From: Phycisphaerales bacterium
GTDB lineage: Bacteria; Planctomycetota; Phycisphaerae; Phycisphaerales; UBA1924
Direction: 5' to 3'
NCBI GenBank assembly: GCA_029213305.1
Contig: JARGPA010000004.1
Location: 102,010 to 166,009, forward strand
Length of the DNA: 64,000 nt
Shown here: positions 1-64,000 of the stretch, piece after piece
How positions within the stretch are numbered: the first letter of the stretch is position 1
Layout: every line of letters begins with the position of its first letter
Program-made: the position numbers and the translations under genes
Notes under the pieces: generated by a model
What the model was told of the DNA's origin: nothing
The model's input: the letters and a program-made list of their open reading frames with translations, nothing else
The model's database searches: none

Positions 1-1
1 T

Positions 2-1606
2 CACAAACTGGTCAAAGCATATCCAGATCTACTCAGTGTTGAATCCCTTGGAAAATCCGAGCAAGGGCGTGATTTATGGGTAATCACACTAAATAACAAG
101 AAAACAGGTAAAGACACTGACAAGCCTGCAATGTATATCGATGGAAATGTGCATGGTAATGAAATTCAGGCTACTGAAACCGTGCTTTACTCGATATGGT
201 ACCTCACCAAAAGCTATGGCGAAGTGGATCAACTTACCGAACTAATTGATCGTGTTGCATTCTATTTTGTGCCATCACAAAATCCAGACGGGAGAGCAGA
301 ATGGTTTGCAAATCCAAACTCGCCTCACTCTGCGAGAACAGGCCAGAGACCAACGGATAATGATTATGATGGACAACTAGATGAAGATGGTCCCGATGAT
401 CTCGACGGAGACGGACATATCACTCAGATGTGGAAGATTGATCCAAATGGTCGTTATCGAAGAAATGAAATAGATCCACGAATCATTGAGCGAGCTCCCC
501 AAGGAGTGGATGGGAATCTAACAAGACTTGGATCTGAAGGCATTGATAATGATGGGGATGGTCAGGTCAATGAAGACGGTCCAGGTGGTTATGACATGAA
601 TCGTAATTGGGCAAGTGATTGGCAACCCAACTACATCCAGTACGGAGCGGGTGAATACCCTTTTGATAGTCTTGAAACCAATGTGGTCGCTCAGTTCATA
701 CTTAAACATCCGAACATCGCCGCTGGACAAAGTTACCACAATACAGGTGGGATGATGCTTCGTGGTCCTGGTGCAAGTTATCTCGATAAACTCTATTCAA
801 GAAGTGATCGGAATGTGTATGACCAACTAGGGAAAGCGGGAGAGGATCTCTTACCGTATTACGATTACATGGTTATTCATGCAGATTTGTACACAGTCCA
901 CGGCGGATTCGTGAACTGGCTCGCAGAGGGGTTGGGGATTGTGAGTTTCACAAATGAACTCTGGACAGATTCTCGAATCATGCCTGATCCAAGTCGAGAG
1001 TTTACTCAAGAAGAACGAATGCATTGGCAAGATCGAATGCTCTTTGGCCAGACATTTACAGATTTCACTGAGTACGAGCACCCGCAACATGGCCAAGTTC
1101 TTATTGGTGGGGGAACAAAGTATTCATCACGAGTAACTCCTCCTTTCATGTTGGAAGAGGGATGTCACCGAAACTTCGCATTCACTATGTTCCATGCACA
1201 GAATATGCCTGATCTACAGTTTAAATGGGCAGGAGTAAAGCAACTCGAAGATCAACTATGGGAAATCACAGTTGAAATTGAAAACACAAAGATCATTCCT
1301 ACCCGCCTAGGGATTTCAGCAACGAAGAAGATCGGATTTCCAGACATGCTCACTATTGAAGGCGTGACTCCTGTACTTGCTGGGACTGTGAGCAATCGTT
1401 ACGACCGAACATTGAATCCTGTAGATGAACGCCCTGAACGGATGTTGATCGAAAGTGGGATTCGTGGTAAATCGATGAGCACATTCCGTTATCTCGTAAC
1501 TGGAAAATCGGGGACTAGAGTCAAACTGGGTTATTCTGCAGAGAAGGCAAGTGACATTCACGCAGAGTTCCATTTAAAACCAGGTGAGATCGATTTCGCT
1601 GATTGA
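2..1606 (+). CDS. M14 family zinc carboxypeptidase, 5'-truncated by the window edge
   Basis: The reading frame is open to the first base, so the true start lies outside the window; an internal ATG at 131 is not the start because conserved sequence continues upstream of it. Zinc ligands are visible as HGNE (His codon at 152, Glu at 161) and a later His in SYHNTGG (737); the catalytic Glu is probably in FTNELW (956), and DMNRNW resembles the substrate-carboxylate-binding segment. Two Asp/Gly-rich stretches (about 356-415 and 541-590, e.g. DGDGQVNEDG) look like calcium-binding repeats inserted in the catalytic domain, a layout seen in planctomycete M14 enzymes. Probably secreted, but the signal peptide would be in the missing part. 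A terminator follows at 1633-1674. Family call is firm; substrate unknown. Confidence 0.88.
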   Translation, partial: HKLVKAYPDLLSVESLGKSEQGRDLWVITLNNKKTGKDTDKPAMYIDGNVHGNEIQATETVLYSIWYLTKSYGEVDQLTELIDRVAFYFVPSQNPDGRAEWFANPNSPHSARTGQRPTDNDYDGQLDEDGPDDLDGDGHITQMWKIDPNGRYRRNEIDPRIIERAPQGVDGNLTRLGSEGIDNDGDGQVNEDGPGGYDMNRNWASDWQPNYIQYGAGEYPFDSLETNVVAQFILKHPNIAAGQSYHNTGGMMLRGPGASYLDKLYSRSDRNVYDQLGKAGEDLLPYYDYMVIHADLYTVHGGFVNWLAEGLGIVSFTNELWTDSRIMPDPSREFTQEERMHWQDRMLFGQTFTDFTEYEHPQHGQVLIGGGTKYSSRVTPPFMLEEGCHRNFAFTMFHAQNMPDLQFKWAGVKQLEDQLWEITVEIENTKIIPTRLGISATKKIGFPDMLTIEGVTPVLAGTVSNRYDRTLNPVDERPERMLIESGIRGKSMSTFRYLVTGKSGTRVKLGYSAEKASDIHAEFHLKPGEIDFAD

Positions 1607-1632
1607 TATCTATTTTCAGATCTAAAGAAGAG

Positions 1633-1680
1633 CAAGGCCGAATTGGATGATCAGTAGATCATTTTTCGGCCTTGTTTAAC
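1633..1680 (+). terminator. intrinsic terminator after the M14 peptidase
   Basis: Ten-base-pair stem: CAAGGCCGAA at 1633-1642 pairs with TTCGGCCTTG at 1665-1674, followed by TTTAAC. It lies 27 bases after the stop codon. The loop is long (22 bases). Confidence 0.7.
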
Positions 1681-1810
1681 AATGCATGAGATTAATGCAC
1701 TCTTTAAAACCTTTGTTAGATAGATTTTCATGTGTCAGTCAATGGAATCCTAGTCTTTTTTAGTGGATAGGAAGTTAGATCTAGAGAAGTAAAGAGCTTG
1801 CAAAAAGAAC

Positions 1811-1831
1811 AAAACCCCGTAAAACGGGGTT
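1811..1831 (-). terminator. intrinsic terminator of tRNA-Arg
   Basis: On the minus strand AAACCCCG/CGGGGTTT forms a hairpin with a short T/A loop and is followed by TTGTTCTTTTT. It lies directly downstream of the tRNA 3' end. Confidence 0.75.
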
Positions 1832-1838
1832 TGTGAAG

Positions 1839-1912
1839 CACGCGCGGAAGGATTCGAACCCTCAACCTCCTGATCCGTAGTCAGGTGCTCTATCCAGTTG
1901 AGCTACGCACGC
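1839..1912 (-). tRNA. tRNA-Arg (anticodon ACG)
   Basis: The minus strand folds as a cloverleaf. The acceptor GCGTGCG pairs with CGCGCGT (two G-U type pairs). The D arm is GCTC/GAGC. The anticodon stem is CCTGA/TCAGG with loop CTACGGA, so the anticodon is ACG. The T arm is GAGGG-TTCGAAT-CCTTC. The ACG anticodon is normally edited to inosine by TadA and reads CGU/CGC/CGA. CCA is not encoded. Its own terminator follows at 1811-1831. Confidence 0.95.
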
Positions 1913-2014
1913 ATCAGCTGATTTCTCAGCGGGTATAAGGGTAAGCTGGGTAGACTCAAATTGCAAGTTCATCAGCCCGTAGAGGTTGATTTCTTTGATA
2001 TTGAGGCAACAATA

Positions 2015-2038
2015 TCCCTCCGAAGGGAGAGATCTCCC
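2015..2038 (+). promoter_or_regulatory. possible alternative hairpins in the rpsT leader
   Basis: The GGGAG at 2025-2029 can pair either with the upstream CTCC (2018-2021, GAAG loop) or with the downstream CTCCC (2034-2038, AGAT loop). The two hairpins exclude each other and lie 29 bases before the rpsT start. Ribosomal protein S20 controls its own translation in E. coli, but the structures here are short and could be chance. Confidence 0.3.
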
Positions 2039-2066
2039 AGATTGACTATATTAGGAAAAAGACCAC

Positions 2067-2336
2067 ATGGCTCATTCGAACTCTGCTAAAAAACGCATCC
2101 GTCAAAACCTCACTAGCCGCGCTCTCAATCGCTGGCGTATGAAGTCAATGCGTGAGGCAATCAAAGGCTTTGAAGTTGCTCTCGTCAGCGGCTCAAACGA
2201 TGAAGCAACTAAGGCATACCGCGCTGCTTCAGCAATCGTAGATCGTACTGCTCAAGTTGGTGTCATCCATGGCAATCAAGCAGCACGCAGAAAAAGCAGA
2301 ATGAATACTCGCCTCAAGGCGAAGGTTCTCGGCTAA
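2067..2336 (+). CDS. rpsT: 30S ribosomal protein S20
   Basis: This 89-residue basic protein has the S20 pattern: N-terminal MAHSNSAKKRIRQN, a helical middle, and a C-terminal QAARRKSRMNTRL that contacts 16S rRNA. S20 is an assembly protein that binds 16S rRNA directly. Its length is typical. An AGGA motif lies about 11 bases before the ATG. The gene stands alone between tRNA-Arg and a CPBP protease gene and has its own terminator at 2400-2428, as is usual for rpsT. Confidence 0.97.
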   Translation: MAHSNSAKKRIRQNLTSRALNRWRMKSMREAIKGFEVALVSGSNDEATKAYRAASAIVDRTAQVGVIHGNQAARRKSRMNTRLKAKVLG

Positions 2337-2399
2337 AAAACTTGCGTGTTGACAGAGCTCAACGCGGAAACATTTACAGCTAATACAGACAATATATCT

Positions 2400-2430
2400 C
2401 GCTCGATCAAACATGGTCGAGCGATTTTCT
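2400..2430 (+). terminator. intrinsic terminator of rpsT
   Basis: CGCTCGA (2400-2406) pairs with TCGAGCG (2417-2423), the stem is extended by wobble pairs, and the hairpin is followed by ATTTTCT. Confidence 0.75.
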
Positions 2431-2489
2431 ATATATTGGCGGTTCAACTGGGGAGATATGCCATTTTCATGGCTTGAATATTCGGGACG

Positions 2490-3311
2490 ATGAGCCAACG
2501 AAGTAATAAACAACCTGCGATATTGCCGACTCAAATTAGGTCGGGAGCCCGGCCCGCATACGGCGGATATTTCTGGCTGTCTTCACACCCATTACACATC
2601 CTTGTTTTCCTTCTACCAGTCATCGCATTTTATGAAATTGGTTCAGTTGGTTTGTTTGGAGACGGCGGGATTGCGAAGTTAGAAGCTCAAGATTTGCTTG
2701 TTCGATTCTTTGATTTGTTCGGAGTGCTTGGACTCCATCTACCAGCCTTCGCACTCATTGTGACGCTTATTGCACAACATGTGTTAAGTAAGGAACCATG
2801 GAAAATCGTTCCGATTGTTCCATTTGCAATGATCGCTGAATCAGCATTCTTGACTGGGCCACTCATCGTCATGGTGATCATCCTGAACCCACAATCTTCT
2901 GTCATGATGCAACTCACGACTCAAGTGAATCCAGTTTCAACACCTGAATCTCATACTTTCTTGGAAGGGCTCTATCTCTCGTTCGGAGCAGGATTATATG
3001 AAGAGATGCTCTTCAGGTTGGTATTCATCACGATCCTTCATTTCCTTGTTACAGATGTACTTGGATTCAAGGACAAAGTAGGGAAGACCTTTGCGATTAT
3101 CATTTCTGCAATTGCATTTGCTTGGCTCCATGACGGAGTTTATCTCCGAGGGAGCGGCCTCAACTTCAGGCTCGCGAGCTTTTATGTGCTTGCTGGAGTC
3201 TACTTTGGGATTCTGTTTTTATCCCGTGGACTCGGAATCGCAGTTGGAGCTCATCTGATGTATGACATACTTGTATTTGTTGTTATGCCTGGAATCCAGG
3301 ATCAATCCTGA
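2490..3311 (+). CDS. CPBP family intramembrane glutamic endopeptidase
   Basis: This 273-residue membrane protein has several hydrophobic segments (around residues 30-50, 75-95, 105-130, 195-210 and 225-265). The three CPBP/Rce1 signatures are present: EEMLFR (EExxxR, coded near 3000), FAWLH (FxxxH) and AHLMYD (HxxxD). Members are membrane proteases related to the CAAX prenyl protease; bacterial roles include bacteriocin immunity and signal-peptide trimming, and mostly remain unknown. The gene is monocistronic, between rpsT and a small unknown gene. The ATG at 2490 is preceded by GGGA. Family is certain, substrate unknown. Confidence 0.9.
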   Translation: MSQRSNKQPAILPTQIRSGARPAYGGYFWLSSHPLHILVFLLPVIAFYEIGSVGLFGDGGIAKLEAQDLLVRFFDLFGVLGLHLPAFALIVTLIAQHVLSKEPWKIVPIVPFAMIAESAFLTGPLIVMVIILNPQSSVMMQLTTQVNPVSTPESHTFLEGLYLSFGAGLYEEMLFRLVFITILHFLVTDVLGFKDKVGKTFAIIISAIAFAWLHDGVYLRGSGLNFRLASFYVLAGVYFGILFLSRGLGIAVGAHLMYDILVFVVMPGIQDQS

Positions 3312-3432
3312 GAGATTGATGCTCAATATTTGCCCGTTCTATCACAGGAATTGAGGTAAATGTAAATCATGCAAGCATTCATTCGAGCATTCTGATACAT
3401 TGAGATTGAGATTACATCTTTGGGGTCGCGAA

Positions 3433-3741
3433 ATGTCTGATTTAGGATTCGCTATCGATGATTTGTACGCCTCAGGTTGGTGGCCAGCCTCGGGGGATCG
3501 CTGCATCCAATATGATGACGGGCGCTGGTACCCTGATGAATCATTGATAGGCCAGTATTTTGCACAATCTATTGCTCATCCGAAGATAAAACCCACAGGA
3601 TCATCTCATACTGTGGAAGTGCATTGGTACTCCCCAACAAGTGGTCAACACTCAGTTCTCGGTCGTTCTCGAACCGAAGCAATGATTCTCGCATTTACGA
3701 GTCTGTATAGAGAATCACAGGCCATGCAGAAACAGCTTTAG
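3433..3741 (+). CDS. small protein of unknown function
   Basis: The product is about 102 residues, soluble and rich in Trp and Tyr (GWWPASGDR, GRWYPDE, VHWYSP), with no signal peptide or membrane segment. I do not recognise the family. I start it at the ATG at 3433, which has GGGG about nine bases upstream; an in-frame TTG at 3400 would add 11 residues. It stands alone between the CPBP protease gene and tRNA-Glu. The C-terminal half (SRTEAMILAFTSLY) looks like a helix of the kind seen in small phage or housekeeping proteins. The gene is plausible because of its non-random composition and RBS. Confidence 0.6.
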   Translation: MSDLGFAIDDLYASGWWPASGDRCIQYDDGRWYPDESLIGQYFAQSIAHPKIKPTGSSHTVEVHWYSPTSGQHSVLGRSRTEAMILAFTSLYRESQAMQKQL

Positions 3742-3836
3742 AACTGTTGGTATTTCCGTAAATCATCAGAACTTGTACTCCATGAAACTTGACGATCGAC
3801 TTTGATCGCGTATTATTCCCCCTGACAACTGTCCTT

Positions 3837-3911
3837 GGCCCCATCGTCTAGTTAGGTCCAGGACACCAGGTTTTCATCCTGGTAACGCGGGTTCAAATCC
3901 CGCTGGGGTCA
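3837..3911 (+). tRNA. tRNA-Glu (anticodon TTC)
   Basis: The acceptor GGCCCCA pairs with TGGGGTC, with discriminator A. The anticodon stem is CCAGG/CCTGG with loop TTTTCAT, giving anticodon TTC. The T arm is GCGGG-TTCAAAT-CCCGC. The cloverleaf is complete and CCA is not encoded. A strong terminator follows within five bases. Confidence 0.95.
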
Positions 3912-3914
3912 TTG

Positions 3915-3950
3915 GCCAGAGATTCTTTATTGAGTCTCTGGCATTTTTAA
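3915..3950 (+). terminator. intrinsic terminator of tRNA-Glu
   Basis: GCCAGAGA (3915-3922) pairs with TCTCTGGC (3935-3942), followed by ATTTTTAATT. The opposite strand lacks a T-tract after the stem, so it serves the tRNA rather than recX. Confidence 0.8.
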
Positions 3951-3954
3951 TTAT

Positions 3955-4653
3955 CTAGAGATCCAGTTCGTCTATTGCAGTTCTAATCGTGTCGTAATCG
4001 AAGCCTCTGCGTGCGAGCCGGCCTGTGATTCGTCTGACTCGAACTTCCGGTTGATGACGATCTGAAATCGATCTCGCTGCAGACTGTGCCAGTTTGCGTG
4101 CATCAGCTAATGAATCACGATCTTCCAGGGCTTCATCTAAAACTAGGTTGATGATTTCAGTTTCAATCCCACGTTCACGCAGTTTGCCTGTGAGTAGTCT
4201 TCTGCCTGCGGGTTTTCGTGCGAGTTGATTCCTGACAAACACACGGGCGTAGTTTTCATCATCTAGAACTTGCAATCGAGTAAGTTCGTCAATTGCCCAA
4301 CTGATCGCGTCGGATTCGTAGCCGTACTCTTTTAGTTTTCTGCTCAGTTCAAACTTTGATTTTGATCGCTTTGTGAGGATCCGTACAGCTGCTCGAAACG
4401 CATTCCCTTGATTGAGTTCGTTCGTTAGAAGATCAGATAGATTTTGATCCCAACGAGTCCCAACTTCGATATCATGATCAGCCTTTGTTTCAAGTGAGAT
4501 TCTGCCAAGCCGTCTTCGATCAACAAAGAGAGTGACGCGAGCAGGATCGTCCCTGCATGGCCGTAGAGCAGTTACAAGCACACTTCCATCAGTTGGGAGT
4601 GGTTCTATTGTTTCTGTAGTGTTCTTGCGTTTGTATCGGTAATACGAACTCAT
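3955..4653 (-). CDS. recX: RecX-family regulatory protein
   Basis: This 232-residue protein has the three tandem three-helix repeats of RecX in its C-terminal two thirds (RSKSKFELSRKLKEYGYE, then DDENYARVFVRNQL...RRLLTGKLRERGIE, then RRITGRLARRGFDYDTI). RecX binds RecA filaments and restrains their recombinase and LexA-coprotease activity. The N-terminal ~90 residues form the variable extension common in this family. The start ATG overlaps the stop of the upstream TPR gene (ATGA), implying translational coupling. No recA is nearby, although the two are often adjacent in other bacteria. Confidence 0.9.
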   Translation of the reverse strand: MSSYYRYKRKNTTETIEPLPTDGSVLVTALRPCRDDPARVTLFVDRRRLGRISLETKADHDIEVGTRWDQNLSDLLTNELNQGNAFRAAVRILTKRSKSKFELSRKLKEYGYESDAISWAIDELTRLQVLDDENYARVFVRNQLARKPAGRRLLTGKLRERGIETEIINLVLDEALEDRDSLADARKLAQSAARSISDRHQPEVRVRRITGRLARRGFDYDTIRTAIDELDL

Positions 4654-4958
4654 GTTACAGATTGTAACAGTGTTGACAGCTCTGAGAGGGCTTTGCCATC
4701 TTGAACTTGTTTCGCGGCTTCAATGCCCTCAGCAATGATCGACTTTGCTTCAGCTTGTTTACCAAGTTGATCTAGAGTTTGCCCTTTGAAGTAATATGCG
4801 TAACAGTAGTTCGGATCGAGTTCTATCACCTTGCTATAAGACTCGATCGCTCGATCTAGTTCGCCTGACTTTGCAAGTTCTTGAGCAAGGCCATAGTGAA
4901 CAAATGGATCTTCCGGATCAATCGTGAGTAGTTTTTCGAGTTGAGCAATAGATGGCAT
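4650..4958 (-). CDS. small tetratricopeptide-repeat protein
   Basis: The product is about 102 residues and carries two to three TPR units (DPFVHYGLAQELAKSGELDRA, then YCYAYYFKGQTLDQLGKQAEA). It has no signal peptide, so it is probably a cytoplasmic protein-interaction scaffold. I start it at the ATG at 4958 (MPSIAQLEKLL), where the TPR-like sequence begins; an upstream in-frame alternative at 5000 adds 14 residues without homology features. Its stop overlaps the recX start, so the two are made as a coupled pair. Partner unknown. Confidence 0.8.
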   Translation of the reverse strand: MPSIAQLEKLLTIDPEDPFVHYGLAQELAKSGELDRAIESYSKVIELDPNYCYAYYFKGQTLDQLGKQAEAKSIIAEGIEAAKQVQDGKALSELSTLLQSVT

Positions 4959-5076
4959 TATTCCATCATACCCAGTATGGAACCACGATATCTTAAGCAA
5001 CGAAGACTATACATGTATAATTGTAACATGAGGATTAGCCTACCTGTATGTCTCCAATGAGATGTAGATAGGACTA

Positions 5077-5937
5077 TTACTTCGAATAGTCGAATACACC
5101 ATGCCCGCTCTTGTTTCCTAAACGACCCGCGACAACGAGTTGCTTGAGTAGTGGGCACGCACGATATCGATCGTTGTTTAATCCCTCAGCAAGAACTTCC
5201 ATGATGTGAACACAGGTATCGAGTCCGATGAAATCAGCAAGTCGCAACGGGCCCATCGGATGTGCCATACCAAGTTTCATGATTTCATCGATGTGCTCAG
5301 GTTCTGCAACACCTTCCATCCATGCATAAAACGCCTCGTTAATCATGGGCATGAGCACGCGATTGGAAACGAACCCTGCTCGATCATTTGCAGGAACCGC
5401 AACTTTTCCCATTGCTTCAGAAAGTGCGATGGTTCGTTTGGTTGTTTCCTCGGAAGTTGCTAAGCCGTTAATTACTTCGACAAGTTTCATCACCGGGACT
5501 GGATTGAAAAAGTGCATTCCAATAAATCGATCCGCTGCGTCACCAACACTTGTTGCGAGATCTGTGATCGAAATGGATGAAGTGTTCGATGCAAGAATTT
5601 GATTTTCAGTGAACTTGTCTGCAAGATCTGAGAAAATTTTCTTTTTGATATCAAGATCTTCCACAACTGCTTCAATAACGATATCAGCGTCATACATCGC
5701 ATCCTGTGATGATGCATAGGTCAGTCTTGATTGTGTCTTTGATACATCATCATCAGTCATTCTGCCCTTTTCAACTGCTCTTGAGAGCAGTTTGTTGTGC
5801 AAAGACTTGCATCGATCAAGCGCATCTGTTGAGAGATCATACACGACGGTTTCAAACCCGTTGACAGCTGCGATCTGGGCGATCCCGCCGCCCATTTGTC
5901 CGCTGCCGATGATTGCAACTTTGTTGATACCGTGCAT
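5077..5937 (-). CDS. 3-hydroxybutyryl-CoA (3-hydroxyacyl-CoA) dehydrogenase
   Basis: This 286-residue enzyme oxidises (S)-3-hydroxyacyl-CoA to 3-ketoacyl-CoA with NAD. It has an N-terminal Rossmann fold with GSGQMGGGIAQ (residues 11-21), an ASNTSSISI segment, the catalytic motif HFFNPVPVMKLVE (His near residue 137, Glu paired further on) and a C-terminal 3HCDH domain ending in GNKSGHGVFDY. Its length matches stand-alone Hbd/PaaH enzymes. A strong AAGGAGAG precedes the ATG. The gene diverges from the B12/MeaB fusion across a 207-bp shared regulatory space, which suggests a shared acyl-CoA theme. The chain-length preference cannot be read from sequence. Confidence 0.93.
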   Translation of the reverse strand: MHGINKVAIIGSGQMGGGIAQIAAVNGFETVVYDLSTDALDRCKSLHNKLLSRAVEKGRMTDDDVSKTQSRLTYASSQDAMYDADIVIEAVVEDLDIKKKIFSDLADKFTENQILASNTSSISITDLATSVGDAADRFIGMHFFNPVPVMKLVEVINGLATSEETTKRTIALSEAMGKVAVPANDRAGFVSNRVLMPMINEAFYAWMEGVAEPEHIDEIMKLGMAHPMGPLRLADFIGLDTCVHIMEVLAEGLNNDRYRACPLLKQLVVAGRLGNKSGHGVFDYSK

Positions 5938-6093
5938 GATGCTCTCCTTGAATATGAGCGATTTGAGTTGAGTGATCCCGGGTCAAAATAATAGACAATC
6001 AGGAACTGATTGTCCCATTTTCAATGATGAACGCCATGGATCGGAGTTGAAGGTGGAGTTGGGATAATTGAGTCTTAACGCATAGAATACCCC

Positions 6094-6108
6094 CCGAGCT
6101 TCGCTCGG
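6094..6108 (+). promoter_or_regulatory. small hairpin in the divergent intergenic region
   Basis: CCGAGC and GCTCGG flank a TTC loop, 37 bases before the start of the B12/MeaB gene and inside the 207-bp space shared with the 3-hydroxyacyl-CoA dehydrogenase gene. It could be an operator-like dyad or a 5'-UTR hairpin. No known riboswitch was recognised. Confidence 0.3.
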
Positions 6109-6144
6109 TTCGTATTTGATCAATGCACCCTAGAGGACTCGTAA

Positions 6145-7305
6145 ATGGCTCATCAACTCGGCGAAGCAACCAGTGCATTTGAGAAAATGGATCGGTGCTC
6201 AGATCTCGATCATCGTCCTCGCGTGCTTCTAGGCAAAATGGGACTCGACGGCCATGATCGCGGAGTGAAAGTCATTGCACGAGCTCTACGAGACTCTGGT
6301 GTCCATGTGATCTACTCAGGCCTCTGGCAAACCCCTGCATCTCTTGCGATCTCTGCAAGGGATGAAGATGTGGATGTTATTGCTGCTTCGATGATGTCAA
6401 ACTCGCACCTTGTCCTTGGGCGTCGTCTAATAGATTCCATGAACGAAGTTGGCCGTCCTGACATCCCTGTCCTGATGGGTGGGATTCTTCCACAGGAAGA
6501 CATTTCAAAGCTAATCGAAATGGGTGTGAAGCAGTGTTTCCCAACAGGGACCGGATTGATGGATATTGTGCACGCAGTTCGCGCAGCTGTACATCCACAA
6601 GATGCAGTTGTGGGATCAGGAAATGCGAGCGCTCAACTTTCGCGTGACATTTCATTAATGCACAATGAAAAGAAGATGCGTGACAATGCAACAATGCGTA
6701 GACCAAAGCGAGTAATCGGATTTACCGGATCTCCAGGTGCAGGGAAAAGTACTCTAGTTGCCCAATTAGCAAGAGAGCATTTCACACGAGCACAAGCAGA
6801 TCCGTCGATCGGCCGATGTGCAGTTCTCGCGTTTGACCCGAAGAGTCCAATCACAAGCGGCGCTTTACTCGGCGATCGTCTCCGTGTAGATTTCAACAAC
6901 ATCGGCGAACATGTGTACTATCACTCGCTCGCAATTCGAGGAGAAGATTACCACGGACTTCAAGGCGCTATCGAACTTATCGGTGGAGCATGCGAAGGAA
7001 ATGATGCATATGACACTTTGTTTGTTGAAACGGTCGGTGCAGGACAGAATGAAACAATGATCCGTGATTTTGTGGATACCACTGCCGTCGTCCTCACTCC
7101 TGGAATGGGGGATTCGGTCCAGATGGACAAAGCAGGGATTCTTGAAATTGCAGACATCTTCGTTTGTAATAAAGCAGATCATCCTGGAGAGGATGAGCTC
7201 GTCCGTGATTTACGAGATATTGCAGGGAAGACACCGATCATGGAAACTGTTGCGACTCATTCTAAGGGTATTCCAGAACTCTTTGATTTGATCATGAGTA
7301 CATGA
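6145..7305 (+). CDS. cobalamin-binding domain fused to MeaB-like G-protein chaperone (IcmF-like, without the mutase domain)
   Basis: The 386-residue protein has two domains. Residues 24-150 form an adenosylcobalamin-binding domain of the methylmalonyl/isobutyryl-CoA mutase type (DGHDRG at 35-40 with the base-off axial His37, SMMSNSHL at 82-89, MGG at 111-113). Residues 188-386 form a MeaB/ArgK GTPase with Walker A GSPGAGKS (195-202), the conserved SGALLGDR (238-245), VETVGAGQNE and NKAD (342-345). MeaB proteins load and protect B12 in acyl-CoA mutases. The order matches the N-terminal half of fused isobutyryl-CoA mutase (IcmF), but the protein stops where the substrate-binding TIM barrel would begin, so a separate large subunit must exist elsewhere. 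GAGG precedes the ATG. The stop overlaps pncC. Confidence 0.9.
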   Translation: MAHQLGEATSAFEKMDRCSDLDHRPRVLLGKMGLDGHDRGVKVIARALRDSGVHVIYSGLWQTPASLAISARDEDVDVIAASMMSNSHLVLGRRLIDSMNEVGRPDIPVLMGGILPQEDISKLIEMGVKQCFPTGTGLMDIVHAVRAAVHPQDAVVGSGNASAQLSRDISLMHNEKKMRDNATMRRPKRVIGFTGSPGAGKSTLVAQLAREHFTRAQADPSIGRCAVLAFDPKSPITSGALLGDRLRVDFNNIGEHVYYHSLAIRGEDYHGLQGAIELIGGACEGNDAYDTLFVETVGAGQNETMIRDFVDTTAVVLTPGMGDSVQMDKAGILEIADIFVCNKADHPGEDELVRDLRDIAGKTPIMETVATHSKGIPELFDLIMST

Positions 7306-7850
7306 GTACGAAACCTACAAACTTAGATCAGTCTTCTCAACTAGTTTCTTTACTCAAGGAACGCAACGAGTTACTCGCAACTGTTGAGAGTTGTACCGGT
7401 GGTATGGTGGGCTCAATGCTCACTTCAATATCTGGCGCTTCTGATGTGTATGTGGGGGGGGCGATCACTTACTCCAACTGGATGAAATGCAAATGTGTTG
7501 AAGTAAGAAGTGACACACTGGAACAGTATGGTGCAGTAAGTTCGCAAACTGCAGTAGGCATGTCCCAGGGCGCTCTCAATGCATTCGAGGCGGATGTTGC
7601 AATTGCGATCACAGGAATCGCTGGGCCAAATGGAGGGACTCCTGATAAACCCGTTGGGACTGTATGGATTTCTGTCGCTCATAAGAATCTTCAACCAGAT
7701 ACGAGAAGGTTTGTATTCTCTGGGGATCGAGAATCTGTTCGTCAATCAGCAACTCACTCAGCAATCGAGATTGCGATTCAGTGTTTACTACAGGACTTTC
7801 AATCCATCAACAATGAACAAGAACGAATTGTTGGATACACTCACTTATGA
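7302..7850 (+). CDS. pncC: nicotinamide-nucleotide amidohydrolase (CinA C-terminal family)
   Basis: This 182-residue stand-alone CinA-C domain deamidates NMN to nicotinic acid mononucleotide for NAD recycling. Signature segments are ESCTGGMVGSML near residue 29, GGAITYSNWMK and AITGIAGPNGGTPDKPVGTVW. There is no MoCF-like N-terminal domain, as in E. coli PncC (YgaD). Its ATG overlaps the stop of the B12/MeaB gene and its stop overlaps the thiS start, so all three are translationally coupled, although their known roles are unrelated. Confidence 0.9.
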   Translation: MSTKPTNLDQSSQLVSLLKERNELLATVESCTGGMVGSMLTSISGASDVYVGGAITYSNWMKCKCVEVRSDTLEQYGAVSSQTAVGMSQGALNAFEADVAIAITGIAGPNGGTPDKPVGTVWISVAHKNLQPDTRRFVFSGDRESVRQSATHSAIEIAIQCLLQDFQSINNEQERIVGYTHL

Positions 7851-8047
7851 AATGCATCGTTAACGGCGAATCAAAGAATCTACCAGATGGTCTTACTGTT
7901 GAAGGATTGATCGAACATTTAGGACTTGCAAGTGCAATCTGTGCAGCTGAAGTAGATAAAAAAATCGTTCCCAAACGGGAACGATCGAGTTGTATTCTTA
8001 TTGAAGGTCAACAAGTTGAAATCGTAACACTCGTTGGTGGCGGATAA
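7847..8047 (+). CDS. thiS: sulfur carrier protein ThiS
   Basis: This 66-residue ubiquitin-like protein ends in Gly-Gly (LVGGG), the tail that is adenylated and thiocarboxylated to donate sulfur for the thiamine thiazole ring. The N-terminus MKCIVNGESKNLPDGLTVEGLIEHLGL and the internal KKIVPKRE segment match ThiS. An extra C-terminal Gly after the GG may be tolerated or trimmed; the family usually ends in exactly GG. It overlaps pncC by four bases. thiG, thiF and thiC are not in the window, and no TPP riboswitch was seen upstream of this operon. Confidence 0.85.
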   Translation: MKCIVNGESKNLPDGLTVEGLIEHLGLASAICAAEVDKKIVPKRERSSCILIEGQQVEIVTLVGGG

Positions 8048-8061
8048 GAGATTGCATTCAC

Positions 8062-8083
8062 AATCAACTCAAATGAGTTGATT
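8062..8083. terminator. hairpin between convergent thiS and PpiD-like genes
   Basis: AATCAACTC (8062-8070) pairs with GAGTTGATT (8075-8083) around an AAAT loop. It overlaps the stop codon of the minus-strand gene. T-runs are short on both sides, so termination strength is uncertain. Confidence 0.5.
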
Positions 8084-10103
8084 ATTGAACCGGATCTTCT
8101 TCAGAATCGTCTTCATCCTTCTCTTTGATCTGAGTCAAACCAAATCGTCTAGACAAGGATTCGAAAGAGAACGGATCGTTTTCAAGCATCCCTGCATCAA
8201 TTAGTTCGCTTTGTGCAGCGTTGTTTGTGACCGCACGTGCGATAGTTCTAAATCGTTCAATCGTGATCGGGCGAGGAGCGACAAGATGAGATACTGCAAT
8301 CGCTTTAGACGCAGGAAGAGCAACAACAGTTGATGTCGGTGATTCTTCAAGTGTAGTTGGAGGGGTCAGTGGATCAATCCCTGTCGCAGCGTCGAAGACT
8401 GCGTTCCTGAACTCTTCTACATTGAGTCTTGGATCTACAAAGGCTGCAAGGCGACCTTTCCCGATTGATTCTCTACCAACAAGCAAGTTGCGAAGTACAC
8501 CAGGGCGAGTAATCGCTGATGTATCAGTGTTCATCGCGATAACCATATCAATTGCTGGTTCAAGAGTTCCGCTTGCAATGATTGCGGAGTTGAGTTCGTC
8601 AATCTGACTTTGGAGTAACTCGTATGCTTCGATTGATTTGTAATCACTGACAACTTGGTCGCGAGTGACATCTTCAACAGTATCTGCAGGACCTTGTTCA
8701 CGAACAGCAAGGATTATTGCGAAGTAACGATTCCCAAGTTGGTCCTCAGCTGCAGGATCAACTAGAGGTAGTCCAATTTGAACATCAAGCCCTGTTGTGT
8801 TTGCTTCTTCGAGTTCAAAGAAAGCTGGGAGACCGTACGCTGGTAGTTGACGAGATCCGATCCGATATGCGGAACCACCAATTCCTGGAAGTGAAGAGAT
8901 CGCATTCGCGTTTAGCCAACGATCACCAACCATTGTTACAGATGGCAAAGGAATAGTTACTTGGAACTGTTCCTTAATTCGATCTACAACTGTTTGTGCA
9001 ATATCCTCGAGCTTCGGCCTGCGTGATTCCCAATCTTCCGGGAGTGTCAAGATTCCATTGGTTGAAGGGAATCCATTTGTCGCACTGACGACTTTAGCGC
9101 GGATTGCACGATCAGCTTCAACCATCATGTCAGTTGCATTTTTTTCTCTGAACTGTGCTTCGAGCTTTGGACGTTCAAGAGCAAAGTCGCCGGGGAACTG
9201 ATCTCTGCTTGTTCTCCAGAGTTTGTTCAACTCAACACGATCAACAGGAACCGCATTCATGAAAGTATTTTTGTCGAGTGTTAACCATCCCATTTGAACG
9301 CGTGTTGGTTGGGTGTATCCAATTTGGAAGTCATTGTCGCTTGGACTCTGAGCTTTGTAAATATCAAAGAAGGTTTGGATTTCTTCATCTGTTGGATCAG
9401 GGATTGTCGAACTTACCATAGTCGAGTCGAGAACCGCTGCATTCACTGCAATCGCGTCCCATGACTCATGTGCAGCTTTGATAGCTCCAAGATCACTAAA
9501 TGAAGCAAGCTTTGGAACAGAACCAAGCAATCGGTATACACCTCTTGCTTGAGCAAGGATTTTGTATACATCTTCCATAGTTCCGCCTGCGTTACCTGCA
9601 GAGAGGGTCGCGTTGCGGGACATGATCTGAATGATCTGATCTTTCAAACTAGCGAGACGCTCTTGTTCCTCGAGTGGACTAAGCTGGAGTCCGCGTTGTT
9701 TCTCAGTGAAGACTTGAATGTACGCTTCTGCAGTTGCTAGCTCACCGATCCAAGCTGCTCCATCGCCCGATTCTCCGACGAGTCCTGCGTTTTCTGCTTG
9801 TTGGACAAGCAGCAACCAGTGGAGGGCAACCGTTGATTCACTCTCAGTATTAAGGCCCATCCCACCTGCAGATCGAGGTCCAAGAGCTCTAGGGTTAACC
9901 CGTTTGAGTAAGCTGATTGCGACATTGGCATTTTGAACATCGCCGCGTGTGAACTTTGTTCCGTCTTCCAATGTTGCAACCTTTGCTTTGAGTGGCGAAG
10001 GAGACAACCTTGTTAGTACAGGTTGAAGCAAGAACACGACCATCAGCAATGAACCACCGATTGCGAGGATGATCAACTGATATTTTCTGATGAGCTTGAG
10101 CAT
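8082..10103 (-). CDS. membrane-anchored protein, probably PpiD/SurA-like chaperone
   Basis: The 673-residue product has one N-terminal transmembrane anchor (KYQLIILAIGGSLLMVVFLL) and a large extracytoplasmic region rich in helices, with an acidic C-terminus (EKDEDDSEEDP). The architecture (short cytoplasmic tail, TM, then a helical domain with a SurA-N-like 'T...GDVQNA' start) resembles PpiD periplasmic folding factors. I cannot identify a convincing parvulin PPIase core, so the call is tentative. I start it at the ATG at 10103, which has GGAACC upstream; a TTG at 10130 would add nine residues. It lies downstream of rpsD, separated by a terminator. Confidence 0.55.
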   Translation of the reverse strand: MLKLIRKYQLIILAIGGSLLMVVFLLQPVLTRLSPSPLKAKVATLEDGTKFTRGDVQNANVAISLLKRVNPRALGPRSAGGMGLNTESESTVALHWLLLVQQAENAGLVGESGDGAAWIGELATAEAYIQVFTEKQRGLQLSPLEEQERLASLKDQIIQIMSRNATLSAGNAGGTMEDVYKILAQARGVYRLLGSVPKLASFSDLGAIKAAHESWDAIAVNAAVLDSTMVSSTIPDPTDEEIQTFFDIYKAQSPSDNDFQIGYTQPTRVQMGWLTLDKNTFMNAVPVDRVELNKLWRTSRDQFPGDFALERPKLEAQFREKNATDMMVEADRAIRAKVVSATNGFPSTNGILTLPEDWESRRPKLEDIAQTVVDRIKEQFQVTIPLPSVTMVGDRWLNANAISSLPGIGGSAYRIGSRQLPAYGLPAFFELEEANTTGLDVQIGLPLVDPAAEDQLGNRYFAIILAVREQGPADTVEDVTRDQVVSDYKSIEAYELLQSQIDELNSAIIASGTLEPAIDMVIAMNTDTSAITRPGVLRNLLVGRESIGKGRLAAFVDPRLNVEEFRNAVFDAATGIDPLTPPTTLEESPTSTVVALPASKAIAVSHLVAPRPITIERFRTIARAVTNNAAQSELIDAGMLENDPFSFESLSRRFGLTQIKEKDEDDSEEDPVQ

Positions 10104-10141
10104 TGAGGGTTCCGTATTGGTGAGAGCCAAATCTAATAATG

Positions 10142-10177
10142 AAAAACGAATCCGCGGGGATTATCCCGAGGATTCGC
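10142..10177 (-). terminator. intrinsic terminator of rpsD
   Basis: On the minus strand CGAATCC and GGATTCG form the outer stem around an inner TCGGGA/TCCCCG stem, followed by TTTTTC. It lies 53 bases after the rpsD stop. Confidence 0.75.
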
Positions 10178-10229
10178 TTGGCTTATCCTCGGCGTCCATT
10201 GCCCGAGCAGGACGCGAGGTTGGATTTAT

Positions 10230-10829
10230 TTATCGATAGAATTCGATGATCAGGTTGGTGTTTACATCGAATGGAATTTGATCCGATGTTGGTAATGAAC
10301 TGATCTTCGAGTTGAGTTCGGAAGGATTAAATGAGATCCAACCTGGGACTTCGTGACCGCCCATTGATTCCATGTTCTCGCGAGCGAGTTTCTGAATACC
10401 TGTTTTAAGGGTGATTACATCACCGACTTTGACGCGGTATGAAGGGATGTCTACTTTCTTGCCGTTAACAAGAATGTGTCCATGTCCAACCATTTGGCGT
10501 GAAGCCCAGATTGTACGAACGACACCCATGCGACGAACGACATTGTCCAAACGAAGCTCTAAGAGCTGCATGAGGATGTCACCTGAGTTACCAGGGCGAC
10601 GCTTCGCTTCGTCAACAGTTCTACGGAACTGCTTTTCGAGGATGTTGTAGTGGTAACGAAGTTTTTGCTTCTCTTGGAGACGAATACCGTAGTCACGCAA
10701 ACGGCGACCGCGATGTCCGTGCATACCAGGTGCATTCAGCATGCGCTTCGATGTGTGCTTTGGGATGTCAGCGATTGGTACACCGACACGACGAGAGAGA
10801 CGAACCTTGGGTCCAGTATAAGTAGCCAT
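10230..10829 (-). CDS. rpsD: 30S ribosomal protein S4
   Basis: This 199-residue protein has the S4 N-terminal domain (MATYTGPKVRLSRR; GMHGHRGRRLRDYGIRLQEKQKLR) and the S4 RNA-binding domain near residues 90-150 (LELRLDNVVRRMG; SRQMVGHGHILVNGKKVDIPSYRVKVGD). It is a primary 16S rRNA-binding assembly protein. The ATG at 10829 is chosen because GGAG lies eight bases upstream and the conserved N-terminus begins there; an in-frame extension to 10913 has no family similarity. The N-terminal zinc-binding cysteines found in some S4 proteins are absent. It stands outside the usual rpsM-rpsK-rpsD-rpoA cluster and has a structured leader. Confidence 0.97.
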   Translation of the reverse strand: MATYTGPKVRLSRRVGVPIADIPKHTSKRMLNAPGMHGHRGRRLRDYGIRLQEKQKLRYHYNILEKQFRRTVDEAKRRPGNSGDILMQLLELRLDNVVRRMGVVRTIWASRQMVGHGHILVNGKKVDIPSYRVKVGDVITLKTGIQKLARENMESMGGHEVPGWISFNPSELNSKISSLPTSDQIPFDVNTNLIIEFYR

Positions 10830-10867
10830 AAGGCAACTCCTTTTCATCCGTCCGCACACGATCTTGG

Positions 10868-10936
10868 ATTCGATCCAGTTCGAATGCGGTGCTACGCATT
10901 TCGTAGCGACCATGTCGGGTGGCCGAGACTTCGGTC
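10868..10936 (-). promoter_or_regulatory. tandem stem-loops in the rpsD leader
   Basis: Three consecutive hairpins lie 40-110 bases before the rpsD start: ATTCGA/TCGAAT (10868-10885), GCTACG/CGTAGC (10891-10907) and GGCCGA/TCGGTC (10921-10936). Such a leader is compatible with autogenous S4 regulation as known in E. coli and B. subtilis, but it does not obviously match either known S4-binding structure. Confidence 0.4.
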
Positions 10937-11073
10937 CGACGAGTTTGGCCCGGGCACAATGCCAGGGAAGAGACGATTCAAGCCCGCTAGGGGCAATAGG
11001 TCAAGTTGAATTCAAATCTGTTTGGGTAATCTAAACTCCAAACAATCTGAAACGAGTCAGGGGTATGGTCGGG

Positions 11074-12108
11074 TCATTCCGCAAGAGGGTCAGGACGATA
11101 GAGCTTGACACCCAATGCCCAGTTTTTCTCAGTGAAGTTCCCACCCAAAGAGAACTGCTCGTCACGATCAGGACGAGTTGCTGAGAGAGCCATGATTGTC
11201 TTTGCATCAAGATTGTCAATCAGTGATACAAGAACCGCTTCTGGTGATGAAGGGATCTTTGCGGCGCCATATTCTGGCCGTTCATGATGTGAGATGATGA
11301 TGTGCTGAAGGATAGTCAAAGCACCTGCAGGCATTCTCGTACCGGTCTCATGCATCATCTGTTGAGCCTTATCGTGGAGCATAATCGCGCCTTCAACAAG
11401 GTGTCCAATCAGTTCGCCACGATCTGAGTATCCGAATCCTCGATCAAAGTAGAGTTCTCTGGTTTTGCCCAGATCGTGTAGGAAAAGCCCCATGAGCACG
11501 ATATCGCGATTGATCTTTGGATACAACGGACAAATGACATCGCAAAGCTGCATTAATGTCAGAGTATGTTCGATGAGTCCGCCTAAGTATGCGTGATGTA
11601 AACGAACCGCTGCTGGTGCTGTTCTAAACCCGTCCATGAGATATTCATCTGCGAGATAAGTATCTGCAAGCGCTTTCATAGAAGGATGTTGGAGCGTTGC
11701 AAGTAGTGCTTTGACTTCTTCGAACATCTCCTTGGGATCACGCTGCGATGCAGGGAGAATCTCGCGTAGTTCTTCGGGAGTCGGATCGTGTGAGTCGATA
11801 CGGTGGATGATGATCTGAAGTTCACCCTGATATGCTTGGGTTTCGCCTTCGACCCAGACGAAACCGTTGGATGGAAGTTTCCTGAACATTGATTCTTCGA
11901 TTGACCACATTCTTCCCGCAGCGGTACCTGAAGAGTCTCCAAGGAGACATCGAAGGTAGGGTTTCCCCTTTTGAGTGGTGCCGAGTTGTGCATTTGCGAT
12001 GGAGTAGATCCCATCGAGTCGTTCAGCAGGTTTCATCTCGGAGAGTGTTCGTCTAGCGGTGTGTGTGCTCATAGATTGAGCATAGTTCTCTTCGGATAGA
12101 TTCTCCAT
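11074..12108 (-). CDS. HD-domain 3'-5' exoribonuclease, YhaM-like
   Basis: The product is about 344 residues. An N-terminal OB-fold nucleic-acid-binding domain (residues ~30-110, GKPYLRCLLGDSSGTAAGRMW) is followed by an HD phosphohydrolase domain whose metal ligands appear as LHHAYLGGLIEHT, FLHDLGK and ISHHE. That is the layout of Bacillus YhaM, a 3'-5' exoribonuclease involved in RNA turnover. The start is uncertain: ATG at 12108 (used here), ATG at 12072, or TTG at 12129; none has a clear Shine-Dalgarno. The gene diverges from lptD and has no close co-directional partner. Confidence 0.85.
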   Translation of the reverse strand: MENLSEENYAQSMSTHTARRTLSEMKPAERLDGIYSIANAQLGTTQKGKPYLRCLLGDSSGTAAGRMWSIEESMFRKLPSNGFVWVEGETQAYQGELQIIIHRIDSHDPTPEELREILPASQRDPKEMFEEVKALLATLQHPSMKALADTYLADEYLMDGFRTAPAAVRLHHAYLGGLIEHTLTLMQLCDVICPLYPKINRDIVLMGLFLHDLGKTRELYFDRGFGYSDRGELIGHLVEGAIMLHDKAQQMMHETGTRMPAGALTILQHIIISHHERPEYGAAKIPSSPEAVLVSLIDNLDAKTIMALSATRPDRDEQFSLGGNFTEKNWALGVKLYRPDPLAE

Positions 12109-12182
12109 GTTTGAGTGTACTGATCTCAAATGGGGTACACTTGTGATTCATCTCAAAGTTGGTTGCTTGGGGATGATGGAGA

Positions 12183-15100
12183 ATGGAAAGGGCATTCCAG
12201 GGTATGGGGCAAACGCAGGCATTCAATCAACTGGGATTTGGACGGCATGGGTATCGATTCTTAGCAATCGCTGCAGGGACTTGCCTCTCGATGAGTGCAG
12301 CAGCTTCTGAATATGAAGTTGATGAAGTTCAATATCGAGATACTTCATCAGTTCAACCTGTTCAAGACGAAGGCTTCTCATTCGACTCTATCAGATTTCC
12401 TATAGAATCGATCGCAGGTGATATCCGTCTAGCTGCACGTGATGGTTGGGTCTGGCGCGAAGGTAAAACCCATCGAGTTGTGCTTAGACACGATGTCGAT
12501 GTCATCCTTGCCTCTCACTCGTTCAGTGCTGAGTCTGCAAATATTTGGATCCGTAAGCTCGATCAAAATGTCGAACAAGGAACGACACGATATCAGGTCT
12601 ATGCGATCTTTGAAGAAATGCGATCCGCAGACGGAACCATCACGACGAGTGCAAAGACACTTCCAGTTCGAGGGGTGATTGAAGTGCAATCATCCATTTC
12701 GCTCAAACTCGATGCAAGATTCGAAGGACTCCCCCAAAAGGGACATGCAGTCCATGAGTTTATTGAGCAATCGAATCTCTTGTACGCTCAACGGGTTCTA
12801 GGACAATCGAATACTGAGAATTCTACCCAAGTTGTCGCACGTCCATGGTCTTCGCAAACTGATTCAGTTGGACCTTTATCCGATGAAAGAGCGTCTCCAA
12901 ATATTGAGGTAACTACAAATACACCATTGAATCCTGTAGATTCAAACAAACCGATTTTCCATCCTACCGGTATTTTTTCAGTTTCGATTGATGGCCGAGT
13001 CGTCGTCGATGGAGCAAGCTCGTCGCAAGGTTCAATCATCACTGCTGACGGCGGGGTGACAATCCAATATCAAGATCCAACCAATCGACAATGGATTGAT
13101 TTTAAAGCAGAACGCGTTGTTATTTACACGAGAGGCAATGAACCAATTACTGGAGTTGCTCGATTGGGTGCGACTCAGATTGAAGGGATATATCTCGAGG
13201 GCGGAGTTCTCGCCGGGGATGATCAATGGGCAGTCCGCGCTCCCAGAATGTATCTTGATGTCATTAACAATAAAGCGCTCATGCTTGATGCAGTATTTTG
13301 GACTGTTGATCAGAAAACCGCGATGCCTTTGTATGTTCGAGCACAGAGTGTGCGACAAACAGCAAAGAACGAGTTCAAAGCAATTAAAGCGAAGATTTCG
13401 AACTCCGCTTTTTTCGAACCTGATCTGACAATTGGTGTTTCGGATGTAAAAGTTAATCTAAGTTCAATCCAAGATAGCACCAATGCTGTTTCACAATCCG
13501 GCGCAGTCGTGGAAGGCAAAAATGTAACACTCAATGCAGGCCTAGTTCCAATCCTTTGGTTCCCAGGATTTAAAGGCGACCCTAGCTCATTCCCACTTCG
13601 TCAAATCAGTGTGGGGGATTCTAATCGTTCTGGGCTCGCTTTCAGAACACGATGGAATGCGCTTTCACTATTTAAAATTGATGGGCCTCCGGGTGTTGAT
13701 GTTGATCTCAATATTGATTATTACGCAGAACGCGGATTTGCTCTAGGAGTGAGCAGCGATTGGCAAACGAGAGAGCATCGCGGGGAATTGTTCTCCTACT
13801 TGCTCTTTGATGATAATGGAACAGACATCACTTCTTCTGGTAGAAAGATTAGTCGAGATGGTGAAATCCGAGGCATGTTTGCGGCTCACGATCTTTGGGA
13901 GTTTACAGACGGTTGGACTTTGGTCAGCGAGTTGAGTTTTGCATCTGATGAAGCGTTCGTCCCGTCATTGTTCGATGAGTTCGGTCGAAACGCTGTCGCA
14001 TTCAGAAACAGATTACAACTAGAGCGACTCGGAGATAACTCACAGTTTACTTTAGAACTGAGTACGACGCTCAATGATTTTATTGTTCCAGAACATCTAC
14101 TCCAATCACCCGGGTACCAGGTCAACAAAGTCCCTGAAGCTCGATTTATTTCTTTATCGAAAGATCTACTTCCAGAGTTCGATCCAGGATTGTTGACTTA
14201 CTCTTTCGAAGCAAGAGCTGGTATGCTCCGACTTTCCTTTTCAGAAGTCAGTGCGAGTGCTTATGGGTTCACGACTGATTCTTTAGCAGACGACGCATTC
14301 GGAACAACTGCAAGCATGTCGTTGGGTGATAAGTTTAGAGCGATCGGTTTAGACGAATCGACGTTGCTTCGTCTTGATACCCGCCATGAGCTTGCGGCGA
14401 GACTCGATTTAGGACATCTCAGAGTTGTTCCTTTCTTAGTGGGACGAGCAACAGCGTACGATGATTCATTCGACACTTTCAGTCCAAACCAAGATGATGA
14501 AGTTCGATTCTGGGGAGCGGCAGGGGTAACGGTATCGACTACGATCTCCAAAGTGAACGATCATATCGAAAGTCGGTTTTTTGATATTCACAGATTACGA
14601 CATGTTGTTGAACCTTCATTAACAATCTGGGGCGGCGATTCAAACTTCGATGATTCAGATCTACCAATCTTCGACGATGATGTCGAAGGACTACTCCGTG
14701 GTGGGGCAGTTCGAGCGGCAGTAGATCAAACATGGCAAACCAAACGTGGCGGCATTGGAAGATGGCGCGATGTCGATATTATTAAAGTTCGTAGTGAGTA
14801 TGTTTGGACAAGTCAGAATGCAGGACAGAGCGCGATCCCGGACTTCTTCTCTTCGAGACCTGAGCTATCGAATCCTGGTGAATACATTGGGACTAGTGCG
14901 ATATGGCAACCAACCGAAGTGCTCGGTTTCGCTGGAGAAGTCGTCTACGACTTGGATTCAGATCGGACTGCAAGAGCGAGCATCGGTGCAATCATTGAGC
15001 ATCGCCCTGGGTTTACAACTTCAGTTGAATACAGAGAAGTACAACCATTAGATGCGACCTTTGCTTCGTTAAATGCTCGTTATCGCCTGACCGACAAATA

Positions 15101-15305
15101 TGCGGTCAATACTGGGCTCAACTACAACTTTACACTCAATGATTTTCAAACGTTTAACGCTCAGGTTCTTCGTCGATTCCAGATGGGATCATTTGGAGCA
15201 ACAATTCGTTACGATAATATTCGAGGCGAAACCAGCTTTGGATTCGTTTTCAGGCCTGGTAACTCGTCAGGTGATATCCCAGTGGATCACACCTGGGGCG
15301 GTTAA
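12183..15305 (+). CDS. lptD: LPS-assembly outer-membrane protein LptD
   Basis: This 1040-residue outer-membrane protein starts with a signal peptide (FLAIAAGTCLSMSAAASE). Residues ~255-440 carry the LptA-like OstA/beta-jellyroll repeats (GSIITADGGVTIQYQD; FKAERVVIYTR; YLEGGVLAGDDQWAVRAPRMYLDV). The C-terminal half is the LptD beta-barrel, with many alternating strands and a final strand near ETSFGFVFRP. LptD with LptE inserts lipopolysaccharide into the outer leaflet. It is longer than E. coli LptD (about 780), mostly through the N-terminal region. GGAG precedes the ATG. It is convergent with purF. The presence of LptD argues for an LPS-bearing outer membrane. Confidence 0.85.
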   Translation: MERAFQGMGQTQAFNQLGFGRHGYRFLAIAAGTCLSMSAAASEYEVDEVQYRDTSSVQPVQDEGFSFDSIRFPIESIAGDIRLAARDGWVWREGKTHRVVLRHDVDVILASHSFSAESANIWIRKLDQNVEQGTTRYQVYAIFEEMRSADGTITTSAKTLPVRGVIEVQSSISLKLDARFEGLPQKGHAVHEFIEQSNLLYAQRVLGQSNTENSTQVVARPWSSQTDSVGPLSDERASPNIEVTTNTPLNPVDSNKPIFHPTGIFSVSIDGRVVVDGASSSQGSIITADGGVTIQYQDPTNRQWIDFKAERVVIYTRGNEPITGVARLGATQIEGIYLEGGVLAGDDQWAVRAPRMYLDVINNKALMLDAVFWTVDQKTAMPLYVRAQSVRQTAKNEFKAIKAKISNSAFFEPDLTIGVSDVKVNLSSIQDSTNAVSQSGAVVEGKNVTLNAGLVPILWFPGFKGDPSSFPLRQISVGDSNRSGLAFRTRWNALSLFKIDGPPGVDVDLNIDYYAERGFALGVSSDWQTREHRGELFSYLLFDDNGTDITSSGRKISRDGEIRGMFAAHDLWEFTDGWTLVSELSFASDEAFVPSLFDEFGRNAVAFRNRLQLERLGDNSQFTLELSTTLNDFIVPEHLLQSPGYQVNKVPEARFISLSKDLLPEFDPGLLTYSFEARAGMLRLSFSEVSASAYGFTTDSLADDAFGTTASMSLGDKFRAIGLDESTLLRLDTRHELAARLDLGHLRVVPFLVGRATAYDDSFDTFSPNQDDEVRFWGAAGVTVSTTISKVNDHIESRFFDIHRLRHVVEPSLTIWGGDSNFDDSDLPIFDDDVEGLLRGGAVRAAVDQTWQTKRGGIGRWRDVDIIKVRSEYVWTSQNAGQSAIPDFFSSRPELSNPGEYIGTSAIWQPTEVLGFAGEVVYDLDSDRTARASIGAIIEHRPGFTTSVEYREVQPLDATFASLNARYRLTDKYAVNTGLNYNFTLNDFQTFNAQVLRRFQMGSFGATIRYDNIRGETSFGFVFRPGNSSGDIPVDHTWGG

Positions 15306-15327
15306 TCGATGTCACTAAGTTCGAAAC

Positions 15328-16866
15328 TTATACAGGGTTGAACATGTCAAGTTGGGCTTTCGTCGCAACTTCGCATGCGACAGGATGATCAACATCCACT
15401 CGGTATTTTCCTGAGAAACAACCAGTGCAATAATGTTGGGGTTCATGCTTCATCGCGCTGAGCATCCCTTTAATACTGAGGAAGTGGAGTGAATCAACTC
15501 CTAGATATTCTCTAATCTGTTCAACAGTTCTGTTATGTGCGATCAGTTGTTGACGATCCGCAAAATCGACCCCGAAGAAGCAAGGGTGCTTGATTGGAGG
15601 GCACGAAATTCGAAGATGAATTTCGCTCGCACCTGCTTGGCGAAGCTGAAGCATTTTCTCTCGAGTGGTCGTCCCACGAACGATTGAGTCATCAACGATA
15701 ATGAGTTTTTTGTTGTTCACAATTTCTGAAATGACATTTAGTTTTAGACGAACCGCAGCTGATCGTTCTTCCTGGGTAGGTTTAATGAATGTTCTACCAA
15801 CATAACGGTTTGGAACAATTCCTTCACGATATGGGATGTTTGACTCGATTGCATACCCATTTGCGGCGCTTCGACCTGAGTCAGGCATCGGCATAACATA
15901 GTCCGCGTCAACCGGAGCTTCTTGAGCAAGTTTGGCTCCGAAGGTTTCACGAGCGACTTGAACATTTTGCCCAAACACATTCGATGCAGGATTTGCAAAA
16001 TAGACATGTTCGAAAACACATTGCGCAAGCTCGGTTGAAGGTGAAGCAAATCTACGAGAGGTTACACCGTCATTGTTGAGTGTGACAATTTCACCTGGCT
16101 CAACTTCTCGAACAAACTTGGCGCCCATGACATCCAATGCAACAGTTTCAGATGCAACAACTGGTTTTCCTGATGGGAGCTCCCCTAAAACGAGCGGCCG
16201 CCAACCCCATGGGTCTCTTGCTGCTTCGATTCGATCGCAGAAAAGAAGAACGAGTGAAAAAGCGCCGAGCAAGTTGCGTAGTGTCGCAGCAACAGGATCA
16301 GGAGTGTCTCGTTGCTCCGGGGATGCAAGAAGATGGACAATGATTTCAGTATCTGAAGTTGTGTGGAACAAGCGTCCAACTCTTGAGAGTTCTTTTCGCC
16401 ATTCTTGTCCGTTGACGAGGTTTCCGTTGTGTGCGATTGCGACCGGGCCATTGAATGTTGTCTCAACGAGTGGTTGAGCATTGCAAGATTGAGTTCCACC
16501 AGTTGTCGAGTATCGATTGTGACCAATCACACCATGGTTGAGATCCTCCTCGGTTGTGGTGTTGTATGAAGCTTCTAGCTTTGCAATCACATCTTCTTTG
16601 AAGACATCAACAACAAGACCTTGACCAGTGTGCGAGTCAATCGTGGATCCATCGCAAACAGCAATCCCAGCAGCTTCTTGTCCACGATGTTGTTGTGCGT
16701 ATAACCCGAGGTATGTTTTACGAACTGCATCGGGATCATTCCAGATACCGATGACCCCACATTTTTCGCGAGGTTGATCGTCTCGTCGAGTTGCGTATGA
16801 AGGGCAAGCGCATTGGCCCGAGTAATTTGAATTCGATGAGACGGGCAAGTGGAAACTCGTCGGCAT
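15328..16866 (-). CDS. purF: amidophosphoribosyltransferase
   Basis: The 512-residue enzyme makes phosphoribosylamine from PRPP and glutamine, the first committed step of purine synthesis. A propeptide of about 35 residues precedes the catalytic Cys of CGVIGIW. The class II glutaminase domain (HRGQEAAGIA, NRYSTTGG, AHNGNLVNG) is followed by the phosphoribosyltransferase domain with the PRPP loop LIIVDDSIVRGTT. Cysteines in the CVFEHVYF, CPPIKHPC and YCTGC segments suggest the Bacillus-type [4Fe-4S] form. I use the ATG at 16866, with GGAG upstream, over a TTG at 16887. It lies 75 bases downstream of mqnD on the same strand. Confidence 0.96.
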   Translation of the reverse strand: MPTSFHLPVSSNSNYSGQCACPSYATRRDDQPREKCGVIGIWNDPDAVRKTYLGLYAQQHRGQEAAGIAVCDGSTIDSHTGQGLVVDVFKEDVIAKLEASYNTTTEEDLNHGVIGHNRYSTTGGTQSCNAQPLVETTFNGPVAIAHNGNLVNGQEWRKELSRVGRLFHTTSDTEIIVHLLASPEQRDTPDPVAATLRNLLGAFSLVLLFCDRIEAARDPWGWRPLVLGELPSGKPVVASETVALDVMGAKFVREVEPGEIVTLNNDGVTSRRFASPSTELAQCVFEHVYFANPASNVFGQNVQVARETFGAKLAQEAPVDADYVMPMPDSGRSAANGYAIESNIPYREGIVPNRYVGRTFIKPTQEERSAAVRLKLNVISEIVNNKKLIIVDDSIVRGTTTREKMLQLRQAGASEIHLRISCPPIKHPCFFGVDFADRQQLIAHNRTVEQIREYLGVDSLHFLSIKGMLSAMKHEPQHYCTGCFSGKYRVDVDHPVACEVATKAQLDMFNPV

Positions 16867-16941
16867 GAATGGCTCCGTTCGGGGCAATGTCGCATTGGGG
16901 ACAAGGGAGTGAAGGAGTTTAGCACCGAGTTAAATCAAGAA

Positions 16942-17883
16942 TCAGAGAGCGGCGATATTTTCCACTCGATCGCAAAAACCTTCTTTTGCAGCTTGTCCCA
17001 AGAATGCTTGAATTGCAGCTTGCCCAGTTTCTCCCATATCGAGTGTTAACCCAGATACATACATCGCTAGATATCGATCAACAAGCTCTGGGTCATCCCA
17101 TTCTGTGCGATCTCCTTTGTTGAGTTGGAGATACATTCGTGAAGCGTCACCCATTTCTACACAACAACGGACTGATGCATTGAGAACGGCTGCGAGTTCT
17201 TCGCAGGTTCCAGAACCATATCGAGTGTCGAGGCTTCTACTGATGACATTGAGACCCAGTGGGAGGGGTTGAGCGGTTTGTGAGAACCACCATTTACCCA
17301 TATCACCAATTTCTCGGAGCCCCATTTCGCTGTAGGTGAGTTGGGCTTCATGAATAAGCAAGCCTGCATCAAATTTTCCAGATGCAACACTCTTGGGAAT
17401 CTCTGAGAATAGGAGTTCCGAATAGTGGATATCCCCTACAGCAAGTCTCAAACACATAAATGCGGAAGTATTGATCCCAGGTATAGCAACAGTGTACTCA
17501 GAATTTTGTAAGTCATTTATGGATTTGATAGGGGAGTCTTGAGCGACAACCAGTCTTGGTCCGTAGTTCTCTCCGAATGAGCCGCCCGATTTGGTCATGA
17601 CATATCGATCTGCAATTGCCGGATAAGCTGCGCACGAAATAGCAGTAATGTCGTATTGTCTTGTATTGGAATCATCAGATCCAACAACGATTTTATTGAG
17701 TTCTTCAACATCACGCGCGATTAGATTAAATTGAAATCGTCCAGTATCAACCTGAGGCTGACCAAGTGGACCAACAATTGGAGTACCATCAGGGTTGTGA
17801 ACTCCGATGAGAGGCCACCACATGACGAGATCGTCAGAGTCCGGAGAATGGGCTAAGTTCAACTCGATTGTATCAGTTTGCAT
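16942..17883 (-). CDS. mqnD: 1,4-dihydroxy-6-naphthoate synthase (futalosine pathway)
   Basis: The 313-residue protein has a periplasmic-binding-protein-like fold and converts cyclic dehypoxanthinyl futalosine to 1,4-dihydroxy-6-naphthoate in the alternative menaquinone pathway. Family features are the N-terminal SPDSDDLVMWW (family SPCPNDxF-like), LLIHEAQLTYSEMGL and GKWWF...PLPLG. It has no signal peptide, so it is cytosolic despite the fold. Two ATGs are adjacent (17886 and 17883); AGGA lies upstream. Other mqn genes are not in the window. It sits between the rhodanese gene and purF on the same strand. Confidence 0.85.
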   Translation of the reverse strand: MQTDTIELNLAHSPDSDDLVMWWPLIGVHNPDGTPIVGPLGQPQVDTGRFQFNLIARDVEELNKIVVGSDDSNTRQYDITAISCAAYPAIADRYVMTKSGGSFGENYGPRLVVAQDSPIKSINDLQNSEYTVAIPGINTSAFMCLRLAVGDIHYSELLFSEIPKSVASGKFDAGLLIHEAQLTYSEMGLREIGDMGKWWFSQTAQPLPLGLNVISRSLDTRYGSGTCEELAAVLNASVRCCVEMGDASRMYLQLNKGDRTEWDDPELVDRYLAMYVSGLTLDMGETGQAAIQAFLGQAAKEGFCDRVENIAAL

Positions 17884-17921
17884 CATTGATGATCCTGCAG
17901 ATTGTGTTGAATGCTACTTGT

Positions 17922-18302
17922 TTAATACTGTTTCAAGCTTGGATCGATTCTTTGAGCCCACCAGTTGATTCCGCCTGCGACTGATCGTGCTCCATCGAGT
18001 CCTTGTTGTTGAAGATACATCGCAACATCGAGTGATCGTTTCCCTGATCTACAGAGCACCGCGATAGTAGTATCTTCGTCAACATCAAGTTCGTTGATTT
18101 TGCTTGGTATATCACCCATGGGAATATGAATCGCACTTTGAATTGATGATATTTCAAGTTCATGTGCTTCACGAATATCGATGATTAAGAAGTCATCCTT
18201 TGAACTCGTGTTGAGTTCATGTGTTCGAGGCACAGAGATCTCTAAGTTTTCTTGAAAATGCCAACTCGGGGGGTTCTCTGTCAGTTCATTGGGTGTCGTC
18301 AT
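17922..18302 (-). CDS. rhodanese-like sulfurtransferase domain protein
   Basis: This 126-residue single rhodanese domain has the active-site loop CRSGKRS (Cys near residue 85), preceded by IDIREAHE and followed by GLDGARSVAGGINWW, typical of GlpE/PspE-type proteins and of the rhodanese domain fused to MoeB in other bacteria. Likely sulfur transfer in the cytoplasm. I choose the ATG at 18302 because GAGGATC lies just upstream; a longer frame to 18377 lacks homology. It overlaps the upstream lipoprotein gene by 17 bases and is 36 bases from mqnD. Confidence 0.88.
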   Translation of the reverse strand: MTTPNELTENPPSWHFQENLEISVPRTHELNTSSKDDFLIIDIREAHELEISSIQSAIHIPMGDIPSKINELDVDEDTTIAVLCRSGKRSLDVAMYLQQQGLDGARSVAGGINWWAQRIDPSLKQY

Positions 18303-18870
18303 GTTGATGATCCTCAATTTGGTTTGGTTCAGATGGAGCTTCCGATGGATGGCCTGAAGACCAACTCGAATAGTCACTTCGTTTCCATGGGAATATCGGA
18401 GAAAGTACCGGATCAGTTGCTTTGAGTTCGAGCAATCTGATCGTGATGAAGTAAGGAGTCCCGATTAATGATCGTCCGAGTTCGTCAATACTGATCATTA
18501 AGTCATTCATCCAACTTGTATCTTGTGCAGTCAGAACATCTTCCGTTGTTGGGTACCTTCCATAGCGTCGAGGACGGTCCTTCTTTTTCAGTGGGGCTGA
18601 GACGATGAAGTTGGATCGATGGGTGACTCCATCAAAGGGGGTGATGTACTGAGTTGGTTCCCATTGATTTCGAGGAGTCACAATCTCTGAAAGAAGTTCA
18701 CTTGAATCACTTGCTCTGGATTGTTCTGAGTTTTGTTGTGGACAAAAGGACGGGGAGAGGTATGAGCCTCCAAGAGTGAGTCGACTCTGATTAGAAGATT
18801 GGCATCCTGTTGATGGGATCAAAATCCCGAGTATTAAAAACTTCCAAATTTGAATCAGTTTCAATGACAT
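18286..18870 (-). CDS. putative lipoprotein of unknown function
   Basis: This 194-residue protein has a lipoprotein signal: a basic/hydrophobic N-terminus (MSLKLIQIWKFLILGILIP) and the lipobox STGC with Cys near residue 22. The mature part is Ser/Pro-rich with no domain I recognise; the C-terminal DHQHDDTQ may bind metal, but that is speculation. The start at ATG 18870 places the signal correctly; a GTG at 18888 is also possible. It is the first gene of an apparent lipoprotein-rhodanese-mqnD-purF run and overlaps the rhodanese gene by 17 bases. Confidence 0.65.
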   Translation of the reverse strand: MSLKLIQIWKFLILGILIPSTGCQSSNQSRLTLGGSYLSPSFCPQQNSEQSRASDSSELLSEIVTPRNQWEPTQYITPFDGVTHRSNFIVSAPLKKKDRPRRYGRYPTTEDVLTAQDTSWMNDLMISIDELGRSLIGTPYFITIRLLELKATDPVLSPIFPWKRSDYSSWSSGHPSEAPSEPNQIEDHQHDDTQ

Positions 18871-18935
18871 TGCGTGGATGATACGCACTCAGCAACAAGT
18901 ATTTGTGCAGTATTTAGGCTATGCTTTGATTAGAT

Positions 18936-19421
18936 ATGGCCAAGAGCAAGAAAAAATCCAAACAAGGCCCGCCAAGCTTTAACAATCGGCGTGCGCTCTA
19001 TGACTACTTCATTGTTGATACCGTTGAAGTTGGAATCGTATTGGAAGGCTCAGAAGTTAAAGCAATCCGAGAGGGAAGTTGTTCCCTCAAGGAAGGATAC
19101 ATCAGTGTTGATCTAGAACCGCCTCGTTTGACACTCCATCAGGTTGATATCGGGATGTATCAACCAGCAGGGCAGTTGAACCACATTCCAAAGCGAGATC
19201 GTGTATTGCTCGCAAAGAAAAAAGAGATTCTCAAGCTTGCTCGAGATGTAGATCAAAAGGGAGTAACTCTCGTCCCTCTTGAGATGTACTTCTCGCATGG
19301 ACTTGTCAAAATCAAGCTCGCAATTGCGAAGGGCAAAGCTCAGCACGACAAACGCAAAGCGATTGCAGATCGTGAGAATCAACGAGATATGCAACGAGCG
19401 ATGTCGAAGTTTTCTAACTAA
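18936..19421 (+). CDS. smpB: SsrA-binding protein SmpB
   Basis: The 161-residue tmRNA partner in ribosome rescue. It has the OB-fold core (YFIVDTVEVGIVLEGSEVKAIREG, GYISVD, HIPKRDR, LVPLEMYFSHGLVKIKLAIAKGKAQHDKR) and a basic C-terminal tail that forms a helix in the mRNA channel. Length is typical. It is monocistronic; tmRNA (ssrA) itself is not visible nearby. The gene is convergent with atpC, with a shared hairpin between them. Confidence 0.97.
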   Translation: MAKSKKKSKQGPPSFNNRRALYDYFIVDTVEVGIVLEGSEVKAIREGSCSLKEGYISVDLEPPRLTLHQVDIGMYQPAGQLNHIPKRDRVLLAKKKEILKLARDVDQKGVTLVPLEMYFSHGLVKIKLAIAKGKAQHDKRKAIADRENQRDMQRAMSKFSN

Positions 19422-19426
19422 ATAAA

Positions 19427-19450
19427 AAACCTGTCATTGACAGGTTTGTA
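19427..19450. terminator. terminator between convergent smpB and atpC
   Basis: AAACCTGTC (19427-19435) pairs with GACAGGTTT (19439-19447). Upstream on the plus strand is an A-run, so the minus-strand transcript (atpC) ends in TTTTTTATT; the plus-strand T-tract is weaker. Confidence 0.75.
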
Positions 19451-19470
19451 GTTCAAATCTTTTAGTTTTT

Positions 19471-19914
19471 TTAGATACCTGCGGATTTAGAATTCTGAGC
19501 CATCGCAACCATAAGCTTTGCTCGCTCTTTTTCACGAGTAACTCGTGCGACTGCTTCGAGCTTGTTTGGAGCATCTTCTGGAACAATGCGTGCTTCAGCT
19601 TCTGCGAGTTGTGCCTTTGCATCTGACTCGATGATCTTCTCAGCTGCAATAGCTCGCTGAGCGAGGATCACAAGCTCGTTGTTACCCATTTCAAGGAATC
19701 CGTCTTCGATGAGATACTCACGAGAACCTGATCCTGCTTGTGAAGGGAAATCGAGACGGAGTTTGCCCAGCCCGAGTCGCGAGACAAGTGATGCTCCGCC
19801 GTGCTGGAATCCGATTAGGCCGTCCCATGCTGGTACTGATGCATAAGTGACCTCCTCATTGAGGAGTTCAGCGTCTGGGGTGACGAGTCGGCATGTGATC
19901 GTGTTGTCTGCCAA
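19471..19914 (-). CDS. atpC: F1Fo ATP synthase epsilon subunit
   Basis: The 147-residue protein has the epsilon N-terminal beta-sandwich (ITCRLVTPDAELLNEEVTYASVPAWDGLIGFQHGGASLVSRLG..., segments seen at residues 6-50) and a C-terminal helical region ending in RVTREKERAKLMVAMAQ. Epsilon couples catalysis to rotation and restrains ATP hydrolysis. The start codon is TTG at 19914, supported by GGAAGG seven to eight bases upstream and no in-frame ATG before it. Unusually, no other atp gene is adjacent: the neighbours are smpB and a PH-domain gene, so this copy lies apart from the main operon or is an extra copy. Confidence 0.85.
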   Translation of the reverse strand: MADNTITCRLVTPDAELLNEEVTYASVPAWDGLIGFQHGGASLVSRLGLGKLRLDFPSQAGSGSREYLIEDGFLEMGNNELVILAQRAIAAEKIIESDAKAQLAEAEARIVPEDAPNKLEAVARVTREKERAKLMVAMAQNSKSAGI

Positions 19915-20005
19915 GGTTAAATCCTTCCATAACCCGCTCTGTGCTCATTCACATCCATTGCCATGGGCTGAGTGGGGGAAATGATAGCCTGATTGTGCTC
20001 AAAGA

Positions 20006-20578
20006 TCAGCTAGATCTATTCGAGATGTTTTGCTCAATTCGATGGAGTGAGTCCCTGATATTGGTCAAAAGTTCTGCAGTAACATCAGTCCCGGATTCAG
20101 AAGATCCTAGACCAGGTGATGCTGGGATCGCTGAAACGGCATTTGGGACACTCGAAACCCGATCTCGTTGTTCGAGTACCGCTTTCCTGAATCCTTTGGT
20201 ATCAACAATACCAATAATGTTAACGAGTGAGCCTCCAGTTGGGGAAGATTGTCCAGCAGTCTCGACTTTGAACCCATGTAGTCCAAAATACCGCATGATC
20301 GGGCCTTGAAATAGCTGGAGATCAGTAATTTTCTCGAGTGGAATAGTGGATTCCGTCTTGTTGAGGATTCCTTTTTTGATATCCAAAGTTCTCTCTGTTA
20401 AAGAACAACTGAGATTTTCAAGGTACTTTTCGATAAAGAAGCTTGCGATGAAAAAGTACAAAATTGCAATAGGGATTGTAACTATAAAGCAAATTAGAAA
20501 AAAGACCGGTTGCCATACCCAGTATGATTTCACTTTGGGATCAAACTCTGCATTTCGTAGAAGTTGTGGTTCACTCAT
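20006..20578 (-). CDS. bacterial PH-domain (bPH2/YdbS-like) membrane protein
   Basis: The 190-residue protein has two closely spaced transmembrane segments (residues ~22-50, WQPVFFLICFIVTIPIAILYFF and following) and then a bPH2 domain (CSLTERTLDIKKGILNKTESTIPLEKITDLQLFQGPIMRYFGLHGF..., ~58-135), which is the YdbS/YdbT pattern. The C-terminus (~150-190) is Ser-rich and then helical. Function of the family is poorly known; some members act in resistance to envelope stress. It lies 47 bases from a divergent FecCD permease gene. Confidence 0.85.
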   Translation of the reverse strand: MSEPQLLRNAEFDPKVKSYWVWQPVFFLICFIVTIPIAILYFFIASFFIEKYLENLSCSLTERTLDIKKGILNKTESTIPLEKITDLQLFQGPIMRYFGLHGFKVETAGQSSPTGGSLVNIIGIVDTKGFRKAVLEQRDRVSSVPNAVSAIPASPGLGSSESGTDVTAELLTNIRDSLHRIEQNISNRSS

Positions 20579-20625
20579 CGTTCGATTTTAACAGATTTCA
20601 GTATTCAATGGGTATAGGCTCTGCC

Positions 20626-21585
20626 ATGAATCGTCGAGGAATCTTGACTATTTTGGGGTTGATGATCATCTGTGTCTTCGTTGTTGTCTTGAGACTGATG
20701 GTTGGATCAAATGGATTTGGGTTCTCTGAGAATCCTGTTGTCATGCAGTTTCGATTCAATCGTATCGCCGTGGGCGGCGTAGTTGGAGCATCGCTTGGGC
20801 TTGCAGGGACATTGCTTCAATCACTACTTCGCAACCCCTTAGCCGCGCCTGATTTAATGGGTCTCAGTGCAGGCGCTGGATTCGCAGTTACACTTGCTAC
20901 ATGGATGAGTGGAGTAGCGCTCGGAGCAGGGATGGCGTCTGTTCCTGCGATGATTGGAGCGATCGCAGTTCTCAGTTTTGTTTGGATTCTCAGTCAAAGA
21001 AGAGGGTTGATTGATCCAGTTTCGATGATTCTCATTGGTGTGATTGTATCTGTGATTTTGGGTGCAGCGACGATGCTCGTTGCATCCATGATGCCTGACA
21101 AGCAATATGCGATATCTAGATGGATGATGGGTGTGCTTCGTGAAGATATTGAGTTGTCGATTGTTTGGATATCAACTCTCGTATTGCTCATCATTGGAAG
21201 TTGGTCGATTCTGAGTTCGAGTGCCTTCGATGCGATGGCACTCTCTGAAGATGAAGCTCGCTCAGTCGGCGTTAGAGTAGGGTACATTCGTATTGGACAA
21301 CTCTTGGGCGCAGGGATTCTCACAGCGATGAGTATCGTGCTCGCGGGACCGATTGGATTTGTTGGATTGGTCAGTCCACACATTGTTCGTGTGCTTGCAG
21401 GACCAACTCATCGTGTATTGGTCATCGGTTCTACTCTTTGTGGTTTCTCACTTGTCATTGGAGCAGACACCTTTGTTCGACTCGTAGCAACTGATGCAGG
21501 GCGAATCCCAATAGGTGTTGTTACTTCCCTCATTGGAGGCCCTGTTTTCTTGTTTTTGCTACTCAATCAACGAAGAAGAAACTAA
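20626..21585 (+). CDS. FecCD-type iron/cobalamin ABC transporter permease
   Basis: This integral membrane protein of about 319 residues has roughly nine to ten TM helices and the family motifs RFNRIAVGGVVGASLGLAGTLLQ-type N-terminus, NPLAAPDLMGLSAGA, and PIGFVGLVSPHIVR, which contacts the ATPase. Such BtuC/FhuB/FecD permeases import ferric siderophores, haem or vitamin B12. The start is taken at the ATG at 20626 (AGGC upstream); an ATG at 20608 adds six residues. No binding protein or ATPase gene is adjacent, so it is an orphan here. It overlaps the stop of metH on the other strand by four bases. Confidence 0.88.
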   Translation: MNRRGILTILGLMIICVFVVVLRLMVGSNGFGFSENPVVMQFRFNRIAVGGVVGASLGLAGTLLQSLLRNPLAAPDLMGLSAGAGFAVTLATWMSGVALGAGMASVPAMIGAIAVLSFVWILSQRRGLIDPVSMILIGVIVSVILGAATMLVASMMPDKQYAISRWMMGVLREDIELSIVWISTLVLLIIGSWSILSSSAFDAMALSEDEARSVGVRVGYIRIGQLLGAGILTAMSIVLAGPIGFVGLVSPHIVRVLAGPTHRVLVIGSTLCGFSLVIGADTFVRLVATDAGRIPIGVVTSLIGGPVFLFLLLNQRRRN

Positions 21586-24500
21586 GCATTAAAATATCGT
21601 GCTTCAGGGTGATGAGAAACAATGGCGCAAGTTGATTGTTCAGGATCAATCTGATGATTCTCTGTGAGATTGCATCCGATCCGTGTCGGATCGATAAGCT
21701 TCCAGAGTTTTTCGTGATCGCTCATATCTGGACATGCAGGATATCCAAATGAGTAACGAGATCCACGATAACGTTGTTTGAATAGTTCAGGGATGTCGTG
21801 GGCGTCTTCATGACCAAAACCAAGTTCGGTACGGATACGTTTGTGCCACAACTCTGCAAGGCCTTCAGCAGCCTCTACTCCGATTCCATGCCAATAGAGG
21901 TATTCTTGGTATTGATTCGACTCGAAAAGCTCCTTGGTGTGCTCAGTGATCTGAGATCCCATTGTTACGCACATCATCGCGATTACATCTCGGCTTCCCA
22001 TCGCATCACACTCGGGTTGATCCTTGTAGTAATCAGAGATACACAAGTATTTGTTACTCGTTTGGCGAGGAAAACTAAATCGTTCAATTTCTTGATCCTG
22101 ATTTTTAGGGTCATAGATAATCAGATCATTCTCTTGAGAAGTACATGGAAAGTACCCGTAAACCACCTTGGGTTGTAGGATCGGTTCATTGAGACACCGA
22201 TCGCAAAGCTCTTTGAACTTTGGGCGAGCAATATCGTTGAGGAGTTTTTCGTAATCTTCCTTAGATTGAGAACCTCTTTTGAGTTGCCATTGAATGGAAT
22301 AGAGAGCAGTTGGATTGATGTACGCGAATATATCTCTCAGATTGTGCCGATCAACAATTGTTGTACCCCAGAATGGAGGGGTGGGGGAACTGTTAGTTCG
22401 AGTGACTTGAGAACGAGATAAAGTAGCAGTTTGAGCTGCAGGTGTAGAGTTTCTAGATTCGAATCGAGCAACCGATTCGACGCGATTCTCTTGTCGCTCG
22501 TCAGCTGCAATCTGGAGGGCCGCAGTTTCACCCTTGACAATCGCGTTCATTGTGTCGAGTCCAGAAAATGCATCCTTTGCATAGAGGAGATCCCCCTCGT
22601 ACACACTTCGAAGATGTCCTTCTGCATACGAACGAGTTAGTGCTGCTCCTCCAAGAATTACAGGTGCATCAATACCCTTCGTGTTAAGTTCTCGTAGATT
22701 GTCTTCCATGACATTTACTGATTTGACCAGTAAACCCGAGAGTCCAATTGCATCAGCATCTGTATCTGCGAATGCTTCAAGAATATTGTCAATAGGTTGT
22801 TTGATTCCCAGATTGTGAACAGTAAAACCGTTGTTTGTGAGCAGGATATCTACTAAATTTTTCCCGATATCGTGCACATCGCCTTTCACTGTTGCGAGCA
22901 CAATCGACCCTTTAGATTGTGTGTCAGATTTATCCATAAAAGGTTCGAGTAGAGCAACAGAATTTTTCATTACCTGAGCGCTCTGTAGCACGAATGGAAG
23001 TTGCATTTGTCCAGAACCAAAGAGTTCGCCTACGGTTTTCATCCCGTCAAGCAAGTGTTCATTGATAATTTCGAGTGGAGTATAGTTTGTTCTTGCTTCT
23101 TCCAATGATTCGGGAAGGAACTCAGACTCACCGTCGATGATGTGTTTACGTAAACGTTCTTCAAGTGGAAGATCAGAGATTGATGTTGTATCAGATTCTT
23201 CTGTCGCATCACTGAAGAGTTCAATAAGCGCATCGAGAGGATCAAACTTCGTGTCACTCTCTCCATCTGGGAGTCCAGTACCTCCAACTGATTTGTCTCT
23301 TCGATCATAAATCAGATTTAATGCTGCAATCTTCTGCTCTTCAGGTATCCGATTCAAAGGCATGATTTTTGACGCATGCACAATGGCGCTTGTCATTCCA
23401 GATTGAACAAGTTCATGTAGAAAAACCGCATTTAAAATGGTGCGTGCGACAGGTTTGAGTCCAAAGGAGACATTCGATAAGCCGCAAGTAAGTTGCACAT
23501 CTGGGTAGGATTGTGCAATTCTGCGTGTGCCTTCAATGAGCTCCGATGCAGATCGACGATCAGAATCTAAACCTGTCGAAATCGGTAAAACCAAAGGATC
23601 TATAAACAAATCAGATACTGACAGTCCATGAAGTTTGGTTGCTCGTTCGATAGCACGGGTTGCAATTTCAATTTTCCGATCCGCAGTCCGTGCCATTGCT
23701 TCTTCTGGGTCTTCATCAATGGTTCCGATTACGAGCGCAGCGCCGAAATCTTTGGCAAGTTTACAAAACTGATCAAATTTTTCTTCACCATCCTCGAAAT
23801 TTGCAGAGTTGATAATGCATTTGCCTCCAGCCGATTTGAGACCTGATTCGATTGTAATTGCTGAAGTTGAATCAAGCATCAATGGGGCATCAGCTTGTTG
23901 GACAATCCGCGATACCACTTGGTGCATATCCGATCCGCCATCACGTCCCGCGACATCAACATTGATGTCGAGAACATGCGATCCATCCTTTACTTGGTTT
24001 TTTGCAAGTGAAGAGATTCCCTCATAATCCTCTGCTTCCAAAAGGCGCTTGAACGCACGAGAACCAGATGAGTTACATCGTTCTCCTACGATGAGAAAAG
24101 ATGCATCTTGTCGATATTCAACTGATGAATAGAGAGAAGAGCAGCTCGGGATTCTGCTATGAGTTGGGCTTTTTCCTAGAGGTGTTTCTGAAACTAGCTT
24201 AGACAAATAACTGATATGCTCAGGCGAAGTCCCACAGCAGCCACCAATTGCGTTGATGAGTCCCTCTTCGAGAAAGATCTTCATTGCATCTTGAAAACCT
24301 TGCGAAGTAAGTGGGTAAATTGTCTCACCTTCTACGAGTGCAGGAATCCCAGCATTGGGCATTACTGTGATTAATCGATCCCATCGTGAAGCGAGTGTTC
24401 TCACGCTTCGAACCATTTCGTTTGGACCTGTAGCGCAGTTCAGTCCGAGTGATGCAATCGGTAGCGGGTGTAATGCTTCGATTGCTGCTTCAATTGAAGA

Positions 24501-25121
24501 ACCAACAAGCATTGTTCCGGTTTGTTCGATCGTTATTGAAACCATAATCGGAACCGAATCGGGATTCAGTTCAAGCTCAATAGCAGCTTTTCGAATACCT
24601 GCAATTGCAGCTTTGATTTGTAGGAGATCCTGACAGGTTTCAAGAAGAATTGCATCAACCTTGCCTCGAATGAGCCCTCGTGCAGCTTCTGCATATGAAT
24701 CTCGCAAAGCATCAAAGCTAATTTGTCCGAGTGTGATCAGTTTGGTACCTGGGCCGAGTGATCCGGCAACAAATCGGGGTTTTGTTTCAGTAGAAAGTTC
24801 ATCAGCAGCCTCTCGGGCAATCGTTGCAGCTGCGAAAGATAACTCTTCAGCGCGATGTGCAAGATCGAACTCTCCAAGGGTATGAGAAGCGGCTCCAAAG
24901 GTGTTTGTTGTCACAACATCAGCACCAGCATTGAAGTAGTTCGTATGAATTTCTTTAATCACATCTGGACGAGTGAAGTTGAGGACATCAGGGCAGTTCT
25001 CGCAACCCATGTAATCGGTTTCGATTTCAAGGTCGTACCCTTGAGTTTGCGTTCCCATTGCGCCATCCCAGATCAGGACTTGACGATGTAGCAGTTCAAT
25101 AAGCGATGGTTGAGAGTTCAT
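21582..25121 (-). CDS. metH: cobalamin-dependent methionine synthase
   Basis: A full-length MetH of 1179 residues: homocysteine-binding domain with zinc cysteines (GLNCATG and GGCCGTSPEH), pterin/methyltetrahydrofolate domain (GERCNSSGS; DINVDVAGRDG), B12 cap (PLEIINEHLLDGMKTVGELFG), B12-binding domain with DVHDIGKN (axial His), and a C-terminal SAM-dependent reactivation domain (HEDAHDIPELFKQRYRGSRYSFGYPACPD). It transfers methyl from methyl-THF to homocysteine. A low-complexity Ser/Thr linker separates the last two domains. I start at the ATG at 25121, where the family N-terminus begins. No cobalamin riboswitch is apparent in the short upstream gap. Confidence 0.96.
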   Translation of the reverse strand: MNSQPSLIELLHRQVLIWDGAMGTQTQGYDLEIETDYMGCENCPDVLNFTRPDVIKEIHTNYFNAGADVVTTNTFGAASHTLGEFDLAHRAEELSFAAATIAREAADELSTETKPRFVAGSLGPGTKLITLGQISFDALRDSYAEAARGLIRGKVDAILLETCQDLLQIKAAIAGIRKAAIELELNPDSVPIMVSITIEQTGTMLVGSSIEAAIEALHPLPIASLGLNCATGPNEMVRSVRTLASRWDRLITVMPNAGIPALVEGETIYPLTSQGFQDAMKIFLEEGLINAIGGCCGTSPEHISYLSKLVSETPLGKSPTHSRIPSCSSLYSSVEYRQDASFLIVGERCNSSGSRAFKRLLEAEDYEGISSLAKNQVKDGSHVLDINVDVAGRDGGSDMHQVVSRIVQQADAPLMLDSTSAITIESGLKSAGGKCIINSANFEDGEEKFDQFCKLAKDFGAALVIGTIDEDPEEAMARTADRKIEIATRAIERATKLHGLSVSDLFIDPLVLPISTGLDSDRRSASELIEGTRRIAQSYPDVQLTCGLSNVSFGLKPVARTILNAVFLHELVQSGMTSAIVHASKIMPLNRIPEEQKIAALNLIYDRRDKSVGGTGLPDGESDTKFDPLDALIELFSDATEESDTTSISDLPLEERLRKHIIDGESEFLPESLEEARTNYTPLEIINEHLLDGMKTVGELFGSGQMQLPFVLQSAQVMKNSVALLEPFMDKSDTQSKGSIVLATVKGDVHDIGKNLVDILLTNNGFTVHNLGIKQPIDNILEAFADTDADAIGLSGLLVKSVNVMEDNLRELNTKGIDAPVILGGAALTRSYAEGHLRSVYEGDLLYAKDAFSGLDTMNAIVKGETAALQIAADERQENRVESVARFESRNSTPAAQTATLSRSQVTRTNSSPTPPFWGTTIVDRHNLRDIFAYINPTALYSIQWQLKRGSQSKEDYEKLLNDIARPKFKELCDRCLNEPILQPKVVYGYFPCTSQENDLIIYDPKNQDQEIERFSFPRQTSNKYLCISDYYKDQPECDAMGSRDVIAMMCVTMGSQITEHTKELFESNQYQEYLYWHGIGVEAAEGLAELWHKRIRTELGFGHEDAHDIPELFKQRYRGSRYSFGYPACPDMSDHEKLWKLIDPTRIGCNLTENHQIDPEQSTCAIVSHHPEARYFNA

Positions 25122-25171
25122 GGCGTGACTATATCCGAATATGCGAATGAAAGAATGAAACATCACTTAAA

Positions 25172-25201
25172 ATATAAAAAAACCCGCTTTGAGAGAGCGG
25201 G
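25172..25201 (-). terminator. intrinsic terminator of the DEAD-box helicase gene
   Basis: CCCGCT (25183-25188) pairs with AGCGGG (25196-25201); on the minus strand it is followed by TTTTTTTATATTTT. It separates the helicase gene from metH. Confidence 0.85.
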
Positions 25202-25239
25202 AGTGGTTAACTTAAGCTTTAAGTCTTGAGTTACTCAGA

Positions 25240-26946
25240 TTATTTAGTCACAGTTCTTTTAGCACCGGTACCTGGTTTCATGTTTCGGGAAGATGAAGAG
25301 TTTCCACTTCTTGCTTCAGTCTTTGGTCCTGAGCGTGGATATCCATTCCCCTTCTTCGGTTTGCGAGGTTTGTTCGAAGATGATTTCATCGGATGAGGAG
25401 CTTGGCTAGATTTTTCGCCTTGCTTCTTGCGATTGTTTGATTTCTTCGATTTTGGTTTTGCAGTACCAGAACTCGCTTGTGGTTTAACTTCAAACTCCTT
25501 ATTTGGAGTATAGTCTCTGTTGACTCTCGCACTAGGTGCAGAAGATCTCTTTGAAGAACTCGATTTTTTCGAGAAATCAGGTCTATCGGATCTATCAGAG
25601 ATGTCAGATCTCTTTGGAGAATCTGATCTATTTGATGATCTTGAGTTTGATCGACGATCATCTCTTGGCTGATCCGAGTTGAATCGTGATCTAGATCTTG
25701 AGTTACGATTTCGATGATTACTTCTTGGGCCTGAGCCGCGTGATCCATGATTCGTATTGTATCGTGAACGGCGTGAAGGTGATGGAGCTTCGAATGTCAG
25801 ATCCTCATGATCCTCTGCGACTTCGATCTTTGCTTCTGTTCGTCGGATGATCGATTGGTAGATTCCAACTTCGCTCATGTCGCACATAGAGATTGCAACA
25901 CCTGTAGCTCCAGCACGCGCTGTACGTCCGATCCGGTGGACATAGGTTTCTGGATCGATAGGCATATCAAAGTTGACAACATGGGTGATTTCGTCAACAT
26001 CAATACCACGCGATGCGATATCAGTTGCGACTAGGATCTTTGTGGATCCTGATTTGAATCGTCTCATCGCTCTTGTACGAGCATTTTGAGTTTTATCACC
26101 ATGGATTGCTTCTGCATCCATATTGAACCTTCGAAGCATTTTGACAAGTTTGTCAGCGCCATACTTGGTTCGTGAGAAGACCAATGAACGACCAACTTCT
26201 TGTTCGCTGAGTAAGCGTTGCAGAAGTTCTGGTTTTCGATCACGATCTACAAAGTAGATCTTTTGAGAAATTGCATCAACGGTTGAAGATTCAGGCGCGG
26301 TTTCAATTCGAACTGGTTCGTGAAGAATCGATGATGCGAGTTTTCTGATTTCAGATGAAACCGTCGCAGAGAAGAACAAAGTCTGCCCTTCAGGGGGAAG
26401 CATGTCCACTACTTTACGGATGTCTGTAATGAATCCCATATCAAGCATGCGATCCGCTTCATCTAGCACGAGAGTCTCAATTTTACTCAGATCAATGTGC
26501 CCTTGATTTATCAGGTCTAAGAGACGACCAGGGGTTGCGATAAGAACATCTACCCCCGCGCGGAGTTCACGGACTTGCTTGCCTTGGCTTACACCTCCGA
26601 AAACAACTGAGTGACGAAGTTTGAGATGCTTGCCGTACCCAACAAAGCTGTCAAAGATCTGCATTGCTAGTTCACGAGTAGGACAGAGAATTAATGCTCG
26701 AGGAGCTCGACTCTGATGACTGCCTCGGCTTTTGCCTCTTCCTGCTTTCGAGTCTGAAAGGCGATGAAGAATCGGGAGCGCGAAAGCACAGGTTTTTCCT
26801 GTACCAGTTTGGGCGCATCCGAGGATATCCCGGCCTTCAATCGCAACTGGAATTGCTTGCGCTTGGATAGGTGTAGGGGTTGAGTACCCGCGGTCTAATA
26901 CCGCGCGAACGATGGGCTCAGCGAGCCTTAGTTCAGTAAAATTCAT
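25240..26946 (-). CDS. DEAD-box ATP-dependent RNA helicase (RhlE-like) with RS-rich tail
   Basis: The 568-residue protein contains the full helicase core: Q motif (TPTPIQAQAIP), motif I AQTGTGKT, PTRELA, ATPGRLLD, DEAD (VLDEADRMLDMGF), SAT, and motifs IV-VI (LVFSRTK, VATDIASRGID, HRIGRTARAG). It unwinds short RNA duplexes in ribosome assembly or cold-adapted RNA turnover. The C-terminal ~180 residues are disordered and dominated by Ser, Arg and Lys (RNRNSRSRSRFNSD, SSNRSDSPKRSD), recalling eukaryotic RS domains. It has a long structured leader and lies downstream of an RNA-binding RRM gene, an association that suggests a joint RNA-chaperone role. Confidence 0.95.
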   Translation of the reverse strand: MNFTELRLAEPIVRAVLDRGYSTPTPIQAQAIPVAIEGRDILGCAQTGTGKTCAFALPILHRLSDSKAGRGKSRGSHQSRAPRALILCPTRELAMQIFDSFVGYGKHLKLRHSVVFGGVSQGKQVRELRAGVDVLIATPGRLLDLINQGHIDLSKIETLVLDEADRMLDMGFITDIRKVVDMLPPEGQTLFFSATVSSEIRKLASSILHEPVRIETAPESSTVDAISQKIYFVDRDRKPELLQRLLSEQEVGRSLVFSRTKYGADKLVKMLRRFNMDAEAIHGDKTQNARTRAMRRFKSGSTKILVATDIASRGIDVDEITHVVNFDMPIDPETYVHRIGRTARAGATGVAISMCDMSEVGIYQSIIRRTEAKIEVAEDHEDLTFEAPSPSRRSRYNTNHGSRGSGPRSNHRNRNSRSRSRFNSDQPRDDRRSNSRSSNRSDSPKRSDISDRSDRPDFSKKSSSSKRSSAPSARVNRDYTPNKEFEVKPQASSGTAKPKSKKSNNRKKQGEKSSQAPHPMKSSSNKPRKPKKGNGYPRSGPKTEARSGNSSSSRNMKPGTGAKRTVTK

Positions 26947-27007
26947 ATGTGTTTATTTCTTTATCCGGAGTATTCGGGTATCGGGTGCCCGTGAAAACCG
27001 GAATGAC

Positions 27008-27040
27008 AAAGAACGCTTTGGTTCTTTAACGCCACCGGCG
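27008..27040 (-). promoter_or_regulatory. structured 5' leader of the DEAD-box helicase gene
   Basis: The 300-base gap 26947-27247 holds the terminator of the RRM gene and a leader with hairpins AAAGAAC/GTTCTTT (27008-27027) and CGCC/GGCG (27030-27040), plus a further GC-rich dyad near 26975-26990. Long structured leaders are typical of cold-shock helicase mRNAs; no known motif was recognised. Confidence 0.35.
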
Positions 27041-27193
27041 TGATTGAATGCCCATGATCCCGATCGTCCATGGTGCGAGGGATCTTAGGCAAATGGATCG
27101 ATCATGTCGATCATATTCAAATTCACTTTACGATAAAGCCTTGATTAGCAGAAGACTAGATTCATTATTGGACTACATTCATTATGAATGGGC

Positions 27194-27226
27194 ATAAAAA
27201 AACCGCTTCTAAGCGAAGCGGTTTTA
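27194..27226 (-). terminator. intrinsic terminator of the RRM protein gene
   Basis: AACCGCTTC (27201-27209) pairs with GAAGCGGTT (27215-27223); on the minus strand it is followed by TTTTTTTATG. The opposite side also has TTTT, so weak bidirectional activity is possible. Confidence 0.85.
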
Positions 27227-27247
27227 TAGTTTTATTCAGCGATTGAT

Positions 27248-27640
27248 TTACCAGCCGCCGCCACGGTTTCCACCGCCGCCGCCGCCGTAACCACCACCGC
27301 CGCCGCCGCCACGGTTTCCGCCGCCGCCGCCGCCGCCGTAACCACCGCGACCACCGCCGCCGCCACCGAATCCGCCTCCACCGCGTGGACGCTCTTCGCG
27401 AGGACGAGCTTCGTTTACTACGAGTGCTCTGCCGTCAACATCTTGGCCATTGAGCTTTTCGATTGCTTCGTGTCCGGCATCGTTGTCTGCCATTTCTACG
27501 AAACCGAATCCGCGTGAGCGGCCGGTTTCACGGTCACTCATGACGCGTGCAGATTGAACCTCGCCGATCTGTGTGAACAGTTCGTTGAGTTCTTGATCAT
27601 TCATCGAGTACGGGAGGTTCCCTACATACAAGTTCAGCAT
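27248..27640 (-). CDS. RRM-domain RNA-binding protein with glycine-rich tail
   Basis: The 130-residue protein has a single RNA recognition motif (residues 1-80) with RNP2 LYVGNL and RNP1 RGFGFVEM, followed by a tail of about 45 residues made almost wholly of Gly with spaced Arg, Tyr and Asn (GGYGGGGGGGNRGG). This is the layout of cyanobacterial cold-inducible Rbp proteins and eukaryotic GRPs; such proteins bind single-stranded RNA as chaperones. It has its own terminator and lies upstream of the DEAD-box helicase on the same strand. Confidence 0.93.
   Translation of the reverse strand: MLNLYVGNLPYSMNDQELNELFTQIGEVQSARVMSDRETGRSRGFGFVEMADNDAGHEAIEKLNGQDVDGRALVVNEARPREERPRGGGGFGGGGGGRGGYGGGGGGGNRGGGGGGGYGGGGGGNRGGGW
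27255..27375 (-). repeat. GGC-rich low-complexity tract coding for the Gly-rich tail
   Basis: Runs of ccg/ccgcc units on the plus strand, interrupted by tta/acg, encode the Gly-rich tail of the RRM protein. The tract is far more GC-rich than its surroundings and is a likely site of slippage or assembly error. Confidence 0.8.
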
Positions 27641-27868
27641 TGCTGTCTTCCAAATGCCCGTGAGTCATTTCTATATCGAGAGAGAGAGTCGGGCATCTTC
27701 TTCGTCGACCGCAACACCGGATGGCGATGCAATCAATCCTAGCCCAGTCAATGGAATATATGGAAGAAATATGAGAATATGATGCTCGAATTTAAGCAAA
27801 TAAGGGGTATTTAGACATTTACAACGATTGAATTTGATCGAAAAAAAGCATGAAACTCAAATTCTAGA

Positions 27869-28663
27869 CTATCGAAAATCAGAGATCAATCCCAGAAGCT
27901 CGTCATGTATGAGTCCATTAGTCGCAATGAGCTCACCAGATTCAGTTGATTCATTCCCTGCAAAGTCTGAACATTTTCCGCCTGCTTCTTCAACGATTGG
28001 TATTGCAGCAGCGAAGTCCCAAAGACTTAGGACCGGTTCAACTACTGCATCGACGCGTCCGGTTGCAAGAAGAACCCATGCGTAGCAATCACTCCATCCT
28101 CGGAAGAGTTTCGATCGTTTATCAAGTTGATCGTAAAGATTTCGGAGTGGAGGTGTATCGAAATAACTTATTGAAGTTGTGTTCACCATTGATTCTGAGA
28201 GTGATAAGTTTTTCGTAACGGATGCTTGTGTGGGAGTGTTCGCACCTTGGCGATGCCAACATCCACATCCGACTGCAGCGTAAACTACTTCATCAAGAGC
28301 AGGCATGACAATGACTCCGATGACTGGTTTGCCGTTTTGCAAACAAGCGAGCATTGTTCCATAGAGTGGGACGCCGTGGATGAATGAGATGGTTCCATCG
28401 ATCGGATCAATTACCCATTCGTATTCGGAAGATCCGACTTTGTGTCCAAACTCTTCGCCGAGGATTGAATCATCGGGATAAATCTCCGATATTCGTGCAC
28501 GCAGATCAGATTCGCAATTCCGATCCGCGATAGTGACAGGGGATCCATCAGACTTTGTGTTCTCACCCAGTTTTTGAGATCCAAAGTACTCAAGAGTTAT
28601 TTTGGAAGATTCACTTGCTGCTTGTAATGCGAATTCAAGACGTTGTTGGAGATGGTTGTTCAC
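27869..28663 (-). CDS. hisN: inositol-monophosphatase-family phosphatase, probably histidinol-phosphatase
   Basis: The 264-residue enzyme has the metal-binding motifs of the IMPase family: GEEFG (residue ~70), WVIDPIDGTISFIHG and the C-terminal WDFAAAIPIVEEAGG. The segment RGWSDCYAWVLLATGRVDAVVEP is closer to HisN-type histidinol-phosphate phosphatases than to SuhB. That would place it in histidine synthesis, but IMPase, CysQ or sugar-phosphatase activity cannot be excluded. Its ATG overlaps the stop of the upstream PLP-enzyme gene (ATGA). Confidence 0.75.
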   Translation of the reverse strand: MNNHLQQRLEFALQAASESSKITLEYFGSQKLGENTKSDGSPVTIADRNCESDLRARISEIYPDDSILGEEFGHKVGSSEYEWVIDPIDGTISFIHGVPLYGTMLACLQNGKPVIGVIVMPALDEVVYAAVGCGCWHRQGANTPTQASVTKNLSLSESMVNTTSISYFDTPPLRNLYDQLDKRSKLFRGWSDCYAWVLLATGRVDAVVEPVLSLWDFAAAIPIVEEAGGKCSDFAGNESTESGELIATNGLIHDELLGLISDFR

Positions 28664-29775
28664 GCGAGTGCTCCGCGGGGTTGTGTATTCATCGCATTTG
28701 AAAGTGATTCTTTCAAATAATGAATCTGATCAGGGGTATGCGAAGCGTTAATTGAAAGCCTGAAATAGATTGGGGCAGGTCCATTGGGATACTCCATCAA
28801 AGGTAGAATAATCCTTTGGTCGAGTAGATTCTTTTCCAATCGTTTCATGTTCGTTTCATCACCAATCGTAAACGCAAAGATACAGGTTGGTAGATCGTGT
28901 GCATCTATATCAAGTGATCGTAGAGCTTGACGGATAAGCACAATGTTTCGATTTAAGTTTGAGTTAAGTTGTGAATCAGTGCGCAAAAGATTGAGAGCTT
29001 CAAGCCCTGCAGAGACAAGTGCAGGTGATGCTGGAGTGGTACATCGGTATGCGATCGAATAGTTGCGTGCAGCTTCGACTGGGATTGAGTTACCCATGAC
29101 AATACCACCTGCACACCCGAGTCCCTTTGCAAGAGTTGTTGTAATGATCAGTTGTTTCGATTCAAGATTGAGATAGTTCGATATCCCACGGCCTTGTTCC
29201 CCAAGAACGGCAAAACCGTGACAATCATCTAGGATGAGCCAATCTGTTTCTTTGAGTATGTCAAGCAGAGATTCAGATGGGGCAAGATCGCCATCGGTAG
29301 TAAACACTGAATCGGTTAACACTACAGCAGGTTCAGACAATCCTTGAAGAATCGATTGTGCATGATCTGCATCGAGATGATTGAATGTGTGAATTTGCAT
29401 TTGAGCAAGGATCGCAGCATCCTTCAAGCTTGGATGAGCTCGTGAATCGATCACTGCATGTTGTACTCCGAGTTGTTCAAGACCTTGCAACGCTGCAAGA
29501 TTCGCGGTGTATCCGTCAGGAACTAAGAGTCCTGATTCCTGGTTTGCAAATGTAGTGAGTTGTGACTCAAGTTGAGCATGAGGACGAGCGTTTCCTGTCG
29601 TTTCTCTACTTGCAGAGCTTGATAGTCCATACTGATCAACTGCTCGTTGTGCAGCTGCGAGGACTTTGGGATGATGAGCAAGCCCTAAATAGTTACAGCC
29701 TCCAAATGAGAGATAATCGATATCTCCTCTTCGGAGACTGGTCGCGTTACAAAAATCTGATGGAATATTTGGCAT
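28660..29775 (-). CDS. alpha-oxoamine synthase family PLP enzyme (BioF/KBL-like)
   Basis: The 371-residue fold-type I PLP enzyme resembles 8-amino-7-oxononanoate synthase and 2-amino-3-ketobutyrate CoA ligase: YLSFGGCNYLGLAHHP, SSSASRETTGNARPHAQLE, DDCHGFAVLGEQGRG and the PLP lysine in TTTLAKGLG. These enzymes condense an amino acid with an acyl-CoA. The family DEAHG motif reads DDCHG here. No other bio genes are adjacent, so the substrate is open (biotin, threonine degradation or a secondary metabolite). I start at the ATG at 29775. It is coupled to the hisN-like gene by a four-base overlap. Confidence 0.8.
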   Translation of the reverse strand: MPNIPSDFCNATSLRRGDIDYLSFGGCNYLGLAHHPKVLAAAQRAVDQYGLSSSASRETTGNARPHAQLESQLTTFANQESGLLVPDGYTANLAALQGLEQLGVQHAVIDSRAHPSLKDAAILAQMQIHTFNHLDADHAQSILQGLSEPAVVLTDSVFTTDGDLAPSESLLDILKETDWLILDDCHGFAVLGEQGRGISNYLNLESKQLIITTTLAKGLGCAGGIVMGNSIPVEAARNYSIAYRCTTPASPALVSAGLEALNLLRTDSQLNSNLNRNIVLIRQALRSLDIDAHDLPTCIFAFTIGDETNMKRLEKNLLDQRIILPLMEYPNGPAPIYFRLSINASHTPDQIHYLKESLSNAMNTQPRGALA

Positions 29776-29955
29776 CTCAAGCAATTATCGTCAGGATAAG
29801 GTCTCAAAGCGCTGTAATTGGTTAGGAAAGCTGCGGATTGAACTTGTCGCAACATCATTTGCGAAGCGATCCTGTAGTCCCTAGACTAGTTAGAACCATC
29901 TGTATCGTTTGAACTGGTACAGTATTTGGTATACCACGAAATGAGGAGAATTTTG

Positions 29956-31752
29956 ATGTCAATTTGGGCTCAGACTAAAAAGTATCTATATATGGCAGCC
30001 GCGGGGGGGCTTCTACTCGGATCATCTGCAATCGCAGGTAATTCAGAATCAGAAGATCTCAAAGTCATGCAATTGCCAATCCGAACAGATGGCCCAAAGA
30101 GTCTTGATCCGATTGAAGGTTCAACTACTTATGACAACATGGCTTGCGTTCAATTCTACGAAACTTTGCTCACAAATAAATACACGAACCCTATGGAGAT
30201 GGAACCACTCCTTCTCTCTGAGATGCCAACGACTTCAGATGAAGGAACCACTTGGCACTTTAAGCTCAAATCAGGGGTGTATTTTCAGGATAATGAGTGT
30301 TTCCCAAATGGTAAAGGGCGACTGATTACTCCTGATGATGTTTTTTATTCACTCAAGCGACTCGCAGATGATCAATACCAACTCGAAAACTGGTGGCTAC
30401 TAGATGGAGCCATTCTTGGTTTTAATGAGTACAAAGACACTCAGAATGCTGCAGACAAATTTGATTACAGCGCTCAGGTTGAAGGGTTTCGCAAAATCAA
30501 TGATCTTGAGTTTGAAATCGTACTGACTAAACCTGTGTATCGGTTCCTCTATATTCTTTCGATGTTCCAGACTTCAATCGTTGCTCAAGAAGCAGTCGAT
30601 TTCTATGGCGAAGATTTCGCAAGAAACCCAGTTGGGACGGGGCCGTTCGTGCTCGATTCATGGGTGCCAAAGCAATCATTAACTGCAAATCGAAACCCAA
30701 ACTATCATCCAGTGTTCTACCCAGATCGATCTGAATGGTCTAAGGCTGACAAACGAAATCGTCTGCACAGAGCAGGCGGAGAACAAGTTCCTTTCGTCGA
30801 TCGTATCGAGTTTACTATGTTCGTTGAGGATCAGCCTATGTGGCTCGAGTTCTCGAAGGGCAAACTTGGATATTCTCAGGTTCCTGAAGAGTACTACACA
30901 GAAGCGTTTGATCTCGCATCGAAGGAACTCAATGAAGATTTGCTTCGCAAGGGAATTCGTCCTCACTCAAATCTGTTGCTCGATTTTACTTTCCGTGGAT
31001 TCAACATGGAAGATGATCTGCTCGGTGGATACACACCTGAGAAGATCGCACTACGAAGAGCAATCTCATACGCGATTGATCTAGAAGAGATTAACAAAAC
31101 TTTCTACAACGGGCGACGGATTGTCTACGACGGACCTATCCCTCCTGGGCTTGATGGTCATCCAGAGAATCATCGTTCAGATTCCGCTGCTCGTGGACCG
31201 AATCTCTCAATGGCGAATCAGAAACTCGCAGAAGCTGGGTATCCAAACGGCGAAGGATTGCCTCCGATTCGATTTGTGACTTCTCAAAACACTTTGAATA
31301 ACTCTGTTGCTGAAATGCTCAAGCGCCAACTCGCTCAAGCAAATATTCAGCTCGATTCTGTGTTCCTTGATTTCTCCACTTTGATTGAGAACATCAACAA
31401 GAAGAAGGCGCCAATGTTTGGTTTTGCATGGGCAAGTGACTATCCAGATGCTGAGAACAACCTTGCATTGTTCTACGGGCCGAATGAATCGCCTGGATCG
31501 AATCACTATAACTACAAGCGTCCAGAATATGACGCTCTGTATGAGCAAGTCTTGACAATGAGTCCAAGCGATGAACGCACAGCAATTTACGAGCAGATGA
31601 GGGATATGGTGCTCGAAGATTGTGTTTATGTAGGCGGGATGGCTCGTGAACGATTCTACTTGATCAACCCTTGGTTGACCAACTGTAAGCCAACCGAACG
31701 CTATTATGGATGGTTCAAGTTCCTTGATGTCGACGATGAGGCAAGGGATTGA
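29956..31752 (+). CDS. peptide ABC transporter substrate-binding protein (SBP family 5)
   Basis: The 598-residue secreted binding protein has a signal peptide (KKYLYMAAAGGLLLGSSAIAG) and no lipobox Cys. Family 5 features are SLDPIEG...YDNMACVQFYETLL, the TWHFKLKSGVYFQD segment, RNPVGTGPFVLDSW, ALRRAISYAID and the PMFGFAWASDYPDAENNLALFYGP region. It binds peptides or related solutes in the periplasm for the two downstream permeases. The ATG at 29956 is set by GAGGAG eight bases upstream; a TTG at 29926 is unlikely. Confidence 0.93.
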   Translation: MSIWAQTKKYLYMAAAGGLLLGSSAIAGNSESEDLKVMQLPIRTDGPKSLDPIEGSTTYDNMACVQFYETLLTNKYTNPMEMEPLLLSEMPTTSDEGTTWHFKLKSGVYFQDNECFPNGKGRLITPDDVFYSLKRLADDQYQLENWWLLDGAILGFNEYKDTQNAADKFDYSAQVEGFRKINDLEFEIVLTKPVYRFLYILSMFQTSIVAQEAVDFYGEDFARNPVGTGPFVLDSWVPKQSLTANRNPNYHPVFYPDRSEWSKADKRNRLHRAGGEQVPFVDRIEFTMFVEDQPMWLEFSKGKLGYSQVPEEYYTEAFDLASKELNEDLLRKGIRPHSNLLLDFTFRGFNMEDDLLGGYTPEKIALRRAISYAIDLEEINKTFYNGRRIVYDGPIPPGLDGHPENHRSDSAARGPNLSMANQKLAEAGYPNGEGLPPIRFVTSQNTLNNSVAEMLKRQLAQANIQLDSVFLDFSTLIENINKKKAPMFGFAWASDYPDAENNLALFYGPNESPGSNHYNYKRPEYDALYEQVLTMSPSDERTAIYEQMRDMVLEDCVYVGGMARERFYLINPWLTNCKPTERYYGWFKFLDVDDEARD

Positions 31753-31820
31753 TATCTGCAATCAGTCGGTAACTCTACTGACGAAGGAAAACCTATCCAT
31801 CAGGTTCCGGAGCTGCACAC

Positions 31821-32849
31821 GTGTGGAATTATATCGTTCGACGAACGCTTTACAATATACCTGTCTTTTTGAGTATCGTATTCGTTGTGATGCTTGCGCT
31901 CCGGGTCAATGATCCGGTTTCTGCGCAGCTCGGCAAGAATGCAAGTGAAAAGCAGGTTCAGTTACTCACTGAAGATATGGGACTTGATCAACCATTCGGT
32001 GTTCAATACGCAATCTTCCTCAGAGATCTCGCACTGATCTGGAAACCGATTGAAGAGCGAGCAGACGATCAACCTGCGACTAAGTGGACTCGAAAAGTAA
32101 CTCGTAGTTGGGATCAGCAGTTACCAGTTTCGGAGATGATCCTCAAAGCAATTCCACCCAGTTTGGCAGTAACCATCCCGACTTTGTTTATCACGGCAAG
32201 CATTGCGATTTGTGTGGGTTTAATATCCGCATTTAATCGTGGTAAGTTTGCAGATAAAACCCTGATGTTTGTCGCAGTCATCGGGATGAGTATCTCGGTT
32301 CTTGTATACATCATCATCGGGCAATACTGGGGTGCTTTTTTACCATCTCTCAGGTTTGCTGATTGGCCGTTCCAAGTATCAGTAGATGCATCCGCGGGAT
32401 CAACAAGATGGTTCTTCTTCAATCCTTCTAACTGGGTTGCATATTGCATGTTGCCTGTCATGATTAATGTGACTGTGGCTCTTGGATATGACACTCGTTT
32501 TTATCGAGCAGTCATGGTAGAAGAATCTCAACGAGATTACATCCGAACTGCAAGAGCAAAGGGTGCGAGTACTCGTCGAGTCATGTTTGTACACATGCTC
32601 AAAAATGCGATGATTCCGATTATTACTCGGATCATGATTTCATTGCCGTTCGTGATTACTGGTTCGATTCTGATTGAAGTGTACTTCGGGATCCCCGGTA
32701 TGGGCAGGACATTGATCAACGCGATCAACGCAAAGGATTTTCCGGTGATCCAGACCTTTACGGCTCTCTTCGCCGCATTGTTTATCGCCTCAAACATTCT
32801 CACTGATGTGCTCTACGCACTCGCAGATCCGAGAGTGAGGCTCTCATGA
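31821..32849 (+). CDS. peptide ABC transporter permease, DppB/OppB type
   Basis: A 342-residue inner-membrane permease beginning with GTG (31821) behind a GGAG. It has an N-terminal TM (LYNIPVFLSIVFVVMLAL), the conserved MGLDQPFGVQYAIFL, and the cytoplasmic EAA loop YIRTARAKGASTRRVMFVHMLKNAMIPI that contacts the ATPase, then SILIEVYFGIPGMGRTL. It pairs with the downstream permease, whose start overlaps its stop (ATGA). An insertion of about 40 residues between the first conserved block and TM2 is longer than in E. coli DppB. Confidence 0.93.
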   Translation: MWNYIVRRTLYNIPVFLSIVFVVMLALRVNDPVSAQLGKNASEKQVQLLTEDMGLDQPFGVQYAIFLRDLALIWKPIEERADDQPATKWTRKVTRSWDQQLPVSEMILKAIPPSLAVTIPTLFITASIAICVGLISAFNRGKFADKTLMFVAVIGMSISVLVYIIIGQYWGAFLPSLRFADWPFQVSVDASAGSTRWFFFNPSNWVAYCMLPVMINVTVALGYDTRFYRAVMVEESQRDYIRTARAKGASTRRVMFVHMLKNAMIPIITRIMISLPFVITGSILIEVYFGIPGMGRTLINAINAKDFPVIQTFTALFAALFIASNILTDVLYALADPRVRLS

Positions 32850-34447
32850 AAATTAAAGATCGCATTAACGAATCTCCTTCTCTGCGTAAGTTGTTTGCTA
32901 ATCGCAGCGCCGTAATTGCAATGGGAATCATTTCGTTATACCTGATTCTCTTTGTCTGGATTATTTCGATGCAGTTCCTCTCATCGGTGGGGAATACCAC
33001 GGGTTTGTTTGACATCAGTGATCGTCCAGTAATGGGCGCGATGCTCCCAGAGCGAGCTCTCGATCGTGTTGGAGCAAGCAACGAGCCAGGCTTCGGGATG
33101 ACATCAGAGCCTTCTAAGAGAACAGAGCAAGCGAAGTTCTACTTCGAACAAGTTCGATCAATCTTTGTTGAAATGGATCAAGCTGAAGTAGAGAATGGGC
33201 ATGCTCGTACACTTGAAGAGGTTCTTGAAGCAAACAAGTTGGCAGAGCTTCGAGTTGTAGATCGCCCGATCGAAGAGCTCCGAGAGATCTACGAACGAGG
33301 GATGAGTGTATTTGATAAACAGGATACGCTTCGAAAACTCAGACCAAAGATCGTTAAGATTGACATTGCTCTTGAAAAACTCGAAGGGTTCTCTCAAGAA
33401 ATACAAAACACAACTGATCAAGATAGTATTGAGTTCGAGAATCTATGCGAAGACACAGGATACACCCTCGAAGATGTTATCAACTATCTAGAAGAGTACT
33501 CTGAGATTGCACCTGTAGAAGATGACCCTCTCGCACTCATTGATACATCACTCTTGGTAGATGCAATGGATGCATTGTTGGACTACGAACCATTGGATCC
33601 TGTGTATGACCTTGCCTTGATTCAAGAGATCCAAAGTTCGATCGATATTGCTGGTGATGGAATTGATAACGCAGTCGATGCGAAACTTATAGAAGTTGAA
33701 CCAATCCTCAACGAGTTGTTCCCTCAGCCAGTTGGTATCAAAGGAGTTATTTACAAATTCCGCATGATGCTCGGTACTGATCAACAGGGACGGTCAATCA
33801 TGCTTCGGGCATTGTATTCTGCGAAGATAGCGATTCAGGTTGGACTCATTGTTTCGTTCATTGCAGTTCTGTTTGGGTCGATCATCGGAGCTGCTGCTGG
33901 ATACTTTGGTGGATTCATAGACCATCTCGTGATTTGGTTGTATTCAACATTTAGCTCGATCCCATACTTAGTCCTGCTTGTTGTTCTTGCATTTATGTTT
34001 ACAGGCTCAATCTTTGAGGGGACTCTCATCCCACTCTATGTTGCGTTTTGTCTAACTTATTGGATTGGACCTTGTCGTGTTACTCGCGGCGAAGCACTCA
34101 AACTCAAATCACTCGATTATGTGCAAGCGGCTCAAGCTCTAGGAGCGAGTAAAGCACGAATCCTTCTCAAGCACATTATTCCTAATACTTCGCACCTGAT
34201 GTTTATTAACTCTTCGTTGTTATTCATTGGCGCGATCAAGGGTGAAGTTGTTCTTACCTTCCTCGGTCTGGGTTTAAAGGAAGGCGCGAGTTGGGGGATT
34301 ATGATCTCTCAATCTAAACCTGAAGTAGTTTCAGGATTCTTCTGGCAGATCGGAGCGGCAACTTTCTTTATGTTTGTTCTTGTTCTCGCATTCAATATCT
34401 TGACTGATGCACTCCAAGACGCATTTGATCCAAAGCATGTTGGGTAA
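32846..34447 (+). CDS. peptide ABC transporter permease, DppC/OppC type, with a large insertion
   Basis: At 533 residues this is far longer than usual DppC (about 300). After TM1 (residues ~23-47) comes a charged, helix-rich, probably extracytoplasmic insert of about 240 residues (~60-300), followed by the normal permease module: MLGTDQQGRSIMLRALYS, four to five TMs, and the EAA loop DYVQAAQALGASKARILLKHIIPN. It heterodimerises with the upstream permease. No ATPase genes (dppD/F) follow: a terminator and then a minus-strand gene come next, so the ATPases must be encoded elsewhere. Confidence 0.92.
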   Translation: MKIKDRINESPSLRKLFANRSAVIAMGIISLYLILFVWIISMQFLSSVGNTTGLFDISDRPVMGAMLPERALDRVGASNEPGFGMTSEPSKRTEQAKFYFEQVRSIFVEMDQAEVENGHARTLEEVLEANKLAELRVVDRPIEELREIYERGMSVFDKQDTLRKLRPKIVKIDIALEKLEGFSQEIQNTTDQDSIEFENLCEDTGYTLEDVINYLEEYSEIAPVEDDPLALIDTSLLVDAMDALLDYEPLDPVYDLALIQEIQSSIDIAGDGIDNAVDAKLIEVEPILNELFPQPVGIKGVIYKFRMMLGTDQQGRSIMLRALYSAKIAIQVGLIVSFIAVLFGSIIGAAAGYFGGFIDHLVIWLYSTFSSIPYLVLLVVLAFMFTGSIFEGTLIPLYVAFCLTYWIGPCRVTRGEALKLKSLDYVQAAQALGASKARILLKHIIPNTSHLMFINSSLLFIGAIKGEVVLTFLGLGLKEGASWGIMISQSKPEVVSGFFWQIGAATFFMFVLVLAFNILTDALQDAFDPKHVG

Positions 34448-34469
34448 ACAATTCCTGAATCATTTAAAA

Positions 34470-34500
34470 AGCCCCGTGTGATTCACGGGGCTTTTTCTTT
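34470..34500 (+). terminator. intrinsic terminator of the peptide-transporter operon
   Basis: AGCCCCGTG (34470-34478) pairs with CACGGGGCT (34484-34492) around TGATT, followed by TTTTCTTT. Confidence 0.9.
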
Positions 34501-34522
34501 ACTCACTAGTTATGTAGGAGAT

Positions 34523-35272
34523 TTAACGGGCAGATTCGAATCGTCTGGAAATCTCTTCCCAGTTGATAATCCGCATGAACCCTTCAACATAATCTGCTCG
34601 TCGATTCTGGTATTTAAGATAATAAGCGTGTTCCCAAACATCAACTCCCAACAGCGGGATCGCGCCTGCAAAGAGCATGTCTTGTTGGTTTTGCATTTGT
34701 GAGATCATCAATCGATTCGACATGGGTTCATATACGAGCCAGCCCCATCCTGAGCCTTCTACTTTCGTAGCCGCGAGTTTGAACTGTTTGGTAAACTTGC
34801 CAAACGATCCAAAGTCACGATTAATGACAGCTAGTAAGTTGCCTTTAGGTTGCCCTCCTCCGCCGTCAAACTCAGATAGCATGCCCTTCCAGAACAAAGT
34901 GTGATTGATGTGACCACCCATGTGGAAACTCAACTGGCGTTGCCAGTGTTGGATAAGATCTGCGTCGCTCTCGTCCCATCTGATCGCTCTGAGCTTGTTT
35001 AGCGCGCTATTGAGTCCACGAACATACCCTGCGTGATGTTTATTGTGATGAATCCTCATAGTCTCTTCGTCAATGACTGCTTTTAGAGAATCGTAAGCGT
35101 AAGGCAGTGGGGGAAGTGTATATTTTTTATTCGCTTTATCCCATCCCAAATCGTCTTGAGTCAAGATTCTTGCAGTTGCTTTGGCGCTCGCAGGATTCGT
35201 AATCAAAGCGCTCGTAACTCCTGCAGCTGCGAGTCCTACACATGCTTTTCTTCGTGATATCAGATGGTCCAT
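34523..35272 (-). CDS. Fe/Mn superoxide dismutase with Tat-type signal
   Basis: This 249-residue enzyme dismutates superoxide. Metal ligands are in the first HHNKHHAGYV helix, GGHINHTLFW, and DVWEHAYY (Asp and His). The N-terminus MDHLISRRKACVGLAAAGVTSALITNPASA carries a twin-arginine motif (SRRKAC), a hydrophobic stretch and an AxA cleavage site, so the enzyme is probably exported folded through Tat. AAGGA precedes the ATG at 35272. Metal preference (Fe, Mn or both) cannot be settled by eye. A LURP-one-like gene ends 35 bases upstream on the same strand. Confidence 0.92.
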   Translation of the reverse strand: MDHLISRRKACVGLAAAGVTSALITNPASAKATARILTQDDLGWDKANKKYTLPPLPYAYDSLKAVIDEETMRIHHNKHHAGYVRGLNSALNKLRAIRWDESDADLIQHWQRQLSFHMGGHINHTLFWKGMLSEFDGGGGQPKGNLLAVINRDFGSFGKFTKQFKLAATKVEGSGWGWLVYEPMSNRLMISQMQNQQDMLFAGAIPLLGVDVWEHAYYLKYQNRRADYVEGFMRIINWEEISRRFESAR

Positions 35273-35306
35273 TTTTAAGTCCTTTGATTTTGAGCTTTTG
35301 AAATGT

Positions 35307-35894
35307 TTAATCTTGTCGTCCTTCAATTGCAGAGATTAGACAAGCGGCCCCTAACAAGAGTAAATCGTCAAGTTGCTCATCTTCTTCCAAAATTGATACA
35401 CCTAGACGGAAAATAATCGGATTAAAATGTTGCCGAAACTTTGAGATAGTCTTCTCAGACGTAGTGCTCTTGACAAGATAGCGTTGGGGAAAAAGTATCG
35501 ATGAGTATTCAATGTATCGTCGTGCAAGTGGAGCGATTGATCCAGTCTCTTGAATAATCGCGATTTCGTTGCTTTGTTGATCATAAATAATCCATTCATC
35601 CCTGACGAATGAAGATTTCATACCTTTTCGGCGAAGAGTTCCAATTGATGATCCGTCAGGCATTGTGACAGAGTACGAAGCTCCGAAATCGATAATGCTC
35701 TCAGTTTTGAGAGACAGGAGTTCTTCACTCATACCTTCATCTGTATAGAGCCTGATGTCCTCTTTGAGCTTAAAAGCTTTTTGCTTGCAATACCCAATCA
35801 CTGATCCATGTTCGTCATAGACATGGAAAGCTGCTCCGAATAGTTTTAAGAATTTTCTGCGAATGGTGTATTTTTCGATAGATGTGCTCATCAT
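35307..35894 (-). CDS. LURP-one-related / YxjI-like (tubby-fold) protein
   Basis: The 195-residue protein has the beta-rich pattern of the LURP-one-related family: YTIRRKFLKLFGAAFHVYDEHGSVIGYCKQKAFKLKEDIRLY split over residues 9-52, then strands IIDFGASYSVTMPDGSSIGTLRRKG and WIIYDQQSNEIAIIQE. These share the tubby/scramblase-like fold; biochemical function is unknown. The C-terminus is helical and acidic. There is no signal peptide. Two adjacent ATGs (35894, 35891) follow AGGA. It sits between tsf, beyond a terminator, and the SOD gene. Confidence 0.7.
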   Translation of the reverse strand: MMSTSIEKYTIRRKFLKLFGAAFHVYDEHGSVIGYCKQKAFKLKEDIRLYTDEGMSEELLSLKTESIIDFGASYSVTMPDGSSIGTLRRKGMKSSFVRDEWIIYDQQSNEIAIIQETGSIAPLARRYIEYSSILFPQRYLVKSTTSEKTISKFRQHFNPIIFRLGVSILEEDEQLDDLLLLGAACLISAIEGRQD

Positions 35895-35924
35895 GATTTC
35901 CTAAGTATGAATATTTGAGAGTGT

Positions 35925-35955
35925 ATCAAAAAAGAACCCGCATGTGCGGGTTCTT
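35925..35955 (-). terminator. intrinsic terminator of rpsB-tsf
   Basis: AAGAACCCGCA (35932-35942) pairs with TGCGGGTTCTT (35945-35955); on the minus strand it is followed by TTTTGATAC. Eleven-base-pair stem, so strong. Confidence 0.85.
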
Positions 35956-35988
35956 AGTGGAATTGACTTTGTGAATTCGGAGAGTTGC

Positions 35989-36810
35989 TTAATCGTCTGA
36001 TTCGCCGACTGCCCAGCGGCGGAAGCTCGACACTTGTGCTGAACCGACGAGATCGCTAATCTTCTTGGAAGGTTCCATTACGAACGGTTGTTCTAGGAGT
36101 GCAACCTCAGAGAAGAACTTCTTCATTCCGCCTTCAACCATCTTCTCTGCAATTTGCTCAGGCTTTCCTGATTCCATTGCTTGTTCGATTCTGAACTTGC
36201 GTTCTTTCTCGACGAGTTCAGATGGGATATCTTCAGATGTGAGTCCAAGTGGACGAGGCATTGCAGCTGTGATATGCATTGCAAGTTGTTTAAGGACATC
36301 GTCACCGATTTCGCCTTCAACCTGGATGAGTGATCCGGTTTTGCCGTCATGGTGAACATAGGTGCCGTATGTTGTCTTGCCCGCTTCGCCGCTGAGTTTC
36401 TCGATCTTGTCGATTGAGATGTTCTCACCAGTTGTGATTCGAAGTTCATCGATCGCCGCGTTCATTTCTTCAGTTGGTGAAATACTACCTGCATCTGACT
36501 TGAGCGCGATCTGAGCGATGTTTTTTACAGCGTTAATGAAAGTTTCGTTTTTTGCTGTGAAGTCGGTCTCAGCTTTGATTTTTACAAGAACAGCTGAAGA
36601 ACCATCATCTGAAACCGCGATTTCTACTCGGCCTTCGCCTGCAACACGATCTGACTTTGCTTCCATTTTGCCTTTGAGCTTCTTGCGAAGCAGGATTTCA
36701 GCTTTGTCAACATCGCCGTCTGCTTCGATGAGTGCTTTTTTACACTCCATCATTGCGAGGCTGGTTTTGTTACGAAGACTCATCACATCTTTTGCACTGA
36801 TATTCGACAT
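35989..36810 (-). CDS. tsf: translation elongation factor Ts
   Basis: This 273-residue nucleotide-exchange factor for EF-Tu has the N-terminal UBA-like domain (VMSLRNKTSLAMMECKKALIEADGDVDKAEILLRKK in segments from residue 8) with the conserved TDFTAKNETF and the dimerisation region (QVEGEIGD, MHITAAMPRPL). Length is typical. GGAG precedes the ATG. It is the second gene of the conserved rpsB-tsf operon, 130 bases downstream of rpsB, and ends at a strong terminator. Confidence 0.97.
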   Translation of the reverse strand: MSNISAKDVMSLRNKTSLAMMECKKALIEADGDVDKAEILLRKKLKGKMEAKSDRVAGEGRVEIAVSDDGSSAVLVKIKAETDFTAKNETFINAVKNIAQIALKSDAGSISPTEEMNAAIDELRITTGENISIDKIEKLSGEAGKTTYGTYVHHDGKTGSLIQVEGEIGDDVLKQLAMHITAAMPRPLGLTSEDIPSELVEKERKFRIEQAMESGKPEQIAEKMVEGGMKKFFSEVALLEQPFVMEPSKKISDLVGSAQVSSFRRWAVGESDD

Positions 36811-36940
36811 TTGTGTACTCTCCGCCCGATGTGGGCAACAGTCGACGAGATGGTGTACATCTCTTTGTTTGGTGATAACTTAGTTTGACAGCCGAGTATT
36901 GAGTAATCAATCACTCGGGATATTTCAATAGGTTACAGAT

Positions 36941-37777
36941 TCAAGACTCAGCAGGAGCTGCAGCGTTTGCAGTCGCAGGCGCTTCTGTTGAAGCATCAGC
37001 TGAACTATCGGCACGGAACTGAGCACGGCTTGATCGACGAGGAGTCGCAGAATCAGATGATGTTGACTCTTCACGACCCTTTGAGGATTCCGCACGTCCT
37101 TGCTTGCCATCTGCGATTGCTTTGCAAAGCTCGCGGACGATCACATCAATAGAACGCATTGAGTCGTCGTTACCAGGGATTGCGATATCAACCATGTCAG
37201 GATCGCCATCGGTATCGATCAAACAGATTGTTGGAATTCCGAGCTTGCGTGCTTCACGAAGTGCAGTGGTTTCACGATTAACATCGATAGCAACAACAGC
37301 ACCAGGGATCTTGTTCATTCTGCGGATGCCATCAAGGTTTCGCTTGATTTTACGCATCTCACGACGAAGTTGTGATTCCATTTTCTTTGAGTAGCTTTCA
37401 AAGTTGTCTTCTGCTTCGATTGCTTCGAGCTCTTCGAGTCTCTTGAGGCGGCTGCGAATCGTACCAAAGTTTGTGAGAGTACCACCGAGCCAGCGTTCAG
37501 TAACATAATGCATTTCGACATCGCCTACGCGTTGCTCGATCACACCCTTTGCTTGGCGCTTGGTGCCTACGAAACAGATGTCTTTACCACCTGAAACAGT
37601 CTTGGTAATAAATTTGCGAGCAAGCAACAAACCTTTAACGGTTTCTTTGATGTCGATGATGTGGATTCCATTGCGACGGCCGTAAATATACGGCGTCATT
37701 TTCGGGTTCCAGCTGCTTGAGCGCTGTCCGAAGTGGATTCCTGATTCAATGAGATCTTGTACGAGCGTATTGGCCAT
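36941..37777 (-). CDS. rpsB: 30S ribosomal protein S2
   Basis: The 278-residue protein has standard S2 features: LIESGIHFGQRSSSWNPKM, RNGIHIIDIKET, FVGTKRQAK, YVTERWLGGTLTNF, and PGAVVAIDVNRE...IGIPTICLIDTDGDPD, with a coiled-coil region in between. The C-terminal extension (SSKGREESTSSDSATPRR ... APATANAAAPAES) is low-complexity, Ser/Ala/Pro-rich and longer than usual. It binds late in 30S assembly. First gene of rpsB-tsf. Confidence 0.97.
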   Translation of the reverse strand: MANTLVQDLIESGIHFGQRSSSWNPKMTPYIYGRRNGIHIIDIKETVKGLLLARKFITKTVSGGKDICFVGTKRQAKGVIEQRVGDVEMHYVTERWLGGTLTNFGTIRSRLKRLEELEAIEAEDNFESYSKKMESQLRREMRKIKRNLDGIRRMNKIPGAVVAIDVNRETTALREARKLGIPTICLIDTDGDPDMVDIAIPGNDDSMRSIDVIVRELCKAIADGKQGRAESSKGREESTSSDSATPRRSSRAQFRADSSADASTEAPATANAAAPAES

Positions 37778-38148
37778 GATACTTATCCGTTCCTTGTCAG
37801 CGGCACCGGCAGCATAATCGGAAACTGCTCGAGGGCGCTTTGGTTACGAATCCAGATCAACGACAAAGATGTCGTTAACCTTACTATTGTAAAAAATGTC
37901 CCAAACAGGGATTGCTCAGATCCGATTTCTCTGAACATCTAAGTATAGATACCAAAATCGGGCAAACAAGCCTGATATCGGTGAAGTTTATGTACAGTCC
38001 CAAATAAAAGACGAATGGGTACATTTGTTCAGATTCGATCATCGTTTGCAAATTCGTTATTCAAGATTGAGTTGGTACTCCAATTGGCCGATCGCATGGG
38101 TGGATAACCCCTACAAAGTCAATATTGACTACATCTGGAGAAATGAAA
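37778..38148. other. 371-bp divergent intergenic region
   Basis: This gap separates rpsB (minus) from the PilZ gene (plus) and must hold both promoters and the rpsB leader. I see no ORF with coding character, no tRNA and no strong terminator. A TACAAT near 37885-37895 on the minus strand is a possible -10 element without a convincing -35. Confidence 0.4.
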
Positions 38149-38583
38149 ATGTCCAACAGCGGGCTCATAGTGCGACGATCAGAGCGATTTGAGATATCGA
38201 TCCCAGGCAAGGTGCGCGTGGCGATGGCTCATGTTGATCAGGTGCAGTTCGCCAAAGGCGTTGGAGACGACAATCGCTGGATCAAGATCGACATTGTCGA
38301 CTTTGGTGAAGGTGGTGTTGGGTTTGTTTCAGAATCATTCTTTGCACGTGGACTCAATCTGGAAATTGAAATTCCTGAGATTGGAGACCCAAATGGCGAA
38401 GCCATGATCCAGTGTGAGATGAGCGTCAAACGAGTTCAAATGACTGATCGAAATCCAACATACCTGATTGGTTGCGCTTTTTCAGAGTTGAATGAAGAGA
38501 GTCGAAAAGCTGTCGAATCGATGATTCAGCAGCTACTGAATATGAGCGATCAAGATGAAAGCGAGGGCAGTCACAATGCTTGA
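38149..38583 (+). CDS. PilZ-domain protein, first gene of the secretion/pilus operon
   Basis: The 144-residue protein consists of one PilZ domain. The c-di-GMP-binding RxxxR is present (RRSER, residues 9-13), but the second motif D/NxSxxG reads DFGEGG (51-56), with Gly in place of Ser, so ligand binding is uncertain. PilZ proteins link c-di-GMP to pilus or secretion function. The ATG at 38149 has GGAG nine bases upstream; earlier ATG 38143 and TTG 38125 are less well placed. It overlaps the ATPase gene by eight bases, so the two are co-translated. Confidence 0.85.
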   Translation: MSNSGLIVRRSERFEISIPGKVRVAMAHVDQVQFAKGVGDDNRWIKIDIVDFGEGGVGFVSESFFARGLNLEIEIPEIGDPNGEAMIQCEMSVKRVQMTDRNPTYLIGCAFSELNEESRKAVESMIQQLLNMSDQDESEGSHNA

Positions 38584-40273
38584 TTCTTCTGAGTTTATCA
38601 TCCAGGCATTAATCGAAGCAGAGAAGTTAACTCAAGTTGACGCAGAGAAGCTTCGTGCAGTAACCCAAGAGCAAGAGATGGACTTCGACGAAGCAGTCAT
38701 CCGATCGAGCTATGTCTCGACAACAGATGTTGCAGTTGTGAAAGCATCAATTTGTGAATATCCATTTACGGATTTAACCAAGTTTGATATCGATATTCGT
38801 CAATCGCGATGTATGCCAAAATCAGTTTCTGAACGATTGCGAGCTTTCCCACTCTTTATCCTTGGTGATATTGCGACTGTAGGAATGGAAGATCCACTCG
38901 ATCTCCAAGCAATTGATGAGTTGCGCCAGATACTCAAAAAGCAAATTGATCCTGTTGTTTGTGATGCAATGCAGTTGCGAATGCTGATTACGCGTTCATA
39001 TACACTCGATTCAGGATCTTCTCAGGTAGTTGAAGGCGTGGAAGATATAGATGTTGATATTGCAGAGCAACCAGTGGTGGCTGCAGTTAATCAGATTCTA
39101 TTCTCTGCAGCAGAGATGGGATCGAGTGATATTCATATTAACCCAGATGAAAAAACTCTACTACTCAGATATCGAGTCGATGGCGTGTTGCAATCTCATC
39201 GCGGTCCTGAGCTGTCTATGCATGAGGGGTTGATTCAACGATTGAAAGTTATGGCGCATCTGGATGTGACACAGACTCGTCGGCCTCAAGATGGAAAATT
39301 TCGTTTCAAACACAACGGTGTTGCAATCGATGTTCGTTTAAGCATCATACCAACAATCCATGGAGAGAATGCAGTATTGCGATTGCTCTCAACTGCAAGT
39401 GCGATCGGGCAGATCAAAGACTTGGGTATGCCTTTGGATGTGTCTGATGCATTTGGACAAATGATCGCGAAACCTCACGGGATTATTCTTGTAACTGGAC
39501 CTACAGGATCTGGTAAAACAACAACCCTGTATACAGCGCTGAATGAGATCAATACTCCTGATAGAAACATTATGACGATTGAAGATCCGGTGGAAATTCG
39601 ATTACCATTGATTCGACAAGTCCAAGCGAATGCAGAGATTGGTTTAACTTTTGCTAGTGCATTGCGATCGATGCTGCGTCAAGATCCGGATGTGATTCTC
39701 TTGGGAGAAATTCGAGATCCTGAAACTGCAAAGATTGCAGTTCAATCAGCTTTGACTGGGCATTTGGTCTTTTCAACTCTTCATACGAACGAAGCAATCG
39801 GTGCGATTCCTAGATTGCTTGAGTTTGGTGTTCCAGCATTCGCAATCAACAACGCATTGCTCGGAGTGATGGCACAGCGGCTTGTGCGTCGAGTTTGTTG
39901 TGAATGTTGTGTTGAAGAAACTCCTTCTGATGATGCACTCGCAGAGCTCGGAATTAAGCTCGGGAAGCATGATTCCTTTATGAAGGGGCAAGGCTGCGCT
40001 AAATGTATGAGTTTGGGATACAAGGGACGTATTGGTGTCTATGAGCTGCTTTGTGCAACTAAAGATGTTCGGAACCTGATTGAACAGAATGCTTCTGCAA
40101 ACGAGATATATGAAGTTGCACGATCACAGGGTATGCGATTAATGCTTGAAGATGGAATCGAAAAAGCAAGGCTTGGACTTACAAGCATCGATGAAGTAAG
40201 AAAACTACACGCAACCATTGATATTAAAATTTCATCAGACCCTGATGGAGCATCGTACAAGCTGAGTGCTTGA
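38576..40273 (+). CDS. gspE: type II secretion / type IV pilus assembly ATPase (GspE/PilB)
   Basis: The 565-residue hexameric ATPase powers pseudopilus or pilus polymerisation. It has a GspE-N/MshEN-like N-terminus (MLDSSEFIIQALIEAEKLT...), Walker A GPTGSGKT (residues 308-315), the Asp box (TIEDPVE), Walker B ILLGEIRDPETA, the His box (TGHLVFSTLHTNEA) and a C-terminal zinc tetracysteine (CCECC and CAKC). The ATG at 38576 has GAGGG upstream. Presence of the tetracysteine and the gene order favour an assembly rather than a retraction ATPase. Confidence 0.94.
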   Translation: MLDSSEFIIQALIEAEKLTQVDAEKLRAVTQEQEMDFDEAVIRSSYVSTTDVAVVKASICEYPFTDLTKFDIDIRQSRCMPKSVSERLRAFPLFILGDIATVGMEDPLDLQAIDELRQILKKQIDPVVCDAMQLRMLITRSYTLDSGSSQVVEGVEDIDVDIAEQPVVAAVNQILFSAAEMGSSDIHINPDEKTLLLRYRVDGVLQSHRGPELSMHEGLIQRLKVMAHLDVTQTRRPQDGKFRFKHNGVAIDVRLSIIPTIHGENAVLRLLSTASAIGQIKDLGMPLDVSDAFGQMIAKPHGIILVTGPTGSGKTTTLYTALNEINTPDRNIMTIEDPVEIRLPLIRQVQANAEIGLTFASALRSMLRQDPDVILLGEIRDPETAKIAVQSALTGHLVFSTLHTNEAIGAIPRLLEFGVPAFAINNALLGVMAQRLVRRVCCECCVEETPSDDALAELGIKLGKHDSFMKGQGCAKCMSLGYKGRIGVYELLCATKDVRNLIEQNASANEIYEVARSQGMRLMLEDGIEKARLGLTSIDEVRKLHATIDIKISSDPDGASYKLSA

Positions 40274-40289
40274 TTGAGAAGGATTGATT

Positions 40290-41492
40290 ATGTCGAAAAC
40301 TTTCAAATATCGAGCAATCAATGATTCGGGCGCACGAAAATCTGGAAAGATTGATGCAGTTTCTGAGCAATCTGCGATCAACTTGCTGACAGAGCAAGGG
40401 CTCGTCCCGCTCTCTTTAAAAGAGTCGAGCGCAAGTATTTTTAGTGCACGCAAGGGTAAAGTGACAAAGCAAGAAGTTGCAACCCTCACGCGAGAAATGA
40501 ATGTGCTCGTTGAAGCAAGCATTCCGATTGCTCGTGGTTTAATGTCGATTGGTGAACACGAAAAGAATCCTGTTCTCCGAGATATGGTTATTGATATCGC
40601 ATCCATGATTGAGTCAGGCGAAAAGATCACGGTTGCTTTTTCAAAGTATGAGAATGTGTTTGGGGATGTCTATATTGAGACTCTCCGTTCTGCAGAAAAG
40701 ACTGGGAAAATTGGACCTGTTACTTCACATCTCGCAGATATGCTTGAGCGGAATATTGAGACAGGTCAACAGATCAAACGAGCATTGTCATATCCAATCA
40801 TCGTTATCTGTTTTGTGACTTTGGCAATGGGTGTGATCGTTATCTTCGTTGTTCCAAAGTTTGCAGTCATCTTCGAAGCAAACGGTGTTGAATTGCCTAT
40901 CACAACACGGGTTATCCGTTCGATGGGTGCATCTCTCACACAGTACTGGTGGATGTATTTTGGGCTTGCAGTTGCCGCTGCGATCGCACTCAGAAAATCC
41001 TGGAAGAACCCAGTAGGCCGATTCCGGATTGAGATATTTCTCCATAAGTTGCCATATATAGGCTCGATGTTTACTGCTGTTACTACTGCTCGATTTAGTC
41101 GAGTAATGGGAATTGGTCTTGAATCGGGTATTGAAGTCATCGAAGCAATTGAAATTGCAGGCAGCTCTACCGGGCGCCCAGTATTCCAAGATGAATGTGT
41201 CCGGATGTGTGATCGGATGCGAACCGGAGAAGCACTACCTGATGTCATCAATAGTGCTACGGGTTTGCCTAACTTTGCTCGAAGATTGTTCGGATCAGGT
41301 AAAGATGCAACAGAGTTGGCCAGGGCGGGCAAAATTATTGCTCGACATTATGATCGCCAATCTGATCATCTTGCAAAGAACATCAACACCATTATCGAAC
41401 CGATGATCACAATCGCGATGGCCGGCGTTGTTTTACTCGTCGCTCTGTCCGTGTTTCTACCAATGTGGCAGATGATTAGCATCAACAAATAA
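40290..41492 (+). CDS. gspF: inner-membrane platform protein GspF/PilC
   Basis: The 400-residue protein has two GspF domains (residues ~65-190 and ~265-390), each ending in membrane helices (ALSYPIIVICFVTLAMGVIVIFVVPKF; NTIIEPMITIAMAGVVLLVALSVFLPMW). The N-terminal FKYRAINDSGARKSGKIDA is typical. It anchors the ATPase and pseudopilus assembly in the inner membrane. AAGGA precedes the ATG at 40290, 16 bases after gspE. Large antisense frames over this gene are shadows. Confidence 0.94.
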   Translation: MSKTFKYRAINDSGARKSGKIDAVSEQSAINLLTEQGLVPLSLKESSASIFSARKGKVTKQEVATLTREMNVLVEASIPIARGLMSIGEHEKNPVLRDMVIDIASMIESGEKITVAFSKYENVFGDVYIETLRSAEKTGKIGPVTSHLADMLERNIETGQQIKRALSYPIIVICFVTLAMGVIVIFVVPKFAVIFEANGVELPITTRVIRSMGASLTQYWWMYFGLAVAAAIALRKSWKNPVGRFRIEIFLHKLPYIGSMFTAVTTARFSRVMGIGLESGIEVIEAIEIAGSSTGRPVFQDECVRMCDRMRTGEALPDVINSATGLPNFARRLFGSGKDATELARAGKIIARHYDRQSDHLAKNINTIIEPMITIAMAGVVLLVALSVFLPMWQMISINK

Positions 41493-41503
41493 CTAGGAAA
41501 CCT

Positions 41504-41974
41504 ATGAAAAATACAACAAATAACGCATTCACTCTCATTGAAGTTCTCATCGTCGTTGTCATTCTGGGAATTCTCTCAGCTGTAGCAATTCCTAAGTTCG
41601 CGACAGCAAGTGAGGACGCAAAATCATCTGCGGTACAGAGTGTTGTTGCTGGAGTTCGTTCATCAATTGCAACTTACAGAACAAGTGCAGTTATCCAGGG
41701 AAACTCTCCATATCCAACACTATCACAGCTAGGAGATGGGTCAGTGCTTAAATTTGATCTTCCCACAAACCCGTATTCAGGTGTGGGAAGCGTCCAGGCA
41801 GTCAATCAGACTCAAGCATTAGCAAGATCAGTTGTGAATCCAACAACAGCTGGTTGGAATTACTATGTGAATAATGCATCTACACCACCAGTTGCAATTT
41901 TCTATTCAAATAACAGCGACACGACCAGTGTATCAAATGGTAGTGGTGGAACAAAAACCGCAAACGAACTGTGA
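41504..41974 (+). CDS. gspG: major pseudopilin GspG-like
   Basis: The 156-residue class III prepilin has a short leader MKNTTNNA, the cleavage motif A/FTLIEVLIVVVILGILSAVAIP and the conserved Glu5. Residue -1 is Ala instead of the near-universal Gly. The mature domain is small and Ser/Thr/Asn-rich, ending in a flexible GSGGTKTANEL. It follows gspF by 11 bases and overlaps the next pseudopilin gene, as expected for the major pseudopilin in T2SS operons. Confidence 0.88.
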   Translation: MKNTTNNAFTLIEVLIVVVILGILSAVAIPKFATASEDAKSSAVQSVVAGVRSSIATYRTSAVIQGNSPYPTLSQLGDGSVLKFDLPTNPYSGVGSVQAVNQTQALARSVVNPTTAGWNYYVNNASTPPVAIFYSNNSDTTSVSNGSGGTKTANEL

Positions 41975-42522
41975 TGATCCAAAAAGATTACAAATCTAAG
42001 CTTCGATTCAAGCAGAGTGGTTTCACTCTGCTTGAACTCATGATCGTTGTTGTGATCATGGGGATCATCTCTGTTTCGGTATTACCCGCAATGAGTAATA
42101 TCACTACGATGAGAGAAGGCGCTGCGAGAGATGATCTTGTGCGGATGATTGAAGTTGCTAAAGGCCGTTCAGTTGCATCAGGAATGCCATATGGGCTTGA
42201 AGTGAACTTGTCCACTCATGTTGTTCGATTGGTACAGATCAATAGCTTAGGTGAAACTGAAATTACATATGATCCATTGACTAATGGTGAACGTTCAGTT
42301 GATTTGCCAACTGTCTATCCAGGAGTCACGATTCTGTCCATGATTAACGGTGACGGCGATAGTGGATCAGGAACAATTTGGTTCGATTACGAGGCTACAC
42401 CTCATACTCGAAGTGAGTCTGGTTCTTTCGCTTCACTCAACACAGAAACAGCAACGATCACACTCAGCTCTAGAGAACAAATTATAGTGTACCCATACTC
42501 TGGTGCGATGGAGGTACAGTGA
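41974..42522 (+). CDS. minor pseudopilin GspH-like
   Basis: The 182-residue prepilin has a leader of about 15 residues, the standard cleavage site G/FTLLELMIVVVIMGIISVSVLP and Glu5. The following EGAARDDLVRMIEVAKGRSVASGMPYG pattern is GspH/FimT-like. The ATG at 41974 overlaps the TGA of gspG; a GTG at 41971 is also in frame. It forms part of the pseudopilus tip complex by family analogy. Confidence 0.85.
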   Translation: MIQKDYKSKLRFKQSGFTLLELMIVVVIMGIISVSVLPAMSNITTMREGAARDDLVRMIEVAKGRSVASGMPYGLEVNLSTHVVRLVQINSLGETEITYDPLTNGERSVDLPTVYPGVTILSMINGDGDSGSGTIWFDYEATPHTRSESGSFASLNTETATITLSSREQIIVYPYSGAMEVQ

Positions 42523-43022
42523 TGTCTAGATCATCAAGTGCTAAAATTTGCCATAGAGTTGTGCAAGGATTCACACTTATTGAAGTAGTGATTGCTGTCG
42601 TGGTTCTTGCGATTGCAGTACCTCCAACACTTAACTTGATGGACTCAGCATCTGCTGGCCGAGTGGATGCAGTAAATACAACACGCGCAACGTATCTAAC
42701 AACAGTTGTTCTCGAAACGATTATTGCAGATATGACTAGCACAGATCCTTCATTGGGATTTGAAGCACTTAGTGATTCCAATGCATATCTGAATACCGTA
42801 TCAACAGGTCTCTTTGAGCGATTGTCAACTTTGACAGAACCGTATACAAGTGTGGGGTTGAAGTACTCAGTCACTATTGGAGCACTTGTCGCTTCCGATG
42901 GATTGGTGTCAGAGACTGAAAGTGAAAATGTATTCCGTACGGTAACTGTGAATGTTGGATTCACTTCAGCATCAACTACTTCCTATCAAATGCCTACTTC
43001 AATAATGCTCTCGGAGATGTGA
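42522..43022 (+). CDS. minor pseudopilin GspI-like
   Basis: The 166-residue prepilin has cleavage site G/FTLIEVVIAVVVLAIAVPPTLNL after a leader of 16 residues. The TTVVLETIIADM segment resembles GspI/PilV-type minor pilins. GAGG lies seven bases before the ATG. It is coupled to gspH and gspJ by overlapping stop/start codons. Assignment to I rather than another minor pseudopilin rests on order and is tentative. Confidence 0.8.
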   Translation: MSRSSSAKICHRVVQGFTLIEVVIAVVVLAIAVPPTLNLMDSASAGRVDAVNTTRATYLTTVVLETIIADMTSTDPSLGFEALSDSNAYLNTVSTGLFERLSTLTEPYTSVGLKYSVTIGALVASDGLVSETESENVFRTVTVNVGFTSASTTSYQMPTSIMLSEM

Positions 43023-43531
43023 TGAAAAGGTATAAATCACATCCTGCGCATGCTTTTACAATCCTCGAGCTTCTCGCCGCGATTGTTGTAATGTCTGTTA
43101 TCAGTGTAACGCTCATGCCTGTGATGAGTGCAGCGTCTGAATCTTATACAGTTTCACGTCAAGTTCGTAGTTCAACAGAGCGTGCAGGGTTTGCAATCGA
43201 TCGCATACTCAGAGTTATCCGGGAAGCTCCAATAGGTACAGACAACTCTGGTGTTGGAATAACCAGTGCGACAAGTTCCTCAGTTGAGTTTTCTGATGGA
43301 TCAGGATTACAACTGACAGGAACAACGCTTGAGATGCTCGTGCCTGGAAGTTCACCAGTTCCACTATGCTTTGATGTGGAATTGTTTGAAATCCAATACT
43401 TTGCAGATGATGGAGTTACAAGTAGCTCACTAACGCCATCAACCACTCATCGATTCGGAATTAAATTAACAACGGATAATGTGACTATGTCCGCAGTTGT
43501 TTTCCCTCGTGTATGGATTGGACAGGAGTAG
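43022..43531 (+). CDS. minor pseudopilin GspJ-like
   Basis: The 169-residue prepilin has a leader ending in AHA, cleavage site A/FTILELLAAIVVMSVISVTLMP, Glu5, and STERAGFAIDRILRVIREAP as in GspJ (which carries a similar long helix). Residue -1 is Ala, as in the GspG-like protein, while H and I have Gly. The ATG at 43022 overlaps the gspI stop. Confidence 0.8.
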   Translation: MKRYKSHPAHAFTILELLAAIVVMSVISVTLMPVMSAASESYTVSRQVRSSTERAGFAIDRILRVIREAPIGTDNSGVGITSATSSSVEFSDGSGLQLTGTTLEMLVPGSSPVPLCFDVELFEIQYFADDGVTSSSLTPSTTHRFGIKLTTDNVTMSAVVFPRVWIGQE

Positions 43532-43538
43532 GTTGAAC

Positions 43539-43886
43539 ATGACAGTATCTAAATCATCACGCAGAGGTACGGTGCTCATTGTTCTCGTCGTAATCATGGC
43601 AATTTTGGCTTTGGTTGTGGCCGGGTCAGTGCGTCCAGTTCGCGATGAATCAGACATAGCAACACTTCGAGTTGAAACCGTTAGAGCATTTTATGCGGCC
43701 GAGAGTGGGGGGATAATTCTTATGAATGGGGTTATAGGACAATCAACAATGCCTACTGAGGGCACTTCGATTCAACTCAATGGCCAGCAAATCTTCTTTG
43801 TACAAACTCCTGAGTCACAACCTATCGCAATTGTCGAAGGGGTCAGTGGAGATGCTCGTCGGCGGATTTCATTTACGACCGAATAA
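43539..43886 (+). CDS. minor pseudopilin GspK/PilX-like, short
   Basis: The 115-residue protein has the N-terminus SRRGTVLIVLVVIMAILALVVAGSV and AFYAAESGG, as in GspK and PilX, which lack Glu5 of other pseudopilins. GspK is normally about 300 residues with a large periplasmic domain; this one is much shorter, nearer PilX. GGAGTAGG precedes the ATG at 43539. It ends the first block of the operon; a 97-base gap follows. Confidence 0.72.
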   Translation: MTVSKSSRRGTVLIVLVVIMAILALVVAGSVRPVRDESDIATLRVETVRAFYAAESGGIILMNGVIGQSTMPTEGTSIQLNGQQIFFVQTPESQPIAIVEGVSGDARRRISFTTE

Positions 43887-43925
43887 CCATCGATGTACGA
43901 TTTGTATCGAACGATAACTAAGGTC

Positions 43926-43956
43926 TTGACATATAAAACCGAAATTAGGGTGTAAG
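43926..43956 (+). promoter_or_regulatory. possible sigma-70-type promoter inside the secretion operon
   Basis: A perfect TTGACA (43926-43931) is followed after 19 bases by TGTAAG (43951-43956), 28 bases before the PilMN-like gene. The spacer is longer than the usual 17, so strength is doubtful. It would allow separate expression of the platform genes. Confidence 0.35.
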
Positions 43957-43983
43957 TGAATTAGCACTCTGGGGAAACTACAA

Positions 43984-45669
43984 ATGAACAACAGCGGCTA
44001 CAAACTCATTATCAGCTTAGCGCCAGATTCGCTAAGTGCAGCTAAGGTTCGAAAAGGACGGATCCTTCAATCGGAGCAAGTTGAAATAGATCAACTCCAA
44101 AAAAACGATTGTTCTCTTCAAGACCTTCAGCGTCTGGATCAACCTCTTCGACAACTGATCTCGCGGTTTGGTTTCCGATCAACTCCGCCTGCTACAGTGA
44201 TTTATCATTCAAACACTTTATCTCAACAAGTTCATAAGTTTAACCTAACTGGTTCATCAGCAATTGATGCAGCAACGGCGAAGATTCGTGAAAGCATCGG
44301 GATGATCGATCCAGTTGAATCATTTGTCCTTAACAACAGTTCATCAAACACTGATTCAACAATGACACTCGTGTTTAGTGAACGTGAAGAGCAACTACGA
44401 GCTTTATATGCATGGTTGAATAGATCAAATGTGAAAGTTGACACATTCATCCCAACCAGTGTTGCGGTTATGGAAACCGTTGCGTCAATCGCAGCGAAAA
44501 CAGAGCCAGAAACTGCAGTTTTCTACTTGGGCGCAGACGTGAGTGTAATGGCGTATGCAACTGAAGATGGACTCAAGTTGATTCGCTCTGCAGAGATTGG
44601 GTATCGAAAACTGATCGAAGGCTATCAACAAGTTCTACTTGATCATGCTCAAGAGCATAATGAAGGTGAACTTGAGCAACATCAGATTGAGGAAATTGCG
44701 AAAAAGTCATCTCTCATGCTCTTTGAACATGGTATTCCAATGACAAACGATGAAGTTGATGGAATCCATTTGCGTTCGACTGTACTACCGATTTTGGCTC
44801 CAGTTCTTCAGCGCTTCTGTATTGAAGTAAAACAAACTTTCCGTTTCGGTCTCGGTGGTATTGAGATGCCTAAAAATCTTCTGTTGTGTGGCCCAGGTGG
44901 TTCAATTCAGCATATGAGCAAAGCAATTTCACAACATATTGATATGAAGATCAAACTAGATCCTTCATTGGAAGGTTGTACACCGTTAGTTGCATTCAGT
45001 AGAGGTACACTTGAGAGTTACCTTGTACATAACAGTTCAGGTTTTGATGGCCTACTTCCAGTAATAGCACAGAACGCAAAGACGAGTTCAATGTTGACGC
45101 GGAGTCTTACAGTTGGTGCAGCGTGTGCACTTGTTGCTATGGGTGCAGAATACCTTGTAACGACATCGAATAATGCGAATACTCGAGAGATGATGAGTCA
45201 AAATGCTCCTCGATTGTTAGCAGTAAATGAGTTTCAAAACAAGATGGATTCAACGGTAATGATGTCACATTTTATTAGTGATGTGTCAAGTTTGGTAACC
45301 GAAACAGTTGAGAGTGTCCCACAGTGGCATCTTTTCTTGGGAGAGTTGTCAAATCTCAAACCAGACTCAGTACGGATCTTAGAACTGCGTGGAGAAAACA
45401 CGCTTGGTTCTCCATACTTCGAAATCAATGGGATTGCTGTCGCTGAGACTGAAAAAAGTTCGGGATACTCTTTAAATAGATTTGTCAATGATTTATCGAG
45501 TATTGAAGTTGTCACTCATGTAAAACTGGGCGCAACATCCAGAGTCAATGTAGGAGAAGATCAGTGGGGTAGAAAGTTTACTATGAAAGTAACACTTGAT
45601 GAGATCCCTCTACCTTACGAATCTTTGATACTTGATCCTAACAATATGACGAGACAGGAGATGCCATGA
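43984..45669 (+). CDS. PilM-PilN fusion (GspL-like platform protein)
   Basis: The 561-residue protein combines a cytoplasmic actin-like PilM/GspL domain (~1-350, with ETAVFYLGADVSVMAYA and NLLLCGPGGSIQHM as nucleotide-fold segments), one TM helix (~373-393) and a periplasmic PilN-like region (SVPQWHLFLGELSNLKPDSVRILELRG). In type IV pili PilM and PilN are separate; in T2SS a single GspL does both jobs, so this protein has the T2SS topology with PilN-like periplasmic sequence. It binds the ATPase and the PilO/GspM-like partner, whose ATG overlaps its stop. Confidence 0.8.
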   Translation: MNNSGYKLIISLAPDSLSAAKVRKGRILQSEQVEIDQLQKNDCSLQDLQRLDQPLRQLISRFGFRSTPPATVIYHSNTLSQQVHKFNLTGSSAIDAATAKIRESIGMIDPVESFVLNNSSSNTDSTMTLVFSEREEQLRALYAWLNRSNVKVDTFIPTSVAVMETVASIAAKTEPETAVFYLGADVSVMAYATEDGLKLIRSAEIGYRKLIEGYQQVLLDHAQEHNEGELEQHQIEEIAKKSSLMLFEHGIPMTNDEVDGIHLRSTVLPILAPVLQRFCIEVKQTFRFGLGGIEMPKNLLLCGPGGSIQHMSKAISQHIDMKIKLDPSLEGCTPLVAFSRGTLESYLVHNSSGFDGLLPVIAQNAKTSSMLTRSLTVGAACALVAMGAEYLVTTSNNANTREMMSQNAPRLLAVNEFQNKMDSTVMMSHFISDVSSLVTETVESVPQWHLFLGELSNLKPDSVRILELRGENTLGSPYFEINGIAVAETEKSSGYSLNRFVNDLSSIEVVTHVKLGATSRVNVGEDQWGRKFTMKVTLDEIPLPYESLILDPNNMTRQEMP

Positions 45670-46298
45670 ATCAAGATATTCAAAAAAACTTCATGATAAA
45701 ACTCATCGGGGTATCAATGGTACTCGCTGCGATATGGTTTTATTTTGTAGGATCTCAATCAAAGAAACTTCATTCATTGACGCAACAGAATGTGTTACAA
45801 CAAAACCGTGTTGAGCAAGGTGAAGAGTTGATCTCGAAGTATAACTCTCAGGTAGAGAGTTCAGTTGCTCAGATGGATGAAGTACGGACGAAAATATTTG
45901 ATCAACTTAGTGTGGAGCAAGAAGTTAATCTTCATAAGCTCCTACAAGATTCAGCAGAATCCTTTGGATTAACTGTTGCACGGATTGAACCTCTTCGAAC
46001 CGCGACTTCTTCAAATATTGAAGAAGATCCAGAAAAAATGATCACGCTCCAAACGAGTGAGTTTCGAGTTGAATGTTCAGGTCCATATGATGGAATTGTT
46101 CGATACATTGAAGATATCAGCACTTCCATGAATATGGCAAAGGTCGATTCTTTTCGAGTTATTCCAGTGGCAAGTGACAATGCACGTCTTATCTTGCAAG
46201 CTTCTACATACGAACTTACAGAGTATCCAACAGCAATTGCAGCCTCCTTTGATGATTCAACGGATTCAGGTATAGGACTGGGAGCAGATAATGAATAA
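45666..46298 (+). CDS. PilO/GspM-like platform protein
   Basis: The 210-residue inner-membrane protein has one N-terminal TM (residues ~12-29, LIGVSMVLAAIWFYFV), a coiled coil (~33-80) and a ferredoxin-like periplasmic domain (ESFGLTVARIEPL...; FRVECSGPYDGIVRYIEDIS), which is the PilO pattern. It dimerises with the PilN part of the upstream protein. Both ends overlap neighbouring genes by four and eight bases. Confidence 0.8.
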   Translation: MNQDIQKNFMIKLIGVSMVLAAIWFYFVGSQSKKLHSLTQQNVLQQNRVEQGEELISKYNSQVESSVAQMDEVRTKIFDQLSVEQEVNLHKLLQDSAESFGLTVARIEPLRTATSSNIEEDPEKMITLQTSEFRVECSGPYDGIVRYIEDISTSMNMAKVDSFRVIPVASDNARLILQASTYELTEYPTAIAASFDDSTDSGIGLGADNE

Positions 46299-46791
46299 GC
46301 TAAAAATTTCTACTGTTTATGTGATCGCTGGAGTTGTTCTACCCGGAACGGTTATGGCAGGAGCAAGATTCGTTGGACAAGGGACTTCACAATCAAATGC
46401 TTCCAGCATTCCTGAAAACACACCACAGTTTATGAGTTTTCAAAGTGATCACTTTATTGAAGCCAACAGTTCAAATGGATTAGCAAAGGACGAATATATT
46501 GAATCGCCATTCTGGTTTGAGGATTTATCAGAACTTCAATACCAGGATCCTTTTGAGCAAGTAATTGAGCCTGCACCACAAATGCTTAATGAAGTCTCAG
46601 AAATTCATGTCACATCAATTTTGCCACACCCTAAAAATCCACTCGCAATCATTAACTCAAAAGCTTGTTCTATTGGTGATATGATCGATGATCGATGGAA
46701 GCTGATTAAAATCAATGGTAAAGCAAGAACGATTATTCTCGCAGATAAAAGTGGAAAACGAATCACAATCTCGTTAACAAAAATTCCTTGA
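46291..46791 (+). CDS. GspC/PilP-like connector protein
   Basis: The 166-residue protein starts with a signal or anchor (STVYVIAGVVLPGTVMAGARF) and ends in a small beta-domain (HVTSILPHPKNPLAIINSKACSIGD...WKLIKINGKARTIILADKSGKRITISL, in segments from residue ~105) like the homology region of GspC or PilP, which docks on the secretin. It implies a secretin partner, but none is encoded in the window. It is the last gene of the operon, ending before a terminator. Confidence 0.7.
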   Translation: MNKLKISTVYVIAGVVLPGTVMAGARFVGQGTSQSNASSIPENTPQFMSFQSDHFIEANSSNGLAKDEYIESPFWFEDLSELQYQDPFEQVIEPAPQMLNEVSEIHVTSILPHPKNPLAIINSKACSIGDMIDDRWKLIKINGKARTIILADKSGKRITISLTKIP

Positions 46792-46864
46792 TCTCTTATC
46801 AAGAGACGAAAATGTTCATTTGCTCTCTTCTTTAAATCCTAGAACAACTTCAACTAGCATCCCG

Positions 46865-46900
46865 ATCCCCAGCTATTTTGATTCGCTGGGGATTTTAAAT
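46865..46900 (+). terminator. intrinsic terminator of the secretion/pilus operon
   Basis: ATCCCCAGC (46865-46873) pairs with GCTGGGGAT (46885-46893), followed by TTTAAATTT. Confidence 0.85.
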
Positions 46901-46963
46901 TTGAACTTCCAAATCCATTTGTTGATACAATGAAGTCGGAAGATTAAGTTAGAGGATTCAGTT

Positions 46964-49015
46964 GTGATTGATGGTTCAAAAAACGACAATGGTATTAGGG
47001 GACGCGTTCTTCTTGCATCACTTTGTTCGTCAGCGCATCACTATGGTCAAGTGGTTGATTCTTTACAAACCGTTGGAATCAACGCGCTCCTTGAAGTAGA
47101 ACAACATAGAGCTCCGCTTTCCATTACTCAAAGAATGCTTGAGAAGATTGATGTTTTGTTTCATGTAGATGGAGCAAATTACAATTCAAAGGAAATCTAC
47201 AATCTTGCAACACGATGTTCAGTATCGGTTGCGCTTCAAATGGATGGCATAGTTGAATATTCCAATACATTCCTCAATTCATTGAGCGGGTCGCATTTTC
47301 TTCAACCTGCCCCATCGGATGTCGTGTTTGCAGCGAGTGAACATGATCAAAGAATACTTCAAGCAATGGGGAATGAAGTCATCGCTACAGGACTTCCTAG
47401 ATTTGATGTATTCAATTCTGAGTTAAAAATTTTGCAGCAGAAGTCTGAAACTCATAGATGTGGGGTGCTCATTGCCACCGCCAATAATCCTGCATGTAGC
47501 AATGAATCACGATCTCGAGTCATCCAAAGCCTTGATATCTTGATGAGAGAGTTTAAGCAGAGAGGGATTCATGTCGTATGGAGAATCTCTCCAGAGTATG
47601 CTGACATACTGAATGTTCAAAATGATTTATCTCCAATTGCTTCTGCATTAGATTCGGTTGAGTTCGTGATGACCACCGCATCGACTTTTGCAATCGAATC
47701 GATACTTGCATCGAAACCGACTGCGATCATCCATCCACATCCATGGCCGTTGTGGATTCCTTCTGCGTGGGTATGGAATCCGATTTCTGATCAAGAGTCT
47801 ACAGAGGATCAAGCTTTAATGAAAAGGCTCAATGGTCTAGATTGTGAAGTGAATCAGATTGCACATGATTCGATTCAATCAATACTCGAAGGCCGTAAGG
47901 TCAATGTTGACCAGAGAGTTGGTGAAGTGATTGACTCGATGATTGCTCCTGATTTCACAAGTGAAGATGTTCAAGCGTCAATACAACAACACTACAGTTA
48001 CAAAAGCGCATCGCAAAGAGTAACTAATTCTTTAATGCAGATGGTTGTTGATTCTACTGATAAATCTAAATCGAATATTCCAGTTGTTGAAGTACAGTGC
48101 AAAATCACAGAATCCGAATACATCACGCAATTCGAGAAAATATTAGGTAAAGGATATACAGAGATTTGCTTTGTTACTTCGAGAATACCGACACCAGATT
48201 TAGTGAAGCTCGTTGATCAATATGAGGAACAAATTGCAGGTTTTGTATTGGCAGATGCACGATCCGACTCACAGTTTCTTGGGAAAAAGGTATGGTCTCA
48301 CACCGAGTTGAACGAAATCAAAGATGTTGATTGTCTTCTCATTCATGAATGCGAAGTTGAAGCCTTCATGTATGCTGTTAAGACTAAATTGCCATTCTAT
48401 TTAACTCAATCTTGTCCGTATAATCTTTCTCATGTTCAGAATGTTCTCAAAGAGCTTCAAAGCTTTTCTGATTCAGAGAATGGGTATACCACTTTGTCTT
48501 CAGGGTTAGTAAACGCGAAGAGTTATTCACAGGGGCAATGTATCCAAGATTCTCATAAATCAATGGTTCTCCTAAGAGGTAGTGAGGATGATTTTCAACT
48601 ATATAAACAACTCAAAGGTAGCCGACAAAAAGGATTAGTGGTGCGATCAGTCAAGTGGAGTGATGAAGAGTTGCGAGCGCCTGAGGTGTTTAGAATGAGA
48701 GTAGAACAACTCAATGGTGCAAGGTATGCGATATATGGAAATGGATTTCATACTCAACGATTGCTTCAGTTTTCAGGGATAACACACACACCACAATTCA
48801 TTTTTGATGATCATGCTGTAGTAAATGAACTGTCCCATGGAATCCCTGTGGTTCATCCAAATGAACTCTCGCCGAAAGTTGCTGCAAGCTTGCACTCAAT
48901 ATTTATTTCATCAAAGCAATATGAAAAAGAGATGTTTGATCAATCGCTCATATTCCTTCCAGAATCAATCAACCGTGTAAGATTTTATCATTCATTGGAA
49001 CAAATCATATTGTGA
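46964..49015 (+). CDS. glycosyl/glycerophosphotransferase-like protein with C-terminal nucleotide-fold module
   Basis: This 683-residue cytoplasmic protein begins with GTG behind GAGG. Residues ~1-320 resemble GT-B/CDP-glycerol glycerophosphotransferase-like enzymes (VFAASEHDQRILQAMGNEVIATGLPRFDVF; TTASTFAIESILASKPTAIIHPHPW). The middle is unassigned. Residues ~590-683 look like a small Rossmann-type module (YAIYGNGFHTQRLL...FIFDD...GIPVVHPNEL...IFISSKQYEKEM) as found in sugar-modifying proteins. The next gene has a comparable module fused to a methyltransferase. A role in surface-glycan or pilin modification is inferred from context only. Confidence 0.55.
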   Translation: MIDGSKNDNGIRGRVLLASLCSSAHHYGQVVDSLQTVGINALLEVEQHRAPLSITQRMLEKIDVLFHVDGANYNSKEIYNLATRCSVSVALQMDGIVEYSNTFLNSLSGSHFLQPAPSDVVFAASEHDQRILQAMGNEVIATGLPRFDVFNSELKILQQKSETHRCGVLIATANNPACSNESRSRVIQSLDILMREFKQRGIHVVWRISPEYADILNVQNDLSPIASALDSVEFVMTTASTFAIESILASKPTAIIHPHPWPLWIPSAWVWNPISDQESTEDQALMKRLNGLDCEVNQIAHDSIQSILEGRKVNVDQRVGEVIDSMIAPDFTSEDVQASIQQHYSYKSASQRVTNSLMQMVVDSTDKSKSNIPVVEVQCKITESEYITQFEKILGKGYTEICFVTSRIPTPDLVKLVDQYEEQIAGFVLADARSDSQFLGKKVWSHTELNEIKDVDCLLIHECEVEAFMYAVKTKLPFYLTQSCPYNLSHVQNVLKELQSFSDSENGYTTLSSGLVNAKSYSQGQCIQDSHKSMVLLRGSEDDFQLYKQLKGSRQKGLVVRSVKWSDEELRAPEVFRMRVEQLNGARYAIYGNGFHTQRLLQFSGITHTPQFIFDDHAVVNELSHGIPVVHPNELSPKVAASLHSIFISSKQYEKEMFDQSLIFLPESINRVRFYHSLEQIIL

Positions 49016-49062
49016 TCAGATGAGTTGAGATTAAGGCATATTCATGAGAGATTTGCTATGCT

Positions 49063-50241
49063 ATGTGTATGTCCACTACATCGATGAATTCAGATGAAAT
49101 TGCAGCGTTTCATAGACACATGGATAATCCTTCATCTCCAATGCTTTCGGGCATAGAAGAATTGCGTCTACAGATCCTTGAAAAAACAGCAGCTTATCTA
49201 AAAGAATCCGGGGTTCATTCAATCGCACTTTATGGAAGCGACCATTACGCGAGGCCTTTACTTCGCCAACCCTGGGTCAGGTTTGGAATCAATGTCGCTT
49301 GTGTGATTAACACTGAAGAAATACAAGTAAGTACATTGGGTGGAATTCAACTAGTTGGTACACATTCTACTGATTTACCAGCAAGTATCCAAGCAATTGT
49401 GCTCGTTTCCCCAGATCAATCGCAATCACTCATTCAAAGAGTACGCCAACAGTATCAAAGTCAGAATGTGCAAATAGTTCAACTCTATGGCAATCATGAT
49501 GCTGACTACCAACGCGATGCAACAATACATCGTTTAAAGGAAACTACAGATTTGTCCGCACAAGATGTCGAATGGCTGTTAGAGAACAGAGGGGAACGAC
49601 ACGATGCATCATTAGATATGCTCCCCCCAGCTCGTACGGAACTTCATCTACGAAGATACGAACTTGCGAGTGATCTTATTGCTTCAAACAAGTTCAATAC
49701 CGTCGCAGATCTGGCATGCGGCACTGGGTATGGTGTTGAGTTGCTTGCAAGTCTTGATGTTCAGAAATATTCTGGTGTCGATATTGATCTTGAAACAATC
49801 GAATTCGCTCAACGAAGACATTCAAAGGAGAATGTCGAGTTCCATTGCGCGTCTGCGACTAATACCTCTATTGATACTGATACCGTTGATTTGATTGCGA
49901 GCTTCGAAACAATCGAACACATTGAAGAAACAGAAGAGTTGCTTGCAGAGTTTCATCGTGTTCTTAAACCACAAGCGATGTTAGTAGTATCAACCCCCAA
50001 CAAAATGGGGCCAACTCCGTATCATGTTCATGATTTTTCACTCGATTCATTTGTTCGTGCATTATCAACGCGTTTTGAGATAATTGAAATTATTGGACAA
50101 CTGCCTTTAGATACGATCTATGACCGCACCCTTCCCCCCGGGATGTGGCGAGTTGATCCAGACTCAGTAAACGCAGATGCGATCGGTCCAGAAAATAGAA
50201 AGCCTGATTACCTGATCGCAATCACAAGAGCTCGTTCGTAA
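49063..50241 (+). CDS. SAM-dependent methyltransferase with N-terminal nucleotide-fold module
   Basis: The 392-residue protein has two parts. Residues ~50-145 form a Rossmann-like module (SIALYGSDHYARPLL; ACVINTEEIQVSTLGGIQLVG; AIVLVSPDQSQSLIQRV). Residues ~195-340 are a class I methyltransferase (motif I VADLACGTGYG at 214-224, GVDID, DLIASFETIEHIE, LKPQAMLVVSTPN). Such pairings methylate sugars or glycan ends. It follows the transferase-like gene by 47 bases and ends before a bidirectional terminator. In-frame ATGs at 49063 and 49069 are both possible. Confidence 0.8.
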   Translation: MCMSTTSMNSDEIAAFHRHMDNPSSPMLSGIEELRLQILEKTAAYLKESGVHSIALYGSDHYARPLLRQPWVRFGINVACVINTEEIQVSTLGGIQLVGTHSTDLPASIQAIVLVSPDQSQSLIQRVRQQYQSQNVQIVQLYGNHDADYQRDATIHRLKETTDLSAQDVEWLLENRGERHDASLDMLPPARTELHLRRYELASDLIASNKFNTVADLACGTGYGVELLASLDVQKYSGVDIDLETIEFAQRRHSKENVEFHCASATNTSIDTDTVDLIASFETIEHIEETEELLAEFHRVLKPQAMLVVSTPNKMGPTPYHVHDFSLDSFVRALSTRFEIIEIIGQLPLDTIYDRTLPPGMWRVDPDSVNADAIGPENRKPDYLIAITRARS

Positions 50242-50264
50242 CAAGTTCAGCAAAAATAAATGCG

Positions 50265-50296
50265 ATAAAAAACCGGGCAATGAATGCCCGGTTTGA
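50265..50296. terminator. bidirectional terminator between methyltransferase and matrixin genes
   Basis: AACCGGGCA (50271-50279) pairs with TGCCCGGTT (50285-50293). An A-run precedes it, giving the minus strand a TTTTTTATC tail; the plus side has TTTGATAA. Confidence 0.85.
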
Positions 50297-50321
50297 TAAT
50301 CACATAGTTAACTGTAATCGA

Positions 50322-52040
50322 TTACGGGCAACCTGCAGAGAACTCTGAGAGGAATGCAGAAACATCGAAGAAGTTGAACTGGCCATCGCCGTTGAAGTCT
50401 GCAACGTTATCCATGTTGCCAAAAGCGGTGAGGTAAGCTGAAACATCGAAGAAGTTCAACTGGCCATCGCCGTTCAAGTCAGGTGGACATACAACTGGTG
50501 GAAGTGGTGAAAGGATCATACTTGCCAAGTAGCGTTGGATATTGTTTGTATTGGTGTCAGGAGAAACAATGATCAAGTATGCACCTGGATCTTCTGCATC
50601 ATAAACGATAGTTTCAGAACCACCAGTGCCAGTTGCATCAACTTCAGCAACTGGGTTAAACAAATCACTGAACGAGAAGATTTGGAGCTTCAAGTCGTGA
50701 ATAGCGTTGTAGTTGGTGTTTGATCCTGAGTTACATGATTGAGTTTGTGGGCCTTGCTGATATGTTCCAGCATTCGGTCCAACGACGAATGTGATCTTGG
50801 TACGATCAGTTACCGTTACGGTATAGAAGTCGACATCGCTGTTATCGTCGATGCTTGCTTCGTTGATATTAAAGAACCCTGAGTCAACATAAGTACCCAA
50901 ATCAGTAGCGGTTCCTAATGAGTTGTTGGGCTCTTGCGGGTCGCCGTAGTGGCGCTGCCCGTTTAGGATATCGTCAAGTTGTGGTCCAACATATGCTGTT
51001 GAAATGAATGGCTCCATCAACTTTGTTTGGTTTGCAGGGCAAACATGCTCCATACCAAGTCCGTGGCCATGCTCGTGAGAGATGACATTCCGTAAACGGA
51101 GTGAGTTGTTCGTAGTGTTGTTGTAGAAAGTATCGAACGCGTCGATAGCCATGTCGCCATCATTTGGGAAGAAGTTGTAAGCAAGAACTCCGCCGTTTCC
51201 ATCTGCTGGGTAGTTGAATGCCGCAATGCGTACATCACCGCGAGTTCCGACGATACCAACAGCGCCGTTCAGGTTTGAACCATCATCATTAGTTTCGTGA
51301 ATGTATGTGAGACCTGTAAGTTCTGCCCAACGATCAAAAACCTGCTCAAACAAGCCTTGCCATATTGCAGTACTTGCGTACCTTGAATCGAGCCAAGCAA
51401 AGAGTGTTGAGTTCCCTGAGCCCAAACCACTATTCGGTACGAAAGTTCCATCTGGAACGAATGAGTACGTGATAGTTGTTACGTCGCCTTGGCTTAAACC
51501 ATTGCCGTCAACTGCAGTACGTGACCAACGATTTCCTTGTTGGAATCGTGAGTCATCATTCTCCATTTCAACGAACTGGTAATCCAAAAGTTCGTTTACT
51601 GTGTAAGCGTACTTAGGATTTGTGTCAGGGGAAAAACACATGAACGGGACTTCTTTGCCTTCGTCCATCAATGTTGCGATGTTGTTTACAATATTGAGTT
51701 CGTGTTCTGCTAGTTCGTCGCGGACTCCGCCACCGAGGAGTATGTCTGCATACTCAAGTGCAGTGATATTGCGAGGCACATGTGAAAGATCGCGGCCTTC
51801 AAAGTTGCGAGTGAAACCATCAAGGTTTACCATTTCAGATCCGATTCCACCCTCTTTAGCGATTATCTTCTGATGATCTTCAGGAAGTGAACCGATCATT
51901 GTACGAGCAAGATCTTGCAACTCGAGTTCGTTGAGGCTGCCAACACCGGCAGGGTAGTTGTTGATTTGAGCACCTGTAGCGGCACCTGCAATCATGGTAA
52001 AAGTTGTACAAGCGGCGATAAGGACTGATTTGCGGTTCAT
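50322..52040 (-). CDS. secreted matrixin-type metalloprotease with dockerin-like C-terminus
   Basis: The 572-residue protein has a signal peptide (MNRKSVLIAACTTFTMIAGAATGAQ). The metzincin zinc site HEHGHGLGMEH (HExxHxxGxxH) is at residues 322-332, followed by a Met-turn-like LMEPF. A beta-sandwich-like domain (~390-500, DFYTVTVTDRTKITFVV; GAYLIIVSP) resembles pre-peptidase C-terminal domains. The C-terminus (~515-572) has two NGDGQ-(L/F)-NFFDVSA(Y/F)L repeats, a dockerin-like calcium-binding pair frequent in Phycisphaerae secreted proteins and ending in GCP. Likely an extracellular protease attached or sorted by this tail. AAGGGA precedes the ATG. Confidence 0.9.
   Translation of the reverse strand: MNRKSVLIAACTTFTMIAGAATGAQINNYPAGVGSLNELELQDLARTMIGSLPEDHQKIIAKEGGIGSEMVNLDGFTRNFEGRDLSHVPRNITALEYADILLGGGVRDELAEHELNIVNNIATLMDEGKEVPFMCFSPDTNPKYAYTVNELLDYQFVEMENDDSRFQQGNRWSRTAVDGNGLSQGDVTTITYSFVPDGTFVPNSGLGSGNSTLFAWLDSRYASTAIWQGLFEQVFDRWAELTGLTYIHETNDDGSNLNGAVGIVGTRGDVRIAAFNYPADGNGGVLAYNFFPNDGDMAIDAFDTFYNNTTNNSLRLRNVISHEHGHGLGMEHVCPANQTKLMEPFISTAYVGPQLDDILNGQRHYGDPQEPNNSLGTATDLGTYVDSGFFNINEASIDDNSDVDFYTVTVTDRTKITFVVGPNAGTYQQGPQTQSCNSGSNTNYNAIHDLKLQIFSFSDLFNPVAEVDATGTGGSETIVYDAEDPGAYLIIVSPDTNTNNIQRYLASMILSPLPPVVCPPDLNGDGQLNFFDVSAYLTAFGNMDNVADFNGDGQFNFFDVSAFLSEFSAGCP
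50361..50480 (-). repeat. near-identical 39-bp direct repeat in the dockerin-like tail
   Basis: Bases 50361-50399 and 50442-50480 differ at only two positions (both g/c changes) and are 81 bases (27 codons) apart. They encode the two NGDGQ.NFFDVSA repeats. The DNA-level identity exceeds what protein conservation needs, suggesting recent duplication or gene conversion between the repeats. Confidence 0.85.
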
Positions 52041-52389
52041 TGCATTCCCTTTTGATTGCACCACTCCTCATGAGTGATGATGTGATTTAGAAAAGTGTCG
52101 GCTGACACCCTATCTACGAGACCGAGCCGAAAATATAGATACGCCAAGAACAGGCGATCATTGACCCTTTAACAACACAGCTTCATCTGTTTAAAACCAC
52201 CAGTGCGATGATCTAAAATCAGAGCAAGCTCCGTTGCGTAAAATGATTGAAACCTGTAGAGAGACCCACAGGCATCCAGATACACCAATAAACCTCTGGC
52301 GCATGGAATACGACAATATTCTCTACGCAAAGAATATGCCTCAGATCCATTTGTACTCGATCTGGATCAAAATTCGAGCCGAAAACCGA
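52041..52389. other. intergenic region upstream of the matrixin gene
   Basis: About 350 bases between the matrixin start and the rpmE terminator. Short frames exist, but none shows an RBS or family similarity. It should contain the matrixin promoter; no clear -35/-10 pair was recognised. Confidence 0.4.
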
Positions 52390-52424
52390 AAAAACACCCA
52401 AGAATCGGGGATTCTCGGGTGTTT
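52388..52424 (-). terminator. terminator downstream of rpmE
   Basis: AAACACCC (52392-52399) pairs with GGGTGTTT (52417-52424) with an inner AGAATC/GATTCT stem; on the minus strand it is followed by TTCGGTTTTC after a T-run. It is about 100 bases past the rpmE stop. Confidence 0.75.
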
Positions 52425-52526
52425 AGACTTTTTATGTCAAACTTGGGTATTGTTTCGATCTAAATCGTTCTCTGAAGTGTCCGAGAACAAGAATGATACA
52501 ATGGAAAGAAGACCAGAGGGTCAGGA

Positions 52527-52748
52527 TTACTTCTTCGCTTGGAAGTAGTTGCCTGCAAACTTCTTTTGGAACTTCTCAACGCGGCCTGCAGCGTCGACAA
52601 ATGCTGATTTACCAGTAAAGAACGGGTGAGAGCCTGACCAAACGTCGACTTTCAGCTCAGGTACTGTGGCGCCGACAGTCATGACGACTTCGCCGTTGTA
52701 GTAAACCTTGCATGATGGGTAATAAGTTGGGTGTGTATCGTTTTTCAT
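52527..52748 (-). CDS. rpmE: 50S ribosomal protein L31
   Basis: The 73-residue protein has the L31 pattern: N-terminal MKNDTHPTYYP, central VWSGSHPFFTGKSAFVDAAGRVEKFQKKF. The four zinc-binding cysteines of the zinc-containing form are missing; one Cys (residue 13) is not at a ligand position. It is thus the zinc-independent (C-) form, usually induced or kept to release zinc demand. L31 bridges the two ribosomal subunits. The ATG has AAGGATT upstream. Confidence 0.95.
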   Translation of the reverse strand: MKNDTHPTYYPSCKVYYNGEVVMTVGATVPELKVDVWSGSHPFFTGKSAFVDAAGRVEKFQKKFAGNYFQAKK

Positions 52749-52851
52749 GGTTAAATCCTTGGTATTCCACCGGTTTCCATCCGGAGGGTCGCAATCCTAG
52801 GCAAAGCAGGCCGGTAGGTCAATTCAGCATGAATGCTGAGTATTATCCATC

Positions 52852-53328
52852 ATGGTCAACATCCGGGTTGTAACGAACATACTTGCACCTAGAGATCGGG
52901 TCTTCGATTTAGCGAGAAGTATTGACGCTCATATGGCTTCAACATCCAAATCGAATGAACGAGCCATTGACGGTGTCGTTTCCGGTCTAATCAAGATGGG
53001 GGATCAGGTCACTTGGGAAGCAACGCATTTCGGGGTCCGACAACAGCTAAAAATACGAATTACAGAATTCAAATATCCTGAAATGTTTGTTGATGTCATG
53101 GTCTTTGGTGCGTTTAAAAGTATGAAACACTCGCACCAGTTTGTAGAAGTAGAAGGCAAAACAGAGATGATCGATGAGTTTAGTTTTGAAGCTCCATTCG
53201 GTATATTCGGATTACTCGCAGAAAAGCTGATTTTGGCAAAATACATGCGAAAGTTCCTCATCTCCCGAAATCAAATACTCAAAAATATTGCTGAGACTGA
53301 CGAGTGGAAGATCTACATTATTGAATAG
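52852..53328 (+). CDS. SRPBCC-superfamily protein
   Basis: The 158-residue START/Bet v 1-like protein has the usual N-terminus (VVTNILAPRDRVFDLARSIDAHMAST), central strands (VTWEATHFGVRQQLKIRITEFKYP, FVDVMVFGAFKSMKHSHQF) and a long C-terminal helix (GLLAEKLILAKYMRKFLISRNQIL). This is the ligase/cell-division-inhibitor-like (SulA-associated) subgroup of SRPBCC proteins, which often bind hydrophobic ligands. No operon partner: it lies between rpmE (divergent) and the RpiR regulator (convergent). Ligand unknown. Confidence 0.8.
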   Translation: MVNIRVVTNILAPRDRVFDLARSIDAHMASTSKSNERAIDGVVSGLIKMGDQVTWEATHFGVRQQLKIRITEFKYPEMFVDVMVFGAFKSMKHSHQFVEVEGKTEMIDEFSFEAPFGIFGLLAEKLILAKYMRKFLISRNQILKNIAETDEWKIYIIE

Positions 53329-53388
53329 GTTTAACTGGAAACAATGTTGAAAGAGTGTTGTGAATATTTGGGTAATACAAAACGTATT

Positions 53389-54240
53389 TCAAATTTCCCG
53401 ACTCGGCCGAGGCGTGTAGTTGAGAAAGGTATCCGTTGCTTGCCACATGGATTCGAGTCGATCAATCCGATGACGCGCTTCTTCTCCGAGTTGATTCACA
53501 ACCTGGGCAACAAGCATTTCCGCAGCCATCACAGAAGGAATCGAACTATCAAATGGGCCTACAGCAGGAATCTTTAGCTCGCACCAGTTTTTAGTCAGTG
53601 CAGCAAGTGGCGAGAGCGGGCCGTCGGTAATCGCGACGATATTCACATCGAGTTCTGCGAGTGCTCTTGAGGTTGTGATCGAGTTTCTTCGATATCGTGC
53701 GAAATCAAACACCACAGCTGTATCTCCTTCACTGGCGCTACTTAACTCGCGTCCAGTGGAGTGCTCGACAACGAGGCGGACATCAGGACGGATCATCGAT
53801 AATCCACTGTGGAGGACATAAGCGCCCGCCATGGAAGTTTCGCCTGAGAGTATCCAAACATTCCTTGCTTGAGCGATGGGGGTTGCAAGAGCAATCAAGC
53901 GTTCCTGGGTAAGTGCGTCAAATGATTGGTGAATCGCTTCTTCGATGGCAGCCCAGACAGGTGGGGTAGAGCTTTCCTGCTGTCGAATTCGTTGACTTGG
54001 ACTTGATAGCTGAACTGATAACTGTTCGCGAATCCAACTTTGGAGATCTGTGTATCCTTCGAAACCAAGCTTGGTTGCGAATCTGACGATAGAAGGCCTG
54101 CTTGTGTTCGCTCGATCAGCTAGGTCCGATACTGTCCCAAATGCGAGTAATGTCGGATCCTTAAGCACCAACTCTGCGATCCTGCGCTCAGTTGGCGTCA
54201 GTCGTTCATTGATCGGTGCGATTAAATCTTGTATAGACAT
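53389..54240 (-). CDS. RpiR/MurR-family transcriptional regulator
   Basis: The 283-residue regulator has an N-terminal HTH_6 domain (LTPTERRIAELVLKDPTLLAFGTVSDLADRANTSRPSIVRFATKLGFEGYTDLQ in segments, residues ~14-68) and a C-terminal SIS domain (~125-250, ARNVWILSGETSMAGAYVL; GDTAVVFDFARYRRNSI; VNIVAITDG). RpiR proteins usually sense phosphosugars; here the divergent position relative to the aminomutase operon, across 102 bases, suggests that it controls amino-acid catabolism genes instead. The SIS domain may bind a pathway intermediate; this is inference. Confidence 0.9.
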   Translation of the reverse strand: MSIQDLIAPINERLTPTERRIAELVLKDPTLLAFGTVSDLADRANTSRPSIVRFATKLGFEGYTDLQSWIREQLSVQLSSPSQRIRQQESSTPPVWAAIEEAIHQSFDALTQERLIALATPIAQARNVWILSGETSMAGAYVLHSGLSMIRPDVRLVVEHSTGRELSSASEGDTAVVFDFARYRRNSITTSRALAELDVNIVAITDGPLSPLAALTKNWCELKIPAVGPFDSSIPSVMAAEMLVAQVVNQLGEEARHRIDRLESMWQATDTFLNYTPRPSREI

Positions 54241-54342
54241 ACTGGCTCTTAGGTGGTCAATGTGTTACAATCAGTTGTTGATAGTGTACGCCGCGTTACA
54301 AAGCGGATATGACCTTTGTCGTCATTTTTTGGAGATCAGTTG

Positions 54343-55770
54343 ATGCCTCAGTCTACGAAATATGTTCCAACAGATAAAGAACAAGCTTTTCACTCGACCG
54401 TCGAAGATATCGCACACAAGCGTGAGATCATTAATGGCCTTGCTCCGTTCTTCAAAGAATCCGCACCAGATGATCTCATGGGTCTCTACAGTTCAGATGA
54501 GCTTGTCCAACTGAGTGTGCTCAACAAGACTGATCGTGATGTCGAAAGTCGTATGCCAGTAAAGATCACGCGGCACTTTGCAGAGCTCGCAAGGACGAGT
54601 CCCGCGATCCAAAAACTGGTCAAAGCAAGTCCTGATGAGACACTCGATCTTGCTGGATCAGAAGATCCAGGCAATCAAATGGATTACTCCCCAGTAGAAG
54701 GGCTCCTTCACAAATACGAAATGGGTTTAATGTATGTTGTTTCAACATGCTCGGCGCATTGCCGTTTCTGTTATCGCGAAGAGCTAATCGCACGAAAAGA
54801 GATTGCTCGTGCTGATGGTACAGTTGCGAAGAAAGGGCTCGCAAAGATCCCTGAGATCGTTGGATACATCCATGAGTTTAACAATGCTGTCGCAACAAAC
54901 GGTGGGCGCCATCCAGTGTGTGGCCGAGAGAAACTACGCGAGATCCTCCTTTCAGGTGGAGATCCAATGGTTCTCAATAATGCAAAGCTTGCAGCATGGT
55001 TCTCGGCGCTTGCAGAAGCAGGTATCGAATCAATCCGAGTTGGTACGAAGGAAATGGCGTTCTATCCGAAGAGATTCGATGAAACATTCTTCGCGATGCT
55101 CGATGCATTCCATGAAGCGTACCCTGAAGTTGGTGTCCACTTTATGGTTCACTTTGAGCACCCGGACGAGTTCCTCGCTAAGGGTGATGACGGCGAATAT
55201 CTTCGTGATGACAAAGGGTTCTTTACATGGGTTCCAGATACTGGTAAAGCAATGAGAAACTTGCTCGAGCGAGGCTGGATCACTGTCGAGAACCAGACTC
55301 CAATCATCAAGGATATCAATAACGATCCTGACGCCCTTCGTATCATGCAGCGTGAAATGAAACGAGTTGGTGCAGACAATCACTACTTCTTCTGTGGCCG
55401 AGATATTGTTGCGTACAAAGCATTCAACATCCCAATCGAAGAGTCTTGGAGAATTCTCAATGAATCTCAAAAGGGACTTTCAGGAGTTGAAAACCATGCT
55501 CGTCTTTCAATCACGCATTACAAAGGTAAAACTGAAGTATGTGCTGTGACAAGTGAGCCGATCCCTGGACTTGCAGGGAGTGAAAATGGTGTAGTAATCT
55601 TCAAGCTGTTGAGGAACGCTGCTCAAGCACCAGATCGCGGTAAAGTATGTATCGTCGGCCGCAACCCAGATGCTGCATGGTTCGATGACTATGAGGATCG
55701 AGTTTTGTTCGATGAAGCTGGTTTGTTTGATTACTCACGAGTTAAAGAAGTCGCCGCAGAATCAGAGTGA
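54343..55770 (+). CDS. KamA-family radical-SAM 2,3-aminomutase-like enzyme
   Basis: The 475-residue protein has the radical-SAM cluster motif CSAHCRFC (Cys136, Cys140, Cys143), the MEYSPVEGLLHKYEMGLMYVVS-like lead-in (here QMDYSPVEG) and LLSGGDPMVL, all KamA-like. KamA enzymes use [4Fe-4S], SAM and PLP to move an amino group from C2 to C3. The lysine-enzyme PGGGGK motif is missing; HYKGKTEV seems to occupy its place, so a PLP lysine may remain while residues that hold lysine's side-chain amine are not evident. The natural substrate may therefore not be lysine. GGAG precedes the ATG at 54343. First gene of a four-gene operon. Confidence 0.82.
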   Translation: MPQSTKYVPTDKEQAFHSTVEDIAHKREIINGLAPFFKESAPDDLMGLYSSDELVQLSVLNKTDRDVESRMPVKITRHFAELARTSPAIQKLVKASPDETLDLAGSEDPGNQMDYSPVEGLLHKYEMGLMYVVSTCSAHCRFCYREELIARKEIARADGTVAKKGLAKIPEIVGYIHEFNNAVATNGGRHPVCGREKLREILLSGGDPMVLNNAKLAAWFSALAEAGIESIRVGTKEMAFYPKRFDETFFAMLDAFHEAYPEVGVHFMVHFEHPDEFLAKGDDGEYLRDDKGFFTWVPDTGKAMRNLLERGWITVENQTPIIKDINNDPDALRIMQREMKRVGADNHYFFCGRDIVAYKAFNIPIEESWRILNESQKGLSGVENHARLSITHYKGKTEVCAVTSEPIPGLAGSENGVVIFKLLRNAAQAPDRGKVCIVGRNPDAAWFDDYEDRVLFDEAGLFDYSRVKEVAAESE

Positions 55771-55777
55771 GCACAAA

Positions 55778-56488
55778 ATGATTAATAAACATGTATCAAG
55801 CGCCGCAGAAGCAGTGCGTGATGTGTTCGATGGTGCAACCGTCATGGTCAGTGGATTCGGTGAAGCCGGGAGCCCTATCGAGCTTATCCATGCTCTCATT
55901 GATCAAGGCGCGACGGATCTTACTGTTGTCAGTAACAATACTGGTAGTGGGGAAGTTGGTTTAGCAGCGTTACTTAAAGCAGGACGTGTATCCAAAGTAA
56001 TCTGCTCATTCCCAAGAACTGCAAACTCAACAGTGTTTCCGGATCTTTATCGAAGTGGTAAGACAGAACTTGAGCTTGTACCCCAAGGGACACTCGCTGA
56101 ACGAATCAGAGCTGGGGGAGCAGGTATCCCAGGGTTTTACACTCCTGCAGCTGTTGGAACTCCATTGGCAGATGGAAAAGAAAGCAGGCAGTTCGATGGG
56201 CAAGAATATATTCTTGAACACGGATTGAAAGCAGATTTCGCATTAATAAAAGGTCAAGTCGCAGATACGCATGGAAATGTGATTTACAACAAGACCGCGA
56301 GAAACTTTGGGCCTCCAATGGCAATGGCTGCGAATGTTTCAATAGTCCAAGCGATTCAGGTTGTTGAACCTGGAGAGATTGATCCCGAAGTTGTCGTAAC
56401 CCCGGGTATCTTCGTTGATCGAGTTGTCGAAATTGCAAATCCTGTTCATGAGTCAGTACTCGTTGCTGAAGGAGTTTCTTACCCATGA
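55778..56488 (+). CDS. 3-oxoacid CoA-transferase subunit A
   Basis: The 236-residue alpha subunit has the SCOT/AtoD/PcaI pattern: DGATVMVSGFGEAGSPIELIHAL, VSNNTGSG, KVICSFPR, ELVPQGTLAERIRAGGAGIPGFYTPA and VADTHGNVIY. With subunit B it moves CoA from a donor such as succinyl-CoA to a 3-oxoacid. The ATG at 55778 lies seven bases after the aminomutase stop; a frame opening at 55670 only extends into that gene. Overlaps subunit B by four bases. Confidence 0.92.
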   Translation: MINKHVSSAAEAVRDVFDGATVMVSGFGEAGSPIELIHALIDQGATDLTVVSNNTGSGEVGLAALLKAGRVSKVICSFPRTANSTVFPDLYRSGKTELELVPQGTLAERIRAGGAGIPGFYTPAAVGTPLADGKESRQFDGQEYILEHGLKADFALIKGQVADTHGNVIYNKTARNFGPPMAMAANVSIVQAIQVVEPGEIDPEVVVTPGIFVDRVVEIANPVHESVLVAEGVSYP

Positions 56489-57150
56489 GTGAGCAAACGC
56501 AAATCAGTGGTTGGACTCGTGAGGAGATGGCAAAGCGTCTTGCTCAAGATATCCATAATGGTTCCTATGTAAATCTTGGAATCGGGATTCCAGAACTTGT
56601 CGCAAAGTATGTTCCAGAAGGCCGTACTCTAATTTACCATACTGAAAATGGTTTACTTGGGATGGGGCCGTCACCTGAAACTGGTTCAGGTGATCCAGAG
56701 TTGATCAACGCAGGAAAACGACAAGTGACTGCAAATCCGGGCGCTGCATTTTTTCATCACGCAGACAGTTTCGCAATGATCCGTGGTGGGCACATCGATC
56801 TATGTGTATTGGGTGCAATGCAAGTCTCGAAAAACGGTGATCTCGCAAACTGGTCGACAGGTGCACCCGATGCAATACCAGCAGTCGGTGGTGCAATGGA
56901 CTTAGTCGCCGGCGTCAAATCTGTTTATGTCATCACCCAACATTGCACGAAGCACGGCGAGCCCAAACTTGTTGAATCATGCACTTTCCCACTGACAGGG
57001 TGCAAAGTTATTGATCGTATCTATACGGATCTTGCGGTAATCGATGTCACAGATAAAGGATTCCAACTAGTTGAGTTGAGTCCTGGGATTGACTTTGATT
57101 ATGTTCAATCAAAAACGGGTGCAGAAATACTACAGATACCAAATACATAA
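56485..57150 (+). CDS. 3-oxoacid CoA-transferase subunit B
   Basis: The 221-residue beta subunit carries the catalytic glutamate in TENGLLGMGP (Glu54), which forms the covalent glutamyl-CoA intermediate, plus NLGIGIPELVA and GGHIDLCVLGAMQVS. It is closest in pattern to ScoB/AtoA/PcaJ. It starts within the stop of subunit A and ends 13 bases before the aminotransferase, so all are one operon. Substrates in this class are acetoacetate, 3-oxoadipate and similar beta-keto acids; the particular one cannot be read here. Confidence 0.93.
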   Translation: MSEQTQISGWTREEMAKRLAQDIHNGSYVNLGIGIPELVAKYVPEGRTLIYHTENGLLGMGPSPETGSGDPELINAGKRQVTANPGAAFFHHADSFAMIRGGHIDLCVLGAMQVSKNGDLANWSTGAPDAIPAVGGAMDLVAGVKSVYVITQHCTKHGEPKLVESCTFPLTGCKVIDRIYTDLAVIDVTDKGFQLVELSPGIDFDYVQSKTGAEILQIPNT

Positions 57151-57163
57151 TGGGTTTCCAGTT

Positions 57164-58489
57164 ATGAATACGTCAACACAAACAAATAAGTGTGCTGAAC
57201 TGTACAAGAGAGCTCAGAAAGTTCTCCCAGGTGGTGTCAGCCGAAACGCGGTTCTTCGTGATCCTCATCCGTTATACGTTGATCACGCAGAGGGGTGCCG
57301 AATTGTGGATGTCGATGGAGTGTCGCGGATCGACTTTGCCAACAATATGGCGTCACTTATTCATGGGCATGCAGATCCAGATATGGTTCGTGTTGTAAGC
57401 GAACAAATCGCAAAGGGAACTGCATACAACATGGGGACTGAAGCAGAGATCCTTTACGCAGAACACCTGCTCTCCCGAAATGCAAGCTTTGAACAGTTGC
57501 GTTTTGTGAACTCAGGTACCGAAGCGTTGATGCTTGCGATTAAAGCTTCGAGAGCATATACCAATCGTCCAATGATCGCAAAAGCTGAAGGCGCTTATCA
57601 CGGTGCGTATGACTATGTCGAAATCAGTCAAACTCCTAAACCAGATGGCTGGGGAAATGCGGATATACCAAACCGTGTGCCGTTGGTTTCAGGTACTCCT
57701 GCGTCTGCGATTGATGATGTCGTAGTGTTCCCATTTAACAACATTGATAAGACAATTGCATTGCTTGATCAATATGCAGACAAGCTTGCGTGTGTTGTAT
57801 TCGATTTGATGCCTCATCGTGTAGGTCTTAATCCTGCTGATCCTGCGTTTGTCCGAGCAATCCGAGATTGGACAACCCAGAACAATGTCATGTTAGTACT
57901 CGATGAGGTTATTACCTTCCGTGCAGAGCACGGCGGACTCCAAGAACAGTACGGGATACATGCAGACCTGACGGCGCTTGGGAAAATGATCGGTGGCGGA
58001 TTCCCAATCGGAGCGACCGCTGGACGTGCAGATGTAATGGATGTTCTCAATCCACATTCAAAGCGTTATCTTTATCCTCACTCAGGTACATTCTCTGCGA
58101 ATCCAATAAGTATGGTTGCAGGTCATGTCGCAATGGAAAAGTTTGATCAAGCTTCAATAGAAGGGCTTAACCAACTAGCTCAAAGAGCAAAACTTGGTAT
58201 TCAAAAAGCTATCGAAGAGACAGGGATTGCCGCGAGTGTAACCGGCAGTGGCTCAATGTTTCGGGTGCATCTCAAAGAGAATGCGCCGCATAACTACCGC
58301 GAGGCATATTTGTCCCCTGATGAAGCGCGTCGACTAAAGTTATTACTTGATCATATGTTTGATGCAGGTTTTGTCTTGATCAATACATGCTCTGCAACAC
58401 TTTCAACTCCTATGACCGAAACTGAGATTGATGCTTTAGTCGCAGGGTATAAAAGCGGATTCGAGATGTTGAACTCCATCAGTTCATAA
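57164..58489 (+). CDS. class III aminotransferase, probably acting on a beta-amino acid
   Basis: The 441-residue PLP enzyme resembles glutamate-1-semialdehyde aminomutase (HemL) but is likely not HemL. It has LDEV with the pyridine-binding Asp (~247), the Schiff-base Lys274 in LTALGKMIGGGFPIGA, and RFVNSGTEALMLAIK. Near the N-terminus PGGVSR (residues 22-27) puts Arg where beta-phenylalanine aminotransferases have theirs (PGGNTR, from memory), a residue that binds the beta-amino acid carboxylate. The genomic position between CoA-transferase and thiolase fits conversion of a beta-amino acid to a beta-keto acid. Confidence 0.8.
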   Translation: MNTSTQTNKCAELYKRAQKVLPGGVSRNAVLRDPHPLYVDHAEGCRIVDVDGVSRIDFANNMASLIHGHADPDMVRVVSEQIAKGTAYNMGTEAEILYAEHLLSRNASFEQLRFVNSGTEALMLAIKASRAYTNRPMIAKAEGAYHGAYDYVEISQTPKPDGWGNADIPNRVPLVSGTPASAIDDVVVFPFNNIDKTIALLDQYADKLACVVFDLMPHRVGLNPADPAFVRAIRDWTTQNNVMLVLDEVITFRAEHGGLQEQYGIHADLTALGKMIGGGFPIGATAGRADVMDVLNPHSKRYLYPHSGTFSANPISMVAGHVAMEKFDQASIEGLNQLAQRAKLGIQKAIEETGIAASVTGSGSMFRVHLKENAPHNYREAYLSPDEARRLKLLLDHMFDAGFVLINTCSATLSTPMTETEIDALVAGYKSGFEMLNSISS

Positions 58490-58503
58490 ATCTCAACATC
58501 AGC

Positions 58504-59709
58504 TCAATCGCGTTCAAAGACAGTCGCAAGCCCTTGTCCTACACCTACACATAGAGATGCTAGTCCTCGTTTCGATTCTGAACGAACCATCTCATGTATG
58601 AGTGTAGTTGCGATACGTGCGCCGCTACATCCGAGTGGGTGCCCGATCGCGATGGCGCCGCCGTTCACGTTGAGCTTTGCTTGATCAATGTTTAGTTCAC
58701 GAGCACACGCAAGTGATTGTGCAGCAAATGCTTCGTTGAGTTCAATCAAATCAATATCATCGAGGGTGAGCTTTGCACGTTCAAGAGCTTTGCGGATTGC
58801 AGGTACTGGTCCAACTCCCATGTATGCTGGGTCCACCCCTGCAGAGGCGCTTGCGCCTATATATGCGATTGGAGTAAGTCCCAATTCCTTTGCGCGAGAT
58901 TCCTCAACAAGAAGGAGTGCTGCTGCTCCATCATTTACCCCAGAGGAGTTTCCTGCAGTAACAGTACCTTGTTCATCTTTAGCAAATACTGGTCGTAGTT
59001 TACCAAGTTTTTCAATTGTCATTTCAGGACGAGGATGCTCGTCAGTATCAACCAGTAGTGGATCAGATTTACGTTGGGGAATCGAAATAGGAACGATCTC
59101 GTTCTTAAAATATCCCTGTTCGTGCGCTTTTGCCCATTTTTGTTGACTTGACAATGCGAACTGATCTTGATCTTCGCGGGAGATATTGAATTTGCGAGCA
59201 ACATTCTCCGCAGTTTCACCCATTGGGAATGGGTGATGGAGCTTGGATAGCTTTGGATTGATAAAGCGCCAGCCTATTGAAGTGTCATATATTTCTTGGT
59301 TTCGACCAAACGCAGATTCGGATTTGCTTAACACATATGGTGCTCTACTCATCGATTCTACACCGCCGGCAATAAACACATCTCCATGATCTGCTTCAAT
59401 CATTCGAGCAGCGATATTGATCGCATCTAAACCTGATGCGCAGAGACGGTTTACAGTAGATCCAGGGACGGATTCAGGTAGTCCTGCGAGCAATGCAGCC
59501 ATGCGTGCGACATTGCGATTGTCTTCTCCGGATTGATTCGCAGCTCCAAAGTAAACATCGTCTACCAAACTTGGATCCACGTTAGTCTGATCAATTACGG
59601 ATCGGATGACATGGGCAGCTAAATCATCGGGACGGATGGAAGAAAGTGAACCACCATATCGACCGATTGGGGTACGCGTTGCACAGATAACAGCAGCTCT
59701 TCTTTTCAT
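58504..59709 (-). CDS. thiolase, beta-ketoadipyl-CoA thiolase-like
   Basis: The 401-residue thiolase has catalytic Cys90 (NRLCASGLDA), the His of GGAIAIGHPLGCSGAR and the second Cys in CVGVGQG. The segments YFGAANQSGEDNRNVARMAALLAGLP and GGVESMSRAP...IGWRFINP are strongly reminiscent of PcaF/PaaJ, which split 3-oxoadipyl-CoA to acetyl-CoA and succinyl-CoA, more than of acetoacetyl-CoA thiolases. It is convergent with the aminotransferase (14-base gap), so it is in the cluster but not in the operon. The ATG at 59709 is preferred over a TTG at 59727. Confidence 0.9.
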   Translation of the reverse strand: MKRRAAVICATRTPIGRYGGSLSSIRPDDLAAHVIRSVIDQTNVDPSLVDDVYFGAANQSGEDNRNVARMAALLAGLPESVPGSTVNRLCASGLDAINIAARMIEADHGDVFIAGGVESMSRAPYVLSKSESAFGRNQEIYDTSIGWRFINPKLSKLHHPFPMGETAENVARKFNISREDQDQFALSSQQKWAKAHEQGYFKNEIVPISIPQRKSDPLLVDTDEHPRPEMTIEKLGKLRPVFAKDEQGTVTAGNSSGVNDGAAALLLVEESRAKELGLTPIAYIGASASAGVDPAYMGVGPVPAIRKALERAKLTLDDIDLIELNEAFAAQSLACARELNIDQAKLNVNGGAIAIGHPLGCSGARIATTLIHEMVRSESKRGLASLCVGVGQGLATVFERD

Positions 59710-59807
59710 GCTTAGATTATAGTTCAATGGTTTTTATTCGTCGCTCGAGTAAATCTGTTTTACCCAATGCAATTGGTGTTTACATATGATCTCGATCTCT
59801 TTGTGGC

Positions 59808-59836
59808 ATTAAAAAACCCATCATTTGATGGGTTTG
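59808..59836 (-). terminator. intrinsic terminator of the pyruvate dehydrogenase operon
   Basis: AAACCCATC (59814-59822) pairs with GATGGGTTT (59827-59835); on the minus strand it is followed by TTTTAATGCC. It lies 25 bases past the E2 stop. Confidence 0.85.
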
Positions 59837-59859
59837 AAGGGGCATTTAGTTTATGAGGT

Positions 59860-61476
59860 TCATAGTAATGATTCAGGATTCTGTAGTGATCCAACAATCT
59901 CAGCAAGCGCTAGAGCGGCTGTCGCACCATCGACAACGCGATGATCACATGCAAGACTTAAAGGCATCACCTTCCCGACCATTGCTTGGCCATCACGAAC
60001 GACTACGCCGTCGTATGCTTTGCCTACTGCTAAGATCGCAACTTCAGGAGCATTAATCACTGGGGTTGCAAACTTTCCTGCATGTGATCCAACATTGCTG
60101 ATTGTGAAAGTTGAGCCCATGAGTTGGTCACGAGGGATTGAACGATCGCGAGCACTCGCAGCGATTCCTGCGATTGATTGTGCGAGTTCAACAATGTTCA
60201 TTCGATCTGCATCTCGAATTACTGGGACCATCAATCCACTCTCAGTATCAGTTGCGATACCAAGATTCACTGCAGCATACTGAACAATTTGTTCATTCGC
60301 TTCATCAACGATCCCATTCATCGCTCCGAAATGGCCTGCGAGTGCTTTCGAGACGGCGGCACAAACGAAAGGTAAGAAGCTGATTTTCACACCCGTTTGT
60401 GCAGTCACTTCTTTACGCAATGCGTCGATCGCAGTGACATCTGCTTCGTCCATCACAGTAAAGTGAACAGCGGTATTTACAGACTCACGCAATCTGTTTG
60501 CGATCGTTCTGCGAATCCCCTTGAATGGAATATTTCCTTGAGCGTGTCCTGGTTGTACAACGCTCTGTTGAGCAGGAGATGGAATCGGGCGATACGCACT
60601 TGGGCCTTGGTATCCAGGAGCATAAGGCAAACCCTGTGGAGTTTGCGGCTGCATTGGTTGAGGATACCCATAGCCTGGTGGAGGCGGAGGTGGTGCATAG
60701 CCATAGGGGTACGCAGGTGGATAAGGATACGCTGGTGGTGGAGGTGCATACCCATACGCTGGTTGTTGTGGATACACAGGAGGTTGTTGCGTGAACTGAG
60801 CAGGTTGTTGCTGTTGTGGGGAATAGCTAGGAGCAACAGGTGTTGTTGGAAGATTCAAAGGTCTGCGTACCTCTGAAGGGCGAGCAGCAGTTTGAGCTAC
60901 TGGGGTTTCAGGTGATGGAGTGCTCGGAGTTTGAGCAGGTGCAGGAGCAGGTGTGGATCTTGCAGGAGCAGATCCATCTGCAACATTGCGTACATCTTTC
61001 GATGTGACTCGTCCACCAATTCCAGTTCCAACAACCTGATTAATGTCAACTCCTGCATCTCTTGCTTGACGACGAACAGCAGGAGAAGCAAGCGCTTTAC
61101 CATCAGTTGAAGTCATTCCTGGAGTATGGTCCGACATCTGTCCAACTACTGATCCTTGGTCCTCTGGACGATCTGTTTCAGGTGTAGGAGTAGTCTCCGG
61201 TGCAGGCGTGTCATTTGCATCGCTGACATATGTCACAAATGGAGCGCCAACTTTGATGATGTCGCCGTCATTGCCGTGAAGGGTTTTAATAGTCCCGGCG
61301 CGAGGTGAAGGAACTTCAACAAGTGCCTTATCCGTTTCCATCTCTGCGATTACTTCGAGCTCACCAACGGTATCGCCTTCTTTGACGGTCCATTTAATGA
61401 GTTCTGCTTCTTCGAGCCCTTCTCCAAGGTCGGGGAGAATGAAAATGTTCGGATCTGATGATACTTTGCCTGCCAT
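59860..61476 (-). CDS. pdhC: pyruvate dehydrogenase E2 (dihydrolipoamide acetyltransferase)
   Basis: The 538-residue protein has one lipoyl domain with the lipoylated lysine in EMETDKALVEVPSP (~residue 50), a subunit-binding domain (ASPAVRRQARDAGVDINQVVGTGIGGRVTSKDV in segments, ~130-165) and a C-terminal acyltransferase domain with DHRVVDG near the end. Between the last two lies an unusual linker of about 140 residues rich in Pro, Tyr and Gln (YAPPPPAYPYPPAYPYGYA). It forms the core of the complex producing acetyl-CoA. GAGGA precedes the ATG. Last gene of the operon; no E3 (lpd) follows. Confidence 0.93.
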   Translation of the reverse strand: MAGKVSSDPNIFILPDLGEGLEEAELIKWTVKEGDTVGELEVIAEMETDKALVEVPSPRAGTIKTLHGNDGDIIKVGAPFVTYVSDANDTPAPETTPTPETDRPEDQGSVVGQMSDHTPGMTSTDGKALASPAVRRQARDAGVDINQVVGTGIGGRVTSKDVRNVADGSAPARSTPAPAPAQTPSTPSPETPVAQTAARPSEVRRPLNLPTTPVAPSYSPQQQQPAQFTQQPPVYPQQPAYGYAPPPPAYPYPPAYPYGYAPPPPPPGYGYPQPMQPQTPQGLPYAPGYQGPSAYRPIPSPAQQSVVQPGHAQGNIPFKGIRRTIANRLRESVNTAVHFTVMDEADVTAIDALRKEVTAQTGVKISFLPFVCAAVSKALAGHFGAMNGIVDEANEQIVQYAAVNLGIATDTESGLMVPVIRDADRMNIVELAQSIAGIAASARDRSIPRDQLMGSTFTISNVGSHAGKFATPVINAPEVAILAVGKAYDGVVVRDGQAMVGKVMPLSLACDHRVVDGATAALALAEIVGSLQNPESLL

Positions 61477-61547
61477 ATGTTTATTCCTCTACGCCGCAGT
61501 TGCGGTGGGGGGATTCAGTTTTTATTACTCAACTATTCCGATTTATA

Positions 61548-62522
61548 TCAGTACGCTAAACACTCAGTGATTCCCTTGAGAATCCGAGGGGATTCTGGGA
61601 GGTACTCATTTTCAAGCTTGTAATAAGGCATGATCGTATCGAAACCCGTTACGCGTTGGACAGGAGCTTCCAAGTGCAAGAAACACTCTTCCATAACTCT
61701 TGCAGCGATTTCTGCACCCATGCCACCAGTGAGAGGAGCTTCATGGACAATCACACAGCGTCCAGTCTTTGAGACTGATTCTGCAACAGTGTCCATGTCA
61801 AACGGGTAAATAGATCTAAGATCAATCAACTCGACGGAGACATCTTCAGGTAAGTTGTCGATTGCTTCGAGTGCTTGGAAAACGCTCGCACCCCAAGTCA
61901 CGATTGTGAGATCCTCGCCTTCGGATACGACTTTTGCTTCTCCGATTGGAATCTCATAATAATCATCAGGAACATCTTCTTTGAATGTGCGATAGACGCG
62001 TTTCGGTTCAAAGAAAATTACAGGATCAGGATCTTTGATCGCACTGTTGAGCAATCCCTTTGCATCGTAAGGCGTGCAAGGCATGACAACTTTAACACCT
62101 GGAGAATGAGCATAAATCACTTCTGGGGAGTCGGAATGGAGTTCAGGTGCATGGATACCGCCTCCAACTGGAACTCGCACTGTCATTGGTACAGTGACGG
62201 CACTGCGTGTGCGTGTTCGCATACGAGCAGCATGGTTTACTAACTGGTCGTATGCAGGTCCAAGGAACCCTTCGAACTGAATCTCAGGGATTGATTTCAT
62301 TCCTGCAATTGCAAGACCGATTGCTGTACCCATGATCCCAGATTCATCAAGGGGTGTATCTACTACACGATCTTTGCCATGAGTTGCTTGGAGACCATCG
62401 GTTGCGCGGAAGACGCCGCCGTTGAGTCCAATGTCTTCGCCGAGCAAGATCACATCTGGATCTCGAGCGAGTGCTTGATCGAGGGTCGAAGTGATTGCTC
62501 CGACAAGTGTTTGTTCTGCCAT
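61548..62522 (-). CDS. pdhB: pyruvate dehydrogenase E1 component, beta subunit
   Basis: The 324-residue beta chain of the heterotetrameric alpha2beta2 E1 has the pattern MAEQTLVGAITSTLDQALARDPDVILLGEDIGLNGGVFRAT, DTPLDESGIMGTAIGLA and the C-terminal VTGFDTIMPYYKLENEYLP. It helps form the thiamine-diphosphate site with the alpha chain. GGAG lies nine bases before the ATG. It is separated from E1alpha by the small unknown gene and from E2 by 71 bases. Confidence 0.96.
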   Translation of the reverse strand: MAEQTLVGAITSTLDQALARDPDVILLGEDIGLNGGVFRATDGLQATHGKDRVVDTPLDESGIMGTAIGLAIAGMKSIPEIQFEGFLGPAYDQLVNHAARMRTRTRSAVTVPMTVRVPVGGGIHAPELHSDSPEVIYAHSPGVKVVMPCTPYDAKGLLNSAIKDPDPVIFFEPKRVYRTFKEDVPDDYYEIPIGEAKVVSEGEDLTIVTWGASVFQALEAIDNLPEDVSVELIDLRSIYPFDMDTVAESVSKTGRCVIVHEAPLTGGMGAEIAARVMEECFLHLEAPVQRVTGFDTIMPYYKLENEYLPESPRILKGITECLAY

Positions 62523-62537
62523 TAGAAAGGCTCCGTA

Positions 62538-62798
62538 TTATCCAGTTGCAGCCGCCGCAGCGGCCATCTGGTCTGTGTGATTTTGATCTTCAGCTGCGAG
62601 TATCGCATCGAGACTGTTTGGCATTGCCGCGTTCACAATGTCTACAACACTCGCAGCGTCCATATTGACTCGTAATCGAGAACTGCGTCCACTGATTTCG
62701 ACGGTACATTTGTTAATCCCTTTGGGGAGAATCGCTTTCACATACACCGCGTTGATGTATTGATCTTTCCCTTTGTGATCAACAAGTTTGACGAGCAT
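62538..62798 (-). CDS. small protein of unknown function inside the PDH operon
   Basis: The 86-residue protein starts MLVKLVDHKGKDQYINAVYVKAIL and carries a compact beta-rich N-terminal half followed by a helix and an Ala-rich tail. Its pattern is vaguely like FlbD-type small proteins (residues 1-60), but I cannot assign a family. Its ATG overlaps the stop of pdhA by one base and pdhB follows 15 bases later, so it is translated as part of the operon. A role in assembling or regulating the E1 complex is possible but unsupported by any motif. Confidence 0.7.
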   Translation of the reverse strand: MLVKLVDHKGKDQYINAVYVKAILPKGINKCTVEISGRSSRLRVNMDAASVVDIVNAAMPNSLDAILAAEDQNHTDQMAAAAAATG

Positions 62799-63928
62799 TA
62801 GTGTGTCTCCACTGCCTGTGCTTTAAGTCCAATTTGCGATGGATTGCGGCCGATCGAAGTTGTTCGCATCGTGTCCCTTTGGATCTGCAAATCACGAGGA
62901 AGGTCCGCGTACATGTCGTTAAAGAACTCAGCGCTTGTCGGAGTAGTTACCGAGATTGCAGCATCGAGAACTTCTTTCACGATTGTCTTCGCACGACTCT
63001 CAAGTTCTTCTTGCTTTGTGTCGTTCCAGATGTCGATTGATTCCATGTATTTGCGTGTGCGAATCAACGGATCTTTTTCGACCCATGCATCAACTTCTGC
63101 TTGATCACGATAGCGACGAGCATCGTCAGCTGTTGTGTGGTCTGCTAAGCGATAAGTTACGCCTTCGATGAATGATGGGCCGCCACCTTCGATTGCACGC
63201 GTGCGTGCATCTTGAGTTGCTTTGTAGACCGCAAAGATATCGTTGCCGTCAACTTGAATCGTCGGCATGTCATACGCAATTGCTTTTTGAGCAACAGTCG
63301 CGGAGTTCATTTGCTGTTCACGAGGAAGCGAGATTGCCCATGAGTTGTTCTGACAGTAGAAGATCGTCGGAACTTGCATAACTGAAGCGAAGTTCATCGC
63401 GTTATGGAAGTCGCCCTCTGATGTCGCACCATCACCAAAGTAAGTGATGACTGCTCGATCTGCTTCTTTGCGTTGCTTCATTGCCCACGCAATTCCAGTT
63501 GCGTGAAGCATGTGCGTTCCAATGGGAACACTCAATGGGGTAATGTTCACATCTTCAGGGAACTTTGAACCTCGCTCGTCGCCCATCCAGTATTGGAGAA
63601 CATAATGCATCGGCATCCCATGCATGAAGAGGGCAGCGTTCTCACGATATGAAGGGACGACCCAGTCGTTGCCCTTCACCATTGCGAGTGCTGAACCGAC
63701 TGCGTTTGCTTCTTGACCCTTGTTCTGGGGGTAGGTGCCCATTCGTCCAGATCGTTGGAGCTTGAATGCGATCTCATCAAGTTCACGACAGATTCGCATC
63801 TGCTCATAAAGATGAATGACTTGATCATTGCTAAGCGTGTTCTTAGCGAGTTTTTTATCGAGTTTTCCATCCTCATCGAGGATTTGGAGATGTTCGATTT
63901 TGGCTTCAAATACAGTATGGTGAGGCAT
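62798..63928 (-). CDS. pdhA: pyruvate dehydrogenase E1 component, alpha subunit
   Basis: The 376-residue alpha chain has the thiamine-diphosphate motif GDGATSEGDFHNAMNFA (GDG...N), HATGIAWAMKQRKEADR and the regulatory-loop region YRLADHTTADDA. With the beta chain it decarboxylates pyruvate and passes acetyl to E2. AGGAG precedes the ATG. It is the first gene of the operon running E1alpha-unknown-E1beta-E2; the operon promoter should lie beyond 63928, with only 72 bases visible in the window. Confidence 0.95.
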   Translation of the reverse strand: MPHHTVFEAKIEHLQILDEDGKLDKKLAKNTLSNDQVIHLYEQMRICRELDEIAFKLQRSGRMGTYPQNKGQEANAVGSALAMVKGNDWVVPSYRENAALFMHGMPMHYVLQYWMGDERGSKFPEDVNITPLSVPIGTHMLHATGIAWAMKQRKEADRAVITYFGDGATSEGDFHNAMNFASVMQVPTIFYCQNNSWAISLPREQQMNSATVAQKAIAYDMPTIQVDGNDIFAVYKATQDARTRAIEGGGPSFIEGVTYRLADHTTADDARRYRDQAEVDAWVEKDPLIRTRKYMESIDIWNDTKQEELESRAKTIVKEVLDAAISVTTPTSAEFFNDMYADLPRDLQIQRDTMRTTSIGRNPSQIGLKAQAVETH

Positions 63929-64000
63929 GCGGTCTCCTACATATATCCCCGTGTGGGCAACGATCGCGCATCCGTCGTTCCAAAGGCGGCGGGGCGAACA

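Follow-up and report, generated by a model that had tools for sequence, protein, structure and literature searches.

Six neighboring genes of a Phycisphaerales bacterium (contig JARGPA010000004.1), at 53389..59709 of the 64,000-nt stretch of DNA analyzed here (the window), raise the question of which amino acid would be broken down by a set of enzymes pairing a relative of lysine 2,3-aminomutase with relatives of the enzymes that end the beta-ketoadipate pathway. The initial annotation, made from the sequence, read the genes as a route through a beta-amino acid, encoded in plausible chemical order, and offered alpha-aminoadipate, lysine and leucine as possible substrates. Open reading frames (ORFs) and profile matches confirm the positions of all six genes, listed here with a conserved intergenic motif and the basis of each assignment.

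53389..54240, minus strand: RpiR/MurR-type regulator (Pfam HTH_6 and SIS)
54264..54300, no strand: conserved intergenic motif, possible operator, in the divergent promoter (alignment of intergenic stretches)
54343..55770, plus strand: KamA-like protein (radical-SAM, PLP), predicted to act as a 2,3-aminomutase on an acidic amino acid (fold, residue columns)
55778..56488, plus strand: 3-oxoacid CoA-transferase subunit A, PcaI-like (TIGR02429)
56485..57150, plus strand: 3-oxoacid CoA-transferase subunit B, PcaJ-like (TIGR02428)
57164..58489, plus strand: class III aminotransferase, predicted beta-transaminase (Pfam Aminotran_3, PGGVSR, best PDB match 6k8h)
58504..59709, minus strand: PcaF/PaaJ-like thiolase (near-cut-off pcaF score, loop TSIGWRF)

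The functions are adjacent as described, but their physical order is not that of the chemistry: the aminomutase gene is followed by CoA-transferase A, CoA-transferase B and the aminotransferase, and the thiolase gene is convergent on the opposite strand. Conservation of the neighbors among relatives, which had been suggested as a check, was followed in 80 named loci, the best 80 of the 159 aminomutase relatives found. CoA-transferase A lies after the aminomutase-like gene in all 80, CoA-transferase B comes next in 72/72 loci with enough contig and the transaminase next in 68/68, while the thiolase lies at most 3 kb past the transaminase in 50 of the 66 loci where a transaminase is present and the contig runs on for more than 1.3 kb. 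ORF clustering across the 80 loci, with a simple ORF caller that missed some real genes where chance ORFs overlapped them, returned no conserved neighbor beyond the six genes. The six genes are a conserved module found in many planctomycetes, more than a chance grouping.

The regulator had been recognized correctly: the protein matches Pfam HTH_6 (1.3e-15) and SIS (9.4e-9), and among the same best 80 of 159 relatives, 51 of the 69 loci with room upstream have its gene in divergent orientation to that of the aminomutase. It likely controls the divergent aminomutase operon. The intergenic stretches share the pattern GTTRCA, about 20 bases, TGTACN, 3 to 5 bases, GTTACA, a possible operator; both halves occur in 29 of 41 stretches (the window and 40 of 53 loci), whereas 200 mononucleotide shuffles gave a mean of 0.0. 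This pattern was picked once the alignment had been viewed.

The choice of substrate depends foremost on the KamA-like protein. Its best start is the ATG at 54343, preceded by GGAG, although the mechanical ORF starts at TTG 54316, from which its residues are numbered here. No Pfam family matched it, and it lies below every NCBIfam cut-off, scoring 81.9 bits against 199.2 for the broad KamA subfamily (TIGR00238), 62.6 against 525.4 for lysine 2,3-aminomutase and 71.9 against 650 for glutamate 2,3-aminomutase (TIGR04368), and falling far under the cut-offs for arginine 2,3-aminomutase and EpmB. Its nearest structure is 2a5h, both by sequence and by fold (Foldseek E 4.6e-12, from a low-confidence model). 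In the alignment with lysine 2,3-aminomutase (LAM), the protein keeps the CxxxCxxC motif (C145/C149/C152), the carboxylate-binding arginine (R154 in the LAM R134 column) and the PLP lysine (K405 in the K337 column). The proposed radical-SAM 2,3-aminomutase is KamA-like in fold and in these residues, but belongs to no curated 2,3-aminomutase family. Asp293 and Asp330 of lysine 2,3-aminomutase bind the lysine side chain; here their columns hold Arg362 and Ser398. Arg362 is invariant, with CGRD found in all 108 readable members among the 113 of the family, whereas in the same alignment the D293 column still holds Asp in both lysine enzymes, in EpmB, in the enzyme for arginine and in an AblA-like enzyme. 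The structure model (mean pLDDT 62.4, pTM 0.70) supports a KamA fold, with 2a5h first, but not the active site; R362 and S398 fall in regions below 50 (residues 111-175, 359-370 and 398-484), so their placement rests on the sequence alignment. In a quick, midpoint-rooted FastTree of 27 KamA-type proteins, this family and other Arg-bearing proteins do not form one clade, and we therefore claim no "Arg class" by descent. From these residue columns we predict that the protein is a 2,3-aminomutase whose substrate is an acidic amino acid.

The enzymes at the other end of the module point in a similar direction. The two-subunit 3-oxoacid CoA-transferase was named correctly, since both subunits exceed curated cut-offs, subunit A that of the PcaI/ScoA subfamily (TIGR02429, 345.4 bits against 128.5) and subunit B that of the PcaJ/ScoB subfamily (TIGR02428, 302.7 against 243.55). 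Subunit A shares 60% identity with a PcaI-like protein of Sinorhizobium adjoining pcaF, against 40% with E. coli AtoD, and subunit B is 56% identical to the PcaJ-like neighbor of pcaF, against 44% to AtoA and 53% to a Rhizobium B subunit located beside acetyl-CoA acetyltransferase; by sequence the enzyme is nearer PcaIJ than AtoDA. Subunit B carries ENG, the motif of the catalytic Glu. The thiolase, whose best PDB matches are 8gqh, 1ulq and 6pca, was called PcaF-like, and this holds for its covering loop but just fails by score (586.5 bits against the pcaF cut-off of 597, TIGR02430). The long PcaF loop, with T143-G146 and R148, aligns with TSIGWR, R154 of the thiolase (ORF from 59727) taking the place of R148, and 54 of the 55 thiolases from the clusters have GWR, as do 3/3 PcaF/PaaJ references but 0/3 acetoacetyl-CoA thiolases. 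According to the part of the PcaF paper available, R148 lines the acyl tunnel, and long aliphatic acyl chains also fit there. The PcaIJ-like CoA-transferase, the PcaF loop arginine and the replacement of D293 and D330 together argue for a dicarboxylic substrate.

The transaminase matches Pfam Aminotran_3 and carries PGGVSR, so that the class III assignment with a PGGxxR motif is borne out here and in 70 of 71 cluster transaminases; the divergent f6 clusters have another class III transaminase, 30-34% identical to that of the window, with PGGNTR. Its best PDB match (396 bits) is 6k8h, the beta-amino-acid omega-transaminase of Sphaerobacter thermophilus (StoTA), which is why we predict that the enzyme is a beta-transaminase. 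R27, the arginine of PGGVSR, corresponds to R36, the carboxylate-binding residue in the available part of the StoTA description, and the active-site K and T are conserved. That part of the source lists beta-leucine, beta-phenylalanine, beta-homoalanine and others as substrates. A second arginine, R32, was considered as a grip on a far carboxylate and dropped as evidence, being kept in only 62 of 71. As an observation on this nearest characterized relative, the StoTA substrates in the available part of its description are not dicarboxylic, which counts against aminoadipate.

Whether the transaminase might instead be HemL, serving heme synthesis in a merely accidental cluster, had been named as one of the points on which the reading could fail. 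It is the best match to the hemL model in the host genome, where no other gene is over the cut-off, but it reaches only 328.5 bits against 527.3 (TIGR00713). The host has no match to glutamyl-tRNA reductase and so no HemL substrate by that route; the host MAG is 92.3% complete and could lack a single gene, but the whole lineage agrees. Among 101 related genomes, true HemL (23) and glutamyl-tRNA reductase (20) co-occur in 19, and of the 37 carriers of the module in this set only G111 has either over its cut-off, the cluster transaminase being a separate gene there. No 5-aminolevulinate synthase was over the cut-off in any of the 101 genomes, and matches near 240 bits could be any alpha-oxoamine synthase. 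On the low score and the lack of either gene over its cut-off in carriers of this set other than G111, we reject the HemL identity, to which we leave a negligible chance.

Our leading reading, held tentatively and with slightly less than even confidence, is that the module degrades an alpha-amino acid with an acidic side chain, for which lysine-derived L-2-aminoadipate is the likeliest candidate, via its beta-isomer and 3-oxoadipate. The dehydrogenase encoded by 58 of 62 carriers would convert 2-aminoadipate semialdehyde to 2-aminoadipate, whose amino group the KamA-like enzyme would move from C2 to C3, with Arg362 (for Asp293) meeting the side-chain carboxylate. The class III transaminase would then take off the beta-amino group to give 3-oxoadipate, the PcaIJ-like enzyme would form 3-oxoadipyl-CoA, perhaps with CoA from succinyl-CoA that is regenerated in the next step, and the PcaF-like thiolase would yield acetyl-CoA and succinyl-CoA, while the RpiR-type protein would sense a pathway metabolite and control the divergent promoter. 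That the full scheme holds, with the first radical-SAM 2-aminoadipate 2,3-aminomutase opening a new pathway from lysine-derived 2-aminoadipate through beta-aminoadipate and 3-oxoadipate to succinyl-CoA and acetyl-CoA without 2-oxoadipate or glutaryl-CoA, we consider possible but a shade more doubtful; titles and abstract openings in one open-licence literature library held no description of such a pathway.

L-2-aminoadipate is favored because the semialdehyde-dehydrogenase-like gene (E <= 1e-120) is commoner in carriers, occurring in those 58 of the 62 distinct ones, the host among them, and in 45 of the 64 non-carriers of the same relatives set (one-sided Fisher 0.009, kinship ignored). It also adjoins the cluster in two genomes, where it exceeds the NCBIfam cut-off, though only in these two and both of one genus. 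The host copy, like most f1 copies, is under the family cut-off (703 bits against 730), and by eye no lysine genes were recognized around the gene in eight carriers, host included. Of 101 genomes, 3 have a lysine 6-transaminase over or just under its cut-off, and each of the 3 carries the module (Fisher 0.047); nothing useful was seen around these genes, and none in the host genome is over the cut-off. The saccharopine/lysine-dehydrogenase model PF16653 matches in 61 of 101 genomes, with no visible link to the cluster and no match in the host. PF02515 has no match in the host either, a result that is uninformative. The frequency of the dehydrogenase in non-carriers and the lack in the host of lysine 6-transaminase over the cut-off and of PF16653 count against aminoadipate, as do the near-complete carriers G111 and G136 (98% complete), which have no dehydrogenase, the thiolase score just under the pcaF cut-off and the fit of long aliphatic acyl chains in the PcaF tunnel. 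Of the substrates first suggested, aminoadipate via 3-oxoadipate remains the best fitting; glutamate, not among them, is the serious rival.

Glutamate, to which we assign a distinctly smaller chance, would be converted by a glutamate 2,3-aminomutase to beta-glutamate and pass through 3-oxoglutarate and 3-oxoglutaryl-CoA to acetyl-CoA and malonyl-CoA; the module could also consume the osmolyte beta-glutamate or, run in reverse, produce it. Arg at the D293 column suits a carboxylate, and since Arg is longer than Asp the pocket may suit a shorter acid such as glutamate; glutamate 2,3-aminomutase reportedly has Lys at the D293 position and Asn at D330 (Ruzicka and Frey 2007). Glutamate is in every cell, and G111 and G136 would then pose no problem. 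Yet the family falls far short of the glutamate 2,3-aminomutase model, the likeness of the thiolase and the CoA-transferase is to enzymes that handle 3-oxoadipate, a C6 acid, and the neighboring dehydrogenase would be left unexplained. The host also has a 2-oxoglutarate dehydrogenase, which gives glutamate an ordinary route and means that the module fills no gap in the citric acid cycle. Leucine by the Poston route, or another neutral amino acid degraded via its beta-isomer to acetyl-CoA and an acyl-CoA such as isobutyryl-CoA, is improbable: StoTA takes beta-leucine, in the available part of its description, and locus L109 has by eye a Glu/Leu/Phe/Val-dehydrogenase-like gene about 3 kb past the transaminase, but the invariant Arg362 in the side-chain pocket column and the near-constant thiolase loop arginine disfavor it. 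More improbable still is lysine, converted via beta-lysine to 3-oxo-6-aminohexanoyl-CoA as in the Pseudomonas B4 beta-lysine pathway minus N-acetylation; one source's database names call the enzyme lysine 2,3-aminomutase and its fold is nearest to that enzyme, but both lysine-binding aspartates are replaced. The beta-amino-acid route first proposed is therefore supported in part, as a conserved module of that type with lysine and leucine disfavored.

If the aminoadipate reading is true, the KamA fold extends to a further class of substrates, recognizable in sequence by Arg in place of Asp293, and amino-acid breakdown becomes linked to beta-ketoadipate enzymes. An enzyme moving the amino group of 2-aminoadipate would also be on offer; in the available part of a 2020 paper, enzymes deaminating lysine, beta-lysine or 2-aminoadipate toward bio-based adipic acid are described as not known (PMC7241714). 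Should the substrate be glutamate, the module would provide a route into and out of beta-glutamate.

Among known systems, the order of chemistry is that of the aerobic beta-lysine catabolism of Pseudomonas B4, where, as reported by Barker, N6-acetyl-beta-lysine undergoes beta-transamination, CoA-transfer and thiolysis; the substrate differs, the aminomutase here being without the lysine-binding aspartates. Lysine 2,3-aminomutase (KamA/AblA; 2a5h) shares with the cluster protein the fold, CxxxCxxC, the carboxylate Arg and the PLP Lys, but not D293 (Arg) and D330 (Ser). Glutamate 2,3-aminomutase (Eam; IdnL4), compared here by model score, is alike in that the Asp of the lysine enzymes gives way to a basic residue, and unlike in that score and in the catabolic neighbors here; IdnL4, of incednine synthesis, was assigned by gene disruption, with in vitro activity not seen, according to the part of the report available (PMC11284099). 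StoTA is the best PDB match of the transaminase, sharing the carboxylate arginine and the active-site K and T, but the substrates tested with it, in the available part of its description, comprise a gamma-amino acid and both aromatic and aliphatic beta-amino acids. The beta-ketoadipate pathway has in its last two steps (PcaIJ, PcaF) the same two-subunit 3-oxoacid CoA-transferase and a thiolase with the loop TxIGWRF, although the cluster thiolase lies just below the pcaF cut-off; there 3-oxoadipate comes from aromatic ring cleavage, whereas here it would come from an amino acid via an aminomutase and a transaminase.

Open reading frame, NCBIfam and Pfam analysis confirmed all six genes of the initial annotation at the positions it had claimed, in a planctomycete-type genome of 2.93 Mb and 92.3% completeness. 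The cluster and its surroundings in the window are arranged as follows:

50322-52064: large secreted-looking protein, by eye a metalloprotease (HExxHxxGxxH) with a C-terminal planctomycete-type repeat (NGDGxFNxFDVSAF)
53389-54240, minus strand: RpiR regulator, divergent from the KamA-like gene
54343 (ATG) to 55770, plus strand: KamA-like radical-SAM gene
55778-56488, plus strand: CoA-transferase A, next after the KamA-like gene
56485-57150, plus strand: CoA-transferase B, after CoA-transferase A
57164-58489, plus strand: class III aminotransferase, after CoA-transferase B
58504-59709, minus strand: thiolase, convergent with the aminotransferase
59860-63928, minus strand: pyruvate-dehydrogenase-type E2, E1-beta and E1-alpha (NCBIfam), beyond the thiolase

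Proline and tyrosine are very abundant in the E2 linker, and among the named loci of other genomes only L032 has this E2/E1 neighbourhood beside its cluster.

The core of the cluster is kept together in related genomes, as its reading as a single route had presupposed. Of 159 related loci the 80 best were compared: CoA-transferase A follows the aminomutase in all 80, CoA-transferase B comes next in 72 of the 72 whose contigs are long enough to show it and, on contigs that likewise extend far enough, the transaminase next in 68 of 68, with an RpiR gene divergent in 51 of 69 and a thiolase at most 3 kb away in 50 of 66. Aminomutase matches were found in 64 of 151 relatives, 49 of them at E < 1e-100 and the remaining 15 weak and to other KamA-type proteins. 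Across the phylum a strong match occurs in 23 of 392 sampled genomes spread over eight families, so that the module is scattered; two loci (L086 and L088) are titled Spartobacteria and Chthoniobacterales. The run from aminomutase to transaminase is intact in 10 of 11 loci examined from the phylum-wide sample, the other (L155) having the aminomutase and regulator alone, and the thiolase adjoins the cluster in one of the 11. In the most distant clusters (L125-L127) all six functions are retained but rearranged: the aminomutase diverges from the regulator, CoA-transferase and thiolase genes, which share one direction with a different class III transaminase; this transaminase is 30-34% identical to that of the window and carries the motif PGGNTR, and to judge from these sequences one beta-type transaminase has apparently been swapped for another. 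Adjoining the L127 cluster, at about 9.6-16 kb, are genes that by eye resemble the E. coli ygeW-ygeY-yqeA purine-degradation set, with a xanthine-dehydrogenase-like gene.

Between regulator and aminomutase lies a motif consisting of GTTRCA, about 20 bases, TGTACN, 3-5 bases and GTTACA, which we infer to be the RpiR operator. Both halves are present in 29 of 41 intergenic stretches (the window and 40 of 53 available loci), whereas 200 mononucleotide shuffles gave 0.0 of 41 on average. This control is biased by the choice of the pattern after inspection; the conservation is nonetheless plain.

The KamA-like protein scores 81.9 bits against the NCBIfam KamA subfamily (cut-off 199.2), 77.7 against the model for arginine 2,3-aminomutase (600), 71.9 for glutamate 2,3-aminomutase (650), 71.3 for EpmB (369.3) and 62.6 for lysine 2,3-aminomutase (525.4), and a Pfam search matched no family. 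Its fold, from a weak structure model, matches lysine 2,3-aminomutase (LAM), in which D293 and D330 form the lysine side-chain site, R134 is the carboxylate arginine and K337 the PLP lysine. An alignment of 27 KamA-type proteins (window residues numbered from TTG 54316) shows that the cluster cysteines, carboxylate arginine (R154) and PLP lysine (K405) are kept and that Ser398 aligns with Asp330. In the Asp293 column 8 of the 27 have Asp, EpmB, the arginine enzyme, an AblA-like enzyme and both lysine enzymes among them. The other 19 have Arg; they comprise the whole window family, with six proteins, and 13 proteins of planctomycetes, Rhodococcus, Mycetohabitans, Amycolatopsis and Sinorhizobium. 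The arginine is therefore not exclusive to the family, and in a quick tree its bearers are not all joined. The motif CGRD is found in all 108 readable members of the window family. On sequence grounds, the arginine in the side-chain pocket would suit a carboxylate.

Loci with this arginine outside the family (L114-L122, L132-L135) belong to planctomycetes and to plasmids of the four other genera, and some have an ATP-grasp or peptide-synthetase-like gene nearby. At L134, on a plasmid of Amycolatopsis sp. AA4, the aminomutase lies amid a Glu/Leu/Phe/Val dehydrogenase, two CoA ester lyases, two MaoC dehydratases, an aminotransferase and a CoA-transferase; this set may represent a further route of beta-amino-acid catabolism.

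Whether the aminotransferase might instead be HemL, a doubt raised in the initial annotation, is answered in the negative by its score against the hemL model (328.5 bits, cut-off 527.3) and by the distribution of HemL. Among 101 relatives HemL is over cut-off in 23, glutamyl-tRNA reductase in 20 and both in 19; of the 37 that carry the aminomutase, only G111 has either, and it has both in addition to the cluster. The window's own genome yielded no HemL or 5-aminolevulinate synthase over cut-off and no glutamyl-tRNA reductase match, a picture shared by most of its near relatives. The best PDB match of the aminotransferase is 6k8h, a beta-amino-acid transaminase of Sphaerobacter thermophilus, whose carboxylate-binding R36 aligns with R27 of the window's PGGVSR; PGGxxR is present in 70 of 71 cluster transaminases.

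As to the substrate, we tentatively rank 2-aminoadipate above glutamate; it would pass through beta-aminoadipate, 3-oxoadipate and 3-oxoadipyl-CoA to acetyl-CoA and succinyl-CoA. Glutamate, the main rival, is shorter and always available in the cell, and the characterised glutamate 2,3-aminomutase has Lys at the Asp293 position; against it, the CoA-transferase and thiolase resemble enzymes of C6 acids. Both CoA-transferase subunits are over their NCBIfam subfamily cut-offs. Subunit A shares 60% identity with its counterpart adjoining a Sinorhizobium pcaF, against 40% with AtoD, and subunit B 56% with the corresponding B subunit, against 44% with AtoA; B is less telling, since it is also 53% identical to a Rhizobium B subunit adjoining acetyl-CoA acetyltransferase. 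The thiolase falls 11 bits short of the pcaF cut-off and has a TxIGWR loop matching that of PcaF, GWR being present in 54 of 55 cluster thiolases, all three PcaF/PaaJ references and none of three acetoacetyl-CoA thiolases. According to one published study, the acyl tunnel of PcaF is lined by this covering loop (T143-G146, R148), which was judged suited to 3-oxoadipyl-CoA, although hexanoyl- and octanoyl-CoA bind as well (PMC7337054).

Genes that could supply 2-aminoadipate bear on the same choice. Two genomes of a single genus (L153, L158) have, convergent with the transaminase, a gene that exceeds the NCBIfam cut-off for L-piperidine-6-carboxylate dehydrogenase (736.2 and 737.7 bits, cut-off 730) and matches antiquitin structures; in a third genome of the genus the contig stops at the cluster, and a copy lies on another contig. 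A semialdehyde-dehydrogenase-like gene at E <= 1e-120 occurs in 34 of 37 carriers against 45 of 64 non-carriers in the relatives set, an enrichment confounded by kinship, and 36 of the 101 have one over the NCBIfam cut-off. Among 26 further or repeated carriers the figures are 24 at E <= 1e-120 and 20 over cut-off, and 58 of 62 distinct carriers have the gene, the exceptions at that E-value being G005, G020, G111 and G136. Lysine 6-transaminase is over cut-off in G031 and G100 and nearly so in G104, all three carriers. Counting against 2-aminoadipate, the dehydrogenase-free G111 and G136 are 98% complete, and the window's own genome, whose dehydrogenase copy reaches 703 bits (cut-off 730), yielded neither a lysine 6-transaminase over cut-off nor any match to the saccharopine/lysine-dehydrogenase model PF16653.

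Searches of open-licence literature turned up no publication in which beta-aminoadipate is a metabolite of this kind of pathway, and none that combines aminoadipate, oxoadipate, lysine degradation and aminomutase. Beyond the aminomutase, the predicted steps are similar to the Pseudomonas B4 beta-lysine route and to the last part of the beta-ketoadipate pathway. The cluster would follow a known chemical logic, with a new aminomutase family and a probably new substrate.
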